The position numbers and the translations under genes are program-made. DNA of 64,000 nt from an uncultured bacterium (lineage in GTDB: Bacteria; Verrucomicrobiota; Kiritimatiellia; RFP12; UBA1067). The stretch is taken from NCBI GenBank assembly GCA_902799955.1, contig CADCCQ010000009.1:67066-131065 (forward strand). Direction: 5' to 3'. This document shows positions 1 through 64,000 of the stretch, in pieces. How positions within the stretch are numbered: the first letter of the stretch is position 1; each line of letters opens with the position of its first letter. The notes below the pieces were generated by a model, which was not told where the DNA came from, ran no database searches, and was given only the letters and a program-made list of their open reading frames with translations.

Positions 1-1
1 A

Positions 2-1246
2 AAGAGCGCAAAGGGCGCAAAGGTTTTTTATGCCGATATATGGGGCAAGAGAAAGGATAAACTTGTTGCGCTTGATTCCGCAACGATGGAGAGTGTGGCA
101 TGGAAAGAACTCCAGCTTGCAGAACCGTACTATTTCTTTGTCCCGAAAGATTTTGCTCTTGAAGAAGAATATCATAAAGGGTTTTCTGTTTCAGAACTGA
201 TACCACACTACTCTTCAGGAATACAATCTGGCCGCGACAGTTTGTTCATTGATGATAATGAAGCTGATTTAGCAGATAGAATGAGTATATTGCTGTCAGG
301 AGAATATAGTGCATCTTTTGCATCAAGATATAATGTGTGTGATTCGAGCAGTTATCCGTTGTTGAAGAAATTGGCCGCTACAGTATATAGCAACAGATCA
401 ATCAGAAGGATTAAATACAGGTTGTTCGATGAACGTAATATTTACTATGGCAATGAGCTAATAAAGCGACCTTTTTGGGACGTGATGCGGCACATGTTGA
501 ACGATAACTTGGCTATATGTTTGAGTAGGCAGTCTACAAGCGAGTGGGCACATGTCTTTGTTGTCGACAAAGTGGCTGACATGAACTTCATTTCTCTCGC
601 CTCGCGAGAAGCCAACTATGTCTTTCCTCTCTACCTCTACGAAGAGACCATGGGGAAGGTGGAGAAGCGGGCGAATCTCGACAAAGATATCGTTGCGAAG
701 ATCGCGACAGCGGTCGGCGATGGAACGCCGACCCTACCTCCATGTTCTACACGTTCTACACGGCTAAACAATCCCCCATCCCCCGAAGACATCTTCGACT
801 ACATCTACGGCGTCCTTCACTCGCCCGACTACCGCGCGAAGTTCAAGGAGTTCCTGAAGGTTGATTTCCCGCGCATACCGTACCCGAAGGACGCGGCGGA
901 GTTCTTGCGATTCCGCGATGCAGGGCGCGAGTTGCGCATGGCGCATCTCATGAAAGACGCCGAGCCGACGCTCTCAGAGACGCGCGCGAGGTTCCCTGTC
1001 GCCGGAGATAACACCGTTGACAAGGTTGAATGGGAAGACGGGCGCGTCTATATCAACGCGACGCAGTATTTCGACAATGTGCCTGTCGAGGTGTGGGAGC
1101 AGCCCATCGGCGGCTATCGTCCTGCGGAGAAGTGGCTCAAGGACCGCAAAGGACGCGCCTTAACCCAAGACGACCTCAAGCACTACCAGCGCATAATCCT
1201 TGCCCTAGCCAAAACACGCGAGATCATGAATGGACTGGGGAAGTGA
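2..1246 (+). CDS. Type ISP restriction-modification enzyme, C-terminal part (5' end outside window)
   Basis: The frame is open from base 2 with no stop, so this is the 3' end (about 414 residues) of a gene starting before the window. The first visible residues (KVFYADIWG) and the stretch with FVPKDFALEEEYHKGFSV, then SGIQSGRDSLF, resemble the C-terminal specificity region of Type ISP enzymes. In that family this region follows helicase and N6-adenine methyltransferase domains on one polypeptide. The tail (EVWEQPIGGYRPAEKWLKDRKGR) is also typical of that region. An internal ATG at 86 is not the real start. A RhuM-like gene follows 4 bases after the stop. Family assignment is by pattern recognition; the missing N-terminus means helicase and methylase cannot be checked here. 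Confidence 0.75.
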   Translation, partial: KSAKGAKVFYADIWGKRKDKLVALDSATMESVAWKELQLAEPYYFFVPKDFALEEEYHKGFSVSELIPHYSSGIQSGRDSLFIDDNEADLADRMSILLSGEYSASFASRYNVCDSSSYPLLKKLAATVYSNRSIRRIKYRLFDERNIYYGNELIKRPFWDVMRHMLNDNLAICLSRQSTSEWAHVFVVDKVADMNFISLASREANYVFPLYLYEETMGKVEKRANLDKDIVAKIATAVGDGTPTLPPCSTRSTRLNNPPSPEDIFDYIYGVLHSPDYRAKFKEFLKVDFPRIPYPKDAAEFLRFRDAGRELRMAHLMKDAEPTLSETRARFPVAGDNTVDKVEWEDGRVYINATQYFDNVPVEVWEQPIGGYRPAEKWLKDRKGRALTQDDLKHYQRIILALAKTREIMNGLGK

Positions 1247-1250
1247 AAGT

Positions 1251-2126
1251 ATGATTGAAGTGAAGAATGAAATAGTGGTCTATCAGCCGAATGAAACCAT
1301 CCGGCTTGAAGTACGACTTGAAAACGAGACCGTGTGGTTGACGCAGGAGCAGATCGCCAATCTCTTTGGTACGAAAAGACCGGCGATCACAAAGCACCTC
1401 GCTAATATCTACAAGAGCGGCGAATTGGAGCGGGAGGGCACATGTTCCATTTTGGAACACATGGGTAACGACGGCAAGCAGTCATACCGTACCATGTTCT
1501 ATAACCTTGATGCCATTCTGTCTGTCGGATATCGCGTCAACAGCCGCAATGCAACATTGTTCCGTCGCTGGGCCACACAAGTCCTGAAGTCTTATCTTCT
1601 CAAGGGTTATGCAATCAATACACGACTAGCCCAGCTTGAAGACAAAGTTGACCGGCGCTTTGCCAAACACGATGATCGCCTCGCCACTCTTGAACAGAAG
1701 GTCGATTTCTTCGTGCAGACCTCGTTGCCGCCGATGCAGGGCGTGTTCTACGACGGACAGGTGTTTGACGCGAAGGTGTTCGCAGCGAAGCACATCTTGA
1801 GCGCGAAGAAGTCCATCCTTCTCATAGACAGCTGGGTTGATGTCGTGACGCTGGAACTGCTGGCGAAAAAGGCAAAGGGCGTGACGGTTGAGATTGTTGC
1901 ATCGCCCAGAGGCAACAAGATTTCGCCGAGCGACATAGCCATGTTCAACAGGCAGTACGGGGGATTGTCTGTGCGCACAAGCAAGAACTTTCACGACAGA
2001 TTCCTCATCATTGACGACAAGGTGCTGTATCTTATCGGTGCCTCGCTGAAAGACCTCGGCTGGAAATGCTTCGCCTTCACAAAACTTGCCGCCGCTGAAA
2101 TCCCCAATTTGAAAGCGAGGGTGTGA
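1251..2126 (+). CDS. RhuM-family protein with C-terminal PLD-like domain
   Basis: 291 aa. The first ~130 residues carry the RhuM signature: WLTQEQIANLFG, an ITKHLANI helix-turn-helix-like segment, SYRTMFYNLDAILSVGYRVNS and RRWATQVLKSYLLKGYAIN. A short coiled-coil-like linker (LEDKVDRRF, LEQKVDFF) follows. The C-terminal half resembles a phospholipase-D-like fold, with HDRFLIID near residue 250 as an HxK-type remnant. RhuM proteins often sit in restriction and defence loci, and the biochemical role is unknown. The start at 1251 is preferred over 1230 because it avoids overlapping the upstream stop and has a purine-rich GGGGAAG before it. It is probably cotranscribed with the upstream restriction gene. 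Confidence 0.75.
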   Translation: MIEVKNEIVVYQPNETIRLEVRLENETVWLTQEQIANLFGTKRPAITKHLANIYKSGELEREGTCSILEHMGNDGKQSYRTMFYNLDAILSVGYRVNSRNATLFRRWATQVLKSYLLKGYAINTRLAQLEDKVDRRFAKHDDRLATLEQKVDFFVQTSLPPMQGVFYDGQVFDAKVFAAKHILSAKKSILLIDSWVDVVTLELLAKKAKGVTVEIVASPRGNKISPSDIAMFNRQYGGLSVRTSKNFHDRFLIIDDKVLYLIGASLKDLGWKCFAFTKLAAAEIPNLKARV

Positions 2127-2127
2127 A

Positions 2128-2205
2128 ATGCAGTTCTATTCCAAATACGGCATCGCCAAGTCCGAGCAGAAGTTCATCGAATCCATGATCAAGCCGATGG
2201 AGTGA
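2128..2205 (+). other. 25-codon ORF, possible gene relic
   Basis: A 25-codon frame (start MQFYSKYGIAKSEQ, end IESMIKPME) begins 1 base after the RhuM stop. Its last residues resemble an out-of-frame tail at 3290-3369 (EAMQKVVESIIKLLV), and both share a CGAATCCATNATCAAG core. It may be a leftover 3' end of a lost gene rather than a functional peptide. The remaining 55 bases to the next gene hold a good ribosome site (AGGAGG at about 2249). Confidence 0.2.
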
Positions 2206-2260
2206 TTGTCCACAAACTTATAACAAGAAAAGCAAGTAATTGAAAGGATAGGAGGTAAGC

Positions 2261-3352
2261 ATGGCCCCAACAGTATTCATCAGCTCTACGATAGAAGATT
2301 TGCATCATGTACGTGATGCAATTCGGGAAACAGTGTCTGAACTTGGCTATCAGCCAATTATGAGTGAACATGGCGGCGTCGGTTATATGAACGAGACTGC
2401 AGCAGATGTAGCTTGCTATCAAACTGTCAAAGAATGTCAGTTGATGATTCTGATTATTGGAAAACGATACGGGTCAAAAACACATGATTCAGGATTGGTC
2501 AGTGTCACTGAACATGAGTATGATACATGTATGGAACACAAGCCTAGGCTGATTACATTTGTGGATGGAGAAGTTTTAAATTATAAACGTGTATTTGATT
2601 GTAGTCCGAAAGCTAGGGATGTAAATTATCCTGGTATGGATAATGCTACTGCTACATTTGCATTTATAAATAAGGTCAGGAATGAATCGGTACGTAATGC
2701 AATTATTCCATTCTCCTCTGTTTCCGATGTTAGGTCGCAACTAAAACAACAGTTGGCGGCATTGTTTCATGATCTACTTGATGAGCACGCAAATCCGGCA
2801 AAATCTGCATTGGATGAAATAATGGTTGAAGTCAAGACGATTCGTGACGCATTGTCTAAAGACTCAATACCTGACATGCGTTTTCTAACGGTGTTTAAGT
2901 TTTTGCTAGATGATCAGAATCAGGAATTTAGGCAATTCCTCAAAGTTACCATAGCGGATGTCGAGAATGCAATACCGCTTATATATGATGCGGATGACTT
3001 CGATAGTTTTGTAAAGAAAGCAAATATGGTAATAGAGATTTCTGATGTGCAGGATTGTTTTTCCGCATTTAGAAGCAAACGAAATCTGATACACGGATCA
3101 TCCTTTGCCCCATCCCGATTCTTTTGGGGGACACTAAATGAAAAACCTGCTATATGCAGTTACGCAATAGACAGCGATGGAAACATAATGATGAATGCTC
3201 AAACTCATGAATTCTTCATCAAAATTTATGCCGATTTGAAAAAGCGGCTATCTCTGATAGTAGATAATAAAAGCCAGAATGCTAATAATAGATCCAGCAC
3301 GGCGTCAAATGTGAGTACGCCGAAGCTATGCAAAAGGTCGTCGAATCCATAA
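2261..3352 (+). CDS. DUF4062 domain protein, possible HEPN-like C-terminus
   Basis: 363 aa. The N-terminus (VFISSTIEDLHHVRDAI, then TVKECQLMILIIGKRYGS and EHEYDTC) matches DUF4062, a TIR-like or nucleotide-binding-like fold usually found at the front of NACHT/STAND signalling proteins. No NTPase follows. Residues ~190-340 form a helical region containing RSKRNLIHG, which fits the R-x(4-6)-H pattern of HEPN ribonucleases, but the domain is not otherwise recognisable. The gene is AT-rich compared with the core genome. A strong AGGAGG site precedes the ATG. It lies 41 bases before the GHKL-nuclease gene and probably shares its transcript. A role in phage defence is inferred from context. The last ~15 residues look unnatural (see relic at 3290). 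Confidence 0.7.
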   Translation: MAPTVFISSTIEDLHHVRDAIRETVSELGYQPIMSEHGGVGYMNETAADVACYQTVKECQLMILIIGKRYGSKTHDSGLVSVTEHEYDTCMEHKPRLITFVDGEVLNYKRVFDCSPKARDVNYPGMDNATATFAFINKVRNESVRNAIIPFSSVSDVRSQLKQQLAALFHDLLDEHANPAKSALDEIMVEVKTIRDALSKDSIPDMRFLTVFKFLLDDQNQEFRQFLKVTIADVENAIPLIYDADDFDSFVKKANMVIEISDVQDCFSAFRSKRNLIHGSSFAPSRFFWGTLNEKPAICSYAIDSDGNIMMNAQTHEFFIKIYADLKKRLSLIVDNKSQNANNRSSTASNVSTPKLCKRSSNP

Positions 3353-3369
3353 TCAAGTTGTTGGTATAA
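3290..3369 (+). pseudogene. Out-of-frame coding relic overlapping the DUF4062 3' end
   Basis: In another frame the region reads as IQHGVKCEYAEAMQ followed by KVVESIIKLLV and a stop at 3367-3369. This looks more like real protein than the overlapping end of the DUF4062 gene (STPKLCKRSSNP). It may mark a recombination joint or frameshift at the DUF4062 3' end. Confidence 0.25.
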
Positions 3370-3393
3370 AGTTTTCATGAAAGGATAATAACA

Positions 3394-5415
3394 ATGAAAC
3401 CGATTCCAATTTCACCTAAACAGGATTTCCTTGATAGAGTTGGAACTGCTGCACCAATTAAGGCTGTTTCAGAATTGATATGGAATGGCCTAGATGCAAA
3501 AGCCAATTGTGTTGAGGTTTCATACAAGTTTAATGGGTGTGATGTATTAGATGAAATCACTGTTAAAGATGACGGAGTGGGAATTGACGCCAGTAACGTT
3601 GAGATTTTATTTGGCGGTATTGGAGAATCGTGGAAACGAACGCAGGATCGGTTTGGTGGTAGGACATTACATGGAAAGAAAGGTGAAGGTCGGTTTAAGG
3701 CGTTTTCTCTTGGAGATTTTGTGGAGTGGCGAACAACTTATAAGGCTGAGTCGTATAAAAAGTTCATTATAAAAGGTCTTGGGCATCCATGTTCTTTTTC
3801 ATATTCTGATATTGAGGATTCTTCCGGTCCTTCTCAGACAGAAGTTGTGATCTCAAATTTGAAAGATAAAGGACTTGGATCGCTAACAGCGTCTAATGCA
3901 TTACAGGAGTTTGCGAGGATATTTGCGTTATATCTCAGTAAGAATCCAACTATACAGTTGATAATTAATGGGCAGAGAATAATTCCATCGGATTACTGTC
4001 GCCCTGTTGTCGTTCAATCTCTGCAACCTATAAAAACGAAGAATGGTAAAACTTATGATGTAATCTTGGAAATCCTTGACTGGAGCCAACCTATAGAACG
4101 TGAAATTAGTTTGTGTGATTCATCGGGTATTGAACTGCATGCAGTGGATGCGCGACTTAGGGCTAAGGGATTGAATTTTACTGTTCAGTTGAAAAGTGAT
4201 TATTTCGCGGAATTAGCTAATGATAATCTTCTGATACTTGAAGACCTTGAGCCTAGTGTAAATTCACTTATTGAGGAAGCACGTGAATACGCACGTGGAT
4301 ACGTAAGGACAAAAAAGGCGGAAGAGCAAGCAAATATAGTCTCCCAGTGGAAAGAAGAAGATATTTATCCTTATAAAGATAAAGCTGATTTGTCGCCTGT
4401 GGAGCGCGCTGAACGACAAGTATTTGATATCATTGGCGTTAATGTAGAAGATTATTTGCCAGCATTTGAGGATGCCGACAAGAAACAAAAAAAGTTTACG
4501 TTTAGATTGTTGGCGCAGGCTATTACGAATAATCCAGAGTCACTACAAACTATTATTACTGATGTTTTAGGTTTAAAAAAGGAGGCGCAAGATGAACTTG
4601 CCGATCTATTAAAGAAGACAGACCTTGCTAATGTCATAAAATCTGCTAAGACAGTAGCAAATAGATTGGATTTTCTAGTAGGATTAAAGAACCTTCTGTT
4701 TGATAAAGAAACCAAGAATTCCTTGCTGGAGCGAGATCAACTTCATAAAATTCTTGAGAGGGAAGCATGGCTTTTTGATGAGAACTTTACATTGACGGTA
4801 TCTGAAGCTACATTGGAAGATGTCCTTAAACTGCATCTTGATAAGTTAGGACGGCGAGCAGATGATGATAGAGATGTACGGCGAGAAGATGGTGGACGTG
4901 GACGTGTGGATTTGATGTTTAGCTTGTCTAATAAGCCGAGAATTGGACAAACCGATCATTTGATTGTTGAATTGAAACGACCTTCTAAAAAGATTGATAT
5001 TGAGGTGCTGAATCAAATTCAGAGTTATGCCTTTGCGGTTGCTGATGATCCGCGATTTGACAAGGCTTCAACCCATTGGAAATTTATTGTTGTTTCTGAT
5101 GGACTTGATTCATATGCCGAGAAACAGGCACACCAGAAAGATCGTCCAGTTGGACAGGTTTTTGTTGATGACGATAACAGAATCGAAGTATGGGCTCTGG
5201 AATGGTCGAGTGTTATTCATGACGCAGAGGCGCGACTGCAATTCATTAATCAAACTTTGAGTTATAATGCAGATCGTGAATCTGCCAAGGCGTATCTAAC
5301 AAGTAAATACGAACAATTTATTCCGAAGACTCCGACGAAAATGCAAGTCGGGAAGAAAGCGAGGGGCAATGGCGAGATTGAACAAGTGACAATGATAACA
5401 GAACAATCGAGGTGA
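3394..5415 (+). CDS. GHKL/MORC-type ATPase fused to a Shedu-like PD-(D/E)XK nuclease
   Basis: 673 aa. Residues 1-~180 carry a GHKL ATPase: N-box ELIWNGLDA (27-35), DDGVG (59-63) and GKKGEGRFKAF (94-104). A second ATPase lobe and a charged helical region follow (~290-430). The C-terminal ~200 residues look like DUF4263/Shedu: EREAWLFDENF, then GRVDLMF (Asp near 506), VELKRP (Glu-x-Lys near 526-528) and QIQSYAF, consistent with a PD-(D/E)XK nuclease. The expected behaviour is an ATP-gated DNA nuclease, as in MORC-like defence proteins. It lies between the DUF4062 gene (41 bases upstream) and a 132-aa gene whose ATG directly follows the stop. It has low GC, suggesting horizontal acquisition. Domain calls are from motifs; the system role is inferred. 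Confidence 0.75.
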   Translation: MKPIPISPKQDFLDRVGTAAPIKAVSELIWNGLDAKANCVEVSYKFNGCDVLDEITVKDDGVGIDASNVEILFGGIGESWKRTQDRFGGRTLHGKKGEGRFKAFSLGDFVEWRTTYKAESYKKFIIKGLGHPCSFSYSDIEDSSGPSQTEVVISNLKDKGLGSLTASNALQEFARIFALYLSKNPTIQLIINGQRIIPSDYCRPVVVQSLQPIKTKNGKTYDVILEILDWSQPIEREISLCDSSGIELHAVDARLRAKGLNFTVQLKSDYFAELANDNLLILEDLEPSVNSLIEEAREYARGYVRTKKAEEQANIVSQWKEEDIYPYKDKADLSPVERAERQVFDIIGVNVEDYLPAFEDADKKQKKFTFRLLAQAITNNPESLQTIITDVLGLKKEAQDELADLLKKTDLANVIKSAKTVANRLDFLVGLKNLLFDKETKNSLLERDQLHKILEREAWLFDENFTLTVSEATLEDVLKLHLDKLGRRADDDRDVRREDGGRGRVDLMFSLSNKPRIGQTDHLIVELKRPSKKIDIEVLNQIQSYAFAVADDPRFDKASTHWKFIVVSDGLDSYAEKQAHQKDRPVGQVFVDDDNRIEVWALEWSSVIHDAEARLQFINQTLSYNADRESAKAYLTSKYEQFIPKTPTKMQVGKKARGNGEIEQVTMITEQSR

Positions 5416-5814
5416 ATGATGTTAATTGACATTCCCAAAAATTACAAGCGTACTCGTAGTGGATTAGCAGATCCAATCCGGTATTTAACAGGGCGAGAAG
5501 GCAAGTCATTCCTGCTTTGGAAGCAGCTCCACCTTAAGTCCCATTTGTTGGATCATTGCGAGACATTTATAGATAGAACAACTAAAGAAAGAATCTTTGT
5601 TTCGCATACGTACGTAGAGAATCCTGAATTGCTGGATGAAATGAGTGTAGTCTTGAATGTCTGTGGGGTTGACATGGTTTGGTTTCAAGATTCATGGTAT
5701 CATCCGAACACCTGTCGTATTGAATTGCGCAATGCCAAGATTCGAAATGCTATTGTCAATGGTGAAAGTCGAAAAGTCCTGAGACGGGGGTGTCGTCCAG
5801 TCCTTGTGGGGTAA
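5416..5814 (+). CDS. Uncharacterised 132-aa protein coupled to the GHKL nuclease
   Basis: I do not recognise this family. The ATG (5416, or the next codon 5419) follows the TGA of the GHKL-nuclease gene with no spacer, so the two are translationally coupled. The protein is basic and aromatic-rich (WKQLHLKSHLLDH, IFVSHTYVENPELLDEM, WFQDSWYHPNTCRIELRN), with no signal peptide or membrane segment. One DxW-like and several His/Cys residues are visible, but no known catalytic motif. Its tight coupling suggests an accessory subunit, a specificity factor or an immunity partner for the nuclease; that is inference from position only. Confidence 0.6.
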   Translation: MMLIDIPKNYKRTRSGLADPIRYLTGREGKSFLLWKQLHLKSHLLDHCETFIDRTTKERIFVSHTYVENPELLDEMSVVLNVCGVDMVWFQDSWYHPNTCRIELRNAKIRNAIVNGESRKVLRRGCRPVLVG

Positions 5815-5847
5815 CAATCAATGACTTAACAGAGAGGAATATGCGAC

Positions 5848-6807
5848 ATGAATCAAGAACCGAAATTCAAGCCAAAAGTAGGCTATGTGTATGTAGTCAC
5901 CAACGAATGCCTAAAGCTTGTAAAGGCGAAGGGTGTTTTTAGGGGTAAGATGGTTGAGGCTGTGAAGATTGGCAATGCGAAGGATTTTACGAGTCGTCTG
6001 GGATCACTGAATACGGCGGTCTATGAAAATTTTGATTTTCATTTAGGCATAAAGACTGATGATGTGGTTGGATTGGAAGGTCTTATTCACACGGCCTTGC
6101 AGGATTATAGGATTTATACTAGAGACGGTGACGAGACGGAATTCTTTGCATGTCCTTTGGATGAGGTTATTGCCAGAATCAAGAACCTTATCGCGCGAGG
6201 CCATAAGATGGATGTTGAAGAATACAAGGGCGGCAAGGTGGTTGGACGTTCGGGCGCAAAGATTCGCGCTAATATCAAGCGACATGAAGCGGCTAAGGCG
6301 AAAGTTGTGAAGCCGACACGCAAAAACACAGGGAAGGCAAAGGCGTTTTCGTTCGCAGAAGTCAAAATTCCTAATGGTACAAAGCTTGTGTTTGTTCCGA
6401 CTGGCGCAGAAGTCACGGTCGCAGGCGATAAGAAGATCGAATACAAAGGCATCCAATATTCGCTGTCTGGTTACTGTAAATATTTCATGCCTCAGAAGAA
6501 AGCTTCTGGCGCATATCAAGGCCCAAAGTATTTCTCCTATAAGGGCAAGTCGCTTTTGGAAATCCGTAACGAACACACTCCGTCTTGTGGCATTGAGGAA
6601 CGCTGGGAGGGGAAGACGCAACTTGCAAAACTGATTGCACGGCGCGGTGGCAACGAGGGCGCATTTGGTGGAATCCTTCACTTCTTTAGCCGGATGAGGC
6701 CTTGTGTCAAGACAAGCAAGTGGCGGGAGTTGCTTGAGTCCGCCGGAATTAAATTTGATACTAAAGACTATGTGATCAATTGGGCTGTAGCGAAGAATCC
6801 CCTTTGA
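5848..6807 (+). CDS. GIY-YIG (T5orf172-type) protein with C-terminal DUF4357/RAMA-like region
   Basis: 319 aa. The N-terminus holds a GIY-YIG-like core of the T5orf172 type: GYVYVVTNE (residues ~8-16), AVKIGNAKDFTSRLGSLN (~40-57, with the conserved Arg), VGLEGLIHTAL (catalytic-type Glu) and DETEFFACPLDEVI. A lysine-rich linker follows, then ~residues 175-255 (GTKLVFVPTGAEVTV, YKGIQYSLSGYCKYF, YKGKSLLEI), resembling the DUF4357/RAMA modules often fused to GIY-YIG or methylase proteins. GC content is between island and core. It probably acts on DNA, in defence or repair. Assignment of the C-terminal module is tentative. Confidence 0.65.
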   Translation: MNQEPKFKPKVGYVYVVTNECLKLVKAKGVFRGKMVEAVKIGNAKDFTSRLGSLNTAVYENFDFHLGIKTDDVVGLEGLIHTALQDYRIYTRDGDETEFFACPLDEVIARIKNLIARGHKMDVEEYKGGKVVGRSGAKIRANIKRHEAAKAKVVKPTRKNTGKAKAFSFAEVKIPNGTKLVFVPTGAEVTVAGDKKIEYKGIQYSLSGYCKYFMPQKKASGAYQGPKYFSYKGKSLLEIRNEHTPSCGIEERWEGKTQLAKLIARRGGNEGAFGGILHFFSRMRPCVKTSKWRELLESAGIKFDTKDYVINWAVAKNPL

Positions 6808-6838
6808 TTAGCGATATCTAAAAGTTGACAGAAGTGCT

Positions 6839-6884
6839 ATGGCGATGCCGCAGAGAGACGATACGATAGAGGCGATCAAGCGAC
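6839..6884 (+). repeat. MAMPQRDD direct repeat, copy 1
   Basis: 46 bases starting ATGGCGATGCCGCAGAGAGA match positions 8448-8493 with one mismatch, and the first 23 match 12104-12126. The copy begins 32 bases after the stop of the GIY-YIG gene. Confidence 0.8.
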
Positions 6885-6979
6885 TTGACGCGTTGCTTGA
6901 GTATGCCGTCATGCATGGAGACGCGGAAGAGGCCGCACGTCTCCGCGAGGAGCTGCGCAAGTTGACGGATGAAGTTTGA
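6839..6979 (+). CDS. 46-aa microprotein with MAMPQRDD start and UVR-like tail
   Basis: The frame encodes 46 residues, from MAMPQRDDTIEAIKRLDALL to EEAARLREELRKLTDEV. The end resembles a UVR (UvrB/UvrC interaction) helical hairpin. The first 15 codons are nearly identical to the start of the small gene at 8448 and the first 8 codons to 12104, so the start region is a repeat. TTGACA occurs at 6826-6831 just upstream. No strong Shine-Dalgarno site is evident. Whether it is translated is unknown. Confidence 0.4.
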   Translation: MAMPQRDDTIEAIKRLDALLEYAVMHGDAEEAARLREELRKLTDEV

Positions 6980-7006
6980 CAGTTGATGGTGGCAGTATGG
7001 TATAAT
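6976..7006 (+). promoter_or_regulatory. Sigma-70-type promoter of the AlbA_2/ATPase gene
   Basis: TTGACA (6976-6981), a 19-base gap, then an extended -10 TGGTATAAT with its core at 7001-7006. The start codon at 7026 is about 13 bases from the predicted transcription start, with GAGGAA as ribosome site. The -35 overlaps the stop of the upstream microprotein. Confidence 0.7.
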
Positions 7007-7025
7007 CTGGCGAAGAGGAACGGCA

Positions 7026-8399
7026 ATGAAGAAGGAAACACAGACGATAGAGTTCAAGCAGTCGTGGCACGACGAGTATCTTGAGTGGATTTGCGGGTAT
7101 GCGAACGCATACGGCGGGACGCTCTACATTGGACGTACCGATGACGGCGCGCCCATTGGCGTTGCCAAGGCCAAGTCGCTCATGGAGTCTATTCCGTGCA
7201 AGATTACCGACACGATGGGAATCATCGCCGATGTGAATCTGCTGAATGAGGATGGCAAGGACGCCATCGAGATCAAGGTCGAGAAGTATCCGTCCCTCAT
7301 CAGCTACCATGGCAAGTACTTCTATCGTTCCGGCACGACGATGCGGACGATTTCCGGGAAAGAACTTGATCGGCTTCTGCTCAAACAGCATGGTAAGACA
7401 TGGGATGCCGTACCAATGCACAAGCTGAAAGCACGCGACCTGGACTCCGGTGCGATACGGTTCTTCAAGGACGAAGCAGTCCGGCACAACCGCCTTTCCC
7501 GTAAAGAGTTGAATGTGTCGCGCGAGATACTGATGGAGAATCTTCATCTTGTTGACGATGATGGGCTCTTGGCCAGGGCCGCTATGATGGCGTTCCATCG
7601 CGATCCCGAAAAATGGGTGACAGGGGCGTATGTGAAGATCGGGTATTTTGAGGACTCGGACTCTGACTTACGCTATCAGGATGAGGTTCACGGTCCGCTG
7701 ATCCAACAGGCTGACAAGGTGGTTGATCTTGTTTACACGAAGTACTTGAAAGCGCTTATCACATACAAAGGCATCCACCGTGTCGAGCAATACATGTTCC
7801 ATCCCGATGCATTTCGCGAAATCGTGTTGAACGCCATAGTACACAAGGACTATTCAGGCGGCAATCCGGTACAGATAAGCGTCTATCCTGACAGGATATA
7901 TGTATGGAACGATGGAACATTCCCGCCGGAACTGAATACTGCGGCTAAACTGTTCGGAAAACATTCATCGAAGCCATACAATCCTGGTCTTGCAGGAGTG
8001 TTTTTCAAGTGTGGCCTTATTGAAGCATGGGGGCGAGGATTCGACAAGATCACGGCAGGATGCAAAGAGTACGGTGGACCGCGCCCAAGTTATAAGATAG
8101 GTGAAAGCGGTGTTATGGTGCTGTGCAAGGCGTGCCCCGCATATCTGGAATTGAAAAACGCAGGAATTGAACAGCTACCGCATACTACCCAAACAACTAC
8201 CCAAAGCACTACCCAGACAACTGCCCAAAAGATTTTGGCGATAATCAAGTCGAATCCAAATGTCTCTAGGTCTGCTTTGTCACGGGAAATCGGATTGTCG
8301 TCAGACGGAATCAAGTGGCATCTCCAAAAGCTGAAGGAAGGTAATGCAATCCGGCGCGTTGGCCCCAAATACGGAGGCCATTGGGAAGTCGTTGAATGA
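7026..8399 (+). CDS. AlbA_2 (Schlafen-like) DNA-binding protein with ATPase-like and winged-helix domains
   Basis: 457 aa. Residues 1-~120 match the AlbA_2/Schlafen-type domain (TIEFKQSWHDEYLEWICGYANAYGGTLYIG). Residues ~245-360 carry the HATPase_c_4 hallmark (REIVLNAIVHKDYSGGNPVQIS, VWNDGTFP, GLIEAWGRGFDKI). A Thr/Gln linker made of near-repeats (TTQTTTQSTTQTTAQ, ~390-404) joins a C-terminal winged helix (VSRSALSREIGLSSDGIKWHLQKLK). Members are generally annotated as transcriptional regulators or ATP-binding proteins and are common on mobile and defence islands. It is flanked on both sides by the MAMPQRDD repeat. It has its own promoter. The regulatory role is inferred from the family. Confidence 0.85.
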   Translation: MKKETQTIEFKQSWHDEYLEWICGYANAYGGTLYIGRTDDGAPIGVAKAKSLMESIPCKITDTMGIIADVNLLNEDGKDAIEIKVEKYPSLISYHGKYFYRSGTTMRTISGKELDRLLLKQHGKTWDAVPMHKLKARDLDSGAIRFFKDEAVRHNRLSRKELNVSREILMENLHLVDDDGLLARAAMMAFHRDPEKWVTGAYVKIGYFEDSDSDLRYQDEVHGPLIQQADKVVDLVYTKYLKALITYKGIHRVEQYMFHPDAFREIVLNAIVHKDYSGGNPVQISVYPDRIYVWNDGTFPPELNTAAKLFGKHSSKPYNPGLAGVFFKCGLIEAWGRGFDKITAGCKEYGGPRPSYKIGESGVMVLCKACPAYLELKNAGIEQLPHTTQTTTQSTTQTTAQKILAIIKSNPNVSRSALSREIGLSSDGIKWHLQKLKEGNAIRRVGPKYGGHWEVVE

Positions 8400-8411
8400 T
8401 GGATGGACAGC

Positions 8412-8438
8412 CCCCATTGGTGGAGTAGAAATGGTGGA
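8412..8438 (+). repeat. 27-bp intergenic repeat, copy A
   Basis: Shares 25 of 27 bases with 11038-11064 (core GAGTAGAAATGGTGGA). Each copy begins within 13 bases of a gene's stop codon. It is followed here by the MAMPQRDD repeat. Confidence 0.6.
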
Positions 8439-8447
8439 GTAGAGACT

Positions 8448-8493
8448 ATGGCGATGCCGCAGAGAGACGATACGATTGAGGCGATCAAGCGAC
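8448..8493 (+). repeat. MAMPQRDD direct repeat, copy 2
   Basis: One mismatch over 46 bases against 6839-6884. It begins 49 bases after the stop of the AlbA_2 gene, so copies 1 and 2 bracket that gene as a 1.6-kb unit. Confidence 0.8.
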
Positions 8494-8675
8494 GAGCGGC
8501 GGAGAAGAAGGCCGTTGAGGGAAAGAAGAGGGCCGAGGCGCGTGCCCGCGCCGCGTATCGGCGGAAGCAATGGCAGGGTGCGAGGTGCGGATCGAAACGC
8601 TTTCCGCCGACCAGCAGGAGCCGGCGAGGAAGGAAAGGGAGAAAGTCCTGCACCCGTTCGAGCGGGTATGCATAA
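8448..8675 (+). CDS. 75-aa basic microprotein with MAMPQRDD start
   Basis: Starts MAMPQRDDTIEAIKRRAAEK and then becomes strongly Arg/Lys rich (RAEARARAAYRRKQW, SRSRRGRKGRK). The first 15 codons duplicate the start of the 46-aa frame at 6839. The rest is unlike it and may simply be a repeat start joined to non-coding sequence. No ribosome site is clear. A promoter for vapB overlaps the region just after it. Confidence 0.3.
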   Translation: MAMPQRDDTIEAIKRRAAEKKAVEGKKRAEARARAAYRRKQWQGARCGSKRFPPTSRSRRGRKGRKSCTRSSGYA

Positions 8676-8690
8676 ATCAATAAATCCATA

Positions 8691-8719
8691 TTGATGTGCC
8701 GAATCAAATATGATATAAT
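8691..8719 (+). promoter_or_regulatory. vapBC promoter, predicted leaderless
   Basis: TTGATG (8691-8696), a 17-base spacer, and TATAAT (8714-8719) preceded by TGA (extended -10). The vapB ATG is at 8727, 7 bases after the -10, so transcription should start at or next to the ATG. The region is AT-rich and would be the expected site of VapBC autoregulation. Confidence 0.8.
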
Positions 8720-8726
8720 TAGCGCC

Positions 8727-8990
8727 ATGAGAACAACACTAGACATCCCGGATACGATGTATCGACGCATTAAGACGCGGACGGCCCAGGAGGGCAGTAC
8801 CGTTCGCGCCATTACGTTGGTTCTTTATTCGCAGTGGCTTGGAGACGAGCCCCGTACCGAGGCCACACGGCAGAGAAAGGGTAGGAGGCCAAAGACCCCA
8901 TCATGGTTTGGAAGCGTCAAGGTCGATCCGAATCTGCCGCACGACATGGCATCCATTCGTGAAAGCATCGCCCGCCGGCACGGAGAATAA
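8727..8990 (+). CDS. vapB: VapB-like antitoxin
   Basis: 87 aa. The N-terminus MRTTLDIPDTMYRRIKTRTAQEG with TVRAITLVLYSQWL fits a ribbon-helix-helix DNA-binding antitoxin. The C-terminal segment (KTPSWFGSVKVDPNLPHDMASIRESIARRH) would be the toxin-binding tail. It is followed after 3 bases by a PIN-domain toxin gene, the classical VapBC order. The start at 8727 is chosen because it matches the RHH start and lies 7 bases from a near-perfect -10, predicting a leaderless message. In this family the antitoxin binds the toxin and represses the shared promoter. Confidence 0.85.
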   Translation: MRTTLDIPDTMYRRIKTRTAQEGSTVRAITLVLYSQWLGDEPRTEATRQRKGRRPKTPSWFGSVKVDPNLPHDMASIRESIARRHGE

Positions 8991-8993
8991 GCC

Positions 8994-9392
8994 ATGACAT
9001 TTGGGTTGGATACATCCGTGGTGCTGCGGCTTCTTACTGGACAGCCACAGGAGCTTGCTGCCCATACACTTGCTCGTTACCAAGAAGGAATTGCCAACGG
9101 GGATTCCTTTTATGTGAGTGATGTTGTCGCGTCCGAGGCGTACTATGCGATTCAGCATCATTACGGCAAGTCCAAGGAAGAGGCACTGTCGGCGCTGAAG
9201 GATTTCTCGTCTGGGGAAGGGATTTCGTTTTCGCAGAATTTTGCCGTGTCGATCAACACGCCGAACATCCATAAGGTGAATCCTGGATTTGTTGATCGGA
9301 TGCTTGCTTCTGGCTATAGGGAACAGGGACAAATTACGCTTTCGTGTGAAAAGTCGTTCAGGCGCCTTGCGGGTACAGAGGTGATTTTATAA
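8994..9392 (+). CDS. vapC: PIN-domain toxin VapC
   Basis: 132 aa, the usual length for VapC. PIN-domain acidic residues are visible: FGLDTSVVLRLL (Asp 6), VASEAYYAI (Glu near 45) and GFVDRMLASGY (Asp near 100). VapC toxins are Mg2+-dependent ribonucleases that cleave tRNA or rRNA to stop growth. The ATG lies 3 bases after the vapB stop, so translation is coupled. An HsdS relic follows. Its location in the accessory island fits a stabilising toxin-antitoxin module. Confidence 0.88.
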   Translation: MTFGLDTSVVLRLLTGQPQELAAHTLARYQEGIANGDSFYVSDVVASEAYYAIQHHYGKSKEEALSALKDFSSGEGISFSQNFAVSINTPNIHKVNPGFVDRMLASGYREQGQITLSCEKSFRRLAGTEVIL

Positions 9393-9405
9393 GAAAGGAT
9401 GATAC

Positions 9406-9483
9406 CATTATGCCAGAGAAGGCCACACGCGCATCGTCGCCAATCTGGAAGAAATCCTGCCGCTGTGCGAGCGGCTGAAGTGA
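9406..9483 (+). pseudogene. Relic of the 3' end of a Type I restriction specificity gene (hsdS)
   Basis: In the frame ending at the TGA of 9481-9483 the sequence reads GHTRIVANLEEILPLCERLK. This matches the highly typical HsdS C-terminus, in which an EQxRIVA element is followed by an L-x-LC-x-L-x end. No start or upstream HsdS domain remains. A ribosome-like AGAAAGGATGA and an ATG (9410) in another frame lie just before. This suggests that a Type I system was lost from this locus. Confidence 0.55.
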
Positions 9484-9519
9484 TTGGTTGCAATGCGTAA
9501 ACGAGAAAGGGCGCAACAA

Positions 9520-11037
9520 ATGAGGATATTAGGACTAATCTTCGTGGCCATTGCCATTTCGGGATGCCGCAATGTAGGCGTATTCGAAGTGCCAGGGTGC
9601 ATTGAGAAAGTTGGTGATGTTTATTACGGCTATAGCGGTGAAAGCAATGAATGCTACATCGTTCAATACAGGCTTACTGCAGAAGACTCGCTCAAGCAAG
9701 ATCGCCTCCACCAGGATTTCTTTTTCACTAATTTTGTCGTAAACGCCAATCTTCTGTGGACGCTGGAAACGAACCTCGTGGCATTTGCGAGATGCGATGG
9801 CGAAGTCGAAATCGTCAAAGGCGCTATGATGGACCCAGAAAAGCCCGCCGAACGCGACGAAACTGGGAAGAGGCGTCCGGCAGGGTATTTTGCAGCTGTC
9901 TATTCCCCCAGATCGCCCGAAAAGGCTTGTGCATTCTTCATCCCCGCCGAAGGTGCGGCAGAACCGCTGGCCACATATGCTTATCACCTTGGCAGTCTTG
10001 ACAACTACGGCATAAAGGCATTTCCAGATCTTGTGTCCCGGGATGAAATCAAGAATGTCTTTTCCGTCGCCGATTGGGGGTGGGCATGCTACGAGGATTC
10101 GCAGGTCAACCGACGCGACATAGTCGATCCAGACACCGGGATGCCGATTATGTCCATCCTTGGTACGGATACACGTTTCGTGACCGAAGAGGAAGCCGAA
10201 GAGGTTGACCATAGGGAATATGCCATCTTGAAAATAACGATAACGAAGCCGGTGTCCATGTACTCTAAAGACGGAAGGATCAAATATTCTTCAGGCTTTA
10301 AAGGTTCCTATGAGCGGCAGGCCTACGAAAAAGGGCCTGACGCAGGCCCCTACTGGCTTTCGCTTGACGGCGAGTATATGCGCGCGCATCTTCCGGTATG
10401 CGCTAAGTTCGAGAAGGGCCGTGGCCGCCATTGCCAGCCAGACGAAGGCATTTCTTTCGACGTTTGCTGCAAACATTCAGAGAAGGACAACAAGTTGTGC
10501 CACGATGCGTACACTGCGAAATTAAAGATGCTCGAGCAGACCAAAAAGTATTTTTGCTGGCGGGTGGTCGATGGAAACATAATCTGGGTTATAGGCGAAA
10601 ACGGCGAAAAGATGAAGGCCAGGATTTACGGAATCGACGCATTGAGGGCGGACAATCCATATAGCGACAAGTCGGTGGACAGGTTGGCGGAACTGGCGTT
10701 GGGGAAATATGTGTTTCTTGAGGAGATGCCGCGAGGACGGCATTACGACAGACAGTTTCTGATTCGTTTAGGCACAGGAGATGAAAAAAAGGACCTCGCC
10801 CTGCAACTCATAAAAGATGGTGCGGTCGTTGCTTGCACATTAAGCGGACGTTACGATTATCTCAAGGCAGAACAAGACGCCAAGGCGGCAGGGTCTGGCG
10901 TTTGGCACGACCAGACGTCATTTAGTGATGCAAAATTGCATTGCAACTCGATTGATGACCCTTGCGACCCAGATCCGATAAAGCACAACGAACGTAGAAT
11001 CGCAAATCCGATAGTTAGATTCGGGGCCCAAAAGTGA
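9520..11037 (+). CDS. Lipoprotein with C-terminal staphylococcal-nuclease-like domain
   Basis: 505 aa from ATG 9520, chosen for the GAAAGG site upstream and a lipoprotein signal peptide (MRILGLIFVAIAISGC, cleavage before Cys). The longer TTG start at 9484 would hide the signal. The central ~300 residues are unrecognised and Cys-containing. The last ~150 resemble an SNase/TNase domain: WRVVDGNIIWVI, KARIYGIDALRADNPYS, GKYVFLEEM, HYDRQFLIRL, KDGAVVAC and AAGSGVWHD. The Arg of ARIYGIDA and of YDRQ correspond to SNase Arg35 and Arg87; the catalytic Glu43 position is not obviously kept. It is probably anchored at the envelope facing the periplasm. Extracytoplasmic nuclease activity is possible but unproven. 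Confidence 0.65.
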   Translation: MRILGLIFVAIAISGCRNVGVFEVPGCIEKVGDVYYGYSGESNECYIVQYRLTAEDSLKQDRLHQDFFFTNFVVNANLLWTLETNLVAFARCDGEVEIVKGAMMDPEKPAERDETGKRRPAGYFAAVYSPRSPEKACAFFIPAEGAAEPLATYAYHLGSLDNYGIKAFPDLVSRDEIKNVFSVADWGWACYEDSQVNRRDIVDPDTGMPIMSILGTDTRFVTEEEAEEVDHREYAILKITITKPVSMYSKDGRIKYSSGFKGSYERQAYEKGPDAGPYWLSLDGEYMRAHLPVCAKFEKGRGRHCQPDEGISFDVCCKHSEKDNKLCHDAYTAKLKMLEQTKKYFCWRVVDGNIIWVIGENGEKMKARIYGIDALRADNPYSDKSVDRLAELALGKYVFLEEMPRGRHYDRQFLIRLGTGDEKKDLALQLIKDGAVVACTLSGRYDYLKAEQDAKAAGSGVWHDQTSFSDAKLHCNSIDDPCDPDPIKHNERRIANPIVRFGAQK

Positions 11038-11064
11038 CCCCATTTGTTGAGTAGAAATGGTGGA
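11038..11064 (+). repeat. 27-bp intergenic repeat, copy B
   Basis: Starts one base after the stop codon of the SNase-like lipoprotein gene. It differs at two positions from 8412-8438. Confidence 0.6.
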
Positions 11065-11101
11065 ATTCGTGGAAATGTTTCATGAAGGAAAGGATACAAA
11101 G

Positions 11102-12091
11102 ATGAAATTGACATCAATGATGGTTGTCTCAATGCTGGCCATGCCAGCTGTCTTCGCCGCGACGAACGAAGCGGACGTCGCCTACTACCAAGTGGTGAAA
11201 AACGACACGCTTTGGCGGATTGCAAAAAGTCACGGCATCGGTGTCGATAAGCTGTGCGAACTCAACGGACGAAAGATAGGCGAGCCGGGATGGGATTTGA
11301 TCAAAGTCGGTATGCGCCTTCACGTCCCGTGTGCAAAGGCGCCGAGCCGAATATCCGACGATGAGGCGGTCGCACTCTATTCCGACGCCCTCTCCGCTGA
11401 ATTTAGTGAACCTTCGTATGATGATACATGGGTGATTTTCATTGACGTTGACTTTGACGGCGTTCTTGAGGCCGTTGTCGGAAACATCGGCGGTACGGCG
11501 CGGTGCAGCACGACGAGCATGTACTGCATCGACAAGGCGACGCGAGAGGTCAGGGAACTTGGTTACGACGAGGGGCGGGAACAAGGCGACATTTTCGGTT
11601 ACACCTGGAACGACGAGATCGCGCTCCTGAAAGACAGGCGCGACGGCACAAGGGCCTACCTCCTGGGAGGGTACGCGCAAGATAGCTCTCGACAGGATTT
11701 CGTCGTAAACGGAACCGGCCTTGCGGTTTTTGCCGGGGGGATCGTAAGGGTTAGGGATGTTGCCGCGATCTACGAGGAGCGCGACGAAAACAATCAGGAT
11801 ACTTATCGGAAGACATTCAAGTTTATGGGGCAGTACGTGTCGGAACAGGAGTACAGGGAAAAGGAGCGGGCGTTTAAGGCGCGTTACGAGAAGGTGCCTC
11901 TGCGCATCGGGTTGTGCAAGTTGGAAGGCGAGGGGTACTGCGTTTCGATAGGCGGACAGAAGGCTTTTCAGCGCAGAGGCATGACAAAGCAGAATTTGCA
12001 GGAGTGTATGTTGGCGTGTTATCGGGCTTTTTCGTGTGGAAACTTGCCAGAATCACGGCGCGTTTCAGCAAAGTCCACTGAGGCGCAGTAG
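11102..12091 (+). CDS. Secreted LysM-domain protein
   Basis: 329 aa from ATG 11102, with GAAAGGA 9 bases upstream. The signal peptide MKLTSMMVVSMLAMPAVFA is followed by a LysM motif (YYQVVKNDTLWRIAKSHGIGV, LCELNGRK, IKVGMRLHVP; ~25-78), which binds peptidoglycan N-acetylglucosamine. The rest has an FG-GAP-like acidic patch (IDVDFDGVLEAVVGNIGG) followed by Gly-rich strands, then a helical tail with several cysteines. No enzyme is recognised. It is probably a periplasmic cell-wall-associated protein. The last gene before the repeat that marks the island-core boundary. Confidence 0.7.
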   Translation: MKLTSMMVVSMLAMPAVFAATNEADVAYYQVVKNDTLWRIAKSHGIGVDKLCELNGRKIGEPGWDLIKVGMRLHVPCAKAPSRISDDEAVALYSDALSAEFSEPSYDDTWVIFIDVDFDGVLEAVVGNIGGTARCSTTSMYCIDKATREVRELGYDEGREQGDIFGYTWNDEIALLKDRRDGTRAYLLGGYAQDSSRQDFVVNGTGLAVFAGGIVRVRDVAAIYEERDENNQDTYRKTFKFMGQYVSEQEYREKERAFKARYEKVPLRIGLCKLEGEGYCVSIGGQKAFQRRGMTKQNLQECMLACYRAFSCGNLPESRRVSAKSTEAQ

Positions 12092-12103
12092 AAGGTCGTG
12101 CAA

Positions 12104-12126
12104 ATGGCGATGCCGCAGAGAGACGA
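12104..12126 (+). repeat. MAMPQRDD direct repeat, copy 3 (island-core boundary)
   Basis: The first 23 bases of the repeat (ATGGCGATGCCGCAGAGAGA and three more) recur here, 13 bases after the LysM gene stop. The following bases differ from copies 1 and 2. In frame it runs into fhs, but the fhs promoter and true start lie downstream. Confidence 0.75.
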
Positions 12127-12213
12127 CATTCCTACGCCGAGGTCTCTTGTCGAGCGCGGACGGCCAGTTGATGTAAATGAAGATTTTTTCACTACCCATT
12201 CTTCGTCTTTTTG

Positions 12214-12222
12214 TGGTATAAT
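12214..12222 (+). promoter_or_regulatory. Extended -10 promoter of fhs, predicted leaderless
   Basis: TGGTATAAT with core at 12217-12222, seven bases before the ATG at 12230. No good -35 is seen at 16-18 bases upstream, in keeping with an extended -10 promoter. The upstream strand is T-rich. Confidence 0.65.
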
Positions 12223-12229
12223 CTATCGC

Positions 12230-13993
12230 ATGAAACTTGATCCCGTCAAAATGAAGGACTGGCAGATCGCCGAGGCTGCGGAGGAAAGTCTCCGCAAGGC
12301 GTCCGATCTGGCGGCGGAACTTGGTCTCGAACAAGATGAGTGGACGCCCTACGGGGACGTGCTCGCGAAGGTGGACGTCACCAAGGTCCTGAAGCGCGTG
12401 GGCGCGGGCCGGCGCGGCAAGTACATCGACGTGACGGCAATTACGCCGACCGCGCTCGGCGAGGGCAAGACAACGACGACGCTCGGCCTCGTCGAGGGCC
12501 TCGGACGCCTCGGCAAGAAGGTCGTCGGATGCGTCCGCCAGCCCTCCGGCGGCCCGACGTTCAACATCAAGGGCTCTGCGGCCGGCGGCGGCCTCGCGCA
12601 GGTCGTGCCGCTCACCTCGCTCTCTCTCGGGCTCACGGGCGACATCGACGCGATCACGAACGCCAACAACCTCGCGATGGTCGCGCTCAACTCTAGGATG
12701 CAGCACGAGCGCAACCACGACGACGCGTGGCTCGCGGAGCGCGGCCTGAAGCGGCTCGACGTGGACCCCGACCGCATCCAGTTCCGCTGGGCGATGGACT
12801 TCTGCGCGCAGGGCCTCAGGAACATCGAGATCGGGCGCGGCGGGAGGCTCGACGGCTTCAACTGCCAGTCCGGCTTCTACATCACGGTGGCGTCCGAGGT
12901 GATGGCGATCCTCGCGATGAGCGCGGACCTCGCCGACCTCAGGAGGCGGCTCTCGAAGATCGTCGTCGCGTACTCGAAGTCCGGCGCGCCGGTGACGACG
13001 GCGGACCTGGAGGTGGACGGCGCGATGTGCGCTCTCCTCGTGAACGCGATCAAGCCGACGCTCATGCAGTCGCTGGAGGGCCAGCCGGTGTTCGTCCACG
13101 CGGGGCCTTTCGCGAACATCGCGATAGGGCAGAACTCGGTCGTGGCGGACCGCCTCGCCTGTGCGCTCGGCGACTACGTAGTCACGGAGAGCGGATTCGC
13201 CAGCGACATGGGCTACGAGAAGTTCTGGAACATAAAGTGCCGCTGCTCCGGGCTGAAGCCCGACGCGGTTGTACTCGTCGCGACGGTGCGCGCGCTCAAG
13301 GCGCACGGCGGCGCGCCCGCGGTGAAGGCGGGGCTTCCGCTCGACCCGGTGTACACCACGGAGAACCTAGACCTGCTGAGGAAGGGCTGCGACAACCTCC
13401 TCGCGCACATCGACATCATCCGCCGCTCCGGCATCCAGCCGGTCGTGTGCCTCAACGCGTTCTACACGGACACGCCCGCCGAGCGCGCGCTCCTCCGCGA
13501 GGTCGCCGAGGGCGCTGGCGCGAGCTTCGCCGTCTCCGACCACTGGCTCAAGGGCGGCGAGGGGGCGATCGAGCTCGCAGAGGCGGTTGTCGCGGCATGC
13601 GACGCGCCCAACAAGTTCGAGTACCTGTGCGATCTCGGCGAGCCGCTGAAGGACCGCATCGAGAAGCAGGTGAAGGAGGTCTACGGCGGCGACGGCGTCG
13701 ACTACGACCCGGCCGCGCTCGAAAAGCTGGAGGCGTTGCAGGCGGACCCCGAGACGGCACGGCTGCCGGTGTGCGTCGCGAAGACGCAATATTCGCTTTC
13801 GCACGACCCGAAGCTCCTTGGGCGGCCGAGGGACTGGCGCATGCCCGTGCGCGACGTCCTCGTCTACAAGGGCGCGGGGCTCGTCGTCCCGGTGGCGGGC
13901 GAGATCAAGCTCATGCCCGGGACGAGTGCGTCGCCGGCCTACAGGCGCATTGACGTCGACGTGGAGACCGGCAAGGTGAGAGGGCTCTTCTGA
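12230..13993 (+). CDS. fhs: Formate-tetrahydrofolate ligase
   Basis: 587 aa, slightly longer than the usual ~556. It makes 10-formyl-THF from formate, THF and ATP, feeding one-carbon metabolism or the methyl branch of acetogenesis. Motifs: TPTALGEGKTTTTLGL (P-loop), QPSGGPTFNIKGSAAGGG, LTGDIDAITNANNLAM, and LPLDPVYTTENLDLLRKGCDNL. The start at 12230 (MKLDPVKMKDWQIAE) is preferred over an in-frame ATG at 12098/12104 because the -10 lies between them and the extra residues belong to the MAMPQRDD repeat. The stop overlaps the cpaB ATG by one base, so fhs leads an operon with pilus-assembly genes, an odd pairing. Confidence 0.95.
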   Translation: MKLDPVKMKDWQIAEAAEESLRKASDLAAELGLEQDEWTPYGDVLAKVDVTKVLKRVGAGRRGKYIDVTAITPTALGEGKTTTTLGLVEGLGRLGKKVVGCVRQPSGGPTFNIKGSAAGGGLAQVVPLTSLSLGLTGDIDAITNANNLAMVALNSRMQHERNHDDAWLAERGLKRLDVDPDRIQFRWAMDFCAQGLRNIEIGRGGRLDGFNCQSGFYITVASEVMAILAMSADLADLRRRLSKIVVAYSKSGAPVTTADLEVDGAMCALLVNAIKPTLMQSLEGQPVFVHAGPFANIAIGQNSVVADRLACALGDYVVTESGFASDMGYEKFWNIKCRCSGLKPDAVVLVATVRALKAHGGAPAVKAGLPLDPVYTTENLDLLRKGCDNLLAHIDIIRRSGIQPVVCLNAFYTDTPAERALLREVAEGAGASFAVSDHWLKGGEGAIELAEAVVAACDAPNKFEYLCDLGEPLKDRIEKQVKEVYGGDGVDYDPAALEKLEALQADPETARLPVCVAKTQYSLSHDPKLLGRPRDWRMPVRDVLVYKGAGLVVPVAGEIKLMPGTSASPAYRRIDVDVETGKVRGLF

Positions 13994-14847
13994 TGAAGCG
14001 GCAGATTGTCCTCGTGGCCAGCCTGGTGGCGGGCCTACTTGCCGCGTTGATGACGCGGATGTACATCTCGTCGAAGGAGGACTACATCCACGCGCTGAAG
14101 ACGAAGTTCAACAGGGAGTACGGCGAGATGGAGGCCCTCTGCTTCAACAGGACCGTAGGCGCTGGCGAAGTCATAACCGCCGAGATAATCACGACCTGCA
14201 AGACGTACAGGAAGGGCAACGAGGGCGTCGTGCTGACGAAGGAGAACATATCCGACGTCGTCGGGCGCCGCACCGTCGGCTACCACGAGAAGATGATGCC
14301 GCTCAGGTGGAACGACCTCGAGGGCGGCGACCTGCGCGAGTCCAGGCTCTCCGAGGACGTCCGCGCGCACTACAGGGCCGTGTCGATAAGCGTCAACGGC
14401 CCGGCGTCCGTCTCCGGGATGGTGAGGCCCGGCGACAGCGTGGACGTGATAGGCACGTTCGACTTCCCGGACGACGACGGCAAGATCCGCAGGGGCGACC
14501 CGGTGACGTGCACCATCCTCCAGAAGGTCCTGGTCCTGGCGACGGGCTCGGAGACCTCGAAGTCGCGGCCCGCGCCCCGCGGCGGGATGGGCTCGATGCG
14601 GCAGCAGCAGGGCTACTCCACGGTGACGCTCTCCGTCACGCCGCGCGAGGCCGAGATGCTGGCGTTCGCCGAGCAGATACGCGGCAGGCTCGTCCTGACG
14701 CTCCGCAACCGCAACGACATGGAGACCGAGGAGGAGCTGCCGACGGTCAACTTCACGACGATCCGCAAGGAGATCGAGGACCTGAACCGCGAGCGCAACC
14801 CGACGGACAGACGTCGCGCCGCGAAGAAGAAGGAAGGCGCCCTCTAG
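13993..14847 (+). CDS. cpaB: Flp/Tad pilus assembly protein CpaB (RcpC)
   Basis: 284 aa. N-terminal membrane segment (IVLVASLVAGLLAALMTRMYI), then an SAF-like domain (VGAGEVITAEIITTC, VVGRRTVGYHEKMMPLRWNDL) and a beta-rich RcpC domain (VSISVNGPASVSGMVRPGDSVDVIG, GYSTVTLSVTPREAEMLAFAEQ, RLVLTLRNRND). In the Tad system CpaB sits in the periplasm and links the inner-membrane machine to the CpaC secretin. It is coupled to fhs through TGATG and followed by cpaF after 2 bases. No secretin gene is in the window. Confidence 0.85.
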   Translation: MKRQIVLVASLVAGLLAALMTRMYISSKEDYIHALKTKFNREYGEMEALCFNRTVGAGEVITAEIITTCKTYRKGNEGVVLTKENISDVVGRRTVGYHEKMMPLRWNDLEGGDLRESRLSEDVRAHYRAVSISVNGPASVSGMVRPGDSVDVIGTFDFPDDDGKIRRGDPVTCTILQKVLVLATGSETSKSRPAPRGGMGSMRQQQGYSTVTLSVTPREAEMLAFAEQIRGRLVLTLRNRNDMETEEELPTVNFTTIRKEIEDLNRERNPTDRRRAAKKKEGAL

Positions 14848-14849
14848 CC

Positions 14850-16544
14850 ATGCTCACGCTTACCACGCTCATCGGCGGCGTAAGGGACGCCCGCCCACTC
14901 TCCGACGGCGTGTGGCTGATCGGACGCAGCGAGATGTGCCGCATCCGCTTCGACTTCCCGGACGTCAGCGAGCGCCACGCGCTCCTGACGGTCAGGGACG
15001 ACAAGGCGTTCCTCGAGGACCTCCACAGCTCCAACGGCACGTACGTGAACGGCGAGCTCATCGACAGCCCGGTCGAGCTGCGCGGCGACATGATCGTCCA
15101 GGTCGGCCCGGGGATGCTCCGGGTCAGCGGGGAAGAGGCGGTCGAGCCCGAGCCCGAACCAGCCGCGGAATCCGCCGGGCATGGGGAGCAGGACGGTTTG
15201 GGCGGCGACGACGAACCCGCGCCCGACCCGATGCGCGAGCTGCGCCGGAGCGTGCAGGAGCAGATACAGCGCGAGCTGCTGAAGCGCATGGACATGAAGC
15301 GCCTCACGCTCGACGGCGTGGACCGCGAAGGGCTTGAGGACACCGCGAGGAGCAAGATCCGCCAGATCATCGACGAGGTCGTCGCGAAGGGGAGGCTCCC
15401 CGACGGCATCGACGCGGTGAGGCTGGAGGACGACGTCTTCAACGAGGCGATGCGCCTCGGCCCGCTGGAGGACCTCCTCGCCGACGACTCCGTCAGCGAG
15501 ATCATGGTCAACGGCCCGACGAAGGTCTACATCGAGCGCGGCGGCAAGCTTTCCCTTTCGGACTGCCAGTTCACGGACGACGCGAGCGTCCTCTCCGTGA
15601 TAGAGCGCATTGTCTCCCCGCTGGGCCGCCGCATAGACGAGTCGCAGCCGTATGTCGACGCCAGGCTCGCCGACGGCAGCCGCGTAAACGCCATAATCCC
15701 GCCGCTCTCGCTCTCCGGCCCGACGATCACGATTCGAAAGTTCGCGAAGAACGCCCTGACGCCTGACGACTTCATCCGCTTCGGGACGTGGACCCGCAAC
15801 GCGGCGGAGTTCATGAAGCTCTGCGTCATCCTTCGCAAGAACATCATAGTCGCCGGCGGCACCGGGTCGGGCAAGACGACGCTTCTCAACCTGCTTTCCG
15901 GGTACATTCCGCACAACGAGCGCATAATAACCGTCGAGGACGCGGCGGAACTGCGCCTCCAGCAGCCGCACGTCGTCCGCCTCGAGGCGCGCCCGCCGAA
16001 CATCGAGGGCAAGGGAGCGGTGACGATCCGCGACCTCGTGAAGAACTGCCTTCGAATGCGCCCCGACCGCATAATCGTCGGCGAATGCCGCGGCGGCGAG
16101 GCCCTCGACATGCTCCAGGCCATGAACACCGGCCACGACGGATCGCTCACGACCGTCCACGCCAACTCCCCGAGGGACGTCATGTCGCGTCTGGAGACGA
16201 TGGTGATGATGAGCGGCATGGAGCTTCCGTCGAAGGCCATCCGCGAGCAGGTCGCGAGCGCGGTCGACATCGTCATACACGAGTCGCGCCTCTCCGACGG
16301 CTCCAGGAAGGTCGTCGCCATAACCGAGGTGACGGGGCTGGAGGGGAGCCAGATCGTCATGCAGGACCTCTTCACGTTCGTCCAGACCGGCGTGGACGAA
16401 CACGGCAAGGTCTTGGGCTCGTTCAAGCCGACCGGGGCGATTCCCACGTGGTTCGACACGCTCAAGGGGCGCGGCATATCCGTGGACCCGGCGATGTTCG
16501 ACCCGGCGAGCGACGCCGATGTGCGCGTGGTCGTAAAGGGCTGA
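14850..16544 (+). CDS. cpaF: FHA domain fused to CpaF/TadA secretion ATPase
   Basis: 564 aa from ATG 14850, two bases after the cpaB stop. Residues ~10-95 are an FHA phosphothreonine-binding domain (WLIGRSEMCRIRF, SERHALL, LEDLHSSNGTYVNGELID). An acidic linker leads to the CpaF ATPase: LADDSVSEIMVNGPTKVYIERGG, Walker A AGGTGSGKTTLLN, ITVEDAAELRL, RMRPDRIIVGECRGGEALDMLQAMNTGHDGS, TTVHANSPRD. The ATPase powers Flp pilus assembly. FHA-CpaF fusions imply control by Ser/Thr phosphorylation; no kinase is visible nearby. It is followed 13 bases later by tadB. Confidence 0.92.
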   Translation: MLTLTTLIGGVRDARPLSDGVWLIGRSEMCRIRFDFPDVSERHALLTVRDDKAFLEDLHSSNGTYVNGELIDSPVELRGDMIVQVGPGMLRVSGEEAVEPEPEPAAESAGHGEQDGLGGDDEPAPDPMRELRRSVQEQIQRELLKRMDMKRLTLDGVDREGLEDTARSKIRQIIDEVVAKGRLPDGIDAVRLEDDVFNEAMRLGPLEDLLADDSVSEIMVNGPTKVYIERGGKLSLSDCQFTDDASVLSVIERIVSPLGRRIDESQPYVDARLADGSRVNAIIPPLSLSGPTITIRKFAKNALTPDDFIRFGTWTRNAAEFMKLCVILRKNIIVAGGTGSGKTTLLNLLSGYIPHNERIITVEDAAELRLQQPHVVRLEARPPNIEGKGAVTIRDLVKNCLRMRPDRIIVGECRGGEALDMLQAMNTGHDGSLTTVHANSPRDVMSRLETMVMMSGMELPSKAIREQVASAVDIVIHESRLSDGSRKVVAITEVTGLEGSQIVMQDLFTFVQTGVDEHGKVLGSFKPTGAIPTWFDTLKGRGISVDPAMFDPASDADVRVVVKG

Positions 16545-16557
16545 CGGGGAGGGCACG

Positions 16558-17235
16558 ATGATCCAGATTGCCGCAATCGCGCTTTTCGCCATGTCGCTTG
16601 GGGGAGTCGTCTACTTCATCCTGAGCGGCGTGAAGGTGAAGGCGGGCTGGCAGAAGGGCAACGGGCCTATCGCGCGCTGGCTTGACGAGCGCCGGCGCAC
16701 GAAGTTCAACGACCAGCTCCCCGAGGCGCTTGCGACGATGTCGAACGCGCTCAGGGCAGGGTTCTCCATCTCGCAGGCGTTCGAGTCCGTCGTAGACCAG
16801 GGCGAGAAGCCGATGAGCGAGGAGTTCGCGATCCTCCAGCAGCAGCTGAGGATCGGCATGAGCTTCGAGGACGCCCTGTCGTCAATGTCCGACCGCGTGG
16901 GCTCCGAGGACCTCACGCTCGTCACGACCGCGATTCTCATAAGCCGCAAGACGGGCGGGAACGTGACGGAGATATTCGACAAGATCTCGGACACCATCCG
17001 CGCCCGCCAGAAGATCGCGCGGAAGGTCCGCACCCTCACCGCACAGGGGCGCATGCAGGGGCTGCTGGTCTCCGCCATGCCGTTCATCCTCGGCATCGCG
17101 ATGGTTCTGCTGAAGCCCGAGATGATGATCCCGTTCCTCTGCAGCCTGACTGGCGTGGTGTCGGTCGTCGTCGTCCTGCTTCTGATAGCCGTCGGCTGGC
17201 TGATCATTCGCAAGATCATCAAGATCGACGTCTAG
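16558..17235 (+). CDS. tadB: Tad pilus inner-membrane protein TadB (T2SSF family)
   Basis: 225 aa. Membrane segments at the N-terminus (ALFAMSLGGVVYFIL) and the C-terminus (SAMPFILGIAMVLL, VVSVVVVLLLIAVGWLII) flank a T2SSF domain (LPEALATMSNALRAGFSISQAFESV, EEFAILQQQLRIGMSFEDALSSM, ILISRKTGGNVTEIFDKISDTIR). It is the platform protein working with CpaF. It is somewhat shorter than typical TadB (~300 aa) and lacks one N-terminal membrane segment. No TadC, pilin or prepilin peptidase is present, so the cluster is partial. The stop codon lies in a hairpin shared with the convergent gene. Confidence 0.88.
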   Translation: MIQIAAIALFAMSLGGVVYFILSGVKVKAGWQKGNGPIARWLDERRRTKFNDQLPEALATMSNALRAGFSISQAFESVVDQGEKPMSEEFAILQQQLRIGMSFEDALSSMSDRVGSEDLTLVTTAILISRKTGGNVTEIFDKISDTIRARQKIARKVRTLTAQGRMQGLLVSAMPFILGIAMVLLKPEMMIPFLCSLTGVVSVVVVLLLIAVGWLIIRKIIKIDV

Positions 17236-17250
17236 GCCGGTTTGCCTAGA
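17231..17250. terminator. Perfect 7-bp hairpin between convergent genes, with a stop codon in each arm
   Basis: TCTAGGC (17231-17237), a six-base loop, then GCCTAGA (17244-17250). The TadB TAG is in the left arm and the opposite-strand TAG of the phosphoesterase is in the right arm. A weak T-rich run follows on the plus strand. It may act as a bidirectional terminator, though 7 bp without a strong U-tract is marginal. Confidence 0.5.
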
Positions 17251-18610
17251 TTGATTTGTCGAACACGATCTCGCCGTTGCGGACGTTGTGGACCGTCACG
17301 CGCAGCCTGCCGTCCACGACTCTTCCGTGGATCACCGTCGGATACGACGCCGGGATGCTCTTCTCCATGTGCGGCCCGCCGCCGACCATGTGCGCCCACG
17401 GGCGGCCCGCGGCCGGCGGGTCGTAGCGGAACCTGTGCTGGTGCGCCGTTATGACGAGGTTGACGCCTGCCTTCTCGAGGCTCGGTCCCCACAGCTTGGC
17501 GCAGCCCCGCTGCCAGGCGGCGAAGTCGGGGGAGTAGTTTTTCGCCTCCGGCGAGAACACGGAGACGTCGCCGGGGTTGAGCGCCGGGTTGGGGTCGAAG
17601 AGCGGGATGTGGCAGAACGCCACCTTGAACTTCGCCGTCCTGACGGCGGGGGTCTCCACCGCCTCTGCGAGCCAGCGCGCCTGGAGCTCGCGGTACTCCT
17701 TCATCCGGAATATCCCGGCGAAGCGCGGGTCGTCGTCCAGCTTGTCCTCCCCGGTGTCCAGCCCAATGAGCGCGATGTCCCCGAGGCGCTGCACGAAGTT
17801 CCTGCCGAGCTCGGCGAACTCGCCGCCGCGCTCGGCGCTCTCGCGGAACATCATCAGGTCCCGCAGGTGCCTGTTGAAGCGCCCGCGGAAGTCGTGGTTG
17901 CCGTTTATGAACATGTACGGCGTGTCGGCGGCGTACTCCGGGAAGTCCGGGTGGGTGTGGACGAAGATGTCCATCGCCGTCTCGATGGTCTCGGACGTGT
18001 TGGAGGCGTCACCGTTCCAGATGACGGCGGCGGGGGAGAGCTCGCGTACTTTCGCGAGCACGGCGGCGAGGGCGGGCTTGCGGTTGTGGGTGTCGTTTAT
18101 GACGCAGAACGACCCGGTGTTGCCCTCGCCGAGCGTTGTGAAGGAGTGGACCTTGGCGTCGGTCTCGGGCCCGAGGTTCTTCATCTTGTACCCGCCGTTG
18201 AAGCTGATTCTGTCGGCGCCCACGCGGTAATAGTACTTCGTGGCGGGCCTAAGGTTCCTGAGCCTGACGAGGGCGACGGACGGGTTGACATCCATTAGGC
18301 CGGCGCCTCCGGAGTACGCGCGCACGGCGCCGGACATGTCCGGGGACGTCGAGTACTCCACCCAGCCGCTGGCGTCCGCCGTGACGGCGAACGCGACGCC
18401 CATCGAGGTCTCCGCCGCGTTCTGGAGGACGGGCGCGGAGGCTATGAGGGCCTTCGGCGCGTCGTCGTGGGCCTTCTGCCGCTTTGTCGCCTTATTTGCC
18501 TTGTCGGCCGCTGGCTTCGCCGCGCCGGCCGCGGCGGTTGTTGCCGCCGCGACTCCGACGAGAAACTGCCTTCTGTTCATCTTCGTCTGCGCCGTATCTC
18601 TGCTTCCCAT
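17246..18610 (-). CDS. Tat-exported purple-acid-phosphatase-like metallophosphoesterase
   Basis: 454 aa from ATG at 18610, chosen for GGAAAGG just upstream; an inner start (MNRRQFL, 18580) is possible. A Tat-like signal (NRRQFLVGVAAATTAAAGA) precedes an FnIII-like N-domain (VEYSTSPDM, VRLRNLRPATKYYYRVG) as in purple acid phosphatases. The catalytic domain shows VINDTHN, WNGDASN, INGNHDFRG, FCHIPLFDPN and TAHQHRFRY, the metal-binding set. It probably releases phosphate or cleaves phosphodiesters in the periplasm. Its first 119 bases overlap, in another frame, the end of the endonuclease gene on the same strand. It is the last gene of the ftsH-led gene string. Confidence 0.8.
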   Translation of the reverse strand: MGSRDTAQTKMNRRQFLVGVAAATTAAAGAAKPAADKANKATKRQKAHDDAPKALIASAPVLQNAAETSMGVAFAVTADASGWVEYSTSPDMSGAVRAYSGGAGLMDVNPSVALVRLRNLRPATKYYYRVGADRISFNGGYKMKNLGPETDAKVHSFTTLGEGNTGSFCVINDTHNRKPALAAVLAKVRELSPAAVIWNGDASNTSETIETAMDIFVHTHPDFPEYAADTPYMFINGNHDFRGRFNRHLRDLMMFRESAERGGEFAELGRNFVQRLGDIALIGLDTGEDKLDDDPRFAGIFRMKEYRELQARWLAEAVETPAVRTAKFKVAFCHIPLFDPNPALNPGDVSVFSPEAKNYSPDFAAWQRGCAKLWGPSLEKAGVNLVITAHQHRFRYDPPAAGRPWAHMVGGGPHMEKSIPASYPTVIHGRVVDGRLRVTVHNVRNGEIVFDKSI

Positions 18611-19691
18611 TTTTTCGCCTTTCCTTTGAGCTGGACTGCCATTGCTGCTGCGGGTTGTAGTAGTGGGTCCTGAACATCGCGACAACGTCGAGAAGCTTGA
18701 TGGGCCACAGCCTGGACGGCAGGGCGGACTCGAGGCTTTCCTCCGCGGCGTCCTCCATATCCGGCAGGAAGTCGAGCCCCGTGCGGCGCTCGAGTTCGTC
18801 GATGCTGACGATGTACCGCGCAGGCCAGGCCTTCCACGGCACCTCCTGCTCGAACAGCATCGCCAGTGCCCTGACCTTCCTGCCGTCCTGGGCGACCACG
18901 ACATGGTAGAACGACGTCGGCACGTCCACGTCCGAGCCGCTGAGCCTTTCGCAGCCCTCGGAGATGGCCCCGACGATCACCCAGACTTCCCCCCACTTCG
19001 CCGTCCACAGGTCCGCGATGCGGTGTTCCACCTCGCGCCACACGCCTCGGTTGAGGGGGGGCGTCTGCGGCGAAATGTTCGTCATGAGGAACGAATTGGT
19101 CTGCGCCTCCGGCCCGAAACGGGACGCGATGGCGTGGTTCGGCGCCATGTGACCGCGGTCGTAGTTCGTCCTGGTGTACTCGCCGGGCGTCGGGCACCGT
19201 GGAACCTTTTCGTCCTGCCTGAATCCCGGCCTCGGGCCGACCTCGAAGCGCGCCTTTGCGGGAACGTGGTAGGCGCACCAGACCGGATGCCTCAGCCTGG
19301 GCGACCAGCCCACGACGAAGTCGCCGCGGTCGATTATGGTTATGTCGTCCGGCGCCGGCTCGCCGACGCGGCGCGGGGCGCCGGCGAAGAACACCTTGCC
19401 TGACGGCGCGGCGCTTTCGACCTCGACGATCGCGTCGGAGCCGGTGAACCCTATGGCATCCGTCATGTCGCCGACAGGGTTGCCGATCCGCAGGAGGGCC
19501 GAGACTACGAACCTGGGCCAGGAGTCAGACTTGGCCTCGATCCACTCGCGCGGGTGGTGGACAAACCAGTCGGCAAAGCCGCAGACGAGAAGCGTGGCGA
19601 CGAGGATGGCGAGGCCGATGCGGCGCATCACCTTCCTGACGGCGGAAATCGCGATTCGCCTGCCGGTCTTTCTTTTCCACGGCCAGGTCAC
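18492..19691 (-). CDS. Membrane-anchored DNA/RNA non-specific endonuclease (NUC1 family)
   Basis: 399 aa. A basic N-terminus and one membrane segment (RIGLAILVATLLVCGFADWFV) export or anchor it. The nuclease core has YTRTNYDRGHMAPNHAI (DRGH motif with catalytic His), TNSFLMTNISPQTPPLNRGVW, VWVIVGAI and PTSFYHVVV, the beta-beta-alpha metal His-Me fold. The last ~40 residues are very basic (SRRSRGGNNRRGRRGE) and are encoded by sequence that in another frame is the phosphoesterase signal peptide, so this tail may be an accident of overlap. Start overlaps the zinc-ribbon stop (ATGA). It probably degrades extracellular nucleic acid for nutrients, together with the phosphoesterase. Confidence 0.85.
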   Translation of the reverse strand: MTWPWKRKTGRRIAISAVRKVMRRIGLAILVATLLVCGFADWFVHHPREWIEAKSDSWPRFVVSALLRIGNPVGDMTDAIGFTGSDAIVEVESAAPSGKVFFAGAPRRVGEPAPDDITIIDRGDFVVGWSPRLRHPVWCAYHVPAKARFEVGPRPGFRQDEKVPRCPTPGEYTRTNYDRGHMAPNHAIASRFGPEAQTNSFLMTNISPQTPPLNRGVWREVEHRIADLWTAKWGEVWVIVGAISEGCERLSGSDVDVPTSFYHVVVAQDGRKVRALAMLFEQEVPWKAWPARYIVSIDELERRTGLDFLPDMEDAAEESLESALPSRLWPIKLLDVVAMFRTHYYNPQQQWQSSSKERRKNGKQRYGADEDEQKAVSRRSRGGNNRRGRRGEASGRQGK

Positions 19692-19933
19692 AGGTCGTCG
19701 TCCAGCTCGATGCGGATCGTCCGGCTCTTGGCGGCCTGCGAAACCGTGTGGGAGGCTTCGTCAGCGCCGTGCCTGACCACGCCGTCGTCTTCGGGCACGA
19801 CGATCATTGCGCCGCAGGCGGGGCATTCGGTCTTTTCGCCGATCATGTCCATGGAAGCCTCAATCTCCGTGCCGCACGAGGGGCAGGAAAAGCCGGTGAA
19901 TCCATCTTCGCTCTTCATGTTCAGGTTCTCCAT
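19688..19933 (-). CDS. Small zinc-ribbon protein
   Basis: 81 aa. CPSCGTEIEASMDMIGEKTECPACGAMI gives two CxxC pairs typical of a zinc ribbon, followed by an acidic, unstructured tail (RTIRIELDDDL). No other domain is present. It lies 11 bases after the rodZ-like gene and overlaps the endonuclease start by 4 bases. Small zinc ribbons of this type are common in PVC genomes; the function here is unknown. Confidence 0.7.
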   Translation of the reverse strand: MENLNMKSEDGFTGFSCPSCGTEIEASMDMIGEKTECPACGAMIVVPEDDGVVRHGADEASHTVSQAAKSRTIRIELDDDL

Positions 19934-19944
19934 TTCTGCGGTGT

Positions 19945-20973
19945 TCAGTCGATGTACAGCGGCGGGACGGGCAGGGGCTTGCGGTTCGACCTCGCCGGAC
20001 GCGGCGCCTCCGCCTTCTTGCCTGTCGCGGCAGGCGGCCTGGCCTGCGCCTGCGCTCCAGCGGCGTTTGCCGCCGGTTTGGTCTCGCCGCCGTTGGGCTG
20101 CGCTGCCGTTGGCTGCTCGCCTGCAGTCGTCTGCTCAGTGTTCTGCTTGCCCGGGCCCATAGAGGCCCTGTATATGGCCTTTATCCCGGCGAACAGCCCC
20201 CACAGCACGAGAAGTCCGACGACGACAAGCACAAGCATCCTCCATGCCGACGGGGGCACCATGTCGAGGATGCCGCGGCCACTGGACTTGCCGTTGTAGT
20301 GGTCGAGCTTTGTCGGCGGCCTGAAGGATGGCTGGTCGTGCCTGGGCCTCTGCTGCGGGTACGAATGGCGCGCCTGGGGCATCTTCACTGGTTCGGACTC
20401 AAGCGTGAATTCCGCGGGTGCGGGCGGCGGAGGCGGCACGTCGTCCATCCTCGCGAAGTTGAAGCAGGATGGGTCGAGGGCCTCGGTCGCCGCAGTGGCG
20501 GGCTCTGCCGCGACGGGGCCGGCGGCGGCCACCGTCGGCGCGTCCGCAGGAGGCTGCGGCGCCGGCGGCTGAGGCTGCGGGATGGCGACTGTGGGGGCAT
20601 CCGCAGACACCGCGGGGGCGGGCGGCTCGACTGGGGCGGCGGGCGCGGCGGCTGGCGGTACTGCGCCGGGCTGTTCGGCCGGCTGCGGCGCAACGGGCTG
20701 CGCGGTGGGCATCCTTCTGCGGATCGGCCGGAGCTTCGACCCGGTGTATATCGCCATGAACTCCTCCACAAAGGGCTTGTGGTCGAGCCCAAGCGCCTCG
20801 CAGTACAGCTTCACGAATCCCCGCCCGTAGATCGGGGCGGCGATCTTGGAGAAGTCCTCGCGCTCAAGGGCCTCGATCTGCTGGACGAGCAGGTGCGTGG
20901 TCTGCGCCACCTGGCTTGTGGTCAGTCCCTTTTGCTCGCGCGTCTTGCGCAGCGTCTCTCCGAACTCTATCAT
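19945..20973 (-). CDS. rodZ: RodZ-like cytoskeletal/HTH membrane protein
   Basis: 342 aa from ATG at 20973, overlapping the ftsK stop (ATGA). Residues 1-~75 are a RodZ-type helix-turn-helix (FGETLRKTREQKGLTTSQVA, ALEREDFSKIAAPIYGRGFVKLYCEALGLD). A long Pro/Ala-rich region follows, one membrane segment at ~246-265 (WRMLVLVVVGLLVLWGLFA), and a Pro/Ala-rich periplasmic tail without the usual DUF4115 domain. RodZ couples MreB filaments to the elongasome. Position beside ftsK fits a cell-shape or division role. An HTH membrane regulator with similar layout is the alternative. Confidence 0.75.
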   Translation of the reverse strand: MIEFGETLRKTREQKGLTTSQVAQTTHLLVQQIEALEREDFSKIAAPIYGRGFVKLYCEALGLDHKPFVEEFMAIYTGSKLRPIRRRMPTAQPVAPQPAEQPGAVPPAAAPAAPVEPPAPAVSADAPTVAIPQPQPPAPQPPADAPTVAAAGPVAAEPATAATEALDPSCFNFARMDDVPPPPPAPAEFTLESEPVKMPQARHSYPQQRPRHDQPSFRPPTKLDHYNGKSSGRGILDMVPPSAWRMLVLVVVGLLVLWGLFAGIKAIYRASMGPGKQNTEQTTAGEQPTAAQPNGGETKPAANAAGAQAQARPPAATGKKAEAPRPARSNRKPLPVPPLYID

Positions 20974-23624
20974 GTCTCTTCCTCCGTTGTCGTGTCTGAA
21001 AAGTCTTCGTCGCCCGTCGCGTCCGCGAAGTCCTCGCCGTCGCCGGCGTCCGCTCCGCCGTCCAGGCCCTCCGCCGCGGCGTCCGCCGCGCCTTCGGTGT
21101 TGCCGTTGAGTATGGCGACGAGCTGGTCCTGGTCGAGCAGTATCTGGCGGGGGCCCGCGCCCTGCGGCGGCGCGACGATCCCGCGGTCGGTGAGCATGTC
21201 GAGGATTTTTGCGGCGTGGTTGTAGCCCCAGCCCATCTGGCGCTGGAAGTGCGAAGTGGATGCGCGCTTGGTGTTGATGACGCACTCCACCGCCTTCTTG
21301 AAGTCGTCGGCGTCGGCCGCCGCCTTGACGAGCTGCCTTTGCGCGGCCTTCTCCTCCGTGGCGGGCTGCTGCTGGTTGTCGGGGTCGTCCTCGTTCGACG
21401 CGAAGGGGTCCTCGATGGCGGCCTCCTTGACGCGCCCGAGCTTCGTGGCGAACTTCTCGTCGAACTGGACGTTCGAGTGCTCCTGGATGAAGTCGGTGAC
21501 GTTGGCGATCTCGCCGTCGGATATCCACGCGCCCTGCGCGCGCACGAGGAGCCCGTCCTTGCCCCTGAACAGCATGTCGCCCCTGCCGATGAGGTTCTCC
21601 GCGCCGGTGTCGTCGAGAATCGTGCGCGAGTCGACTGAGGACGAGGTCTTGAATGCGACGCGCCCCGGGATGTTCGCCTTGATCGCGCCGGTGATGATCT
21701 TGGCGTCGGGGCGCTGGGTGGCGAGGATGAGGTGGATGCCGGCGGCGCGCGCCTTCTGCGTGATGCGCTGGATGTCGGGGTTCACCTCCTTGCCGCACTG
21801 CCCGATGAGGTCGGCGGCCTCGTCGATGATGATGACGATGTATGGGACGGTCTTTGGCATGTCGGAGGAGGTTTCCTCTCCGCCGCCGAACATGTCCGGC
21901 TGCGTCACGGTCGTCCTGTGGTTAAAGTCGTAGATGTTCCTCACCCTTGCGCGCGCGAAGAGCTTGAGGCGCTTCTCCATCTCGGCGACGGCCCAGTGGA
22001 GCGAGAACACCACCTTGCGGTTGTCGGTGATGACCGGGACGAGGAGGTGGGGGATCGAGGCGTAGGGCGTGAACTCCACGCACTTGGGGTCGACCATGAT
22101 GAGCTTCAGCTGTTCGGGCGTCCGCGTCATGAGAAGTCCGCAGATGAGCGAGTTGAGGCAGACGGACTTTCCCTGGCCCGTGGCGCCGGCGACGAGCATG
22201 TGCGGCATGGACGCGAGGTCCGCGACGAGCTCCTTGCCGTCCGCGCGCTTGCCGAAGAGGAGCGGCAGCTCGGCCTTCGAGGTTTTCCACGCCTCCGACT
22301 CGAATATCTCGCGGAAGGAGATGCCGGCGGGCTTGCGGTTCGGGACCTCGATGCCGATCTTGTCCTCCCCGGGGATTGGCGCCTCGATTCGCAGGGACTT
22401 CGCCTTGAGGGCCATCATAAGCGTGGCCTGGAGGGATGTAAACTTCTCGGGACGCGTCCCGGGCTCGGGAGTCAGGGCGTACTTCGTGACGACGGGTCCT
22501 TGCACAGTGTACGCCAGCTCGGCGGTCACGTCGAATAGCTTGAGCGTGTCGATGAGCTTGTGGGACATCTCGCCGACGTCGCTGTGGTCGGCTGTGGAAA
22601 CGGAAAGGGGATTTAGGAGGTTCACCGGCGGCAGCACGTAGGGCCCCTTGTCCTCCGGCTCGTCCTCTTCGGGCTTGGGCTCTGCGGGCTTCGGCGCCTT
22701 CTTCGCAGGCGCGGCGGCGCGTCCGGGCGCGCGGCTCGGCGGCGCAGGGGCTCGGGCTGGGGCGGGCGGCGGCATGGCCTCCTCCTCCTCTTCCTCTTCT
22801 TCGCGCTCTTCGGCCTCCCTGATGCGCCTCGCGGCCTCTTCCTTGGCGAGGCGTGCGGCCTCCTTCTCCTCTCGGATCCTTGCCCTCTCGGCCTCCTTCT
22901 CCTCTCGGGCGCGGCGCTTCTCCTCCTCGCGGATGCGCTTGGCGTCCTCGCGCGCCTTCCTGGCCGCCTCGAACGCCGCCTGCGCCTCCTCGAACTCAGG
23001 CGTGCCGGGCTGCGCGTTGCCGGGGTCGAACTTTGGCTCCGCGCCCGTCGCCCAGCGTCCGAGCGCAATGAAGAACGCCCCGATGTTGCCTGGTCCGATG
23101 GCCATCACGAGCGTGATGGCCATGAGGGAGAGCGCGAGGACGCCTGCGCCGATGTCGGAGAGCAGCGGGGCCAGGAAGCTTGTCATGATCGTCCATCCCG
23201 TGATTCCGCCGGCGTTCCCCTTGATGTTCACCCACGTGGCCGCGTTCTGAATGCCGGGCGCGTGGGACTGCATTACCTGGAGCAGGCTCGCGGCCGACAC
23301 CAGGAACGCTATTCTCCAGAGGGTCTTCGCGCCGGGGCGGCGAAGGCCCGACAGCACGAGGCGGCAGCCGCCCCAGATGCAGAACAGCGGCACGATCCAT
23401 ATCGCAAGCCCGAATATCTTGTAGCCGTAGTACGCGAACATGTCGCCCATCGGCCCGAACCAGTTCGAGCTGGCCGCGGGCGGGGTCTGGTCCTGTGTGC
23501 GCCAGTCGTAGGTAAGCAGCGCTATGAGCGGGAAGAGCGCTATCGGGAAAAGCAGCCATCCGAGGAACCGCCTCTCCGGCGGCCTCTGGGAAGCCTGGTC
23601 CAGGTCTCTGTTTCTGTCGATCAT
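20970..23624 (-). CDS. ftsK: DNA translocase FtsK
   Basis: 884 aa. Four N-terminal membrane segments (LLFPIALFPLIALLTY to ALSLMAITLVMAI), a long charged coiled linker of Glu/Lys/Arg repeats (~235-300), a Pro-rich stretch, then the motor: Walker A VAGATGQGKSVCLNSL, Walker B YIVIIIDEAADLI, LILATQRPDAKIITG and RGDMLFRGKDGLLVRAQG. The C-terminal gamma winged helix (GWGYNHAAKILDMLTDRGIV) would read KOPS. It pumps DNA at the septum for chromosome segregation. It overlaps its neighbours on both sides by 4 bases. Confidence 0.95.
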   Translation of the reverse strand: MIDRNRDLDQASQRPPERRFLGWLLFPIALFPLIALLTYDWRTQDQTPPAASSNWFGPMGDMFAYYGYKIFGLAIWIVPLFCIWGGCRLVLSGLRRPGAKTLWRIAFLVSAASLLQVMQSHAPGIQNAATWVNIKGNAGGITGWTIMTSFLAPLLSDIGAGVLALSLMAITLVMAIGPGNIGAFFIALGRWATGAEPKFDPGNAQPGTPEFEEAQAAFEAARKAREDAKRIREEEKRRAREEKEAERARIREEKEAARLAKEEAARRIREAEEREEEEEEEEAMPPPAPARAPAPPSRAPGRAAAPAKKAPKPAEPKPEEDEPEDKGPYVLPPVNLLNPLSVSTADHSDVGEMSHKLIDTLKLFDVTAELAYTVQGPVVTKYALTPEPGTRPEKFTSLQATLMMALKAKSLRIEAPIPGEDKIGIEVPNRKPAGISFREIFESEAWKTSKAELPLLFGKRADGKELVADLASMPHMLVAGATGQGKSVCLNSLICGLLMTRTPEQLKLIMVDPKCVEFTPYASIPHLLVPVITDNRKVVFSLHWAVAEMEKRLKLFARARVRNIYDFNHRTTVTQPDMFGGGEETSSDMPKTVPYIVIIIDEAADLIGQCGKEVNPDIQRITQKARAAGIHLILATQRPDAKIITGAIKANIPGRVAFKTSSSVDSRTILDDTGAENLIGRGDMLFRGKDGLLVRAQGAWISDGEIANVTDFIQEHSNVQFDEKFATKLGRVKEAAIEDPFASNEDDPDNQQQPATEEKAAQRQLVKAAADADDFKKAVECVINTKRASTSHFQRQMGWGYNHAAKILDMLTDRGIVAPPQGAGPRQILLDQDQLVAILNGNTEGAADAAAEGLDGGADAGDGEDFADATGDEDFSDTTTEEET

Positions 23625-24334
23625 TTCGTCGTTGGGGTGTCGATGGTTGCCGAAGTGGCCTTGTTGGTTGATGTTCCCTGCCTGATTGGCACCGCTGGAA
23701 TTGCCGGAGTTTCAGGGATTGCCGGATCATCCGGGCCATCCGGAGTTTCCGGTTTTTCCGGGGCTGCCGGCGTTTCTGGGGTCGCCGGCGTTTCTGGGGT
23801 TTCCGGTGTTTCCGGGGCTGCCGGTGTTTCTGGGGCTGCCGGTGTTTCTGGGGCTGCCGGTGTTTCCGGGGTTGCCGGAGCCTCCGGAATTGCCGGATTA
23901 TCCGGAACTTCCGGAATTGCCGGTGTCTCCGGGGTTGCCGGAATCTCCGGGGTTTCCAGTTTTTCCGGGCTGGCTGGCGGCTCTAGGGGCGCGGGCGGCG
24001 CGGGTGGCGGCGTTTCCGGGATTCTCGGCTTTTCCGGATTATCTGGTTTTCCCTGGCTGGCCGCAGGTGTGCTCTGCGCCGCCACAGGCGCTGCGGGCGG
24101 TGGCTCGTGCCGCTGCTGCTGCGGCTCGTTCCTCGGCTCGCTCTTTGGCTGGTTCGGCGGTTGAGGCTGGGTTATGAGCTGAAGCGCCGAGGTGTCCGTG
24201 TCTGGGTTGAGCACGGCGTATATGACGGTCGCGAGCGCAAGCGAGAGCGCCTTGAGCGCGAAGTCGCGCGTGAAGAACCTCGTAACCGACTGCACGGTCG
24301 AGCGCGGGCCTTTTCTGGACTTGGGCTGCTTCAT
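23621..24334 (-). CDS. CdaR/YbbR-position membrane protein with Pro-Glu-Thr-Pro repeats in place of YbbR domains
   Basis: 237 aa. Cytoplasmic basic start, then one membrane segment (FALKALSLALATVIYAVL, ~25-42) resembling that of YbbR/CdaR. The gene follows cdaA directly with a 4-base overlap, where cdaR sits in other bacteria. Instead of YbbR beta domains, residues ~50-237 are disordered, with ~104-216 made of PETPA-type repeats (ETP, AIPE, AAPETP). If it is CdaR-like, it would regulate the diadenylate cyclase from outside the membrane; if not, it may be a wall-spanning or sensor stalk. No catalytic motif is present. Function is inferred from position and the membrane segment only. Confidence 0.6.
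   Translation of the reverse strand: MKQPKSRKGPRSTVQSVTRFFTRDFALKALSLALATVIYAVLNPDTDTSALQLITQPQPPNQPKSEPRNEPQQQRHEPPPAAPVAAQSTPAASQGKPDNPEKPRIPETPPPAPPAPLEPPASPEKLETPEIPATPETPAIPEVPDNPAIPEAPATPETPAAPETPAAPETPAAPETPETPETPATPETPAAPEKPETPDGPDDPAIPETPAIPAVPIRQGTSTNKATSATIDTPTTK
23687..24025 (-). repeat. Tandem repeats encoding Pro-Glu-Thr-Pro-Ala units
   Basis: Degenerate 12- to 18-base units; an 18-base unit (GGTGTTTCTGGGGCTGCC on the plus strand) recurs almost exactly about three times near 23823-23870. Length variation between strains would be expected. Confidence 0.75.
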
Positions 24335-25173
24335 TTCTCCTCGCCTCCCTTCTCCTCGCCGCCCTTGGCGGAGAAGACCCTCTGCACGAAGTCGATCGCC
24401 TTAGTCGCGAAGCTCAGGCCGTCGTCGCTTTCCGGCATCGCCTTCACGATCCACCGCATGAGCGAGGCCTTGGCGGTCTTGCCGTAGTAGCGGTAGAGCT
24501 TGCCGTTGTGCGCGACGGACACCGTGCCGGTCTCCTCGGAGACGACGACCACCAGCGCGTCGGTCTCCTCCGAGAGGCCGACGGCGGCCCTGTGGCGCAT
24601 CCCGCTGTCCGCGAGCTCCGGGTTGTTGGAGACGGGGAATATGCAGTGCGCGGACGCCAGGCGACCGTTCCTTACGATGCTTCCGCCGTCGTGGAGCGGA
24701 AGCGGCGGCGTGAAGAGTGTGCAGACAAGTTCGCGCGAGATTATGGCGTCGGTCGCGACGCCCGTGTCCTCGTAGCCGCGCAGCGATATGCCGCGCTCGA
24801 ACGCGAAGAGCGCGCCGATCCGCCGCGACGCGAGCTCCATGATGGTGTCGGCCATCAGCTGCGGCGTCGCCGCGCCGTTTGCGCGGTGCTTTGGCTTTTC
24901 GAGGTAGCCGAACGCTCCGACGGTCGCGAGTATGCGGCGGATCTCCGGCTGGAAGATGACGACCGAGGAGATGGCCAGGTAGACGAGCAGGTACTTGATG
25001 ATGAGGGACAGGACGTAGAAGTGGAAGAGGAGGACGAACGCGGCCAGCAGCGAAGTGAGCAGGCCCACGCCCATGAGCGCCTGGCCGAAGCGCGAGCCCC
25101 TGGCGCCCTTGAGTATCGCGTAGATCGCGAAGTACAGGATCGCGATCTGGATTATGGCCGACACTGTGCCCAT
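24331..25173 (-). CDS. cdaA: Diadenylate cyclase CdaA
   Basis: 280 aa, the usual CdaA length. Three N-terminal membrane segments (ILYFAIYAIL, ALMGVGLLTSLLAAFVLLF, LSLIIKYLLVYLAISS) precede the DAC domain: FERGISLRGY, LPLHDGGSIVRNG (DGG 162-164), and GMRHRAAVGLSEETDALVVVVSEETG (RHR 193-195). It joins two ATP into c-di-AMP, which controls osmolyte transport and wall homeostasis. The ATG shares one base with the ftsH stop and the stop overlaps the next gene, so it is translationally coupled on both sides. Confidence 0.93.
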   Translation of the reverse strand: MGTVSAIIQIAILYFAIYAILKGARGSRFGQALMGVGLLTSLLAAFVLLFHFYVLSLIIKYLLVYLAISSVVIFQPEIRRILATVGAFGYLEKPKHRANGAATPQLMADTIMELASRRIGALFAFERGISLRGYEDTGVATDAIISRELVCTLFTPPLPLHDGGSIVRNGRLASAHCIFPVSNNPELADSGMRHRAAVGLSEETDALVVVVSEETGTVSVAHNGKLYRYYGKTAKASLMRWIVKAMPESDDGLSFATKAIDFVQRVFSAKGGEEKGGEEK

Positions 25174-27164
25174 TATGTTTCCGCCTCCTCCTGCTTCTTG
25201 GCCTCGGTCTCGTCCGCCTTCGGCAGTTCGCCGCCGTCCGCGGGCGCGTCGCCTGCGCCGTCCGCCGCGCCGTCGCCCGGCTCGGCCGGCGCCTCGCCCT
25301 TGACGAGGGCCTCGACGTCGCGGCCGTCCATGGTCTCGCGCTCAAGCAGGGTCTCGGCGAGCTGTTTCAGCTTGTCGGTGTTCTCGCCGAGGATGCGCTC
25401 CGCCTCGGAGTACGCGTTGTTCACGAAGGCGGTGACCTCGGCGTCTATGGCGCGCGAGGTCTCCTCGCTGAACGCGGGGGGGAGCTCCTGCGACGTGAAG
25501 GAGTTGCGCTCGCTGAACGACTGGAAGCCGAACTTCTCGCTCATGGCGTAGGAGCAGACCATCTTGCGGGCGATGTCCGTCGCCATCGCGATGTCCGCCG
25601 CCGCGCCGGTGGAGACGTCGCCGGTGTGCATCTTCTCCGCGACGCGTCCGCCGCAGAGGACGACGAGCTCGTCGAGGAACTGCGAGCGTGTCTTGCCGAG
25701 GACGTCCCTCTCCGGCAGCGACATCGTCGCGCCGAGCGCGCGCCCCCTGGGGATGATCGTCACCTTGTGGAGCGGGTCGGTGTTGGGCAGCAGGAGCTGC
25801 AGCACCGCGTGCCCGGCCTCGTGCCAGGCGGTTATCTCCCTGTCCTTCTGCGAATACCCGGCGGACTTCCTCTCCCTGCCCCATATCACCTTGTCGCGCG
25901 CCTCGTCGAGCGTCGCCATGTCGACGGCCTCGAGCTTCTTCCTGACGGCCATGAGCGCGGCCTCGTTGAGGAGGTTCGCGAGGTCCGCGCCGGAGAACCC
26001 GGGCGTCCCCCTCGCGACGCGCTTGACGTCGGCGTCCTTGGCGAACCTGATCTTCTTGCCGTGGAGGCGGAGGATCTCCTCGCGCCCCTTGAGGGTAGGA
26101 AGGTCGATGACGACCTGGCGGTCGAAGCGGCCGGGCCTGAGGAGCGCGGAGTCGAGTGTGTCGGGGCGGTTTGTCGCCGCGATGACGATCACGCCCTCGT
26201 TGGCGTCGAAGCCGTCCATCTCGACGAGCATGGTGTTGAGCGTCTGCTCGTACGCGTGGCTGCCGGTGAGCGCGCCCGCGCCGCTGCGCTTCATGCCGAT
26301 GGAGTCGATCTCGTCGATGAAGACGATGCACGGCGCTCGCTTCTTCGCCTCCGAGAACATGTCGCGCATCCTGCTCGCGCCCACGCCGACGAACATCTCC
26401 TCGAAGTCGCTTCCCGACATGGCGAAGAAGGGGACCTGCGCCTCGCCCGCGATCGCCCGCGCGAGGAGCGTCTTGCCGGTCCCGGGGGGGCCGACCATGA
26501 GGATGCCCTTGGGGATCCGCCCGCCGAGCCTCTGGAAAGCCGACGGCTCCTTCAGGAACTCCACGATCTCCTGGACTTCCTCCTTGGCCTCGTCGATCCC
26601 CGCGACGTCGGAGAACGTGACTCTGCGCTTCTCCTCCTTGCCGTTGAGGAGCTTCGCGCGCGACTTGCCCATCCCGAACGGGCCGCCCTCGCCGCCCATC
26701 CTGCGCCCTATGAACCAGTAGAAGAGGAACATCATGCCGACGAAGAAGAGTATGTTCATCATCAGCGGCGAGATCGACGACGACTCGGACTTCACCTGCA
26801 CCTTCACGCCCTTCTTGCGGAGGTCGTTCATCAGCTCCTCGTTCTCGCCGGGCACAAGCTCCACGCGGAAGCGCTGCCTGCCGGCGGCGTTCGCCTTCCC
26901 GTCGCCCTTGCCGCCTTCGCCTTCCGCCTTCGGGCTTTCGGGCATAATCTCGCCCTCGAGGTACGTGGTGCCCTCGTCACGGTCGGTGACGCGCTTGAGC
27001 GGCTCGACGACCCTATTGGCCGCGAGCGCCTCGCCGAACTCGACAGCCGTGAGCTCGCGCGGCTTCGCCGTCGTCGACCTCATTCTGAAGAGCGACAGCG
27101 CAACCAGCGCGACCAGCGCGAATATGAGCCACGGCCTTGCCGAGGATTGTCCTTTCTTTTCCAT
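25173..27164 (-). CDS. ftsH: ATP-dependent zinc metalloprotease FtsH
   Basis: 663 aa. Membrane segment at ~11-26, a periplasmic domain with an extra Gly/Lys-rich insert (~80-96), second segment (~134-152), then AAA+: Walker A GPPGTGKT (~225-232), [31 protein letters not shown], the [22 protein letters not shown], and zinc site [12 protein letters not shown]. It degrades unassembled or damaged membrane proteins. It heads the minus-strand operon. Its promoter has the -10 only 8 bases from the ATG. The C-terminus is acidic and Ala/Glu rich. Confidence 0.95.
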
Positions 27165-27172
27165 ATATAGGA

Positions 27173-27181
27173 ATTATACCA
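27173..27181 (-). promoter_or_regulatory. Extended -10 promoter of ftsH operon, predicted leaderless
   Basis: On the minus strand TGGTATAAT with core at 27178-27173, 8 bases before the ATG at 27164. TTTATA lies 17 bases upstream of the core as a weak -35. The surrounding 100 bases are strongly AT-rich. Confidence 0.7.
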
Positions 27182-27266
27182 TAAACGCATTTAAGTATAA
27201 AGCGAAAATTTCGTTCTCCATGCCAATAACTTTTGTAAAATTTTCACTGATGTAGTGCCAGGTTTG

Positions 27267-27275
27267 TGGTATAAT
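27267..27275 (+). promoter_or_regulatory. Extended -10 promoter of the AAA-ATPase-like gene
   Basis: TGGTATAAT with core at 27270-27275 and a leader of about 43 bases to the TTG start at 27325. No clear -35. The gap 27165-27324 otherwise holds the divergent ftsH promoter. Confidence 0.6.
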
Positions 27276-27324
27276 ATATACTCATAACGAGGGTTCTGAA
27301 AAGCCCTGACACAGGAGATCGGAG

Positions 27325-29097
27325 TTGGAGAGAAAACGCAAGATACCGTATGGCGTCATCAACTGGGCCAAACTGGTCCGGGAATGCCTGTTCGTGGACA
27401 ACACGGCCTACATCCGCAAGCTGGAGGATGTGGACACTCCCGTGTTCCTGCGTCCAAAGCGGTTTGGCAAGTCTATCGTCTGCTCGATGCTCGCGCACTA
27501 CTACGACGTCAACCTCAAGGACCGCTTCGACGATTTCTTCGGAATGACCGACATCGGTCGCGACCCTACGCCGCTCCATAATTCGTTCCTCGTCCTCCAG
27601 TTCGACTTCTCGACCATACAGGTGGGCACACTTGCCGAGATCGAGCGGAACTTCGTTGAACACGTCCGGGGACGTGTGGAGCGTTTTGCGACGCAATACG
27701 CCTCGTTAGCCGACTGGTCGCGGGCTTTGGAACTGGATGGTCCCGCAGCCATGATTGACAAGGTGCGAGACATCATCAAGAACGCCGGGCTGCCCCCGCT
27801 CTACGTCATCATAGACGAGTACGACAACTTCACGAACGAGCTTGTTGTCTCGGGCCGGGATTCGGAGTACAATGCCGTTTGCGGACATGATGCGGCGGGC
27901 GATGTGACGCGGGAGTCGTTCTTCAAGGCGTTCTTCAAGTCCTTCAAGGCCGGCCTTGCTGACGGCACGGTGGGCCGCACGTACTTCACGGGCGTCCTGC
28001 CCATCACGCTCGACGACCTCTCCAGTGGCTTCAACGTGGGGACTGTCGTCAGCCTCAATCCCGAGATTCTGAATCTCGTTGGCTTCACGCAGAGGCAGGT
28101 CGAGAGATACGTGGACGACGTCTATGAAGAGTACGGCTTCGATCGGTCGAACCGCGAGGCCGTGCTTGCCGACCTCAAGGCGTTCTACGACGGCTATCGC
28201 TTCCGTCCGGATGCCGAACCGCTCTACAACTCGACGATCTGCAATTGGTATCTTTTCAACTTCATATCCGAGAAAGGCAGGCAGCCTTCGTTCATCATCG
28301 ACGCGAACGTGCGCACGGACATCGGCTGGTTCCGCCGTCTCGCCCAGACGAATCCAAGGGCGCTGGAGAAACTACGCGCCTACATCGAGCGAGGCGAAGG
28401 GGAAGAAGTCTCACTTTCGGCGCTCTCCGCGAAGTTCGGACGGGCGAAGTTCTTTTCCGAGGATTTCTTCCCGTACGCGCTCTACTACCTCGGGCTCCTG
28501 ACGTTCGAGGACGAGATGACGTTCAACATCCCGAACCTCACAATCAAGAACATGTTCGTGGACTACTACGACGAACTTTCGGAGTTCACGAACGCCGACG
28601 AGGCGCGACGCGCGTTCGTGCAGTCCATCCGCGCGCACGTGAAAGCAGACGGCACGTGGCACGGCATCTTCGAGGCCTACTGGCGGCACTACGTGAAGGC
28701 CCGCATCCCCGCGCAGGCGTTCGACAAGATGAACGAGAACTTCTTCCGCACCACGTTCACCTCGCGCTGCATGGACGTTCTGCCGATGTTCTACTCCTTC
28801 GAGACGGAATATAACTCGTCCGAGGGACGCTGCGACTTCCTCGCGATTCCGAAGCTCGGCGTCGCAAAGCCCGCGCAGCTCGTCGAGTTCAAGTACTTCA
28901 CGAACGCGGCGGCGGAGAAGGGGAATGTGCTTGGCCGGGCCGAGCCCGACGCGGAGACGGTCGAGCAGGCATTCGCCTACTGCAAGGCCCTTGCGCGGCG
29001 TCCCGACTGGAACCACCCGATCGCGGCAACGGTCGTCGAGGTCTGCGGCAACACGGGCTACAACTGGTTCGACTTGCCGGAGAGCAAACCCTTTTAA
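27325..29097 (+). CDS. AAA-ATPase-like / PDDEXK_9 domain protein
   Basis: 590 aa with a TTG start preceded by a GGAG site. The N-terminus (KIPYGVINWAKLV, FVDNTAYIRKLED, FLRPKRFGKSIVCSML) is the AAA-ATPase_like domain (PF09820 type), and the middle shows YVIIDEYDNFTNELV and GRTYFTGVLPITLDDLSSGFNV. The C-terminus (EGRCDFLAIPK, PAQLVEFKYF) fits the PDDEXK_9 nuclease-like module. These proteins are abundant, multicopy genes in anaerobic gut bacteria and show traces of mobility; their function is unsettled (defence or selfish element). It stands alone with its own promoter. Confidence 0.85.
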   Translation: MERKRKIPYGVINWAKLVRECLFVDNTAYIRKLEDVDTPVFLRPKRFGKSIVCSMLAHYYDVNLKDRFDDFFGMTDIGRDPTPLHNSFLVLQFDFSTIQVGTLAEIERNFVEHVRGRVERFATQYASLADWSRALELDGPAAMIDKVRDIIKNAGLPPLYVIIDEYDNFTNELVVSGRDSEYNAVCGHDAAGDVTRESFFKAFFKSFKAGLADGTVGRTYFTGVLPITLDDLSSGFNVGTVVSLNPEILNLVGFTQRQVERYVDDVYEEYGFDRSNREAVLADLKAFYDGYRFRPDAEPLYNSTICNWYLFNFISEKGRQPSFIIDANVRTDIGWFRRLAQTNPRALEKLRAYIERGEGEEVSLSALSAKFGRAKFFSEDFFPYALYYLGLLTFEDEMTFNIPNLTIKNMFVDYYDELSEFTNADEARRAFVQSIRAHVKADGTWHGIFEAYWRHYVKARIPAQAFDKMNENFFRTTFTSRCMDVLPMFYSFETEYNSSEGRCDFLAIPKLGVAKPAQLVEFKYFTNAAAEKGNVLGRAEPDAETVEQAFAYCKALARRPDWNHPIAATVVEVCGNTGYNWFDLPESKPF

Positions 29098-29132
29098 AAT
29101 ATGGCAACCATTGCAAAACGAAAGAGGGGAAC

Positions 29133-30687
29133 ATGAAGTCATCAAGAGTTTTTGCCGCGCTTGTGGCTATGGCGACAAGCGCCGCCATGTTGTCTTGCGC
29201 GATTGGCGCGGAGCCTGGGATTAATGACAATTGCCCTAGGAAGGTCCTGAACATCGTGAACTTCGTTCGTTCGGCGGATCCGCGTCCGCCGCGTGCGGAG
29301 ATGATCCGCGCCGTGCGCGAGGAGGTCGCCCTGAACCTCAAGTACGGGTTCAAGAACACCATCCTCCTCCAGTACGACGCGCTCGTCGACCCCGAGATGA
29401 TGGCCGAGGCGCTGAAGAGCGACAAGGCGAAGACCGAATTCGGACTCTGGTTCGAGATGTCGCGTCCGCTCAACGAGGCGGCGGGGCTGCCGTGGAAGCC
29501 CAAGGGCGCGCACAAGGACTGGAACTGGGACTGGCACATCAACCCCGGACTTCGGGTACTATCCCAAGAGCGTCGGTTCGTGGCTCCTCGACGCGTGGTC
29601 GATGGAATACATGGAGAAGACGTACGGCGTCGACGGCTTCTGCATCTGCCGCGAGCAGGACAACACGGACGCCTACGGCCTGCGCGGCGGCTACTCGAAC
29701 GGCGCGTACTACCCCTCGAAGAAGAACATGCTCTCCGCCGCCGTCGACATGGCGAACGCCGTGAAGTCGCCCGTGTTCAAGATGCTCACGCCCGACCCGA
29801 TCTACAACTACGGGCAGCCGCGGACGCTGTATCCGAGATTTAAGTATGGGAGCGTGCCCTCACTCGAGCCGGTCACGTATCTGGGGTCGAAGCCGGAGAC
29901 TGTTGACTGGATATTCCGAACCTATACGGAACCAAAGGGCCTGATGAACCTTTCCTACATGCAGGCGGGGCAGGAGAACTCGTTCTGCTGGAGCAATATT
30001 TCGCGCGGCTGGCCGATGCAGTGCGAGAAGATCGCGAAGGAAGCGGCGGCGGGGCGCATCGTTGTCGAGAAGATGTGCGAGACGGCGCGCGCGTTCAAGG
30101 CCGCGCACAAGGCGAACTGCCCCCAGACGCAGATCGCGCTCGAGGACTGGTCCGGATTCGGCCGCAAGAGCGTGTGGTACAACAGCCGCTTCTACCGCGC
30201 CAACCTCATCATGGACGGCAAGCGCCTCGTCTTCCGCGACATCCACAAGATGTGCGATGACTTCGAGGAGCCGTTCCTCGACAAGGTCTGCACCGGCTGG
30301 CAGGCACTCTACTTCACGCCCCCGGTGGTCGACCAGTGGATGTTCAGGGGCAAGGGCGTTTCTGGCGTGATGTCGTTCGGCGGCGAGTTCGCGTCCATTG
30401 AGACGGCGGCGGACGGCGACGCGCTCGTCGTGACGGCGAAGCGCGCGGACGGCACGGCGGCGACGGTTCGGTTCGAGGAAGGGCGCATTGTCGTTTCCGG
30501 CGCTGGGTCGCTCGACGCCGAATACGCGGACGGTGATTTCCGCAAGGGCATTTCCATAGCGGATGGCGGCATCAATTTCGTGTTCCAGGGATTCCGCTAC
30601 CGCGTGCCCGTGCGCGGCGAGCTGAAGTCCACGGCGAAGGGCTTCAGCATCGTCGGCGACAGGATCGAACTCGACCTCTCGCTGTAG
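29133..30687 (+). pseudogene. Secreted enzyme-like protein of unknown family, frameshifted at about 29550
   Basis: The first frame encodes a signal peptide (FAALVAMATSAAMLSCAIGA) and ~115 residues ending HINPG. The protein then continues in another frame as FGYYPKSVGSWLLDAWSMEYMEKTYGVDGF and on to the stop at 30687. One extra base near 29550 (GGA-C-TTC) accounts for the break, giving ~518 residues if repaired. The mature protein has TIM-barrel-like strands (GFCICREQDN, LSYMQAGQENSF, IALEDWSGFG) and a C-terminal beta domain. I do not recognise a family; its neighbours suggest a glycan-active enzyme. The frameshift may be real decay or a sequencing error. Confidence 0.6.
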
Positions 30688-30736
30688 AACGGAGTTCCAG
30701 CAAAATTCACTTTTCACGATTGCCTATAACTCCGCA

Positions 30737-32428
30737 ATGTTCAAAAATCCTCAATCCTCTTTATGTCTGGTAGTGATTGGGCTGGCCGCCTGCACTGGAT
30801 TTGCCGCCGGGACGATCAAGGATGCGTGCGGGATAGCCCCGGACGCATTCAAGGCATGGCGTGAAACTTCCTTGGCCCGGCGGAGCCGCTGGTATGCGAA
30901 GGCGGAGAAGACGGTTCCCAAGCTTTACAGCCGGGATGTCAAACCCGTCGGGCTTGTCAAGGTCCAGCCGAATGCCGCGGCTTTCCAGGGGTGGTGCGCG
31001 CTTCCGGATGGGGAACTTGCCAGGGCGTGGAAGCGTCCGCTCAATCCCGGCGATTCGCTGACGCTTGATTTCGGGGAGCATCTTGTCGGGTATCTGTCGT
31101 TTTCTCTTGTTGACACGAAGCCCGTGATCGACGCCCCGGTGCGCCTCGGGTTCACGTTCGCCGAAGTGCCGTTTGAGCTGGGCGAGGATGTCCGCAAGAT
31201 CGAAAACCTGCCGACGCTCTCCAAGTCGTGGCTCCAGCACGAGGTGGTGACGGTCGACGTCGTGCCGTCCGAGGTGCGCCTCCCGCGCCGTTATGCGTTT
31301 CGCTACGTGAAGATCGAGGTCATGGCGAGTCCGCGCGGCGGTCGTTTCGGCCTCGGCGGCGTCTCCGCGACTGCGGTGACGTCGGCGGACGCGTCCACGC
31401 TTCGCCCCTGGGCCGCGCCCTCGCCGTCGCTTGCGAAGATTGACGAGATCGCCTGTCGCACGCTCCGCGACTGCATGCAGACCGTCTTCGAGGACGGCCC
31501 GAAACGCGACCGGCGTCTGTGGCTGGGCGATTTGCGCCTTGAGGCGCTTGCGAACTACGAGACGTACGGCAACTTCGAAATCGTGAAACGCTCGCTCTAC
31601 GTGCTGGCGGGGACGGTCGACGGCAACGCGCGCCTCTCCAGCGATGCGTACGAGCGTCCGCGTATCCACCGTGGCGAATGCACAATTCTCGACTACACCG
31701 CGCTCTACGCGGCGACGGTGCTGGAATACCTGGAGGCGAGCGGGGACCGCGAGACGGCGGAGGACCTGTGGCCGCTTTGCGTACGGCAGCTTGATTTCAT
31801 CCTGGACACGATCGGCGCGGACGGCGTGTTCCGCGACAATGGCAGGTGGTGGTGCTTCATCGACTGGCAGAGCAAGCTAAACCGCCAGACGCCCGAACAG
31901 GGTGCGCTCGCGTATGGTTTCCGCCAGACGCTCCGGCTGGCAAAGGCTTTGGGGCACACGCGCGACGTGGCTTTCCTTGAAGACGTCCTTGTCCGCATGG
32001 AGAAGGGCGCGGAGGAGCGTCTCTGGAACGAGGAACGCGGTCTCTACGTGTGCGAGAAGGACGGTCAGGCGTCGTGGATGGGGCAGGCGTGGATGGTCAT
32101 CGGCGGCCTCGCGAAAGGGGAGCGGGCGAAACGCTGCCTGCAGACGGTCATGGTCGATGCGGCGGCGGTCCGTCCCGTGACGCCATATGCGAATCACTAC
32201 TTCACCGAGGCGCTGTATGCAGCGGATTTACGGCGTGAAGCCGAGGCCCACCTTGTCGGCTACTGGGGCGGCATGGCGGAGCTGGGGGCCGACACGTTCT
32301 GGGAGGTGTACGTTCCCGGAGACCAGATGGCCAGTCCGTACAAGACGCCGTTCATCAACAGCTATTGCCACGCATGGAGTTGCGCCCCAGTCTATTTCCT
32401 CCGAAACGCGAGGTTTCGGGCAGAATGA
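30737..32428 (+). CDS. GH78-like alpha-L-rhamnosidase family protein
   Basis: 563 aa. Signal-like N-terminus (SLCLVVIGLAACTGFAAG, possible lipobox), a beta-sandwich (FGEHLVGYLSFSL, RYAFRYVKIEVMA), then an alpha/alpha barrel with FEDGPKRDRRLWLGDLRLEALANY, the six-hairpin signature of GH78, RGECTILDYTALYAATVLEYLEASGD, NGRWWCFIDWQ and GADTFWEVYVPGDQ. It probably removes rhamnose, or a related sugar, from plant or microbial polysaccharide. It is shorter than most GH78 enzymes. A TATAAC at 30725-30730 lies 6 bases before the ATG, so the message may be leaderless, but the -35 is poor. Confidence 0.75.
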   Translation: MFKNPQSSLCLVVIGLAACTGFAAGTIKDACGIAPDAFKAWRETSLARRSRWYAKAEKTVPKLYSRDVKPVGLVKVQPNAAAFQGWCALPDGELARAWKRPLNPGDSLTLDFGEHLVGYLSFSLVDTKPVIDAPVRLGFTFAEVPFELGEDVRKIENLPTLSKSWLQHEVVTVDVVPSEVRLPRRYAFRYVKIEVMASPRGGRFGLGGVSATAVTSADASTLRPWAAPSPSLAKIDEIACRTLRDCMQTVFEDGPKRDRRLWLGDLRLEALANYETYGNFEIVKRSLYVLAGTVDGNARLSSDAYERPRIHRGECTILDYTALYAATVLEYLEASGDRETAEDLWPLCVRQLDFILDTIGADGVFRDNGRWWCFIDWQSKLNRQTPEQGALAYGFRQTLRLAKALGHTRDVAFLEDVLVRMEKGAEERLWNEERGLYVCEKDGQASWMGQAWMVIGGLAKGERAKRCLQTVMVDAAAVRPVTPYANHYFTEALYAADLRREAEAHLVGYWGGMAELGADTFWEVYVPGDQMASPYKTPFINSYCHAWSCAPVYFLRNARFRAE

Positions 32429-32468
32429 CAAGGGCAATCAGGTGAAGATAAAAAGTTCAACTTCTTAA

Positions 32469-32498
32469 TTGACGAAAGCTGCAGTGAGGTGGTAAAAT
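32469..32498 (+). promoter_or_regulatory. Promoter upstream of the microprotein-CE15 genes
   Basis: TTGACG (32469-32474), 18 bases, then TGG followed by TAAAAT (32493-32498). The same TGGTAAAAT -10 occurs before the GH29 fucosidase gene. The leader is about 35 bases and ends with AAAGGA. Confidence 0.65.
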
Positions 32499-32539
32499 AA
32501 CTGTGGTGTGAAATTCTTCAACTCAAAAGGACGAACAAA

Positions 32540-32644
32540 ATGAGCATTGGAAAAGTGATGACAGTAACCGCCGCCATCTGCATGGTGGCTTCAGGCTGCG
32601 GAAAGATTCCACCGGCCTGCGGCTCGTTTACACCAAGGGTATGA
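32540..32644 (+). CDS. 34-aa lipoprotein-like microprotein
   Basis: A short frame with its own promoter and an AAAGGA site. It encodes a lipoprotein-like signal (VMTVTAAICMVASGC, Cys at about 20) and only 14 residues after the Cys. It is either a tiny lipoprotein of the lysis/entericidin type or the remaining 5' end of a deleted gene. The next small frame starts 30 bases later. Confidence 0.4.
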   Translation: MSIGKVMTVTAAICMVASGCGKIPPACGSFTPRV

Positions 32645-32674
32645 TGATTATCGTCAAGTGACAAAAGGAGCATC

Positions 32675-32833
32675 ATGATGAAAAAGCAAAACGAAACGAA
32701 TGCGTGCGTCGGCTGCAGACGGCTCCCCTGGATCAAGTTCGGCTGGCACCGCGTCACGTTCATGGGCGACTTCCGCTCCGACGTCGAGGCGTTCGCCAAG
32801 AGAATTGGCTACGAAGTCGTGTACGAAAGCTGA
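32675..32833 (+). CDS. 52-aa uncharacterised microprotein
   Basis: Begins MMKKQNETNACVGCRRLPWI, with a CxxC pair, and continues with KFGWHRVTFMGDF and AKRIGYEVVYES. AAAAGGAG stands 5-6 bases before the ATG, a good ribosome site, and the CE15-like gene follows after 12 bases, so translation is plausible. No family is recognised. It could be a small metal- or redox-binding protein, or the C-terminal relic of a larger one. Confidence 0.45.
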   Translation: MMKKQNETNACVGCRRLPWIKFGWHRVTFMGDFRSDVEAFAKRIGYEVVYES

Positions 32834-32845
32834 CACAAAAGAAAC

Positions 32846-33961
32846 ATGAAAACGCCGAGCTGTCTTTTTCTTGCGGGAATCATCCTCGTTCCAACTCTCG
32901 TTTTTGGGGCGGCGGGTGTCGCAGAGCCGCCGCGCAGGGACGCGGCGCAGCAGGAGATCAAGGAGTGGTTCCTCGAGAACTACTACGGACGCGCACCGAT
33001 TGGGCGTCCCGCCGACATGGAGTTCAAGGGCAACGAGATCTGGATCGGCGGCGGCAAGGTGAAGCTCCGCCTCGACGTGGCGCTGCCGCCAGGCGCATCG
33101 AAGAATCGGCCGTGTCCTGTCGTGCTTGTCGCCGACAGGCGCTCGTGCTTCCCCACGCCGATCAAGCCGGAGAAGCTGAAGAAGATTCTCGCCGTGCAGG
33201 ACGAGTTCCGCCGCATGGCGACGGAGCGCGGCTACGCGCTCGTGATGTGGAACGTGAACGACGTCGCGCCGGACTGCTGGCTCCACGACCGCTACATCAA
33301 GATGAAGCCGGAGCAGCTCCCGACCAACGCCTGGGGCGTGTTCGGGCTCTACGGCGGCGAGCCAGACGGACGCACGGGCGACACATGGGGTACAATCCGC
33401 GCCTGGGCGTGGGGGCATAGCCGCGTGATGGACTGGATCGAGTCGCGTCCGGAGCTTGACGCAAAGCGCGTCGCGGTGTGCGGACACTCCCGTCTCGGCA
33501 AGGTGGCGCTCGTCACGGGCGTTACGGACGAGCGTTTCCTCGTCGCCTACTCCAACGACTCCGGCGTGGGCGGCGCGCATCCGCACCGCCTCTGGAAGCC
33601 TGGCGTGTGCAAGCTCTCGTTTGTCAACAAGTACCACCTCCATTGGCTCTGCCTCAACTCGCGCAAGTTCGAGGCGGACGAGCGGAACATGCCGCACGAC
33701 ATGGACGAGTTCCTGGCGCTCATGGCGCCGCGCTACCTCTACGTCGCAAGTGCGAGCGAGGATGTGTGGGCGGGGCCCGAGGGCGAGCAGTTCGCCGCCG
33801 AGATGGCGTCTCGCGCTTGGGAGCGCATGAACCTGAAGGGCTGGGGCTATCGCGGACACGTCGGCGGACACATCCGCCCGGGCGGACACGACTTCACGCC
33901 CTACGACTTCAAGCTTTTCCTCGACTTCTGCGCCACTCCGTTCGGAACGGCAACTAAGTGA
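32846..33961 (+). CDS. CE15-like glucuronoyl esterase
   Basis: 371 aa. Signal peptide (CLFLAGIILVPTLVFGAAG), then an alpha/beta hydrolase fold. The nucleophile elbow VAVCGHSRLGKVALVTG (Ser near 212) is the CE15 G-x-S-R-x-G-K pattern, followed by YSNDSGVGGAHPHR and the C-terminal His segment GHVGGHIRPGGHDFTPYD. CE15 enzymes cut ester bonds between glucuronate on xylan and lignin; related sequences act on other uronate esters. The acid residue is less certain. It lies in the secreted polysaccharide cluster with GH78-like and DUF3863-type genes. Confidence 0.75.
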   Translation: MKTPSCLFLAGIILVPTLVFGAAGVAEPPRRDAAQQEIKEWFLENYYGRAPIGRPADMEFKGNEIWIGGGKVKLRLDVALPPGASKNRPCPVVLVADRRSCFPTPIKPEKLKKILAVQDEFRRMATERGYALVMWNVNDVAPDCWLHDRYIKMKPEQLPTNAWGVFGLYGGEPDGRTGDTWGTIRAWAWGHSRVMDWIESRPELDAKRVAVCGHSRLGKVALVTGVTDERFLVAYSNDSGVGGAHPHRLWKPGVCKLSFVNKYHLHWLCLNSRKFEADERNMPHDMDEFLALMAPRYLYVASASEDVWAGPEGEQFAAEMASRAWERMNLKGWGYRGHVGGHIRPGGHDFTPYDFKLFLDFCATPFGTATK

Positions 33962-33975
33962 AAGGGCAAAACATA

Positions 33976-35367
33976 ATGAACATAAACAAACCGGTAGCAC
34001 TCGCGGCTGCAATCTGCGTAATGGCGGCGGCATTGCCTTGCCGAGCGGCGGGCGGGGTGGAGTTCAACTCCAACTGGTCGGTCAAGGGCAAGCGCGTAAT
34101 CAACATCAACACCGTGGTGCGCGTGAACCAGATCGAGGTGTCACGTGACACCAACAGGGGAAAGGACGAGGCGCATCTGCATACCGTCGAGGCCGTCGAG
34201 ACGTTCCGCAAGGCGGTCTCTGACGCAATCCCAGAGGCGAAGGTGACGTGGGCGCTCTCGTGGCGGGCGCTGCAGGATCAGCGTCCCAACTATGTGGCGG
34301 TTCGCAAGCGCGTGGTCGAATACCACCGCCAGTACGGCGACGAGATCACGTTCATCCCGGGCGCGTACTTCGCGCCGATGTACAACTCGCGCGCGCAGAC
34401 GAACCGCGACATCCACGACGGGTTGAAGCTCGTGAGCGAGACGGTCGGCGGCGGGTACCGTCCCCGCAGCATCGTCGCCGGCTTCCTTGCGGCGGACAAC
34501 CTCCGCTTTCTTGCGGAAGAGGAGGGCATCCACGTCGCGCAGGGCACAATCTGGAGCCAGTACGGAATCGACAACGGCGACGGCGACGGTTCCATCAGCT
34601 ATCCGTACTATCCGAGCCGCGAGCACGCCTGCAAGCCCGCGCAGGGCAAGGCGGACTTCATCGACTGCGTGAACCTCGACGGCTGGACGTGCGACTTCCT
34701 CTGCGCGCGCAAGTTTGGCTTCGAGGGCGGCGGCAACAGCCGAACGGGCGTCGGCCCCATTGAGACGTACGGCCGTCTCGGGCTCAAGAATGGCATGAAG
34801 GAGACGCGCGCGGTCGTGCGTTCGCACTTCGGCGACAACTTCAAGCGCAATGGCTTCGGCTGGATCGTCGTCAACTGGGAAATCTGCCTCGTCAAGCTCA
34901 ATCGTCCGGAGTACACCGCCGCTCTGACCCAATGGCTCAAGGGCGTGCGCGAGGAGTTCCCGGACACGATCGTGCCGCTGATGAGCGAGTTCGGCGAGGC
35001 GTGGCGGCGCGAGAACCCGAACAACGACAAGCTGGACTACCGCTTCGTGCAGCGCGGCAACTGCATCCACCGGATATTCTCGGAGCCGAACCTCGAGATC
35101 CGCTGGTACATGAACCGCAAGTTCCGTCTGGCGACGCTGCGCGACTGGACGAAGAACGAGCCGGAAATGATCATTGACTTCACGCGTTACGACCTCCCCG
35201 CGAAGGAGCCGCCGGACGCCTCGGTCAAGAAGCCCACGCGTAACTGGAGCCTTGTCAACCGCATCAACCAGAAGGGGCGGCGTCCGCAGGACGCGCCGAT
35301 CCCGCTTTCCGCGCTTACGGAAGAGGAGCGGCGTCTTGTTGAAGAGTACTACCAGAAACCGCAATGA
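33976..35367 (+). CDS. Secreted DUF3863-type protein
   Basis: 463 aa from ATG 33976, with AAAGGG upstream; a GTG at 33958 is less likely. A signal peptide (VALAAAICVMAAALPCRA) precedes the family pattern NTVVRVNQIEVSRD, VTWALSWRALQDQRPNY, YGDEITFIPGAYFAPMYNSR and GYRPRSIVAGFLAADNLRFL. Then come SYPYYPSREHACKPAQGK and FIDCVNLDGWT. I recall this pattern from Bacteroides-type DUF3863 proteins. No reaction is established for the family; carbohydrate context suggests a glycoside-hydrolase-like TIM barrel. The final ~60 residues are a basic, Pro-rich tail. Confidence 0.65.
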   Translation: MNINKPVALAAAICVMAAALPCRAAGGVEFNSNWSVKGKRVININTVVRVNQIEVSRDTNRGKDEAHLHTVEAVETFRKAVSDAIPEAKVTWALSWRALQDQRPNYVAVRKRVVEYHRQYGDEITFIPGAYFAPMYNSRAQTNRDIHDGLKLVSETVGGGYRPRSIVAGFLAADNLRFLAEEEGIHVAQGTIWSQYGIDNGDGDGSISYPYYPSREHACKPAQGKADFIDCVNLDGWTCDFLCARKFGFEGGGNSRTGVGPIETYGRLGLKNGMKETRAVVRSHFGDNFKRNGFGWIVVNWEICLVKLNRPEYTAALTQWLKGVREEFPDTIVPLMSEFGEAWRRENPNNDKLDYRFVQRGNCIHRIFSEPNLEIRWYMNRKFRLATLRDWTKNEPEMIIDFTRYDLPAKEPPDASVKKPTRNWSLVNRINQKGRRPQDAPIPLSALTEEERRLVEEYYQKPQ

Positions 35368-35424
35368 CCGTCTCTCAAGGCGAGAGTTTATCGCGTCAGC
35401 GGCATTAGGCAGAAAGGAGAGAAC

Positions 35425-36816
35425 ATGAAAACAGGTTCAACGGCAGACATTGGACGTCGCGAGTTCCTCGGGCGTGCGGCATGGGCGGTGACTGCGGCGG
35501 CAATGGGCGGCGCGGCGAAGGCGGCACCCGCTCCGGGCGAGGCGTCGCTAGTCGGGTTCGTCGCGCCGAAGCTGGAGAAGATCCGCGTCGGCGTGATCGG
35601 AGTCGGCGGACGCGGCAGCGGGGCCGTGCGCCGTCTCTGCAAGGTGCCGGGCGTGGAGGTGACGGCCGTGTGCGACCTCATCGAGGACCGCGCGAAGAAG
35701 GGCCAGGACATGGTGAAGAAGGCGGGCTTCCGCGAGCCGAAGGCGTTCGCCGGACCCGAGGGCTACAAGCGGCTTTGCGAATCGGGGCTCGTCGACGCCG
35801 TGCACATCAACACCAACTGGACTTCCCATGCGGAGATTGCGCTCTATTCGCTGAAGTGCGCGATCCACACGTTCGTGGAGGTGCCGGGCGTGCGCTCCAT
35901 CGACGAGGCGTGGGCCGTCGTCGAGACGGCGGAGAAGAACCGCTGCCACTGCATGATGCTCTCCAACTGCTGCTACGACGAGGACGCGATGACGCTCATC
36001 AACGCCGCCCACGCAGGCATCCTCGGCGAGCTGATGCACGGCGAGAGCTGCTATCTGCATGAGACGCGCGACAGGCAGGGGCAGGCCTTCCTGAGCCGCG
36101 AGAAGATTTTCTCGTCGCTCGCCGCGCTCATCGACCACACTGGCATGTGCTACTGCGTCCATCCGCTCGCGCCCATTTCGCTTGCGATGAACATCAACCG
36201 CGGCGACAGGCTCGACTATCTCGTGTCCGTGGGCTCCAAGGGCTTCGCGTGGCAGGAGTTCGCTCGCAGGAAGTTCGGCCCCGACGCGCCAGTCTCGAAG
36301 ATATCGTTCGAGGCCAACGACTTCAACACAACGACGATTTCGACGGTGAACGGCAAGACTATCGAGCTGCGGCAGTGCAACAACTGCCCGATGCCGTACA
36401 CCCGGTTCTATTCCATCTACGGCTTCAACGGGACAATCGCCACGCAGTCGCGCGGCCTGCAGCCCTCCATGCGCGTGGCGATCGAAAAGACGCTCGGCGG
36501 CGGCGTGAAGAGCTTCCTCGAGGGCAAGGAGCTCGACGCGTTCAAGGAGAAGTACCGTTCCGCGCTCTGGAAGAAGACGGGCGACACGGCCAAGAAGGTC
36601 GGCGGACACGGCGGCATGGACTACCTGATGGACCTGCGCTGGTCGCACTGCATCCGCAACGGCCTTCCGCTCGACATGAGCGTCTACGACTTCGCGACGT
36701 GGAGCTCCATCTTCGAGCTCAGCGAGAGGAGCGTCCGCAACCGCTCGCAGGCGCAGGACATCCCCGACTTCACGCGCGGCGCGTGGAAGACCACACCGCC
36801 CGGCGGCCTTCTCTGA
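35425..36816 (+). CDS. Tat-exported Gfo/Idh/MocA oxidoreductase, GH109-like
   Basis: 463 aa with an AAAGGAG site. A Tat-like signal (IGRREFLGRAAWAVTAAAMGG) precedes the Rossmann domain (RVGVIGVGGRGSGAVRRL, VTAVCDLIEDRA). The active-site region FVEVPGVRSIDEAWAVVETAE, MLSNCCYDEDAMTLINAAHAGILGELMHGE and YLHETRD resembles GH109, whose members use NAD+ to cleave alpha-GalNAc. In GH109 the corresponding Tyr and His act in catalysis. Other GFO/IDH oxidoreductases are possible. It would act in the periplasm with tightly bound NAD, consistent with Tat export of a folded cofactor enzyme. Confidence 0.75.
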   Translation: MKTGSTADIGRREFLGRAAWAVTAAAMGGAAKAAPAPGEASLVGFVAPKLEKIRVGVIGVGGRGSGAVRRLCKVPGVEVTAVCDLIEDRAKKGQDMVKKAGFREPKAFAGPEGYKRLCESGLVDAVHINTNWTSHAEIALYSLKCAIHTFVEVPGVRSIDEAWAVVETAEKNRCHCMMLSNCCYDEDAMTLINAAHAGILGELMHGESCYLHETRDRQGQAFLSREKIFSSLAALIDHTGMCYCVHPLAPISLAMNINRGDRLDYLVSVGSKGFAWQEFARRKFGPDAPVSKISFEANDFNTTTISTVNGKTIELRQCNNCPMPYTRFYSIYGFNGTIATQSRGLQPSMRVAIEKTLGGGVKSFLEGKELDAFKEKYRSALWKKTGDTAKKVGGHGGMDYLMDLRWSHCIRNGLPLDMSVYDFATWSSIFELSERSVRNRSQAQDIPDFTRGAWKTTPPGGLL

Positions 36817-36904
36817 GCGCGGGAGGAGCCCTCTCCCTCTCGCCTGGCGGGTTGTCCGTGGTCTGAAGCCCCATGTCTATTTCAAGCAGAAAGGAGAACC
36901 GAAA

Positions 36905-37696
36905 ATGAGCAAGATAAAACTGATGGCATTCGCGGCGATCTGCGCGGCGACGGCGTTCGGCGCGGAGAAGAAGGTCCAGCCGCCATACGAGGCGACTGCG
37001 GTCGGCAAGCTCGAGAGCCGCACGAAGGACAAGACCCGGTGCCCGGGAATATTCGGCGACTACTGGTGGGCGAACCGCTTCCTCGACCGGCACCAGCAGA
37101 TCGAGAAGCTGAAGGGCAAGACGGTCGACCTCGTCCTCCTCGGCGACTCCATCATGCACTTCTGGGAGTGGAAGCAGCCCAAGAGCTGGAGCAAGCTTAC
37201 CGACGGGCGCACGGTTCTGAACCTCGGATACGGCGGCGACAGGACGGAAAACGTGATCTGGCGCGTCCAGCACGGCGAGCTGGACGGCTACAAGGCTCGG
37301 AACATCGTGCTTATGATCGGCACGAACAATAACTCCGCGGACACCACCGACCCCGCCAACGTCGCGAAGGGCGTCGAGGCGATTGTCGCGCTTGTCAAGG
37401 CGAAGCAGCCCGACGCGCGGCTCATTCTGCATCCGATCTTTCCCCGCGGCAATTCGCCGAAGCCGTCGAAGCACCACGCCGCCGCGCGGTCGAGGAACGA
37501 CAAGACGAATGCGCTCCTCAAAGAGTTCGCGGCGAAGCACCCCGAGATCGTGTGGATTGACTTCGGCGAGAAGCTTGTCGACGCCTCCGGATGGGTGCCG
37601 AAGGGGCTGATGCGCGATGGCATCCACCCGTCCGCCGCCGGATACGACGTCTGGATGGACGCCATACTGCCTGTCGTCGACGCGAAGGCGAAGTGA
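36905..37696 (+). CDS. Secreted SGNH/GDSL hydrolase
   Basis: 263 aa with GAAAGGAG upstream. The signal peptide (LMAFAAICAATAFGA) precedes SGNH blocks: VDLVLLGDSIMHFW (block I, Ser nucleophile), LNLGYGGDRTENVIWR (block II, Gly), IVLMIGTNNNSADT (block III, Asn) and LMRDGIHPSAAGYDVW (block V, Asp-His). It resembles PAF acetylhydrolase-type carbohydrate esterases that remove acetyl groups from glycans. It sits between the GH109-like and GH29 genes and likely deacetylates their substrate. Confidence 0.82.
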   Translation: MSKIKLMAFAAICAATAFGAEKKVQPPYEATAVGKLESRTKDKTRCPGIFGDYWWANRFLDRHQQIEKLKGKTVDLVLLGDSIMHFWEWKQPKSWSKLTDGRTVLNLGYGGDRTENVIWRVQHGELDGYKARNIVLMIGTNNNSADTTDPANVAKGVEAIVALVKAKQPDARLILHPIFPRGNSPKPSKHHAAARSRNDKTNALLKEFAAKHPEIVWIDFGEKLVDASGWVPKGLMRDGIHPSAAGYDVWMDAILPVVDAKAK

Positions 37697-37798
37697 AGAC
37701 AGGCGCGGTATGGATGTTGTCCGCAAAAGTCTTGTGGTCGTGTTCTGCGGCTTCCTGGAGTTCTAGCCCAAAGGCGACTGTCGCCGTGTAGAATCTGC

Positions 37799-37827
37799 TT
37801 CACAAATTGTCCGGCATCTGGTAAAAT
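37799..37827 (+). promoter_or_regulatory. Promoter of GH29 fucosidase gene, predicted leaderless
   Basis: TTCACA (37799-37804), a 17-base spacer, and TAAAAT (37822-37827) preceded by TGG. The ATG at 37834 is 6 bases after the -10 and no Shine-Dalgarno site is present. The rest of the gap 37697-37798 shows nothing else. Confidence 0.7.
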
Positions 37828-37833
37828 TATGGT

Positions 37834-39033
37834 ATGAAAAAGACAACTCTGACAATCGTAGCCGCGTGCGCCGCCGCCGCGCTCTTCGCAGGATCCGAAT
37901 ACAAGCCCGAGCAGTGGAACATCGCCGCGCGCGAGAAGTTCGCGGCCCAGCGCTTCGGGATATTCATCCACTGGGGCATCTACGCGAACTACGCGCAGGG
38001 CGAGTGGTATCAGCAGAAGATCGGCATCGACACCGAGACGTACGGGCGCATGAAGGACGGGTTCTGCCCGTCGAAGTTCGACGCCAAGGAGTGGGTGCGC
38101 GTGTTCAAGGACGCGGGCGCGAAGTACGTGACGATCACCTCCCGCCACCACGACGGCTTTTCGCTCTGGCCGACGAAGGTTGACGACGGGTACAACATCG
38201 CAAATACGCCGTTCAGGCGCGACATCCTCGGGGAACTCTCGAAGGCGTGCGACGAGGCGGGGCTCCAGCTCAACTTCTACTATTCGCTCATGGACTGGCA
38301 CCGCAAGGACTACCCGGCGGGCCGCGCGGCGAAGAGGGTGTTCGGCGAGCAGAAGGGCGACTACGCGTCGTACAAGCGGTTCATGCTCGCGCAGATCGGG
38401 GAGCTGATCGACAACTACCACCCCGGCAACATCTGGTTCGACGGCGAGTGGGAGCACTGCAGCCACAAGGACGGTGTCTGGCACCGCTACCTCGACTGGG
38501 ACTTCGACACGATCTACGACTTCATCCACTCCAAGAAGGTGCTTGTCGCGAACAACAACCACCAGCCCATCCGCCCGAAGGAGGACATCCAGCTCTTCGA
38601 GCGCGACCTCCCCGGAGAGGGGACGTCGTTCTCGAAGAATCAGCCCATGACGCACGACCGCCCCGTCGAGCAGTGCGACGTCATCCAGAAGAACGTCTGG
38701 GGCTACAAGATCAACGAGAGGTCCTTCCGCACGCCCGAGGACGTCTGCGCGATGATCTGCCGTTGCGCGGCGAAGGACGCCAATTTGCTTATGAACATCG
38801 GGCCCGACGGGTCCGGGCGGCTCCCCGCGCGCGCGGTCGAGGTTATGGCTGAGGTCGGCAAGTGGATGCGCGCTAACGGATACGCGATCTACGGGACGCG
38901 CGGGCTCGGCCTCGTGAAGAACAAGGACGGCTCGCAGACAGGCAAGACCCGCAAGGGCGACAAGGTGTTCGTGATAACGATCCCGAAGGGCGCGGCGGGC
39001 TATCCCGTCGTGGAGACCCTGAAGGCGGAATGA
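37834..39033 (+). CDS. GH29 alpha-L-fucosidase, secreted
   Basis: 399 aa. Signal peptide (TLTIVAACAAAALFAG), then the GH29 barrel: AQRFGIFIHWGIYANYAQGEWYQ, YVTITSRHHDGFSLW, DILGELSKACDEAGLQLNFYYS and HPGNIWFDGEWEH, with Asp 203 as nucleophile. INERSFRTPEDVC and LLMNIGPDGSG also fit. It lacks the C-terminal beta-sandwich of longer GH29 enzymes. It releases alpha-linked fucose from mucin or plant glycans by a retaining mechanism. With the GH95 enzyme at 62241 it indicates fucose use. It is followed by pyrD after 23 bases. Confidence 0.92.
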   Translation: MKKTTLTIVAACAAAALFAGSEYKPEQWNIAAREKFAAQRFGIFIHWGIYANYAQGEWYQQKIGIDTETYGRMKDGFCPSKFDAKEWVRVFKDAGAKYVTITSRHHDGFSLWPTKVDDGYNIANTPFRRDILGELSKACDEAGLQLNFYYSLMDWHRKDYPAGRAAKRVFGEQKGDYASYKRFMLAQIGELIDNYHPGNIWFDGEWEHCSHKDGVWHRYLDWDFDTIYDFIHSKKVLVANNNHQPIRPKEDIQLFERDLPGEGTSFSKNQPMTHDRPVEQCDVIQKNVWGYKINERSFRTPEDVCAMICRCAAKDANLLMNIGPDGSGRLPARAVEVMAEVGKWMRANGYAIYGTRGLGLVKNKDGSQTGKTRKGDKVFVITIPKGAAGYPVVETLKAE

Positions 39034-39056
39034 CGCAGCAAGAGGGAGGCCATACG

Positions 39057-39977
39057 ATGGACACTAAGGTCAGCCTGGGCGGCCTTGAGATGGCGACGCC
39101 CGTTGCGACTGCAAGCGGGACGTTCGGATACGGCACGGAGTACATCGGCGCGGTCGACTACTCGAAGCTCGGCGCCGTGACGGCCAAGGGAATCCGCATG
39201 GAGCCGTGGCCCGGGAACCCGATGCCGCGCCACGCAGAGGTCCCGGGCGGGCTGGTGAACGCTATCGGCCTGCAGGGCTCGGGCGTCGAGAGCTTCCTGA
39301 AGTACACCGTCCCATGGTACGCGCAGAACGTCTCCGTCCCGATGATCGCGAACATCTGGGGCGGGACCGTCGAGGAGTACGCGGCCGTGGCGGCGCGGAT
39401 CACTGAGGGCTGCGGCGGGAAGGTCGCGGCGCTCGAGATGAACGTCAGCTGCCCGAACGTCAAGGCAGGCGGGCACACGTTCGGACAGGACCCGGCGATC
39501 CTGCGCGAGGTCGTCGCCGCCGTGCGCGCGGCGACGAGCCTCCCGCTCTTCGTCAAGCTCGCGCCGAACGTCCCGTCGATAGTCCCGTACGTGAAGGCGT
39601 GCGAGGAGGCGGGGGCGGACGCCCTGTCGATCACGAACACTTTCCCCGCCATGGTCATCGACGTCGAGCGGCGCCGCCCGGTGATTGCGAACGTCACGGG
39701 CGGGCTCTCCGGACGCGGGATCCACCCCGCCGCCGTGAAGCTCGTCTACGACGCGCACCGCGCCACGAAGCTCCCGATCCTCGCGATGGGCGGAGTGTAC
39801 ACGGCGAACGACGCGATAGAGTTCATGCTCGCGGGGGCCTCCGCCGTGGCGGTGGGCACCGCGCTCTTCTCCAACCCGGGGGTGGTCGCGGAGGTCTGCG
39901 ACGGCATCGTCGACTACTGCCGGCGCCATTCGTTCCCGTCGGTCTCCGCGCTCACCGGCGCCCTGGCGGTTGAATGA
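39057..39977 (+). CDS. pyrD: Dihydroorotate dehydrogenase (class 1B type)
   Basis: 306 aa, with AGGGAGG 7 bases before the ATG. FMN-binding and catalytic segments: VATASGTFGYGTEYI, NAIGLQGSGVESF, LEMNVSCPNVKAGGHTFG (catalytic Cys), LFVKLAPNV, DALSITNTF, GGLSGRGIHPAAVKLVYD and ILAMGGVYTANDAIEFMLAGASAVAVGTALF. It oxidises dihydroorotate to orotate in pyrimidine synthesis. Class 1B enzymes work with the PyrK iron-sulfur subunit, which is not adjacent here. It follows the fucosidase by only 23 bases, possibly sharing its transcript. Confidence 0.92.
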   Translation: MDTKVSLGGLEMATPVATASGTFGYGTEYIGAVDYSKLGAVTAKGIRMEPWPGNPMPRHAEVPGGLVNAIGLQGSGVESFLKYTVPWYAQNVSVPMIANIWGGTVEEYAAVAARITEGCGGKVAALEMNVSCPNVKAGGHTFGQDPAILREVVAAVRAATSLPLFVKLAPNVPSIVPYVKACEEAGADALSITNTFPAMVIDVERRRPVIANVTGGLSGRGIHPAAVKLVYDAHRATKLPILAMGGVYTANDAIEFMLAGASAVAVGTALFSNPGVVAEVCDGIVDYCRRHSFPSVSALTGALAVE

Positions 39978-40069
39978 CGCGCCGGAATTTCGCGCAAATC
40001 ATGCAGTTTTGCGGCGTGGCGCTCGCATGCGAACATCCTGGCGAAGAGAAAAGATATACGGAAGCAGTA

Positions 40070-40098
40070 TAGACAACAAGGTTTTGTTGTGATATAAT
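40070..40098 (+). promoter_or_regulatory. secG promoter
   Basis: TAGACA (40070-40075), a 17-base spacer, TATAAT (40093-40098) preceded by TGA. The motif TTTGTTGTGATATAATAT is shared with the hisF promoter. The leader is about 24 bases and includes GAAAGG. Confidence 0.8.
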
Positions 40099-40129
40099 AT
40101 CAATTCAGTTCATGAAAGGTCGATAAAAG

Positions 40130-40456
40130 ATGATAGTCATCAAGATTCTTCTGTACACAATCGAAGTCGTGGTTTGCCTTCTCCTGGGGCTCATCGTGAT
40201 GCTCCAGAAGCCAAAGGAGGGCGGGCTTGGCGGCGCGTTCGGCGGCGGCGCACTCGAGGCGTCCCTCGGCGCTGACGCCGGCAACGTCCTCATCAAGGCC
40301 ACCGCGACCCTGGGCACCATATTCCTGCTCAACACGCTGATCCTCGCGAAGATCACGGCGTCCGGCACCGGTTCCGTCATGGACGGACGCGGCAACGAGG
40401 CGTCCGCCGAGACCAGCGAGTCCGGGAACGCCGGGGAGCAGCCGGCGCAGAACTGA
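40130..40456 (+). CDS. secG: Preprotein translocase subunit SecG
   Basis: 108 aa. Two membrane segments ([18 protein letters not shown] and [17 protein letters not shown]) flank the conserved [16 protein letters not shown] loop, the hallmark of SecG. The C-terminus is a short hydrophilic tail. SecG assists SecYE-SecA protein export. The stop TGA overlaps the ATG of the following epimerase gene by one base, so the two genes are coupled. Confidence 0.92.
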
Positions 40457-41499
40457 TGAAGGTCCTCGTCACAGGCGGCTCGGGCTTTCTCGGCATAAAC
40501 CTCATACGCTTCCTCCGCGCCAAGGGCGTGGAGGAAGTGCGCGTTATCGACATCGCCGATTTCGACTACCCTGAGAAGTCCGAGCCCTGGCTCAAGTTCT
40601 ACAAGGACGACGTAAGGGACATCCCCGCCGTCGAGAGGGCGACCGAGGGCTGCGACGTCGTCGTTCACTGCGCGGCGGCCCTGCCGCTCTACTCCGAGCA
40701 CGACATCTTCACGACCGAGGTCGACGGTTGCAGGAACGTCCTCAACGCCGCGAGGAAGTTCGGGCTCGAGCGGATGATCCAGATCTCGTCCACCGCCGTC
40801 TACGGCGTCCCGAAGAAGCACCCGATCTACGAGACCGACCCCCTCATCGGCGTCGGCCCCTACGGGCAGGCGAAGATCGACGCGGAGAACATCTGCCGCG
40901 AGGCGATCAAGGACGGCTACTGCGTTTCCATCATCCGCCCGAAGAGCTTCATCGGCCCCGAGCGACTTGGCGTGTTCGCGCTCTTCTACGACTGGGCCTA
41001 CACCGGCCACGGCTTCCCCATGATCGGCAGCGGCAAGAACCGCTACCAGCTTATGGACGTCGACGACCTCGACCACGCGATCTGGAACGCGATGACGTAT
41101 CCAAAGGACGTCGTCGCCACCGAGTTCAACATCGGCGCGAAGGAGTTCACGACGATGCGCGAGGACTACCAGGCCGTCCTCGACAGGGCCGGGCACGGCA
41201 AGAGGATCAAGGGCCTCCCCGTGAAGCCCATCGTGTTCATTCTGCGAATCCTCGAGAAGCTCCACCTCTCCCCGCTCTATCCGTGGGTGTACGAGACGGC
41301 CTCCACCGATTCGTTCGTTTCAATAGAGAAGGCGGAGAGGCTGCTCGACTTCGCCCCGAAGTACTCCAACAAGGACGCCCTGGTCAGGAACTACGACTGG
41401 TACGTCGAGCACCTCGACGAATTCAAGGGCAAGTCGGGCGTCTCGCACCGCGTCCCGTGGAAGCAGGGGCTTCTCGCGTGCGCGAAGTGGTTCTTCTGA
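40456..41499 (+). CDS. NAD-dependent sugar-nucleotide epimerase/dehydratase family protein
   Basis: 347 aa extended SDR. The Rossmann motif [16 protein letters not shown] starts at residue 4, an Asp after the second strand (VIDIADF) suggests NAD preference, and [14 protein letters not shown] followed by [11 protein letters not shown] provides the YxxxK active site. The C-terminal half ([40 protein letters not shown]) fits UDP-sugar epimerases or steroid dehydrogenase-like SDRs. The exact substrate cannot be read. It is coupled to secG. Confidence 0.8.
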
Positions 41500-41503
41500 C
41501 GCT

Positions 41504-41520
41504 GCCGCGCACGGCGCGGC
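41504..41520 (+). terminator. GC-rich 7-bp hairpin after the epimerase gene
   Basis: GCCGCGC, loop ACG, GCGCGGC. It lies 5 bases after the stop. It is not followed by a T-run, so it may be a weak terminator or mRNA-stabilising hairpin between the epimerase and DUF3127 genes. Confidence 0.4.
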
Positions 41521-41569
41521 GCATGGTATTTCTTCAACAGGCAAAAAGGCAAGGCAAGGAGATTACGCG

Positions 41570-41959
41570 ATGGCGGCGATATACGAGTACACGGGAGTGG
41601 TCGAGAAGATACTTCCTATGCAGACGTTCTCAAGCGGCTTCACCAAGCGCGACGTGGTGATGACCGACGACCTGGACCAGCAGTCCAGGTACCCCAACCA
41701 CATAGCCTTTACGTTCAAGAAGGACAACACGAGCGTCCTCGAAGGAGTCAGGGAGGGCCAGCGCGCCAAGATCCGCTTCGCGATCGACGGGCGCGAGTGG
41801 ACGAATCCCCAGGGCCAGGTGAAGTACTTCACCGACCTCACCGGCCTCAAGCTCGAGGTCCTCAACTCCGACGGAACCTCGACCGAGCCGGTGCCCGTCC
41901 CCGCGGAGCCGTCCGGCGACTTCGGCGACGCCGGGGACATCGACGACATGCCGTTCTGA
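41570..41959 (+). CDS. DUF3127 protein with SSB-like acidic tip
   Basis: 129 aa. The N-terminal ~105 residues fit DUF3127, an OB-fold-like domain: YEYTGVVEKILPMQTFSSGFTKRDVVM, HIAFTFKKDNTSVL, REGQRAKIRFAIDGREW and KYFTDLTGLKLEVL. The C-terminus is Pro/acidic and ends DIDDMPF, like the SSB tip that recruits repair enzymes. It is therefore a possible single-strand DNA-binding accessory protein, though the DNA binding is inferred. The ribosome site is AAGGAG. It is followed after 15 bases by prmC. Confidence 0.75.
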   Translation: MAAIYEYTGVVEKILPMQTFSSGFTKRDVVMTDDLDQQSRYPNHIAFTFKKDNTSVLEGVREGQRAKIRFAIDGREWTNPQGQVKYFTDLTGLKLEVLNSDGTSTEPVPVPAEPSGDFGDAGDIDDMPF

Positions 41960-41974
41960 CACCCGGGCCCCTGG

Positions 41975-42841
41975 ATGACCTGGCGGGATGCGATAGGGAA
42001 GGCGGCGTCGTACCTGGACGGGAAATCCGTTCCGGAGGGGGCGCTCGCCGCCGAGCATCTCGCAGCCAGGCTTCTTGGCTGCGGACGCGGCCTTCTCGCG
42101 CCGTCCCTCGACAGGGAGATAGGCGAGCGCCACCTCGAGGCCATGCGCAGGGGGATGCGGCGGCTCGTCGCCGGAGAGCCCATCCAGTACGTGATTGGCG
42201 AATGGGACTTCAGGCACCTCACGCTGTCGTGCGACAGAAGGGCGCTCATACCGCGCCCCGAGACCGAGGGGCTCGTCTCGCTCGTCCTCGACTTCCTCCG
42301 CGCCAGGCCGCCGTCGGAAAGGCCGCCGTTCGTCGTGGACGTCGGGACGGGGACGGGCGCGATAGCGCTCTCGATAGCCGACGAGTTCAAGGGCGACGCG
42401 GCCATCGTCGGCACCGACGTCAGCGAGGACGCGATCGCCCTCGCAAAGGCGAACGCGGAGCGCACCGGCCTCGCATCCCGCGTGGGCTTCGCCGTGATGG
42501 ACGGCCTCGACGACTTCGACGAGCCGGGCGTCATCGACGTCATAGTCTCCAACCCGCCATACATCGAGAGCTCCGCCATCGCCGCGCTCGACCCGAGGGT
42601 GCGCGACTTCGAGCCGAGGATCGCGCTGGACGGCGGAGAGAGCGGCCTGGACTTCTACGACAGGTACCTCTCCGACTCCATGAACCTGCTTAGCCCCGGC
42701 GGGATGGTGTTCTTCGAGATAGGCGACACGCAGGGTGCCGCCGTCGCCAGGCTCATGGGCGAATACGGCTTTTCGGACGTCGAGGTGAGGAAGGACCTCG
42801 CCGGGCGCGACCGCTACGCAAGCGGCGCGATGAAGTTCTGA
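41975..42841 (+). CDS. prmC: Release factor glutamine methyltransferase PrmC
   Basis: 288 aa. N-terminal helical domain (AEHLAARLLGCGRGLL, RRLVAGEPIQYVIGEWDF), then the class I methyltransferase: FVVDVGTGTGAIALSIA, VGTDVSEDAIALAKANAERTGL and VSNPPYIESSAI with the NPPY motif that holds the glutamine side chain. It methylates the GGQ glutamine of RF1/RF2 using SAM, and gives efficient translation termination. GREWDF-like and RPETEGLV segments are family-typical. The GT2 gene follows after 12 bases. Confidence 0.92.
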   Translation: MTWRDAIGKAASYLDGKSVPEGALAAEHLAARLLGCGRGLLAPSLDREIGERHLEAMRRGMRRLVAGEPIQYVIGEWDFRHLTLSCDRRALIPRPETEGLVSLVLDFLRARPPSERPPFVVDVGTGTGAIALSIADEFKGDAAIVGTDVSEDAIALAKANAERTGLASRVGFAVMDGLDDFDEPGVIDVIVSNPPYIESSAIAALDPRVRDFEPRIALDGGESGLDFYDRYLSDSMNLLSPGGMVFFEIGDTQGAAVARLMGEYGFSDVEVRKDLAGRDRYASGAMKF

Positions 42842-42853
42842 CGGGAGGCGCGG

Positions 42854-44656
42854 ATGACTGAGCTTGACGAGTTGTGGCGCCTGACGCGCGATACCATCGG
42901 CACGGGACGCCTTTCCGTAGTGATGCCGGTGTACAACCTCTCCGCCACCATCGAGGAGAACCTCGTCGCGACCGCCGAGCTCTTCGACTCGCATTCCATC
43001 CGGGCCGAGCTCGTCCCCGTGGACGACGGCTCCGCCGACGGCACGGCCGACGCCATCCGCCGCGCCGCCGCCAGGCAGTACTCCCATGTCGTGGTCAAGC
43101 CCGTCTTCTGCGAGAGGAACGGCGGCAAGGGCGCGGCGCTGAAGGCCGGCTTCGCCGCGTCCACCGGCGAATACGTCATGCTCCTCGACGGCGACCTCGA
43201 CATACACCCGAAGCAGACGCCGTGGTTCTTCGAGCAGGTCGCGAAGAACGGCGCGGACATCGTCGTCGGCTCGAAGCGCCACCGCCGGTCGGTCGTCCAG
43301 TACCCCTGGCACCGCCGCGTCGTGAGCTGGGTCTACTTTACCCTCGTGCGGATGTTCATCGGCCTACCGCTCACCGACACGCAGACCGGCATGAAGCTCT
43401 TCCGCAGGCAGGTCCTCGGCGACGCGCTCGCGCGGATGCTCGTGAAGACGTATGCCTTCGACCTTGAGCTGCTCGCGATCGCGCACGAACGCGGCGCGAA
43501 GATAGCCGAGGCCCCGGTCGTCATCCGCTTCGGCAACAAGTTCGGGGCGCTGAGCCCGACCACCGTGAAGACGATGGCCCTCGACTCGCTTGCCGTCTTC
43601 TACCGCCTGCGGCTTCTCAGGTACTATTCGAAGGTCGAGATCCCGCCGCCGCTCGCGAGAGACCCGATGGTTTCCATCGTCATCGCCTGCCCGGGCGACA
43701 GCTGGATGCTCCGCGAATGCCTCGCCGCGATCGCCGCGCAGACATACCGCAACTTCGAGGTGATAGTCTTGCCGGATGGCCGAACTGTGTTCGGCCAAAC
43801 CACCACCACCATCATCCCCACCGGCAAGGTGAGGCCCGCGGAGAAGCGCAATATCGGCATCAACGCGGCAAAGGGCGACCTCGTCGCCTTCATCGACGAC
43901 GATGCCTATCCCGACGCCCATTGGCTTGAATACGCCGTAAAGTACTTCGGCGACGAGTCGATAGGCGCGGTTGGCGGGCCGGGCGTCACGCCGCCCGGCG
44001 ACGGCTTCCTTGCCCGCGCCGGTGGGCGCGTCTACGACAGCCTGCTCGTCTCCGGCAACTACCGCTACCGCTACAAGGCCGGCGGCGTGAGGCGCGACGT
44101 CGACGACTACCCAAGCTGCAACCTCATCGTCCGCACCGGCATATTGAAGGCGATCGGCGGCTACCGCACAGACTTCTGGCCTGGCGAAGACACGCTTCTC
44201 TGCAAGGACATAATAGACTCCGGCAAGCGCATCGTCTACGACCCGTGGGTCGTCGTCTTCCACCACCGCCGCGCGCTGTTCGGGCCACACCTCCGCCAGC
44301 TCGGGCGCTACGCCTTCCACCGCGGCTACTTCGTGAAGCGCTATCCGTCCAACTCCCTCCATCTCAGCTACTTTGTGCCGAGCGCGTTCGTCGCGTATCT
44401 CCTTCTGTGGCTGCCGGTGTCGTGCATCTCCGTCCACGGCGCGTTCGCCGAGTGCGCGCAGATGCTCTTCCTCGCCGTGCCGCTTTCGCTGTACGCCGCG
44501 CTTGTCGTGGCCACGTCGTTCGCGGCGAACCCGCTTATGTGGGCGATGACTGCGGCGGGGATCGTGGCGAGCCACGTCTGCTATGGCGTCCGCTTCGTCC
44601 AGGGGCTTTTCGCCAGGCGGGCGCCTTGCGAGTTCATCGGAAAGGACCACGCATAG
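42854..44656 (+). CDS. Double GT2 glycosyltransferase with C-terminal membrane segments
   Basis: 600 aa. First GT-A domain (~17-245): VVMPVYNLSATIEENL, VDDGSADGTADAI, GGKGAALKAGFAASTGEYVMLLDGDLDIHP, TDTQTGMKLFRR, like polyprenyl-phosphate glycosyltransferases. Second GT-A domain (~270-500): VSIVIACPGDSWMLRECLAAIAAQTYRNFEVI, KRNIGINAAKGDLVAFIDDDAYPD and WPGEDTLLCKD. Two or three membrane segments follow (~505-590). It may build a lipid-linked glycan or exopolysaccharide in the inner membrane. The fusion of a dolichyl-phosphate-type enzyme with a processive-type GT2 is unusual. The stop is followed after one base by an HNH gene. Confidence 0.82.
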   Translation: MTELDELWRLTRDTIGTGRLSVVMPVYNLSATIEENLVATAELFDSHSIRAELVPVDDGSADGTADAIRRAAARQYSHVVVKPVFCERNGGKGAALKAGFAASTGEYVMLLDGDLDIHPKQTPWFFEQVAKNGADIVVGSKRHRRSVVQYPWHRRVVSWVYFTLVRMFIGLPLTDTQTGMKLFRRQVLGDALARMLVKTYAFDLELLAIAHERGAKIAEAPVVIRFGNKFGALSPTTVKTMALDSLAVFYRLRLLRYYSKVEIPPPLARDPMVSIVIACPGDSWMLRECLAAIAAQTYRNFEVIVLPDGRTVFGQTTTTIIPTGKVRPAEKRNIGINAAKGDLVAFIDDDAYPDAHWLEYAVKYFGDESIGAVGGPGVTPPGDGFLARAGGRVYDSLLVSGNYRYRYKAGGVRRDVDDYPSCNLIVRTGILKAIGGYRTDFWPGEDTLLCKDIIDSGKRIVYDPWVVVFHHRRALFGPHLRQLGRYAFHRGYFVKRYPSNSLHLSYFVPSAFVAYLLLWLPVSCISVHGAFAECAQMLFLAVPLSLYAALVVATSFAANPLMWAMTAAGIVASHVCYGVRFVQGLFARRAPCEFIGKDHA

Positions 44657-44657
44657 T

Positions 44658-44966
44658 ATGGACGGCTGGATCGACATGCAGGCGGACCCCGCTCACGTGA
44701 GGCGGGAGCGCGAGAGGGCGAGGGCGCTGCGCAAGACCGACTGGTGGCGCGCGCAGCTGCAGAAGGGCGTGTGCCACTACTGCGGCAGAGTCGTCGGCGC
44801 GGCGAACCTGACGATGGACCACGTCGTCCCCGTCGCGCGCGGCGGAAGGTCCGTGAAGTCCAACTGCGTCCCGTGCTGCAAGGAGTGCAACAACTCCAAG
44901 CGCGCCTACACGCCCGTCGAGATGCTTCTGGAACGCCTCGAGACTGCGGGCGGGGACGGACAGTGA
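44658..44966 (+). CDS. HNH endonuclease-like protein
   Basis: 102 aa. Basic N-terminal helix (VRRERERARALRKTDWW), then CHYCGRVVGAANLTMDHVVP, ARGGRSVKSNCVPCCKECNNSKR. This gives the HNH core: the DH of MDHVVP, the Asn of SNCVPCC and KECNNSK, with two CxxC zinc pairs. It probably nicks or cuts DNA; such small stand-alone HNH proteins have no settled cellular function. The start codon lies 1 base after the GT2 stop, with no separate promoter. Confidence 0.82.
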   Translation: MDGWIDMQADPAHVRRERERARALRKTDWWRAQLQKGVCHYCGRVVGAANLTMDHVVPVARGGRSVKSNCVPCCKECNNSKRAYTPVEMLLERLETAGGDGQ

Positions 44967-44992
44967 AAAATGTACAGGAAAGGGGAATGAAA

Positions 44993-45973
44993 ATGAAGAA
45001 GGAAAGCAACGCAGCAAGTGACATGTCCCGCAGGTCGTTCCTGGCGGGGATTGCGTCCGTCGGCGGCCTGGTCGCCACGTCGCGGCTTCCGTCGTTCGGC
45101 GGGGACCAGCCTGAGCTGTTCCCGGACCGTGGGCGCTTCGAGCGCCTTTCGCTCACATACCACGCGATCAAGGCCGGCGCGACTAAGCCGTTCACTCTCC
45201 TGCACATCTCCGACACGCACCTCACTGCGGCGTATCCCGACGAGGGCGAATTCGAGCGGAAAACCGCCTACAGGCGCATCCGCACGTTCGGCGGCCGCCA
45301 GGAAGAGGCGCTCCGCGACTCCATCGCATGGGCGAAGGAGCACGTGGACTACCTTCTGCACACCGGCGACCTGATCGACTTCCAGAGCCGAGCTAACTTC
45401 GACCTCGTGAAGAAGTACTACGGCGAAGGCGGCGAGATGATGTTCGGCTGCCTCGGCAACCACGAGCACTACAGGGGGAAGAAAATGGCGAAGAAGGACG
45501 GCACGCCCATCGTGCCGGCGGTCGTCCCCGATCTGCTCAAGGAGGCGTACCCGTTCCCGAACGACTTCTGCTCCACCGTCGTCAACGGCGTGAACTTCGT
45601 CATGATCGACGATTCGACGGACACCGTGTCCGCCGACCAGGCGTCGCGCTTCGAGGCCGAGGTGAAGAAGGGTCTGCCGATCATACTCTGCATGCACTGT
45701 CCGTTCCCGACGCGCGAGATCGTCCGGGCCGCGAGCCGGTTCTGGCGGAGGGCCGACCTGAAGGGCATCCGCGACATGGGCGGATTCCGGGAGAGTTACA
45801 AGGACGCGACGACCAGGGACTTCGTCGCCTACCTTCGCGCACAGCCGCTTCTCAAGGGGATCCTCTGCGGACACGGCCACCTTAACGTCGTCGACGACTT
45901 CTCGCCCACGGCGAAGCAGTACGAGGTGGCTGGCAACTTCATGTTCTGCGGACAGGAGTTCACGTTCTCCTGA
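44993..45973 (+). CDS. Tat-exported metallophosphoesterase
   Basis: 326 aa from ATG 44993 (AGGGGA about 7 bases upstream; ATG 44987 is too close to it). The Tat signal MSRRSFLAGIASVGGLVATS is clear. Calcineurin-like blocks: LLHISDTHLTA, LLHTGDLIDF, GCLGNHEHYRG, ILCMHCPFPT and ILCGHGHLN, which supply the two-metal site. It is a shorter, single-domain relative of the phosphoesterase at 17246. It probably acts in the periplasm on phosphate esters. The stop overlaps tail-to-tail with tcdA by 14 bases. Confidence 0.82.
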   Translation: MKKESNAASDMSRRSFLAGIASVGGLVATSRLPSFGGDQPELFPDRGRFERLSLTYHAIKAGATKPFTLLHISDTHLTAAYPDEGEFERKTAYRRIRTFGGRQEEALRDSIAWAKEHVDYLLHTGDLIDFQSRANFDLVKKYYGEGGEMMFGCLGNHEHYRGKKMAKKDGTPIVPAVVPDLLKEAYPFPNDFCSTVVNGVNFVMIDDSTDTVSADQASRFEAEVKKGLPIILCMHCPFPTREIVRAASRFWRRADLKGIRDMGGFRESYKDATTRDFVAYLRAQPLLKGILCGHGHLNVVDDFSPTAKQYEVAGNFMFCGQEFTFS

Positions 45974-46697
45974 CGGACCGGCGCATCTGGTCGCGCACGA
46001 CCAGCGACGCGAGCGCTAGGCCGAAGGCGGCGGTCACCGTGACGACGCTTCCCAGCCCGTCGCACAAGGGCGGCTCGTCTGAGCAGACGCAGGTGAACTT
46101 CCGCGCCGGGATGCCGCCCGTCTTCTTCAGCGCGGCCCTTACCGCGCGGGCGAGCCCGTCGCCCTGTACCTTCGAGAACTCGACCGCCCTTACCCTGGAC
46201 GGGTCTATCCGCCGCGCAGCGCCCATTGACGAGAACAGCGTTGCGCCGGGGTACGCCAGCGCGCTTCGGATGAGGAGGGCCTTCGACCGCACGGAGTCGA
46301 TGGCGTCTATTACGTAGTCGTACGACCCGAGGTCGAATGACGGCGCGGTCGCCTCGTCGTAGAACACGGCACGAGACTCGATCTCCGCATCCGGTGCGAT
46401 TTCCGCGAGACGCGCGGCGAGGGCGTCCGCCTTTCGCCGCCCGACGGTGGCGGGCGTGGCCATTATCTGCCTGTTGACGTTCGAGGGCGCTACTACGTCG
46501 GCGTCCACGAGTAGGATGTGCCGCACGCCCGTGCGCGCCAGCGCCTCCGCGCACCATCCGCCTACGCCGCCTAGCCCGAAGACGGCGACGCGGACGCGGG
46601 AGAGAGACGAGAGGGCGTCTTCGCCGAGAAGGGTGCGCGACCGCTCCAGGAAGTCCGGCTCCCCGGCGTCGTTCGCCGCGTCGCATCCGTCGTTCAC
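45960..46697 (-). CDS. tcdA: tRNA threonylcarbamoyladenosine dehydratase TcdA (E1-like)
   Basis: 245 aa from a GTG at 46697 with GGAGGC upstream; the GTG overlaps the TRIC gene stop by 4 bases. Motifs: FLERSRTLLGEDALSSL, VRVAVFGLGGVGGWCAEALARTGV (ATP-binding Rossmann loop), LLVDADVVAPSNVNRQI (adenylation Asp/Arg), DYVIDAIDSVRSKALLI, GAARRIDPSRVRA and a CVCSDEPP catalytic Cys region. It cyclises t6A37 to ct6A in tRNAs reading ANN codons. The C-terminal hydrophobic segment is family-typical. Confidence 0.9.
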   Translation of the reverse strand: MNDGCDAANDAGEPDFLERSRTLLGEDALSSLSRVRVAVFGLGGVGGWCAEALARTGVRHILLVDADVVAPSNVNRQIMATPATVGRRKADALAARLAEIAPDAEIESRAVFYDEATAPSFDLGSYDYVIDAIDSVRSKALLIRSALAYPGATLFSSMGAARRIDPSRVRAVEFSKVQGDGLARAVRAALKKTGGIPARKFTCVCSDEPPLCDGLGSVVTVTAAFGLALASLVVRDQMRRSVRRT

Positions 46698-47494
46698 CGC
46701 GTCGCCTCCGCGCCCTTGCCGCCTTCCTTCCCCTGCCCGGCGTGCGGTCCGCCGTGCGGCGCGTGCGGGTGCTGGTGATGGTGGTGGTGCAGGATCTTCG
46801 CGCGCCGCCCGGTGAGGACCGGCACGCCGAGGTGGTACTTGATTGCGAGCGCGCGGAGCAGGAAGATCGTCGCTATGCAAACGACCGCCGCGATGCGCGA
46901 GTCGATCTTCACCGCGATGAGCCCGAAGTACGCGAAGCCGCCGGCGGCGCAGGCGAGCGCGTATATCTCCTTTCGGAAGATGAGAGGGACCTCGTTGATG
47001 CAGATGTCGCGCATGACGCCGCCGAAGACTGCCGTCAGCACGCCCATGACGATCGCGCGCCACCAGCAGCCGTGGAAGAGCGAGAAGCTGGCGCCGGCGG
47101 CGAGCGCGGCTTCGCGTTCGATCATGATCACCTTCTCCATGCCGATGACCATGAAGACGGATATCGAGATCGTGTCGAACACGAACCACGTGACCTGCTC
47201 CGTGATGAAGCGCCGCCCGAAGAGCGCGATGGCCAGGACCGCCACGAGGGTCGTGATGAGGTACGACGGCGTCGCCAGCCAGAACGGCTCCTGCCTCAGC
47301 AGCACGTCGCGGAGCGTCCCGCCGCCCATCGCCGTGATGAACCCGATGACGTACGCCCCGAACCAGTCGAAGCGCTTGGCGCTTGCGAGGCGGACGCCCG
47401 AGACGGCGCCGGCGAACGTGCCTATCTGCGTGAGGACCTCGAGGAATATCCCGGGGCCGATCAGCCGCCCGAAGAACTCGGCGAGTGCGTCCAT
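46694..47494 (-). CDS. TRIC/UPF0126 family channel with His-rich tail
   Basis: 266 aa. Seven-helix duplicated UPF0126 topology: first repeat TFAGAVSGVRLASAKRFDWFGAYVIGFITAMGGGTLRDVLL, second repeat FHGCWWRAIVMGVLTAVFGGVMRDICINEVPLIF (GGGTLRD and GGVMRD are the paired signatures). These proteins form trimeric monovalent-cation channels. After the last helix comes a tail with HHHHHQHPHAPHGGPHAG, which could bind Ni, Zn or Cu and is not a usual part of the family. It lies 4 bases from the upstream GT2 gene. Confidence 0.85.
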   Translation of the reverse strand: MDALAEFFGRLIGPGIFLEVLTQIGTFAGAVSGVRLASAKRFDWFGAYVIGFITAMGGGTLRDVLLRQEPFWLATPSYLITTLVAVLAIALFGRRFITEQVTWFVFDTISISVFMVIGMEKVIMIEREAALAAGASFSLFHGCWWRAIVMGVLTAVFGGVMRDICINEVPLIFRKEIYALACAAGGFAYFGLIAVKIDSRIAAVVCIATIFLLRALAIKYHLGVPVLTGRRAKILHHHHHQHPHAPHGGPHAGQGKEGGKGAEATR

Positions 47495-47498
47495 GCCG

Positions 47499-48716
47499 TC
47501 ACGACCCCTTGCCGTGCGGTATCGGCTTCCAGCTGCGCGACGGACGCACGAGCGTGTAGAGGACCGTCGCGGAGAGGATGAAGGAGAACACCGGGAACGT
47601 CGCCACCGAGAACCACGTCGGACGGCGCTTGTGGTACGAGAGCGCGCACGCCACCCATGCCGTTATCCAGCCGATGACGGAGACGAACACCAGTATCCCG
47701 AAGAAGAATGCAGTCGCCATCAGGATGCTGTCGCCGCGGCAGACCTTGTAGACGAACGCTATGAAGTCCACCAGGATTATGAACGCGACCGACATTCCCG
47801 TGAGGATGGCGAAGTAGCTGTCGAAGAGGCGGAAGGAGGGCTTCCTGGCCATCGCCTTGAGCCACGGCATGAAGTACAGCCCCGCGACCTGCCAGCATCC
47901 CGTGGCCCAGCGGCAGAGCTGGCGCCACATGTGGCGGACGGTGACGGGCTGCTCGTCGGCGTACTCCGCCTCCGGAACGTACCCGATCCTGCGGCCGGCG
48001 ATGTTGCTCTGCACGGAGAACTCGACGTCCTCGGTCATCGTCTTCGTGCGCCAGCCGTCCTTGCCGAGTATCGAGAGCATGAACGCGAAGCCAGTGCCGG
48101 TGAGCTTGCCGGAGAGCGCGAGCTTGGTGCGCACGCGGTTGGAGAGCTCGTTCATCAGGTTCCAGTAGACCGTGTACCATCCGGAGATGACGTTCGCCCT
48201 CGCGTTGGAGGACATGCGCCGCCCGGTGGCGATGAGCTCGCCGTCGTTGAGCGCGTCGTTCATCGCGTCGAGCCACTGGCGCGAGACGACGTTGTCCGCG
48301 TCGAATATCGCGACGGCGTCGTATCCGCCGCGCTCGCGCACCTTGTCGAGGCCCCATGCGAGCACGTCGCCCTTGCCCGAGCTCGGGACGGTCTTCTCGA
48401 ACACCGTCGCGCCCGCCGCGCGCGCGACCTCGGCCGTGCGGTCGGAGCAGTTGTCGGCGAGGACGATCACCTCGCGGAACTCCTTCGGGTAGTCCGACAT
48501 GAGTATGCTCTTCACCGGGAGGCGTATGACGCGCTCCTCGTTCCTGGCGCAGATCAGCACCGCGAAGCGGAGCTTGCGGTCGGACTTAGCCGGCTTCCTC
48601 CTCGGGAGGAAGAGGCCGAGCGAGACCACGAGCGTGGACCAGATGAAGACCAACGCGAGTATGCAGAGCAGAAGGTCCAGCGTCACCATCACATTGCCGC
48701 CGTCATTTATCATCAC
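47499..48716 (-). CDS. Membrane GT2 glycosyltransferase (cellulose-synthase-like)
   Basis: 405 aa. N-terminal membrane helix (LLLCILALVFIWSTLVV), a GT2 domain with FAVLICARNEERVI, VLADNCSDRTAEVARAAG, GKGDVLAWGLDKVRE, AIFDADNVVS, KTMTEDVEFSV (TED base) and QLCRWATGCWQV (QxxRW), then three to four C-terminal helices. This is the processive BcsA/HasA arrangement, making an extracellular beta-glycan. The product is unknown. The start overlaps the acyltransferase stop by 14 bases. No PilZ domain or cellulose-type partner is adjacent. Confidence 0.87.
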   Translation of the reverse strand: MMINDGGNVMVTLDLLLCILALVFIWSTLVVSLGLFLPRRKPAKSDRKLRFAVLICARNEERVIRLPVKSILMSDYPKEFREVIVLADNCSDRTAEVARAAGATVFEKTVPSSGKGDVLAWGLDKVRERGGYDAVAIFDADNVVSRQWLDAMNDALNDGELIATGRRMSSNARANVISGWYTVYWNLMNELSNRVRTKLALSGKLTGTGFAFMLSILGKDGWRTKTMTEDVEFSVQSNIAGRRIGYVPEAEYADEQPVTVRHMWRQLCRWATGCWQVAGLYFMPWLKAMARKPSFRLFDSYFAILTGMSVAFIILVDFIAFVYKVCRGDSILMATAFFFGILVFVSVIGWITAWVACALSYHKRRPTWFSVATFPVFSFILSATVLYTLVRPSRSWKPIPHGKGS

Positions 48717-49524
48717 GCCATCTCCTATGAGCCCAGAGGTACTGTTCGGGATACCGCCTTATGGCGTCGCCCAGGCGGTCGTTCAGGACCTGCGCCGCCG
48801 CCTCCACGTCCGCGTCTCTGGGGAACGCGACGGGGGCGCCGCCCACCAGCTTGTAGCGGTAGGGTGCCGTGCGCACAAACGATCCAACTACGATTCTGCG
48901 GCCGGAGCGTATCGCCAGCCTGGCCGCGCTTGTGAATGTCCTCGCCGGCCTCCCGAGGAACGTCAGCCGCGCGCCCTTGGACGTGTGCTGGTCCATGAGG
49001 ATCGTCATCGCGGCCCTGTCCTCCTCCCACTTCCTGAGGATGCCCGTCGTGAAGCCGTGGTTCTTGTCGATGATCGTGACCGGCCCCCTGAAATGGTGCT
49101 TTGCCATCCACCCTGCGACGAGTTTGTTGTTCATCACCCTGGCGATGGCCATCATCGGGCGGGCGAACGAGAGGATGTTCGTCGCCGCCTCCCAGACGCC
49201 GTGGTGCGAGCTGACGAGCAGGATGGGCTCGTCCGGCGTGTCGAGGAGCAGCTTCACCGCGGCGGGGTCCGCCTCGCCGAAGTCGAGGTGCTCGCGCCAG
49301 TTGCCGGCGTTGACGACGCCCGGGACGCACAGCGCCTCGCAGACGTGCCCGGCGAGATGGCACCACGCCTTCTTCGCGATGCGCCTGGCCTCGGACTCGT
49401 CGGACGCGATGCCGCACTTGATGATGTTCGCCACGGAGAGGCGCCGCCGCCTTGGGAAAAACGGCCACAGGAGCGCGGCGAAGCCGGCTCCGAAACCGTA
49501 GGCGTGCCTCTGGACGAACGTCAT
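48703..49524 (-). CDS. LpxL/HtrB-type lipid A acyltransferase
   Basis: 273 aa. The LABLAT fold is seen in ILLVSSHHGVWEAATNIL (HxxxxE/D catalytic motif), MMAIARVMNN, TILMDQHTSKGARLTFLGRPARTF, and RYPEQYLWAHRRWRDDK near the end, which is diagnostic for LpxL/LpxM enzymes. It adds a secondary acyl chain to lipid A at the inner-membrane face, implying an outer membrane with LPS. Start overlaps the hisD stop by 4 bases. No N-terminal membrane anchor is strong. Confidence 0.87.
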   Translation of the reverse strand: MTFVQRHAYGFGAGFAALLWPFFPRRRRLSVANIIKCGIASDESEARRIAKKAWCHLAGHVCEALCVPGVVNAGNWREHLDFGEADPAAVKLLLDTPDEPILLVSSHHGVWEAATNILSFARPMMAIARVMNNKLVAGWMAKHHFRGPVTIIDKNHGFTTGILRKWEEDRAAMTILMDQHTSKGARLTFLGRPARTFTSAARLAIRSGRRIVVGSFVRTAPYRYKLVGGAPVAFPRDADVEAAAQVLNDRLGDAIRRYPEQYLWAHRRWRDDK

Positions 49525-50840
49525 CTTGAAGATATTCCCTCCCTGGCCTTCTTCCCTGCGGCTGCGCCCTGGAAGCGGATCGTCGCGGCGCGGCCGTGGG
49601 CGTCGAGGCCCTCAACCTTCGCGAACGCCTCGATGGAACGCCGCGTCTCCGCGAGGTCAGCCTCGGTGAACGAGACGAAGCTGTGGCGACGGCGGAAGTC
49701 GTCCGGCGTCAGCCCGTTGAACATGTTCGCCGCGCCGCCCGTCGGGAGGACGTGGCTCGGCCCGGCGACGAAGTCGCCTGCGGACTCCGGGGTCCACGGC
49801 CCGGCGAACACCGCGCCCGCCGCGCGCACTCCCTTCATCACCCCAAGGGCGTTCTTCGTCATTATCTCGAAATGCTCCGGCGCGAAACGGTTGACGGTCT
49901 CGAGGCCGTCGGCGACGGACTTCGCGACGGCGATGAGGATGCCGCCCCGGTCGATGACGCGCTTCACGATGTCCCTGCGCGAAAGCGACTCGCACTGCGA
50001 GAGGACCTCCGCCTTCACCTCCTCGGCGAACCGGCGCGACGTGGCGACGCATAGCGACTTCTCCCATCCGCTGCCGTGCTCCGCCTGCGAGAGGAGATCC
50101 GCCGCGACCCACTTCGCCGGCACCGAGCCGTCGGCGAGGACCGCGATCTCGCTTGGCCCCGCGACCTGGTCGATCGCGACGTATCCGTAGACCTGGCGCT
50201 TCGCGGCGGTCACGAACGCGTTGCCCGGCCCGGCGATCTTCTGTACCTTGCGGCATGTCTTAGTGCCGAACGCCATCATGCCGACGGCCTGTATTCCGCC
50301 GACGCGGTAGACCTCCGTCGCGCCGGCGAGCGCGAGCGCGTAGAGGAGTACGGGGTTGACCTCGCCCGTCCTGCCCGCCGGCGTGCAGGCGACGATCTCC
50401 TTCACGCCCGCCGCCTTGGCGAGAGTAACGGTGTGGATGGAGGTGGACGCCAGCGGCGCGGTGCCGCCGGGGACGTACACGCCGACGCGGTCCATCGGCG
50501 TGTAGAACTCGCCCTCGCTTCCGCCGCGCGGCGTCTTGATGGACCACGCGGCCCTGAGCGACGCCTTCGCGAAGCGCATGACGCGCCTGTGCGCGTCCCT
50601 CACCGCCGCCGCGACGCCTTTGTCGATCGACGCCTCCAGCGCCTTCAGGTCGAATGCGACCCTCAGGTCGCGCCCCTTGAAGCCCTCGAATTTCGCAACA
50701 TAGCGGCGCACCGCCGCGTCGCCCTCGCGACGCACGGCGGCAAGCACCTCGCGCGCGGCCGTCTCCGCCTCCTCGGGGAAGGCGGGGCGCGCGTTGAACC
50801 GCTCCACGAGCGGGCTGTCCGTGTCAACTATTTTCAGCAT
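49521..50840 (-). CDS. hisD: Histidinol dehydrogenase
   Basis: 439 aa, the usual length. Motifs: GVYVPGGTAPLASTSIHTV, GPGNAFVTAAKRQVYG, AGPSEIAVLADGSVPAKW, DLLSQAEHGSGW, APEHFEIM and GPSHVLPTGGAANMFNGLTPDDF. The His/Asp/Glu zinc ligands lie in these segments. It oxidises histidinol to histidine in two NAD-dependent steps. It leads the operon hisD-acyltransferase-GT2-TRIC-tcdA, a mixture with no pathway link, and has an extended -10 promoter only 6 bases from the ATG. Confidence 0.95.
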   Translation of the reverse strand: MLKIVDTDSPLVERFNARPAFPEEAETAAREVLAAVRREGDAAVRRYVAKFEGFKGRDLRVAFDLKALEASIDKGVAAAVRDAHRRVMRFAKASLRAAWSIKTPRGGSEGEFYTPMDRVGVYVPGGTAPLASTSIHTVTLAKAAGVKEIVACTPAGRTGEVNPVLLYALALAGATEVYRVGGIQAVGMMAFGTKTCRKVQKIAGPGNAFVTAAKRQVYGYVAIDQVAGPSEIAVLADGSVPAKWVAADLLSQAEHGSGWEKSLCVATSRRFAEEVKAEVLSQCESLSRRDIVKRVIDRGGILIAVAKSVADGLETVNRFAPEHFEIMTKNALGVMKGVRAAGAVFAGPWTPESAGDFVAGPSHVLPTGGAANMFNGLTPDDFRRRHSFVSFTEADLAETRRSIEAFAKVEGLDAHGRAATIRFQGAAAGKKAREGISSR

Positions 50841-50846
50841 AAGCCT

Positions 50847-50855
50847 ATTATATCA
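50847..50855 (-). promoter_or_regulatory. Extended -10 promoter of hisD, predicted leaderless
   Basis: On the minus strand TGATATAAT with core 50852-50847, then AGGCTT and the ATG at 50840. The gap is 6 bases. The -35 region shows only a weak match. The remaining gap to hisF (50856-50907) holds nothing clear. Confidence 0.7.
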
Positions 50856-50907
50856 TTTCCCACGGACAATTGCCATTGATATTTAACGGATTTCGACAAT
50901 GCCGCGG

Positions 50908-51672
50908 TCAGTCCCTCACCTCGAAACCGGCGGCCTTCAGGAATTTCTTGAGCTCCGGAATCGCTATGATGTTGAAGTGGAATACGCTCGCGCCCAGGAG
51001 GACGTTCGCGCCCGCGGCGGCCGCGTCAGCGAAGTGCTGCATCGTCCCCGCGCCGCCGGACGCCACGACGTCAGCGTCGGTGATGCCGCGGATCATCCTG
51101 ATGAGCGGGAGGTCGAAGCCCGTGCGCGCCCCGTCGGTGGACTTCGAGGTGGGGAGTATGCACTTCACGCCGAAGTCGTTCACTCTGCGCGCCCATTCGA
51201 GGGCGTCCACGCCGGTCGCCGTGCGCCCGCCGTCGATGAACACCTCGTAGCCGCTAGGCATTGCGCCGCTCTGCGCGACGTCGATCGCCACCGTCACCCT
51301 GTCCGCGCCGAACTCCTTGATCATCTCGGCGATGAGCTCCGGCTTTCGGAACGCGGCGGACGACGTCGAGATCTTGTCCGCGCCGGCCTTGAGGACCTCC
51401 TCCGCGGCGGCGACGGAGCTTATTCCCCCGCCCATCGTGAAGGGGACGGTCTTGACCTCCGCCACGCGCCTCACGACGTCCAGCATCGTCGCGCGCCCCT
51501 GGACGGTCGCGGTGATGTCGAGCATCGCGATTTCGTCCGCCCCCGCGGCGCAGTACGCGCGGCAGCACTCCACGGGGTCGCCGGCGTCCTTGATGTTCAC
51601 GAAGTTGACGCCCTTGACCACGCGCCCGTTCATCATGTCCAGGCACGGCATTATGACTAGTTGCTTGTTCAT
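50908..51672 (-). CDS. hisF: Imidazole glycerol phosphate synthase subunit HisF
   Basis: 254 aa. The barrel shows MPCLDMMNGRVVKGVNFV (catalytic Asp 11), EIAMLDITATVQGRATMLDVV, VPFTMGGGISSV, DKISTSSAAFRKPELI, VTVAIDVAQSG (Asp 130-type), GKVEVF-like FIDGGRT and LPTSKSTDGARTGFDLPLIR. It cyclises PRFAR with ammonia from HisH to make IGP and AICAR. HisH is not adjacent. A GAAAGGAAG site precedes the ATG, so unlike hisD it has a leader. hisD lies 67 bases downstream with its own promoter. Confidence 0.92.
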   Translation of the reverse strand: MNKQLVIMPCLDMMNGRVVKGVNFVNIKDAGDPVECCRAYCAAGADEIAMLDITATVQGRATMLDVVRRVAEVKTVPFTMGGGISSVAAAEEVLKAGADKISTSSAAFRKPELIAEMIKEFGADRVTVAIDVAQSGAMPSGYEVFIDGGRTATGVDALEWARRVNDFGVKCILPTSKSTDGARTGFDLPLIRMIRGITDADVVASGGAGTMQHFADAAAAGANVLLGASVFHFNIIAIPELKKFLKAAGFEVRD

Positions 51673-51699
51673 TGTCTTCCTTTCGGTTGGATTCAGAAT

Positions 51700-51708
51700 A
51701 TTATATCA
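51700..51708 (-). promoter_or_regulatory. hisF promoter
   Basis: On the minus strand TGATATAAT with core 51705-51700 inside the motif TTTGTTGTGATATAATAT also found before secG. Its upstream part overlaps the end of the YfcE-like gene. No -35 match is seen. Confidence 0.65.
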
Positions 51709-51716
51709 CAACAAAG

Positions 51717-52919
51717 CTATTTGCGGGAGGCGGTCGGCTCGAATGCCTCGATTACAGGCTCGTCGCCATCCTGCACCTTCAGGACTGCGAACTCGACCTC
51801 CACCGCGCCCTTCGCCTTTGCCGCGGACGGAAGCGTGGACCTGCCCTTTGACGATTTCACGGACGCGTACTCTTCGTGGACCATCTGCCCGGCGTCGTTG
51901 AAATAGCGCATCCTGAGGTTGACCGGAGGCGACTTTGGCTTCTTCCTGAGGGCGATGCCCGGGGAGATCACCCTTGTCCCAGGGGGGATCTTGATGCGCT
52001 TTACCGCAACGACGGGCGGCTTCTGCTCGGCTGGTTTTGCCGGCGAATGGCTTGCCGCCATTACCGTCGCGTTTGTCGGCGCGGCGGGAGCCGCAGGCGC
52101 ATGCCCGCCGGCGTCCGCGCCCGCGGCGTCGACTGCCGGCGGCTTCCGCGTCAGCGTCCACGTAGCGACTGCGGCGAGAGCCGCGGCGGTTGCGACGGCC
52201 GTCGCCGCCAGCCACTTCCTCGCCTTGCCTGCCGGGCGTCCGCGCTGCATGACGGACGACACCGCGAAGGGGAGGCTGCGGAATTCCACGGTTCCCTCCG
52301 CGTCGTCGTAGATGACGTAGGTCGAGAGGCACTTCCCGTCGCATTCCCTCGGATAGCCGACGGAACCGGGGTTGACGATGTACCTTTTGCCGTCCTCTAG
52401 CGTGAAGTCCTGCGGGTCGGTGCGGTAGACGACGCCGGACTGCCCAGTCAGGAATATGCACGGCACGTGCGTGTGGCCGACGAAGACGATCTGTGCGTCG
52501 GTTGCGTCGAACGTCGCCTTTGCGTCCGACTCGCTTTCGACGTAGTAGAACTTCGGCGGGTCGAAGAGGTCCCCGTGCGCCGCGACGGCCCCGCCGAACT
52601 GGCAGGTGTAGGGGAGGGCCTTCAGCCAGGCGATGTCGTCGGCGGAGAGCGCTTCGCGGTGGCGCGCGGCGGCGTCGCCCGCAAGGTCGATGAACTCCTC
52701 GGCGCCGCCCCTGCCGGACACCGCGTCGTCGTGGTTGCCGGCGATGACGACTCTGCACGACGACCTGACGAGCGCGACGGCCTCCGACGGCGACGGGCCG
52801 TAGCCGACGATGTCGCCGAGGCATACGAAGTCGTCCGCGCCCGCGGCGCGCGCGTCGGCGAGCACCTTCGCGAGCGCGGATTCGTTTGCGTGGACGTCTG
52901 AGATTACGGCGTGCTTCAT
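51717..52919 (-). CDS. YfcE-like metallophosphoesterase with transmembrane and extracytoplasmic extension
   Basis: 400 aa. The first ~225 residues are a calcineurin-like phosphodiesterase: HAVISDVHANESAL, CLGDIVGYGPSPSEAV, VIAGNHDDAV, VAAHGDLFDPP, IVFVGHTHVP and VNPGSVGYPRE. A membrane segment (KWLAATAVATAAALAAVATW) follows at ~240-260, then an Ala/Pro-rich linker and a ~90-residue beta-like domain (VNLRMRYFNDAGQMVHEEYASV). The enzyme would be cytoplasmic, linked to an outside domain. Substrate unknown; relatives act on cyclic nucleotides or phosphodiesters. The neighbouring SDR stop lies 6 bases before its start. Confidence 0.8.
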   Translation of the reverse strand: MKHAVISDVHANESALAKVLADARAAGADDFVCLGDIVGYGPSPSEAVALVRSSCRVVIAGNHDDAVSGRGGAEEFIDLAGDAAARHREALSADDIAWLKALPYTCQFGGAVAAHGDLFDPPKFYYVESESDAKATFDATDAQIVFVGHTHVPCIFLTGQSGVVYRTDPQDFTLEDGKRYIVNPGSVGYPRECDGKCLSTYVIYDDAEGTVEFRSLPFAVSSVMQRGRPAGKARKWLAATAVATAAALAAVATWTLTRKPPAVDAAGADAGGHAPAAPAAPTNATVMAASHSPAKPAEQKPPVVAVKRIKIPPGTRVISPGIALRKKPKSPPVNLRMRYFNDAGQMVHEEYASVKSSKGRSTLPSAAKAKGAVEVEFAVLKVQDGDEPVIEAFEPTASRK

Positions 52920-52924
52920 CGGCG

Positions 52925-53689
52925 TTACAGAACCTTCGGGCGCCCGGACGATATCTTGTCCGGGACCAGCCTGTTGACGAGCCCGTTGATCCACGCCGGC
53001 AGGACCGAAAGCGCCCACGTCGCGAAGCGCATCGGCCACGGGAACGCGATCAGCCCGACGTTCCTGTCGACGCGCGAGAGGATGACGCGCGCCGCCTTGT
53101 CCGCATCCATCAGGAATGGCATCGGGCACGTGTTCGCGGCGGTGAGGCGCGAGCGGACGAACCCGGGGCATACGACGGACACCCTGATGCCCTCCTTCCT
53201 GAGCGCGCCCCTGAGCGCGAGCCCCCACGTCTTCACGCACGCCTTTGTCGCGGAGTACGACGGGCAGCTCGCCAGCGGCCCGTACCCGGCAATCGAGGCG
53301 GTTATGACGATCTGCCCGCCGGCGCCGCGAGCGCGGAACGCCTCCAGGGCGGGGAGCACGGCGTTGACCGTGCCGTCGACGTTCGTCGCGAACGTCCGCC
53401 TCACGTTCTCCTCGCTCTCCACGCCCGTCCCCACGCCGGCGTTCGCGAACACCCTGTCGAGCGGCGCGGCGTCGTCGCACGAGCGTATCCACTCGCGCAT
53501 CGCGCCTTCTTCCGCCACGTCTACGACGCGCCCGTGGGCGGACGCGCCGAGCGCGCGGCACTCGGCGAGCGCCTCGTCGAGGCGCGACGCGTCGCGCCCG
53601 CACAGGAAGAGGCGGTCGCCCCTCCTTGCGCATTCCACCGCCAGCGCCCTGCCTATGCCGGAACTGGCCCCTGTTATTAGAACATTCAT
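52925..53689 (-). CDS. Short-chain dehydrogenase/reductase
   Basis: 254 aa from ATG at 53689. Classical SDR motifs: VLITGASSGIGRALAVECARRGDRLFLCGRD (TGxxxGIG), FANAGVGTG (NAG), VITASIAGYGPLASCPSYSATKACVKTW (Ser and YxxxK) and VVCPGFVRS. The Arg in CGRD after the second strand suggests NADP preference. A C-terminal amphipathic segment (ATWALSVLPAWINGLVNRL) resembles membrane-associated ketoreductases. Substrate cannot be read. It precedes the YfcE-like gene with 5 bases between them. Confidence 0.85.
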   Translation of the reverse strand: MNVLITGASSGIGRALAVECARRGDRLFLCGRDASRLDEALAECRALGASAHGRVVDVAEEGAMREWIRSCDDAAPLDRVFANAGVGTGVESEENVRRTFATNVDGTVNAVLPALEAFRARGAGGQIVITASIAGYGPLASCPSYSATKACVKTWGLALRGALRKEGIRVSVVCPGFVRSRLTAANTCPMPFLMDADKAARVILSRVDRNVGLIAFPWPMRFATWALSVLPAWINGLVNRLVPDKISSGRPKVL

Positions 53690-53700
53690 CGCTGTCTGAT

Positions 53701-53857
53701 ATTCTACCAAAACAAAACATGGTTGTCTACACCTCCGTGAATCCAGCATCTTCGTCAGGACGTGCATTCACAGGTATTCCACCAAAACAAAACATGGTTG
53801 TCTACACCTCCGTGAATCCAGCATCTTCGTCAGGACGTGCATTCACAGGTATTCCAC
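53701..53857. repeat. 75-bp tandem repeat, 2.1 copies, with inverted arms
   Basis: 53701-53775 and 53776-53850 are identical apart from one base at the start, and a third copy is cut off after 7 bases. Each unit holds ACCT-CC-GTGAAT ... ATTCAC-AGGT (53731-53742 with 53766-53775), plus an inner CGTC-AG-GACG. A large hairpin can therefore form. It lies between the divergent SDR and galM genes. The rest of the 284-base gap contains no gene. Confidence 0.9.
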
Positions 53858-53973
53858 TTCCCCTCCCCCCGTCTCCACAAGAGGAATGTCGCATTCATTT
53901 TTTGGTTTTGTTTTTCGCGGAAGTGTGCTACACTATTCTACAGCAGTCAACATCACGAAAGGAGACATCGAAT

Positions 53974-55137
53974 ATGTTCCAGCCGAAAACACGCCTGGCG
54001 ATCGCGTCGGGCATCGCAGTGGCGGCCATGGCCGCATTCGCAGCGCCGAAGATCACGTCGCGCCCGTTCGGGAAGACGTCGGACGGAAGCGCAGCCACGT
54101 TGTACACCCTCAGGAGCCGCGGAGGCCTCGTCCTAGAGGTGACGGACTTCGGCGGCCGCCTCGTGCGCGCCTACGCGCCCGACAGGTACGGCAACCTCGC
54201 GGACGTCACGCTCGGCTGGAACACGCCCGCCGAATACGAGAAGCTCGGCTTCTCGATGGGCACGCTCATCGGGCGCTACGGCAACCGCATCGCCGACGGC
54301 AAGTTCACGCTCGACGGCAAGGTCTACCAGCTCCCCATCAACGAGGAGAAGAACACTCCCGCGACGCAGCGCCACTGCAACCTCCACAGCGGACCCAAGG
54401 GCTGGGACTCGAAGGTCTGGAAGGCCAGGCCGTTCGTGAAGGGCGGCGCGCAGTGCCTCGAGCTGACCTACGTCTCCGCCGACGGGGAGATGGGCTTCCC
54501 GGGGACCGTGACCGTCAAGGTCGTCTACAGGGTCCTGCCGCGCAACATCTGGAGAGTCGAGTACGAGGCCACCACCGACAAGCCGACGGTCATCAACCCG
54601 ACCCACCACTCCTACTGGAACCTCGCCGGCGAGTCGAGCGGCAACGTCCTCAAGCAGGAGCTCCAGATCTTCGCCGACAAGTACACGCAGACCACCCCGG
54701 GCCTGATCCCGACGAAGGACGCCCCGGTCGAGGGCACGGGCTTCGACTTCCGCAAGATGCGCCCGATCGGCGAGAAGGCCGCGCTCATGGCGGCGGACAA
54801 GTCGCTCGCGGCGATGGACAACTGGTACGACCACAACTTCGTCCTGCGCGGCGGCCCCCACAAGCTCCACGAGGCGGCGTTCATGCGCGACCCAGTCTCC
54901 GGAAGGGTGCTTGAGATCTGGACGACCGAGCCCTGCATGCAGATGTACGGCGCGCAGAACATGACGACGGAGCTTCCCGCGAAGGCAGCGGGCAAGACGC
55001 TCTGCCAGTTCGCCGGCGTCGCGCTCGAGACGCAGCACTACCCCGACTCCCCCAACAGGTCCGACTTCCCGTCCACCGTCCTCAGGCCTGGCGAGACGTT
55101 CAAGAGCGTTACCGAGTACCGCTTCAAGGTCAAGTAG
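53974..55137 (+). CDS. galM: Secreted aldose 1-epimerase
   Basis: 387 aa from ATG 53974 with GAAAGGAG upstream. An N-terminal signal (RLAIASGIAVAAMAAFA) precedes a galactose-mutarotase fold: VTDFGGRLVRAYAPDRYGNLADVTLGW, GTLIGRYGNRIADGKF, CNLHSGPKGWDSKVW (His), NPTHHSYWNLAGESSG (His), DNWYDHNFVL (Asp) and CQFAGVALETQHYPDSPN (Glu base). It converts alpha and beta anomers of free sugars. A periplasmic form fits a bacterium that releases sugars outside the cell. aroCB follows after 24 bases. Confidence 0.92.
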   Translation: MFQPKTRLAIASGIAVAAMAAFAAPKITSRPFGKTSDGSAATLYTLRSRGGLVLEVTDFGGRLVRAYAPDRYGNLADVTLGWNTPAEYEKLGFSMGTLIGRYGNRIADGKFTLDGKVYQLPINEEKNTPATQRHCNLHSGPKGWDSKVWKARPFVKGGAQCLELTYVSADGEMGFPGTVTVKVVYRVLPRNIWRVEYEATTDKPTVINPTHHSYWNLAGESSGNVLKQELQIFADKYTQTTPGLIPTKDAPVEGTGFDFRKMRPIGEKAALMAADKSLAAMDNWYDHNFVLRGGPHKLHEAAFMRDPVSGRVLEIWTTEPCMQMYGAQNMTTELPAKAAGKTLCQFAGVALETQHYPDSPNRSDFPSTVLRPGETFKSVTEYRFKVK

Positions 55138-55161
55138 TCCCAAAGAGGAAGGGGGCCTGAC

Positions 55162-57051
55162 GTGAGGCTCAGAGTGCTGGGGCTGTCCGTGTGGGGCCAG
55201 TCCCATGCGCAGTCCATAGGAGTGCGCATCGAGGGCCTTCCGGCCGGGATCGCCGTCGACGGCGCCCGGCTGCAGGCCTTCATGGACCGCCGCGCGCCCG
55301 GGCGCGACGCGCTTTCGACGGCGCGCCGCGAGCCGGACGTCCCGGAGTTCCGCTGCGGCGTCTCCGGCGGCTTCACCGACGGCGGCCCCGTCGAGGCGGT
55401 GATCCGCAACACCGACACGCGCAGCGGAGACTACGAGCGCACAGTCCCGCGCCCCGGCCACGCCGACTACCCGAATTGGGTTCGGACCGGACGCATTCCG
55501 CCAGGCGGCGGCGCGAACTCCGGCCGCATGACTGCCGCGATGTGCGTCGCCGGCGGGATCTGCCTCCAGGCGCTCGAAAGTCGCGGCATTCGCGTCTCCG
55601 CGCGCGTCGAGGGCGCCCCCGACGTCGCCACCGCAAAGGCCGCCGGCGATTCCGTCGGCGGAGTCGTCGCCTGCGAGGTGACGGGACTTCCTGTCGGACT
55701 CGGCGGGCCTATGTTCGACGGCATCGACGGCGCTATCGCCGCCGCGATGTTCGGCATCCCCGGAGTGAAGGGCGTCGAGTTCGGCAACGGCTTTGCCGCC
55801 GCGTCGCTCAGGGGCTCGAAGAACAACGACGCGTTCGCCGTCCGCGATGGGAAGGTCGTCACGCTCTCCAACCGCCATGGCGGAGTCCTTGGCGGAATGA
55901 CGAGCGGAATGCCGCTCGTCTTCAGGGTCGCGATGAAGCCGACCCCGTCAATCTACGTCCCCCAGAAGAGCGTCGACCTCGCGACGATGACGGAGACCGA
56001 ACTGACCGTCCGCGGACGCCACGACCCCTGTATCGCCTACCGCGCCGTGCCCGTCGTCGAGGGGCTAGCCGCGTTCGCCGTTCTCGACGCGATTCTCGCG
56101 GATGCCCCGGGCGCAGAGTACCGCCCGGTTCCGCTCGACGAGCTTCGCAACATCGTCGTCGACTCGAATGTCGCCGCGCTCTATCCCGAGATCGCCGGAA
56201 GGGCGATCATGGTCCTTCCTTCCGGCGAGGAGTCGAAGACCATCGAAACGGTCACGCGGATTTGGGACGCCTTTGCGAAGGCAGGCGTCGGGCGCCGCGA
56301 TTTCGTGACCGCCGTCGGCGGCGGCGTCACCGGAGACCTCGTCGGCTTCGCCGCCGCCACTTGGATGCGCGGCGTCGACTGGGTGAACGTCCCGACCACG
56401 CTCCTCTCGATGGTCGACGCGTCGTACGGTGGCAAGACCGCCTGCGACCTGCCGTCCGGCAAGAACATGGCGGGCGCGTTCCATCCGCCGCGTCGCGTTA
56501 TAATTGACGAACGATTTCTAACTACGCTTCCGCCGCGGCGCGTCGCCGACGGACGTGCAGAGATGATAAAGCACGAGGTGATCGGCGGCATACCGCGCCC
56601 CGACGACGTCGCGCGGCTCCCGTCGTCCGCGGAGATCGCGGCGAACCTCGCGGTCAAGGTCGGCGTCGTGCGCGCCGACCCGTTCGAGCGCACGGGCGAG
56701 CGGATGAAACTCAATGCCGGACACACCGTCGCGCATGCCGTCGAGAAGGCGACTAACTACGCGGTGTCGCACGGCGAGGCGGTCGCGATCGGCTGCGTCG
56801 AGGAGGCGCGCCTCGCCGAACGTCTCGGCCACGCAAAGGCCGGGTGGGCTGACGAGCTGGCGGCGAGGTTCGCGTCCGCCGGGCTTCCTGTCGCGCTGCC
56901 GGACGGCCTCACGTTCGATTCGCTCGCGCCGCTGATGGCCGGCGACAAGAAGCGCGAGGGCGCGTCCGTCGTTTTCGCCCTGCCGTGCGGATGGGGCGAC
57001 GTCAGGGCCGTGCGCGTGGATTTCGCGGGAAATGGCGCAGATGTCGGGTGA
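55162..57051 (+). CDS. Chorismate synthase-3-dehydroquinate synthase fusion
   Basis: 629 aa with a GTG start and GAGGAAGGGGG upstream. Residues 1-~315 match AroC of the GHFSGRLTAP-like type: SVWGQSHAQSIG, RPGHADYPNWVRTG, GGGANSGRMTAAMCVAGGI, GSKNND, RHGGVLGGMTSGMPLVFRV, GRHDPCIAYRAVPVVE. Residues ~325-629 match AroB: LPSGEESKTIETV, AVGGGVTGDLVGFAAATWMRG, VPTTLLSMVDASYGGKT, GRAEMIKHEV, LNAGHTVAHAVE and SHGEAVAIG, which carry the zinc Glu/His/His. AroB starts the shikimate pathway, AroC ends it. The AroB N-terminus is shortened by ~30-40 residues. It overlaps the next gene by up to 20 bases. I know no common fusion of this pair. Confidence 0.9.
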   Translation: MRLRVLGLSVWGQSHAQSIGVRIEGLPAGIAVDGARLQAFMDRRAPGRDALSTARREPDVPEFRCGVSGGFTDGGPVEAVIRNTDTRSGDYERTVPRPGHADYPNWVRTGRIPPGGGANSGRMTAAMCVAGGICLQALESRGIRVSARVEGAPDVATAKAAGDSVGGVVACEVTGLPVGLGGPMFDGIDGAIAAAMFGIPGVKGVEFGNGFAAASLRGSKNNDAFAVRDGKVVTLSNRHGGVLGGMTSGMPLVFRVAMKPTPSIYVPQKSVDLATMTETELTVRGRHDPCIAYRAVPVVEGLAAFAVLDAILADAPGAEYRPVPLDELRNIVVDSNVAALYPEIAGRAIMVLPSGEESKTIETVTRIWDAFAKAGVGRRDFVTAVGGGVTGDLVGFAAATWMRGVDWVNVPTTLLSMVDASYGGKTACDLPSGKNMAGAFHPPRRVIIDERFLTTLPPRRVADGRAEMIKHEVIGGIPRPDDVARLPSSAEIAANLAVKVGVVRADPFERTGERMKLNAGHTVAHAVEKATNYAVSHGEAVAIGCVEEARLAERLGHAKAGWADELAARFASAGLPVALPDGLTFDSLAPLMAGDKKREGASVVFALPCGWGDVRAVRVDFAGNGADVG

Positions 57052-59059
57052 TGGCTTTCTCCAGGGGCGGCGGATCCACTTCGCGGGCGTGGGGGGCGTC
57101 GGCATGGCCGCACTCGCTGTGCTTGCGAAGGCGTGCGGCGCGGAGGTGACGGGATGCGACATCTCCGCCACGTCCAGGACGCGCTGGCTGGAGTCGATGG
57201 GCGTCAAGGTGTCCATTGGGCACGACGCCTCGCATCTTCTGGGCGTCGACGAGCTTGTCGTCACGCCTGCCGTCTCGCCGGACAACCCGGAGCTGGCGTA
57301 CTGCGCTTCCGCCGAGGGACGGCGCATCCGCGTTCGCAGGCGCGGAGAGCTTCTCGCGGAAATGGTGTCGTCATGCAGCTCCATCGCCGTATGCGGCTCG
57401 CACGGCAAGACCACCACCGCGACGTTCACCGCGAGGCTTCTGCTCGCGCTTGGCGAGGACGTCAGCTGGGCGATTGGCGGCGAGACGGGCGACTTCCCCG
57501 TCGCCGGCGTCGCGAAGGGCGGGCTCTTCTCCGACGGCGCCGTCCTGGTCGTCGAGGCCGACGAGTCCGATGGCACGCTTGCGCTCTACCACCCGGACGT
57601 CCTCGTCGTCACGAACTGCGAATACGACCACCCCGACCACTTCAAGACTCCCTCCGACTATTTCGCGTGCTTCGACGCCGCGCGGCGTAACTCAGGCGAC
57701 GTCGTGGAAGCGGAGTCGCTGCCGCTCGACGGCTGGGATTCCCTTGGCTCGCTCCCTCTCCACAACCAGAGGAACGCGCGCGCCGCCGCGGAGGTCGCCC
57801 TGCGTCGCGGACACTCAAGGGAGTCAATCGAGAGGGCGCTCGCGTCGATAGTGGAAGAGCTTCCGGACAGGCGCTTCCAGACGATCGCGGCGAACACCCC
57901 CGCCGGGACGGTAGTGACGGACTACGCGCACCACCCCACGGAGATGAAGTGCGCCGTCGCTATGGCGCGCGATGTGTGCAGGGGACGCCTGCGCGTTCTC
58001 TTCCAGCCGCACAGGTACTCGCGCACAAAGGCGCTGATAAACGATTTCCCGGAAGCCCTGCGCGGCGTGGACGAAGTCGTGCTTTGCCCCACATACGCCG
58101 CGTTCGAGCGGCCTGTCGAGGGCGGGGACATCGCCGACTTGTACGCGGCGTGCCGCCGCGCCTGGAAGGGGACTCCCCGTCTGTTTCTTGCAAGAAGCTG
58201 CCGTGAGGCGTGGAGGCATGCGTATTTCGAGGGCAGGGAGGACGACGTAACGCTGCTCCTTGGCGCGGGCGACATCATCGGACTCGCGGATGACGTTGTC
58301 GCGGATTGTTCCGCCGCCGGTGCGCGTCCGGCCGGTCCAGGCACGGATCTTTCAGGATTTTCGTTCTTCAGGACTGGCGGGCGCAGTGTTGGCGGCGGCG
58401 TGCGTCATGTCGTTGGAATGGGCTCTAATCTGTGGATCAGCGACCTTACTACGGATGAAGAGTACACGAGGCTCGGCCATGGTGGCGCGGAGTCGCGCCG
58501 TCCCACGCCGAGTGGACGGGTCGTGTTCCCTGCCGGCGCGCCCGGCGCTGTCCTTGGCGTCCCGTGGATGGCGGGCGTCCCCGGTTCGGTCGGCGGATGG
58601 ATCGTGATGAACGCCGGGGCGTTTTCGCACTCCATCGGCGAGCTTGTCATGCGCGTCAAGGTCGACGGGCGCTGGCTCGCGCGCGGGGAATGCGGCTTCG
58701 GCTATCGTACCAGCGCAATAAAGGGCGTCGTGGAGGAAGTTGAGTTCGCATTCCCGGAGAGCTGGGACGTCGATGCCGCGACTTGCCTTGCGAAGCGCCC
58801 GCACTTCCCGCCGCGGTGCTGCGGGAGCGTGTTCAAGAATCCTCCGGGCGATTTTGCGGGACGCCTCCTAGAGGCAGTCGGGGCGAAGGGCCTCTCCGTC
58901 GGCGGGGCGTATGTGTGGGAAGGCCACGCCAATGTCATCGCAGCCCGCGACGGCGCGACTTCCAGCGACATACTCGCGCTTGCGCGCATAATGCGCGAGA
59001 GGGTGTTCCACCGCTACGGCGTGCGGCTTTCCGCCGAGATTCGGGGGCTTGATGTCTGA
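57032..59059 (+). CDS. MurC-MurB fusion: UDP-MurNAc-L-alanine ligase and UDP-MurNAc dehydrogenase
   Basis: 675 aa; ATG 57032 or 57041. MurC part (~1-440): FAGVGGVGMAALAVL, CGSHGKTTTATFTARL (ATP loop), VVEADESDGT, NCEYDHPDHF, HNQRNARAA, DYAHHPTEM, FQPHRYSRTK. MurB part (~445-675): FFRTGGRSVGGG, VGMGSNLWISDL, GVPWMAGVPGSVGGWIVMNAGA, GFGYRTSAIKG, CGSVFKNPPGDFAGRLLE (catalytic Ser) and AEIRGL (Glu). It lacks part of the usual N-terminal FAD region, and is ~70-100 residues shorter than free MurB. MurB feeds MurC in peptidoglycan synthesis. The start overlaps aroCB and the stop overlaps birA. Confidence 0.9.
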   Translation: MAQMSGDGFLQGRRIHFAGVGGVGMAALAVLAKACGAEVTGCDISATSRTRWLESMGVKVSIGHDASHLLGVDELVVTPAVSPDNPELAYCASAEGRRIRVRRRGELLAEMVSSCSSIAVCGSHGKTTTATFTARLLLALGEDVSWAIGGETGDFPVAGVAKGGLFSDGAVLVVEADESDGTLALYHPDVLVVTNCEYDHPDHFKTPSDYFACFDAARRNSGDVVEAESLPLDGWDSLGSLPLHNQRNARAAAEVALRRGHSRESIERALASIVEELPDRRFQTIAANTPAGTVVTDYAHHPTEMKCAVAMARDVCRGRLRVLFQPHRYSRTKALINDFPEALRGVDEVVLCPTYAAFERPVEGGDIADLYAACRRAWKGTPRLFLARSCREAWRHAYFEGREDDVTLLLGAGDIIGLADDVVADCSAAGARPAGPGTDLSGFSFFRTGGRSVGGGVRHVVGMGSNLWISDLTTDEEYTRLGHGGAESRRPTPSGRVVFPAGAPGAVLGVPWMAGVPGSVGGWIVMNAGAFSHSIGELVMRVKVDGRWLARGECGFGYRTSAIKGVVEEVEFAFPESWDVDAATCLAKRPHFPPRCCGSVFKNPPGDFAGRLLEAVGAKGLSVGGAYVWEGHANVIAARDGATSSDILALARIMRERVFHRYGVRLSAEIRGLDV

Positions 59060-59792
59060 AGATGTGTTGATGACGAGATGGAGAGTCCACCACAAGGCGG
59101 AGACTGCGTCCACGAATGCGGACGCAAAGTCCGGCCGCGCCTGGGACGTCTTCACGGCCGATTTCCAGACCGCGGGGCGCGGACGCCTCGACCACCGCTG
59201 GCTTTCAGCGCCAGGTAAGAATCTCGTCATGTCGGCGGTCCTGCCGGTGGAGGGGCTGCCGCCGGATCACGTCGCGACGCTGCCGCTTGCCGTGGGGCTC
59301 GCCGTCGCCGAGGCGCTTGGGCGCATCTGCCGGGCGGGCGGAGTTGACGTGGAGGTTGCATTGAAATGGCCGAACGACGTCCTTGTCGGCGGTAGGAAGA
59401 TATGCGGAGTCCTGTGTGAGCGCAGTGGAGACTGCGTGATCGCCGGCGTCGGCGTCAACGTCGGCGAGACGGACTTCCCCGAGGAGATCGCCTGGAGGGC
59501 GACGTCGCTTGCCGCGCTTGGCGTGGAGGCGAATGTGCGTGACGTGCTTTCAGCCGTTCTGAAGTCGCTGGAGTCTGTGTTTGATGAATGGAAGGGCGGC
59601 GGCTTCGCGGCAATCTGGCCGCGTATCGCCGGTATGGATGCGTTGAAGGGGCGGTGGCTGGAGGTCGTGCAGACGGATTCCGACAAAGCGCCGGCCTCCG
59701 GCGTCTGCGGCGGCATCCAGTCGGACGGCTCGCTTCTCGTCGGCGCCACCGCCATCTGGTCCGGCGAGGCAAGAATCCTCATGCCGATTTGA
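59052..59792 (+). CDS. birA: Biotin-[acetyl-CoA-carboxylase] ligase
   Basis: 246 aa from ATG 59052, overlapping the murCB stop by 8 bases with GGGGG upstream. Catalytic domain only, without the N-terminal HTH of repressor-type BirA: TASTNADAKS, FTADFQTAGRGRLDHRWLSAPGKNL (GRGRxxR-like adenylate loop), VALKWPNDVLVGGRKICGVLCE (KWPND) and VIAGVGVNVGETDFP. A short SH3-like C-terminus closes the protein. It attaches biotin to the carboxylase carrier protein. Confidence 0.93.
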   Translation: MSEDVLMTRWRVHHKAETASTNADAKSGRAWDVFTADFQTAGRGRLDHRWLSAPGKNLVMSAVLPVEGLPPDHVATLPLAVGLAVAEALGRICRAGGVDVEVALKWPNDVLVGGRKICGVLCERSGDCVIAGVGVNVGETDFPEEIAWRATSLAALGVEANVRDVLSAVLKSLESVFDEWKGGGFAAIWPRIAGMDALKGRWLEVVQTDSDKAPASGVCGGIQSDGSLLVGATAIWSGEARILMPI

Positions 59793-59834
59793 TTCACTTG
59801 ATTGTACAACTTTCCCAACTTTCCTGTGGTGCGC

Positions 59835-59863
59835 TTTACATTATTCCGGGAGTTTGGTATAAT
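59835..59863 (+). promoter_or_regulatory. Promoter of the EEP-phosphatase operon
   Basis: TTTACA (59835-59840), 17 bases, TATAAT (59858-59863) preceded by TGG. The ~90-base leader contains a GC palindrome (59877-59892) and two copies of GCAAGGCAAAG. A GCAAAGGAG site precedes the ATG. The leader may form regulatory structure, but no known riboswitch is recognised. Confidence 0.8.
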
Positions 59864-59961
59864 CTGGACTGTTGGATCCGGGGGCCCCGGAACGAAGCGG
59901 GGTTCTGGTCTGCAAGGCAAAGTAACGGGGTCCTGGGCCGCAAGGCAAAGGAGTAATCGAA

Positions 59962-60930
59962 ATGAAGAGAACAGCATTCATCGTCGCGGCGTTCTGTGCC
60001 GCAGGCGCGTCAGCGGCGCAGGGCGCCGGGGAGCGCGGGGAAGAGGTCTGGGAGACCAGGCAGAGGACAACGCCGCCGCAGGTGCGCGTGATGACGTACA
60101 ACGTCCGCTACTCCGCCGGCGACAGGAAGTCCGCGGACAACAACTGGAAGGCGCGGCGCGACGACTTCGCGCGCACGATCGAGCGTGAGGCGCCAGACGT
60201 CATCGGGTTCCAGGAGGTCCTGCCGGACCAGCGCAAGTGGCTTGAGGGCAGGTTCCCGGACTATGAGTTCACAGGCGAGGGTAGGAACGCCGACCGCGTG
60301 AACGGCGAGGCGTCGCCCGTGGCGTTCCGCCGCGACAGGTTCGAGGTCCTCCGGAAGGGCACGTTCTGGCTCTCCGAGACGCCGGACGTCCCGGGCTCGA
60401 AGTCGTGGAAGACCGCGATCCAGCGGATATGCACATACGCCGTGCTGAAGGACAAGGCGACCGGCCGGACGTTCTCCTTCGCGAACACCCACACCGACCA
60501 CAGGAGCGAGGAGGCTCGCGAGAAGGGGATGCTGCTCATCATCGAGCGCATGAAGGACTTCGGCAAGGACGCGCCCGTCGTGTTCGTCGGCGACCACAAC
60601 TGCCTCGAGTGGGAGGCCCCCGCGAAGGCCGTCTCGAAGCTGCTCACGGACGCAATCTACCTCACCAAGACGCCGCCGCGCGGCTCTTGGAGGACGTTCA
60701 ACTTCTGGAGCTGGCACGAGAAGGAGCTCTCGATAGTCGAGGCGCTGAAGATGCCGGTCGACAAGCGGAGCATCCCCGGGGACATGTCAGACATGAAGCG
60801 CATCGACTACATCTACGTCTCGCCCGGCACGACGGTGCTGGACTACCGTACGGTCTCAGCGCCGCGCCCCGGCACGAAGCTATACCCGAGCGACCACTTC
60901 CCGTCCGTGGCGACCATCCAGTTCAAGTAG
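59962..60930 (+). CDS. Secreted endonuclease/exonuclease/phosphatase family protein
   Basis: 322 aa. The signal peptide (AFIVAAFCAAGASAAQGAG) precedes the EEP fold: VMTYNVRYSAGD (Asn), DVIGFQEVLPDQRKWL (Glu), FANTHTDHRSEEAREKG (His), VFVGDHNCLEWE (Asp-His-Asn), MKRIDYIYVSPGT and YPSDHFPSVATIQ (Asp-His). It probably acts on phosphodiesters or phosphate esters outside the cytoplasm, using Mg2+; substrate unresolved. The histidine acid phosphatase follows after 15 bases, and together they would suit phosphate or inositol-phosphate scavenging. Confidence 0.87.
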   Translation: MKRTAFIVAAFCAAGASAAQGAGERGEEVWETRQRTTPPQVRVMTYNVRYSAGDRKSADNNWKARRDDFARTIEREAPDVIGFQEVLPDQRKWLEGRFPDYEFTGEGRNADRVNGEASPVAFRRDRFEVLRKGTFWLSETPDVPGSKSWKTAIQRICTYAVLKDKATGRTFSFANTHTDHRSEEAREKGMLLIIERMKDFGKDAPVVFVGDHNCLEWEAPAKAVSKLLTDAIYLTKTPPRGSWRTFNFWSWHEKELSIVEALKMPVDKRSIPGDMSDMKRIDYIYVSPGTTVLDYRTVSAPRPGTKLYPSDHFPSVATIQFK

Positions 60931-60945
60931 AACGGAGGAGCGAGG

Positions 60946-62223
60946 ATGACGAAGGCATTTTTCCGCGCGGCGTTTCTTGTCGCCTTTGCGATGTCCGCCG
61001 GCGCGGCGGACGTCGAACTCGACCGCATGGCGGCGAGCTACCACTCCTACGAGTTCGGCGACGTGGCGTGGACGCCTCCGCCGGACGGGTACCGCCCGTT
61101 CTACGTGAGCCACTATGGCCGCCACGGATCGCGGCGCATAAACGCCCACAACGGGCTCCACAGCGAATGGGTGGCCAAGCTGCTCAGGGGCGCGAAGGAG
61201 TCGGGCAACCTCACTCCGCTCGGCGTCGAGCTGCTTGCCGACATCGCCAGGCTGGACGGCGAGATCGACGGCTTCCAGGGCGAGCTGACACAGCGGGGAG
61301 TGGACGAGCACCGCACGCTCGCGCGCCGCATGGCCGCGCGCACGCCGCAGGTGTTCGCGCCCGGGCGCCGCGTCGACTGCCGCGCGACGCGGGCCCCGAG
61401 GTGCCTGCTCAGCATGGCCAACTTCGCGCTTGCGCTTTCCTCCGCCGCGCCCGGCCTAGACATCTCGTACGCGACCGGAGAGAAGATCCACGTGATGATG
61501 ACGGCGATCGCGTTCGCGGACCAGAAGCCCGTCAAGAGGCGCAAGGCCGCGGGAGAGAGGTTCTACGCGAGCAGGGTGGACGCCACGAGGCTTCTCAAGG
61601 CGCTGTTCGTCGACCCATCGAAGGTGAAGGGTCTTGACAAGCCGTACGAGTTCGCGCGGCGCCTCTACGTGTGCGCGTCCGACTGTCAGTGCCTATCCGC
61701 CGAAATCGGGGAGCTTGACCTGTGGAGGTATTTTACGAAGGAGGAGATCGCAACCATCTCTCGCTGTCAGGCGGCGGCAGACCTTGCCGTGATCGGGCAT
61801 GCCAAGGAGTTCAAGGGCGAGGTCCCGCGCGCCGCGGCGACCGTCGCGCAGGACATCATCGAGCGCGCCGACCGCGCGGTCGCCGATCCGAAGATCGCGG
61901 CGGACCTCAGGTTCGGGCACGACTCCGGGATATGGCCCGTCGCGTCTTTCCTCGACCTTGTGGGCCCGGGCACATGCTGCTCCATGGATGAGGCGTGGGA
62001 GAAGTGCCCGTCGTGGAAGTACATGTGCATGGCGGCGAACATGCAGATGGTTTTCTTCCGCAACGACGCCGGGGACGTCCTGGTGAAGATACTCTGGAAC
62101 GAGAGGGAGACGCCTGTGCGGGGGCTGAATCCGAGGTGCGGGCCGTACTACGCCTGGGACGACCTCAAGGCGTACATGCAGTCCAGGATCGCAGAGTGCC
62201 AGGGCGCTGAGAAAAAGCACTGA
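60946..62223 (+). CDS. Secreted histidine acid phosphatase (phytase/MINPP-like)
   Basis: 425 aa. Signal peptide (AAFLVAFAMSAGAA), then the branch-2 histidine phosphatase motif YVSHYGRHGSRRI (RHGxR, phospho-His) near residue 55, and RFGHDSGIWPVASFL (HD proton donor) near residue 325. Cys residues are spaced as in folded periplasmic enzymes. It may hydrolyse phytate or other phosphate esters. Bacterial MINPPs from gut species are the nearest recognised type, but the exact substrate is not readable. The GH95 gene follows after 17 bases. Confidence 0.83.
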   Translation: MTKAFFRAAFLVAFAMSAGAADVELDRMAASYHSYEFGDVAWTPPPDGYRPFYVSHYGRHGSRRINAHNGLHSEWVAKLLRGAKESGNLTPLGVELLADIARLDGEIDGFQGELTQRGVDEHRTLARRMAARTPQVFAPGRRVDCRATRAPRCLLSMANFALALSSAAPGLDISYATGEKIHVMMTAIAFADQKPVKRRKAAGERFYASRVDATRLLKALFVDPSKVKGLDKPYEFARRLYVCASDCQCLSAEIGELDLWRYFTKEEIATISRCQAAADLAVIGHAKEFKGEVPRAAATVAQDIIERADRAVADPKIAADLRFGHDSGIWPVASFLDLVGPGTCCSMDEAWEKCPSWKYMCMAANMQMVFFRNDAGDVLVKILWNERETPVRGLNPRCGPYYAWDDLKAYMQSRIAECQGAEKKH

Positions 62224-62240
62224 GAAAGGGAGTCAGGTCG

Positions 62241-64000
62241 ATGAAGGCGAGGTTCGCAATCCGTGCCGCGGCGGCGTATGCATCCGCGGCGATGTCTCTG
62301 GCGTGCGCCGCCGGGCTCGCCGGCGGCATGGAGCTTTGGTACCGTTCCGAGGCCAAGGACTGGGTGGAGGCGTTGCCCGTCGGCAACGGCCGTCTCGGTG
62401 CGATGGCGTTCGGCGGAGTGGTGCGCGACAGGCTGCTCCTCAACGAGGACACCATCTGGGCGGGCGCGCCAATCGAAGGCGCGGAGGAAATCACGCCGGA
62501 GATGATCAAGGAGTGCCGCAGGCTCCTCTTCGAGGGGAAGAACCACGAGGCCGTCAAGGTTCTGCCGCAGAGGTTCACGCAGACGGCGAGCTACCAGCTG
62601 TTCGGCGACCTGGAGATTCGTCACGCCCTCCCGGACGGCAAGACAAAGGAATATCGCCGTTCGCTTTCGCTCGACGACGCGGTGGCGCGGACTTCCTTCA
62701 GGCGCGGCGACGCAAGGTTCACCCGCGAGACTTTCTCCAGCTTCACGGACGACGTAGTCATATATCGCGTCAGCGCCGACAGGAAGGGCGCGGTGTCCTT
62801 CGAGGCGTCGGTCAAGTCCCCGCTCAATCCAGTGTGCTCCGCTGAGGGCGGGCAACTTGTGGTGCGCGGCGTGACGGGCGACTCGCCGCGGATGAAGGGC
62901 GGCGTGCTGAGGTTCGAGGGGCGCATCGCCGTGGTCGCCGACGGCGGCAGGGCGTCCGCCGCCGACGGCAGGATCGTCGTCGAGGGCGCGGACGCCGCGA
63001 CGCTCTACGTCGCAATCGCGACGAACTACAGGAACTACCGCGACCTCACGGGCGATCCGTCCTCGAAGTGCCGCGCGGCAGTCTCCGCCGCGCTGAATCT
63101 CCCATACGACAGGGCGAAGGCGGCGCACGCCGCGTTCTACCGCGCGCAGGCCGACCGCTGCGTGCTCTCGCTTGGGGAGGACCGCTTCCCGAAGAAGTCG
63201 ACCGACGAGAGGGTCCGCGACTTCGCGAAGACGGACGACCCGTATCTGCCGGCGCTTCTCTTCCGCGACGGAAGGTACATGATGATCTCCGGCTCGCAGC
63301 CCGGTACGCAGCCGCTGAACCTCCAGGGGATATGGAACCCCCATACTGCGCCGCCGTGGCGCGCGAACTTTACCGTCAACATCAACACCGAGATGAACTA
63401 CTGGCCGGCGGAGGTGACTGGGCTCGGGGACCTGGCGGAGCCGCTGTGGCGGATGTGCGACGAGCTCTCCGTCGCGGGCGTGAAGTACGCGAAGGAGGTG
63501 TACGGCGCGGAGGGGTGGGTCGACCACCACAACACCGACGGCTGGCGGCACGTGGCGCCGACCAGCGGGCCCTCATGTGGGATGTGGCCGTCGGGCGGCG
63601 GATGGCTCGTGATGCACATCTGGTACCACTGGCTCTACACGCGCGACCGCGATTTCCTCGCTAGGCACTATGCGACGCTGAAGGGCTCGGCGGACTTCTT
63701 CGCGTCGTACATGGTTCGCGACCCCTCGACCGGCAGGCTGACGATATGCCCGTCGTCGTCGCCGGAGAACAAGCCGCACGGCGCCGGGAGATACGGCACC
63801 GCCATATCGACGGGCGCGGCGATGGACCACCAGATTGCGCGCGACGTCCTGCTTGCGGCGGCGGAGGCGACGGAGATCCTCGGCAGGGACAAGGCGTACG
63901 CCGAGAGGCTTCGCGTCGTCGCCGCAGAGGTCGAGCCGCCGCACATCGGGAAGTGGGGGCAGCTGCAGGAGTGGACGCGCGACCTGGACAGCCCGAAGGA
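62241..64000 (+). CDS. GH95 alpha-L-fucosidase, N-terminal part (3' end outside window)
   Basis: At least 586 residues; the reading frame runs off the window. A signal-like start (AAAAYASAAMSLACAAGLAGG) precedes the GH95 N-domain: ELWYRSEAKDWVEALPVGNGRLGAMAFG and LLLNEDTIWAGAP. The barrel has LQGIWNPHTAPPWRANFTVNINTEMNYWPAEV, GAEGWVDHHNTDGWRHVAP, and CPSSSPENKP as in GH95. It removes alpha-1,2-linked fucose by inversion, acting with the GH29 enzyme on mucin-type or plant glycans. GH95 families also include alpha-L-galactosidases, so activity needs testing. Confidence 0.9.
   Translation, partial: MKARFAIRAAAAYASAAMSLACAAGLAGGMELWYRSEAKDWVEALPVGNGRLGAMAFGGVVRDRLLLNEDTIWAGAPIEGAEEITPEMIKECRRLLFEGKNHEAVKVLPQRFTQTASYQLFGDLEIRHALPDGKTKEYRRSLSLDDAVARTSFRRGDARFTRETFSSFTDDVVIYRVSADRKGAVSFEASVKSPLNPVCSAEGGQLVVRGVTGDSPRMKGGVLRFEGRIAVVADGGRASAADGRIVVEGADAATLYVAIATNYRNYRDLTGDPSSKCRAAVSAALNLPYDRAKAAHAAFYRAQADRCVLSLGEDRFPKKSTDERVRDFAKTDDPYLPALLFRDGRYMMISGSQPGTQPLNLQGIWNPHTAPPWRANFTVNINTEMNYWPAEVTGLGDLAEPLWRMCDELSVAGVKYAKEVYGAEGWVDHHNTDGWRHVAPTSGPSCGMWPSGGGWLVMHIWYHWLYTRDRDFLARHYATLKGSADFFASYMVRDPSTGRLTICPSSSPENKPHGAGRYGTAISTGAAMDHQIARDVLLAAAEATEILGRDKAYAERLRVVAAEVEPPHIGKWGQLQEWTRDLDSPK

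Follow-up and report, generated by a model that had tools for sequence, protein, structure and literature searches.

Chorismate synthase and 3-dehydroquinate synthase joined in one protein in a genus of gut Kiritimatiellae

We describe a gene that joins chorismate synthase (AroC) and 3-dehydroquinate synthase (AroB), in this domain order, in a single 629-aa protein (Pfam). It lies at positions 55162-57051 (forward strand) of the window, the whole stretch of 64,000 nucleotides analysed here. It is very likely, with a probability of about 0.87, that the product is an ordinary bifunctional shikimate enzyme with two independent active sites, which arose once by domain reassortment in one genus of gut Kiritimatiellae.

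At the functional level, the C-terminal AroB would convert DAHP to 3-dehydroquinate (step 2), and the N-terminal AroC would convert EPSP to chorismate (step 7). Both active sites would act independently, and the intermediates would diffuse freely. Gene fusions serve as evidence for enzyme contact or for a shared intermediate, and steps 2 and 7 share neither. Since these two steps have no common intermediate, direct channelling within the chain is unlikely, in line with the preliminary description of this DNA, which did not see it as the obvious reason for the fusion.

The fusion gene and its two halves

The frame runs from a GTG start codon at 55162 to a stop codon at 57049-57051 (629 codons plus stop) without internal stops. 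Reading the sequence directly, we found a purine-rich stretch resembling a ribosome-binding site upstream of the GTG (AGAGGAAGGGGG, 55144-55155, forward strand), and reading the linker by eye revealed no clear candidate for an internal start preceded by a ribosome-binding site. The protein matched the Pfam families Chorismate_synt (PF01264; E 1.9e-97, 326 bits against a cut-off of 27), DHQ_synthase (PF01761; E 1.9e-42, 144 bits against a gathering score of 24.2), and DHQS_C (PF24621; E 1.9e-26, 93.2 bits against a gathering score of 27.6). No Pfam match to SKI (shikimate kinase) was found in the chain, and the domains present are AroC and AroB only. The frame in the assembled genome (G000; 148 contigs, 92% complete) is identical to that of the window. 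Frame, Pfam matches, and assembled genome thus agree with the single AroC-AroB protein first proposed.

With a draft assembly of 148 contigs, an assembly error or frameshift at ~56100 that unites two genes has to be considered. The same in-frame junction, however, is repeated in 19 genomes with diverged sequence, including separately deposited records. We therefore excluded a mis-assembly at this position, and the chance that the fusion is an artefact is negligible.

The AroC domain (approximately residues 1-314; 55162-56103, forward strand) was delimited with PF01264, TIGR00033, and an alignment to the solved structures 7rca and 5z9a. In NCBIfam, it scored 294.5 bits for TIGR00033 (cut-off 212.2) and narrowly missed the stricter PRK05382 (314 vs. 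321). This half is compact, a feature that the preliminary description did not contain and that the present analysis adds: profile positions ~148-175 are unmatched, and from the GGG..SGR motif to GDSVGG the protein is ~40 residues shorter than the solved chorismate synthases. The stretch between these motifs has 53 residues in the fusion vs. ~62 in AroC-AroD-AroE, AroC-AroD, and stand-alone relatives; thus, most of the internal loss is old.

The SH of GQSHA, RPGHAD, and RGRHDPC align with both solved structures and are invariant among fusion members; from general knowledge, we take the histidines and the RHDP(C) motif to be catalytic. At the first AroC signature, GESHG, the window reads GQSHA, most other fusion members GESHA, and some GASHA. 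GESHG is a sequence signature of AroC and not a functional requirement. The AroC half is predicted to be a chorismate synthase that would convert EPSP to chorismate with FMN.

The AroB core (approximately residues 346-629; 56197-57048, forward strand) was delimited with PF01761, PF24621, and alignments to solved AroBs, and it keeps the NAD, Zn, and catalytic motifs. VDxSxGGKT, GKN, AExIKH, LNxGHT, SHGEAV, and DKK are intact. When aligned with 3okf, 6lk2, 3qbd, 1ujn, and 5eks, the GGKT lysine, the AExIK glutamate and lysine, the LNxGH histidine, the SHGE histidine, the DKK lysine, and the Zn ligands are present, and they are conserved in the fusion members. Judged by these alignments and those of AroC, both halves appear to retain their catalytic motifs, as had been noticed before, and the AroB half is predicted to convert DAHP to 3-dehydroquinate as a 3-dehydroquinate synthase.

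The N-terminus of AroB had been described as trimmed, and TIGR01357 was indeed matched only from profile position 52, with the first 51 positions absent. This truncation is probably the reason for a score below the NCBIfam equivalog cut-off (278 bits vs. 305). The AroK-AroB protein of one relative (G044) likewise misses this cut-off, with 287.9, and the distance from AroK to the PxGE motif is ~41 residues in the AroK-AroB proteins of the genus vs. ~81-88 in outgroup AroK-AroB proteins. Since the AroK-AroB proteins of the genus are already short at this place, the trimming predates AroC-AroB and occurred while AroB was joined to AroK. It was inherited from an AroK-AroB ancestor and not caused by the fusion to AroC, a point absent from the preliminary description.

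The junction (56104-56196, forward strand), recognized by identity and length variation across 20 sequences, comprises a variable linker (approximately residues 315-328) and the shortened N-terminal strand region of AroB (to approximately residue 345). The linker is short and varies in length, with a mean pairwise identity of 0.50 vs. 0.73 in the two domains.

An AlphaFold2 model built from 16 sequences reached a mean pLDDT of 77.3 and a pTM of 0.69; how its two domains are placed relative to each other is unreliable. An earlier model from 11 close relatives scored poorly (pLDDT 67.5), and the addition of five more distant sequences raised it to the final value. In Foldseek, one half of the model matched chorismate synthases and the other DHQ synthases (probability 1.00; highest TM-scores, on single-domain targets, ~0.75).

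Distribution and selection

The preliminary description had suggested looking for the same domain order in other genomes. A family search, with the count checked by mapping domains onto stop-to-stop frames, retrieved AroC-AroB as a single frame from 19 of the genus's 61 genomes, one copy being cut by a contig end. The rest of the family (115 genomes searched) contained none, and none were added by the rest of the order (162 genomes), by the phylum sample (388 genomes), or by the family containing G383 elsewhere in the phylum (29 genomes). The arrangement, already suspected not to be common in bacteria, is thus rare: one genus among the order and the phylum sample searched. The AroC-AroB form was not found in another class: G383 is of the AroC-AroD-AroE type, AroC and AroB lie in separate frames in G513, and they are separate in the remaining members of that family.

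An independent pattern-based scan of a GTDB-based contig collection yielded ten AroC-AroB loci, from close relatives only. Their records are all named Kiritimatiellae, Lentisphaerae, Verrucomicrobia, or uncultured bacterium, and several come from the gut of sheep, goat, yak, or cattle. For the named records, the host group is the ruminant-gut Kiritimatiellae.

Identity of the fusion members to the protein of the window is 66-77%. For the informative close pairs, Nei-Gojobori dN/dS was ~0.15-0.34 in both halves, and thus both are under purifying selection. Neither a mis-assembly nor a gene in decay would be expected to show this pattern. One bin (G102) carries two AroC-AroB copies; G102:C132 (L173) is near-identical to G050:C41 (L071), and the second copy is probably contamination.

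The rest of the pathway and the partner fusion

The AroC-AroB gene provides the sole AroC and the sole motif-intact AroB of the window's genome. A check for other aroB or aroC genes had been proposed: no second AroC was found, and the only extra AroB-like gene lacks key catalytic residues. This 399-aa paralog (G000:C1:9627-10262; L002:1246-2445, reverse strand) no longer has the lysine of GGKT or the histidine of LNxGH, as read from the sequence, and stays below the NCBIfam cut-offs. It could be a dead copy or a sugar-phosphate cyclase of another kind.

These genes bear on the idea that one half of the fusion is catalytically dead or moonlighting while the real enzyme is encoded elsewhere. The GQSHA signature, the compact AroC, and the second AroB-like gene would fit it. 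However, the genome holds no other AroC, the paralog misses the two residues and the cut-offs, the AroB motifs of the fusion are intact, and both halves are under purifying selection, all of which makes this idea very improbable.

The remaining steps were all found outside the AroC-AroB gene, and thus the aromatic pathway of this genome is complete. An AroK-AroA-AroE fusion of 710 aa, with its domains assigned by Pfam and NCBIfam, is located on another contig than AroC-AroB (G000:C40:3781-5913; L104:3781-5913, forward strand). A stand-alone type II dehydroquinase, AroQ, lies ~5 kb before the window (C9:61737-62147), DAHP synthase with an adjoining chorismate mutase is on C16, and TyrA is on C25. 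Two polypeptides therefore carry steps 2, 4, 5, 6, and 7. Best-hit annotation would assign a single step to AroC-AroB, and the aromatic pathway would wrongly be called broken in these gut bacteria.

AroK-AroA(-AroE) is present in 18 of the 19 AroC-AroB genomes and in two incomplete genomes where AroC-AroB was not recovered; within the order, only this genus has it. The same number, 18 of 19, have AroQ. Type I AroD had no match in the AroC-AroB genomes, nor did AroQ in the four AroC-AroD-AroE genomes tested. In six relatives (G099, G090, G100, G082, G064, and G062), the stop of AroC-AroB and the start of AroK-AroA(-AroE) overlap by 4 nt, and in G049 the two genes almost abut.

With their genes overlapping in several relatives, AroC-AroB and AroK-AroA(-AroE) would supply steps 2, 5, 6, and 7 (and 4) in a fixed ratio, and AroQ and DAHP synthase would stay separate. 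We infer that both activities are present and that the benefit lies in fixed dosage, co-folding, or complex assembly; co-expression, or the attachment of both pathway ends to a larger assembly, is a possible benefit as well.

A rival idea is a prokaryotic metabolon similar to the eukaryotic AROM protein. Known AroC enzymes are tetramers and known AroB enzymes dimers. Tied together by the fusion, the two would be expected to form a larger assembly, which would recruit AroK-AroA(-AroE) and hold in one particle the greater part of the route between DAHP and chorismate. Two polypeptides do hold nearly the whole pathway, and their genes overlap in relatives. Nevertheless, AroQ is unfused, and the two genes are on different contigs in the window's genome, so we regard such a metabolon as unlikely. 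Similarly doubtful is the idea that the genus has a bacterial equivalent of AROM in two chains, AroC included, in which AroC-AroB and AroK-AroA-AroE would share one particle, and the permutation of sister lineages (AroC-AroD-AroE, AroK-AroB, and AroA) would solve the same packing problem. The bifunctional enzyme with independent active sites remains our preferred reading.

Domain history and known systems

Two points were absent from the preliminary description: the partner of AroC-AroB is AroK-AroA-AroE, and AroC-AroB is one of several alternative fusions in the genus. We found four arrangements: (i) AroC-AroB with AroK-AroA or AroK-AroA-AroE; (ii) AroC-AroD-AroE with AroK-AroB and AroA, the set of most other genus members; (iii) AroC-AroD, separate AroE, AroK-AroB, and AroA; and (iv) separate AroB, AroA, and AroC with an AroE-AroK fusion. 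As an example of the second, G044 has an operon-like run of DAHP synthase, chorismate mutase-TyrA, AroC-AroD-AroE (805 aa), AroK-AroB (469 aa), and AroA. Shikimate domains have been re-cut and re-joined repeatedly within one genus.

In single-domain trees (IQ-TREE), AroC-AroB forms a single clade with both AroB (97/99) and AroC (98/95), and its neighbours and outgroups in the AroB tree are mostly AroK-AroB. As AroC-AroB is one clade beside or among AroK-AroB proteins, the move of AroB from AroK to AroC probably happened once. The AroK of AroK-AroA(-AroE) is also one clade (100/99), as is the AroE of AroK-AroA-AroE (100/99), which is placed with modest support among the AroE domains of AroC-AroD-AroE. 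From these trees, in which several forks are unresolved, the order of rearrangements would be as follows: AroB, earlier the C-terminal half of AroK-AroB, detached and became attached to the C-terminus of AroC, and AroK became linked to AroA and, in part of the lineages, to AroE as well.

Loss of AroD-AroE-AroK by simple deletion, starting from an operon of AroC-AroD-AroE and AroK-AroB, is insufficient as an explanation. Since AroK reappears on AroA and AroQ replaces AroD, reassortment is a better description than deletion.

Other fusions in the genus and beyond were observed along the way. AroC-AroD-AroE was found at L036:5053-7470 (forward strand) and in ~20 relatives, beside AroK-AroB, and also in G383, from another family of the phylum; the latter suggests that whole operons moved horizontally. 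An AroE-AroK fusion with separate aroB, aroA, and aroC occurs in L051, L052, L157, L159, L164, L166, L182, L192, and L193. Since AroE-AroK and a comparable set of genes are also present in a Subdoligranulum (Clostridia) record, L198, this arrangement of the genus may have been transferred from Bacillota.

Within the preferred reading of a bifunctional enzyme, the fusion itself could be neutral: a tolerated accident of translationally coupled genes without functional coupling, which persisted as a ratchet after loss of the intergenic stop. Overlaps of a few bases are also seen between other shikimate genes of the genus, the linker is variable, and the many combinations (AroC-AroB, AroK-AroA, AroK-AroA-AroE, AroC-AroD-AroE, AroC-AroD, AroK-AroB, and AroE-AroK) are expected if fusion is easy and the combination unimportant. 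However, AroC-AroB is kept across species whose proteins differ by ~25-35%, no return to separate genes was observed, and AroK-AroA(-AroE) accompanies it in 18 of 19 genomes. Both facts are still compatible with neutrality, to which we give somewhat less than even odds.

Among known systems, AROM of fungi and other eukaryotes is a pentafunctional AroB-AroA-AroK-AroD-AroE protein. Both systems place several shikimate enzymes on a chain, AroB included, and here a second protein likewise unites AroK, AroA, and AroE. On the other hand, AROM contains AroB but no AroC, as the preliminary description stated, whereas here AroC is N-terminal to AroB, the order AroK-AroA-AroE is on a separate chain, and dehydration falls to a third chain, the stand-alone type II AroQ. 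AROM has five domains on one chain, and the AroC-AroB protein lies outside this class.

Bifunctional AroK-AroB proteins are known in bacteria, with an example in Herbaspirillum (PMC7311316). In these AroK-AroB (or AroL-AroB) proteins (NCBIfam PRK14021, PRK13951), AroB is also the C-terminal half, and the AroB of the immediate relatives has this form and is equally trimmed, but the N-terminal partner is shikimate kinase instead of AroC. AroD-AroE proteins (NCBIfam PRK09310) are another shikimate fusion and are contained in the AroC-AroD-AroE of the genus, whereas the AroC-AroB genomes have no type I AroD match. In Streptomyces, Listeria, Collinsella, and Subdoligranulum records, aroC and aroB adjoin, a possible starting point of a fusion, although records listing both names annotate them as separate genes. 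One Subdoligranulum match in the plasmid collection was rejected as an AroC-AroB fusion: it consists of two overlapping genes in two frames, aroB followed by aroC.

AroC-AroB, AroK-AroA-AroE, and AroC-AroD-AroE had no matching NCBIfam model and no report in the literature searched, whose coverage was incomplete. For other phyla, absence rests on the contig-collection scan (close relatives only), the plasmid collection, NCBIfam, and the literature, with light sampling outside the phylum. AroC-AroB is thus most likely a new combination of a known kind, the multifunctional shikimate enzymes such as AROM, in the sense of not found elsewhere and not of proven absence.

With before and after states within one genus, these bacteria offer a prokaryotic comparison for the origin of AROM-type multienzymes. 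As a natural experiment, the genus also lends itself to asking whether pathway enzymes fuse for channelling, for dosage, for complex assembly, or by chance.

Finally, gene order around the fusion varies. TyrA is often directly upstream of the pair formed by AroC-AroB and AroK-AroA(-AroE) in relatives, while in the window's genome the upstream neighbour is an aldose epimerase, and the 3' end of AroC-AroB shares 20 nt with the start of a MurC-MurB-like gene that is no part of the enzyme. According to the frame list and the neighbourhood, this gene (57032-59059, forward strand) encodes MurC and, after it in the same frame, a shortened MurB. In the 5' part of the aldose epimerase frame (~53700-53860, forward strand), two tandem copies of the peptide PKQNMVVYTSVNPASSSGRAFTGIP are encoded, apparently by a short DNA repeat that precedes the true start of that gene.
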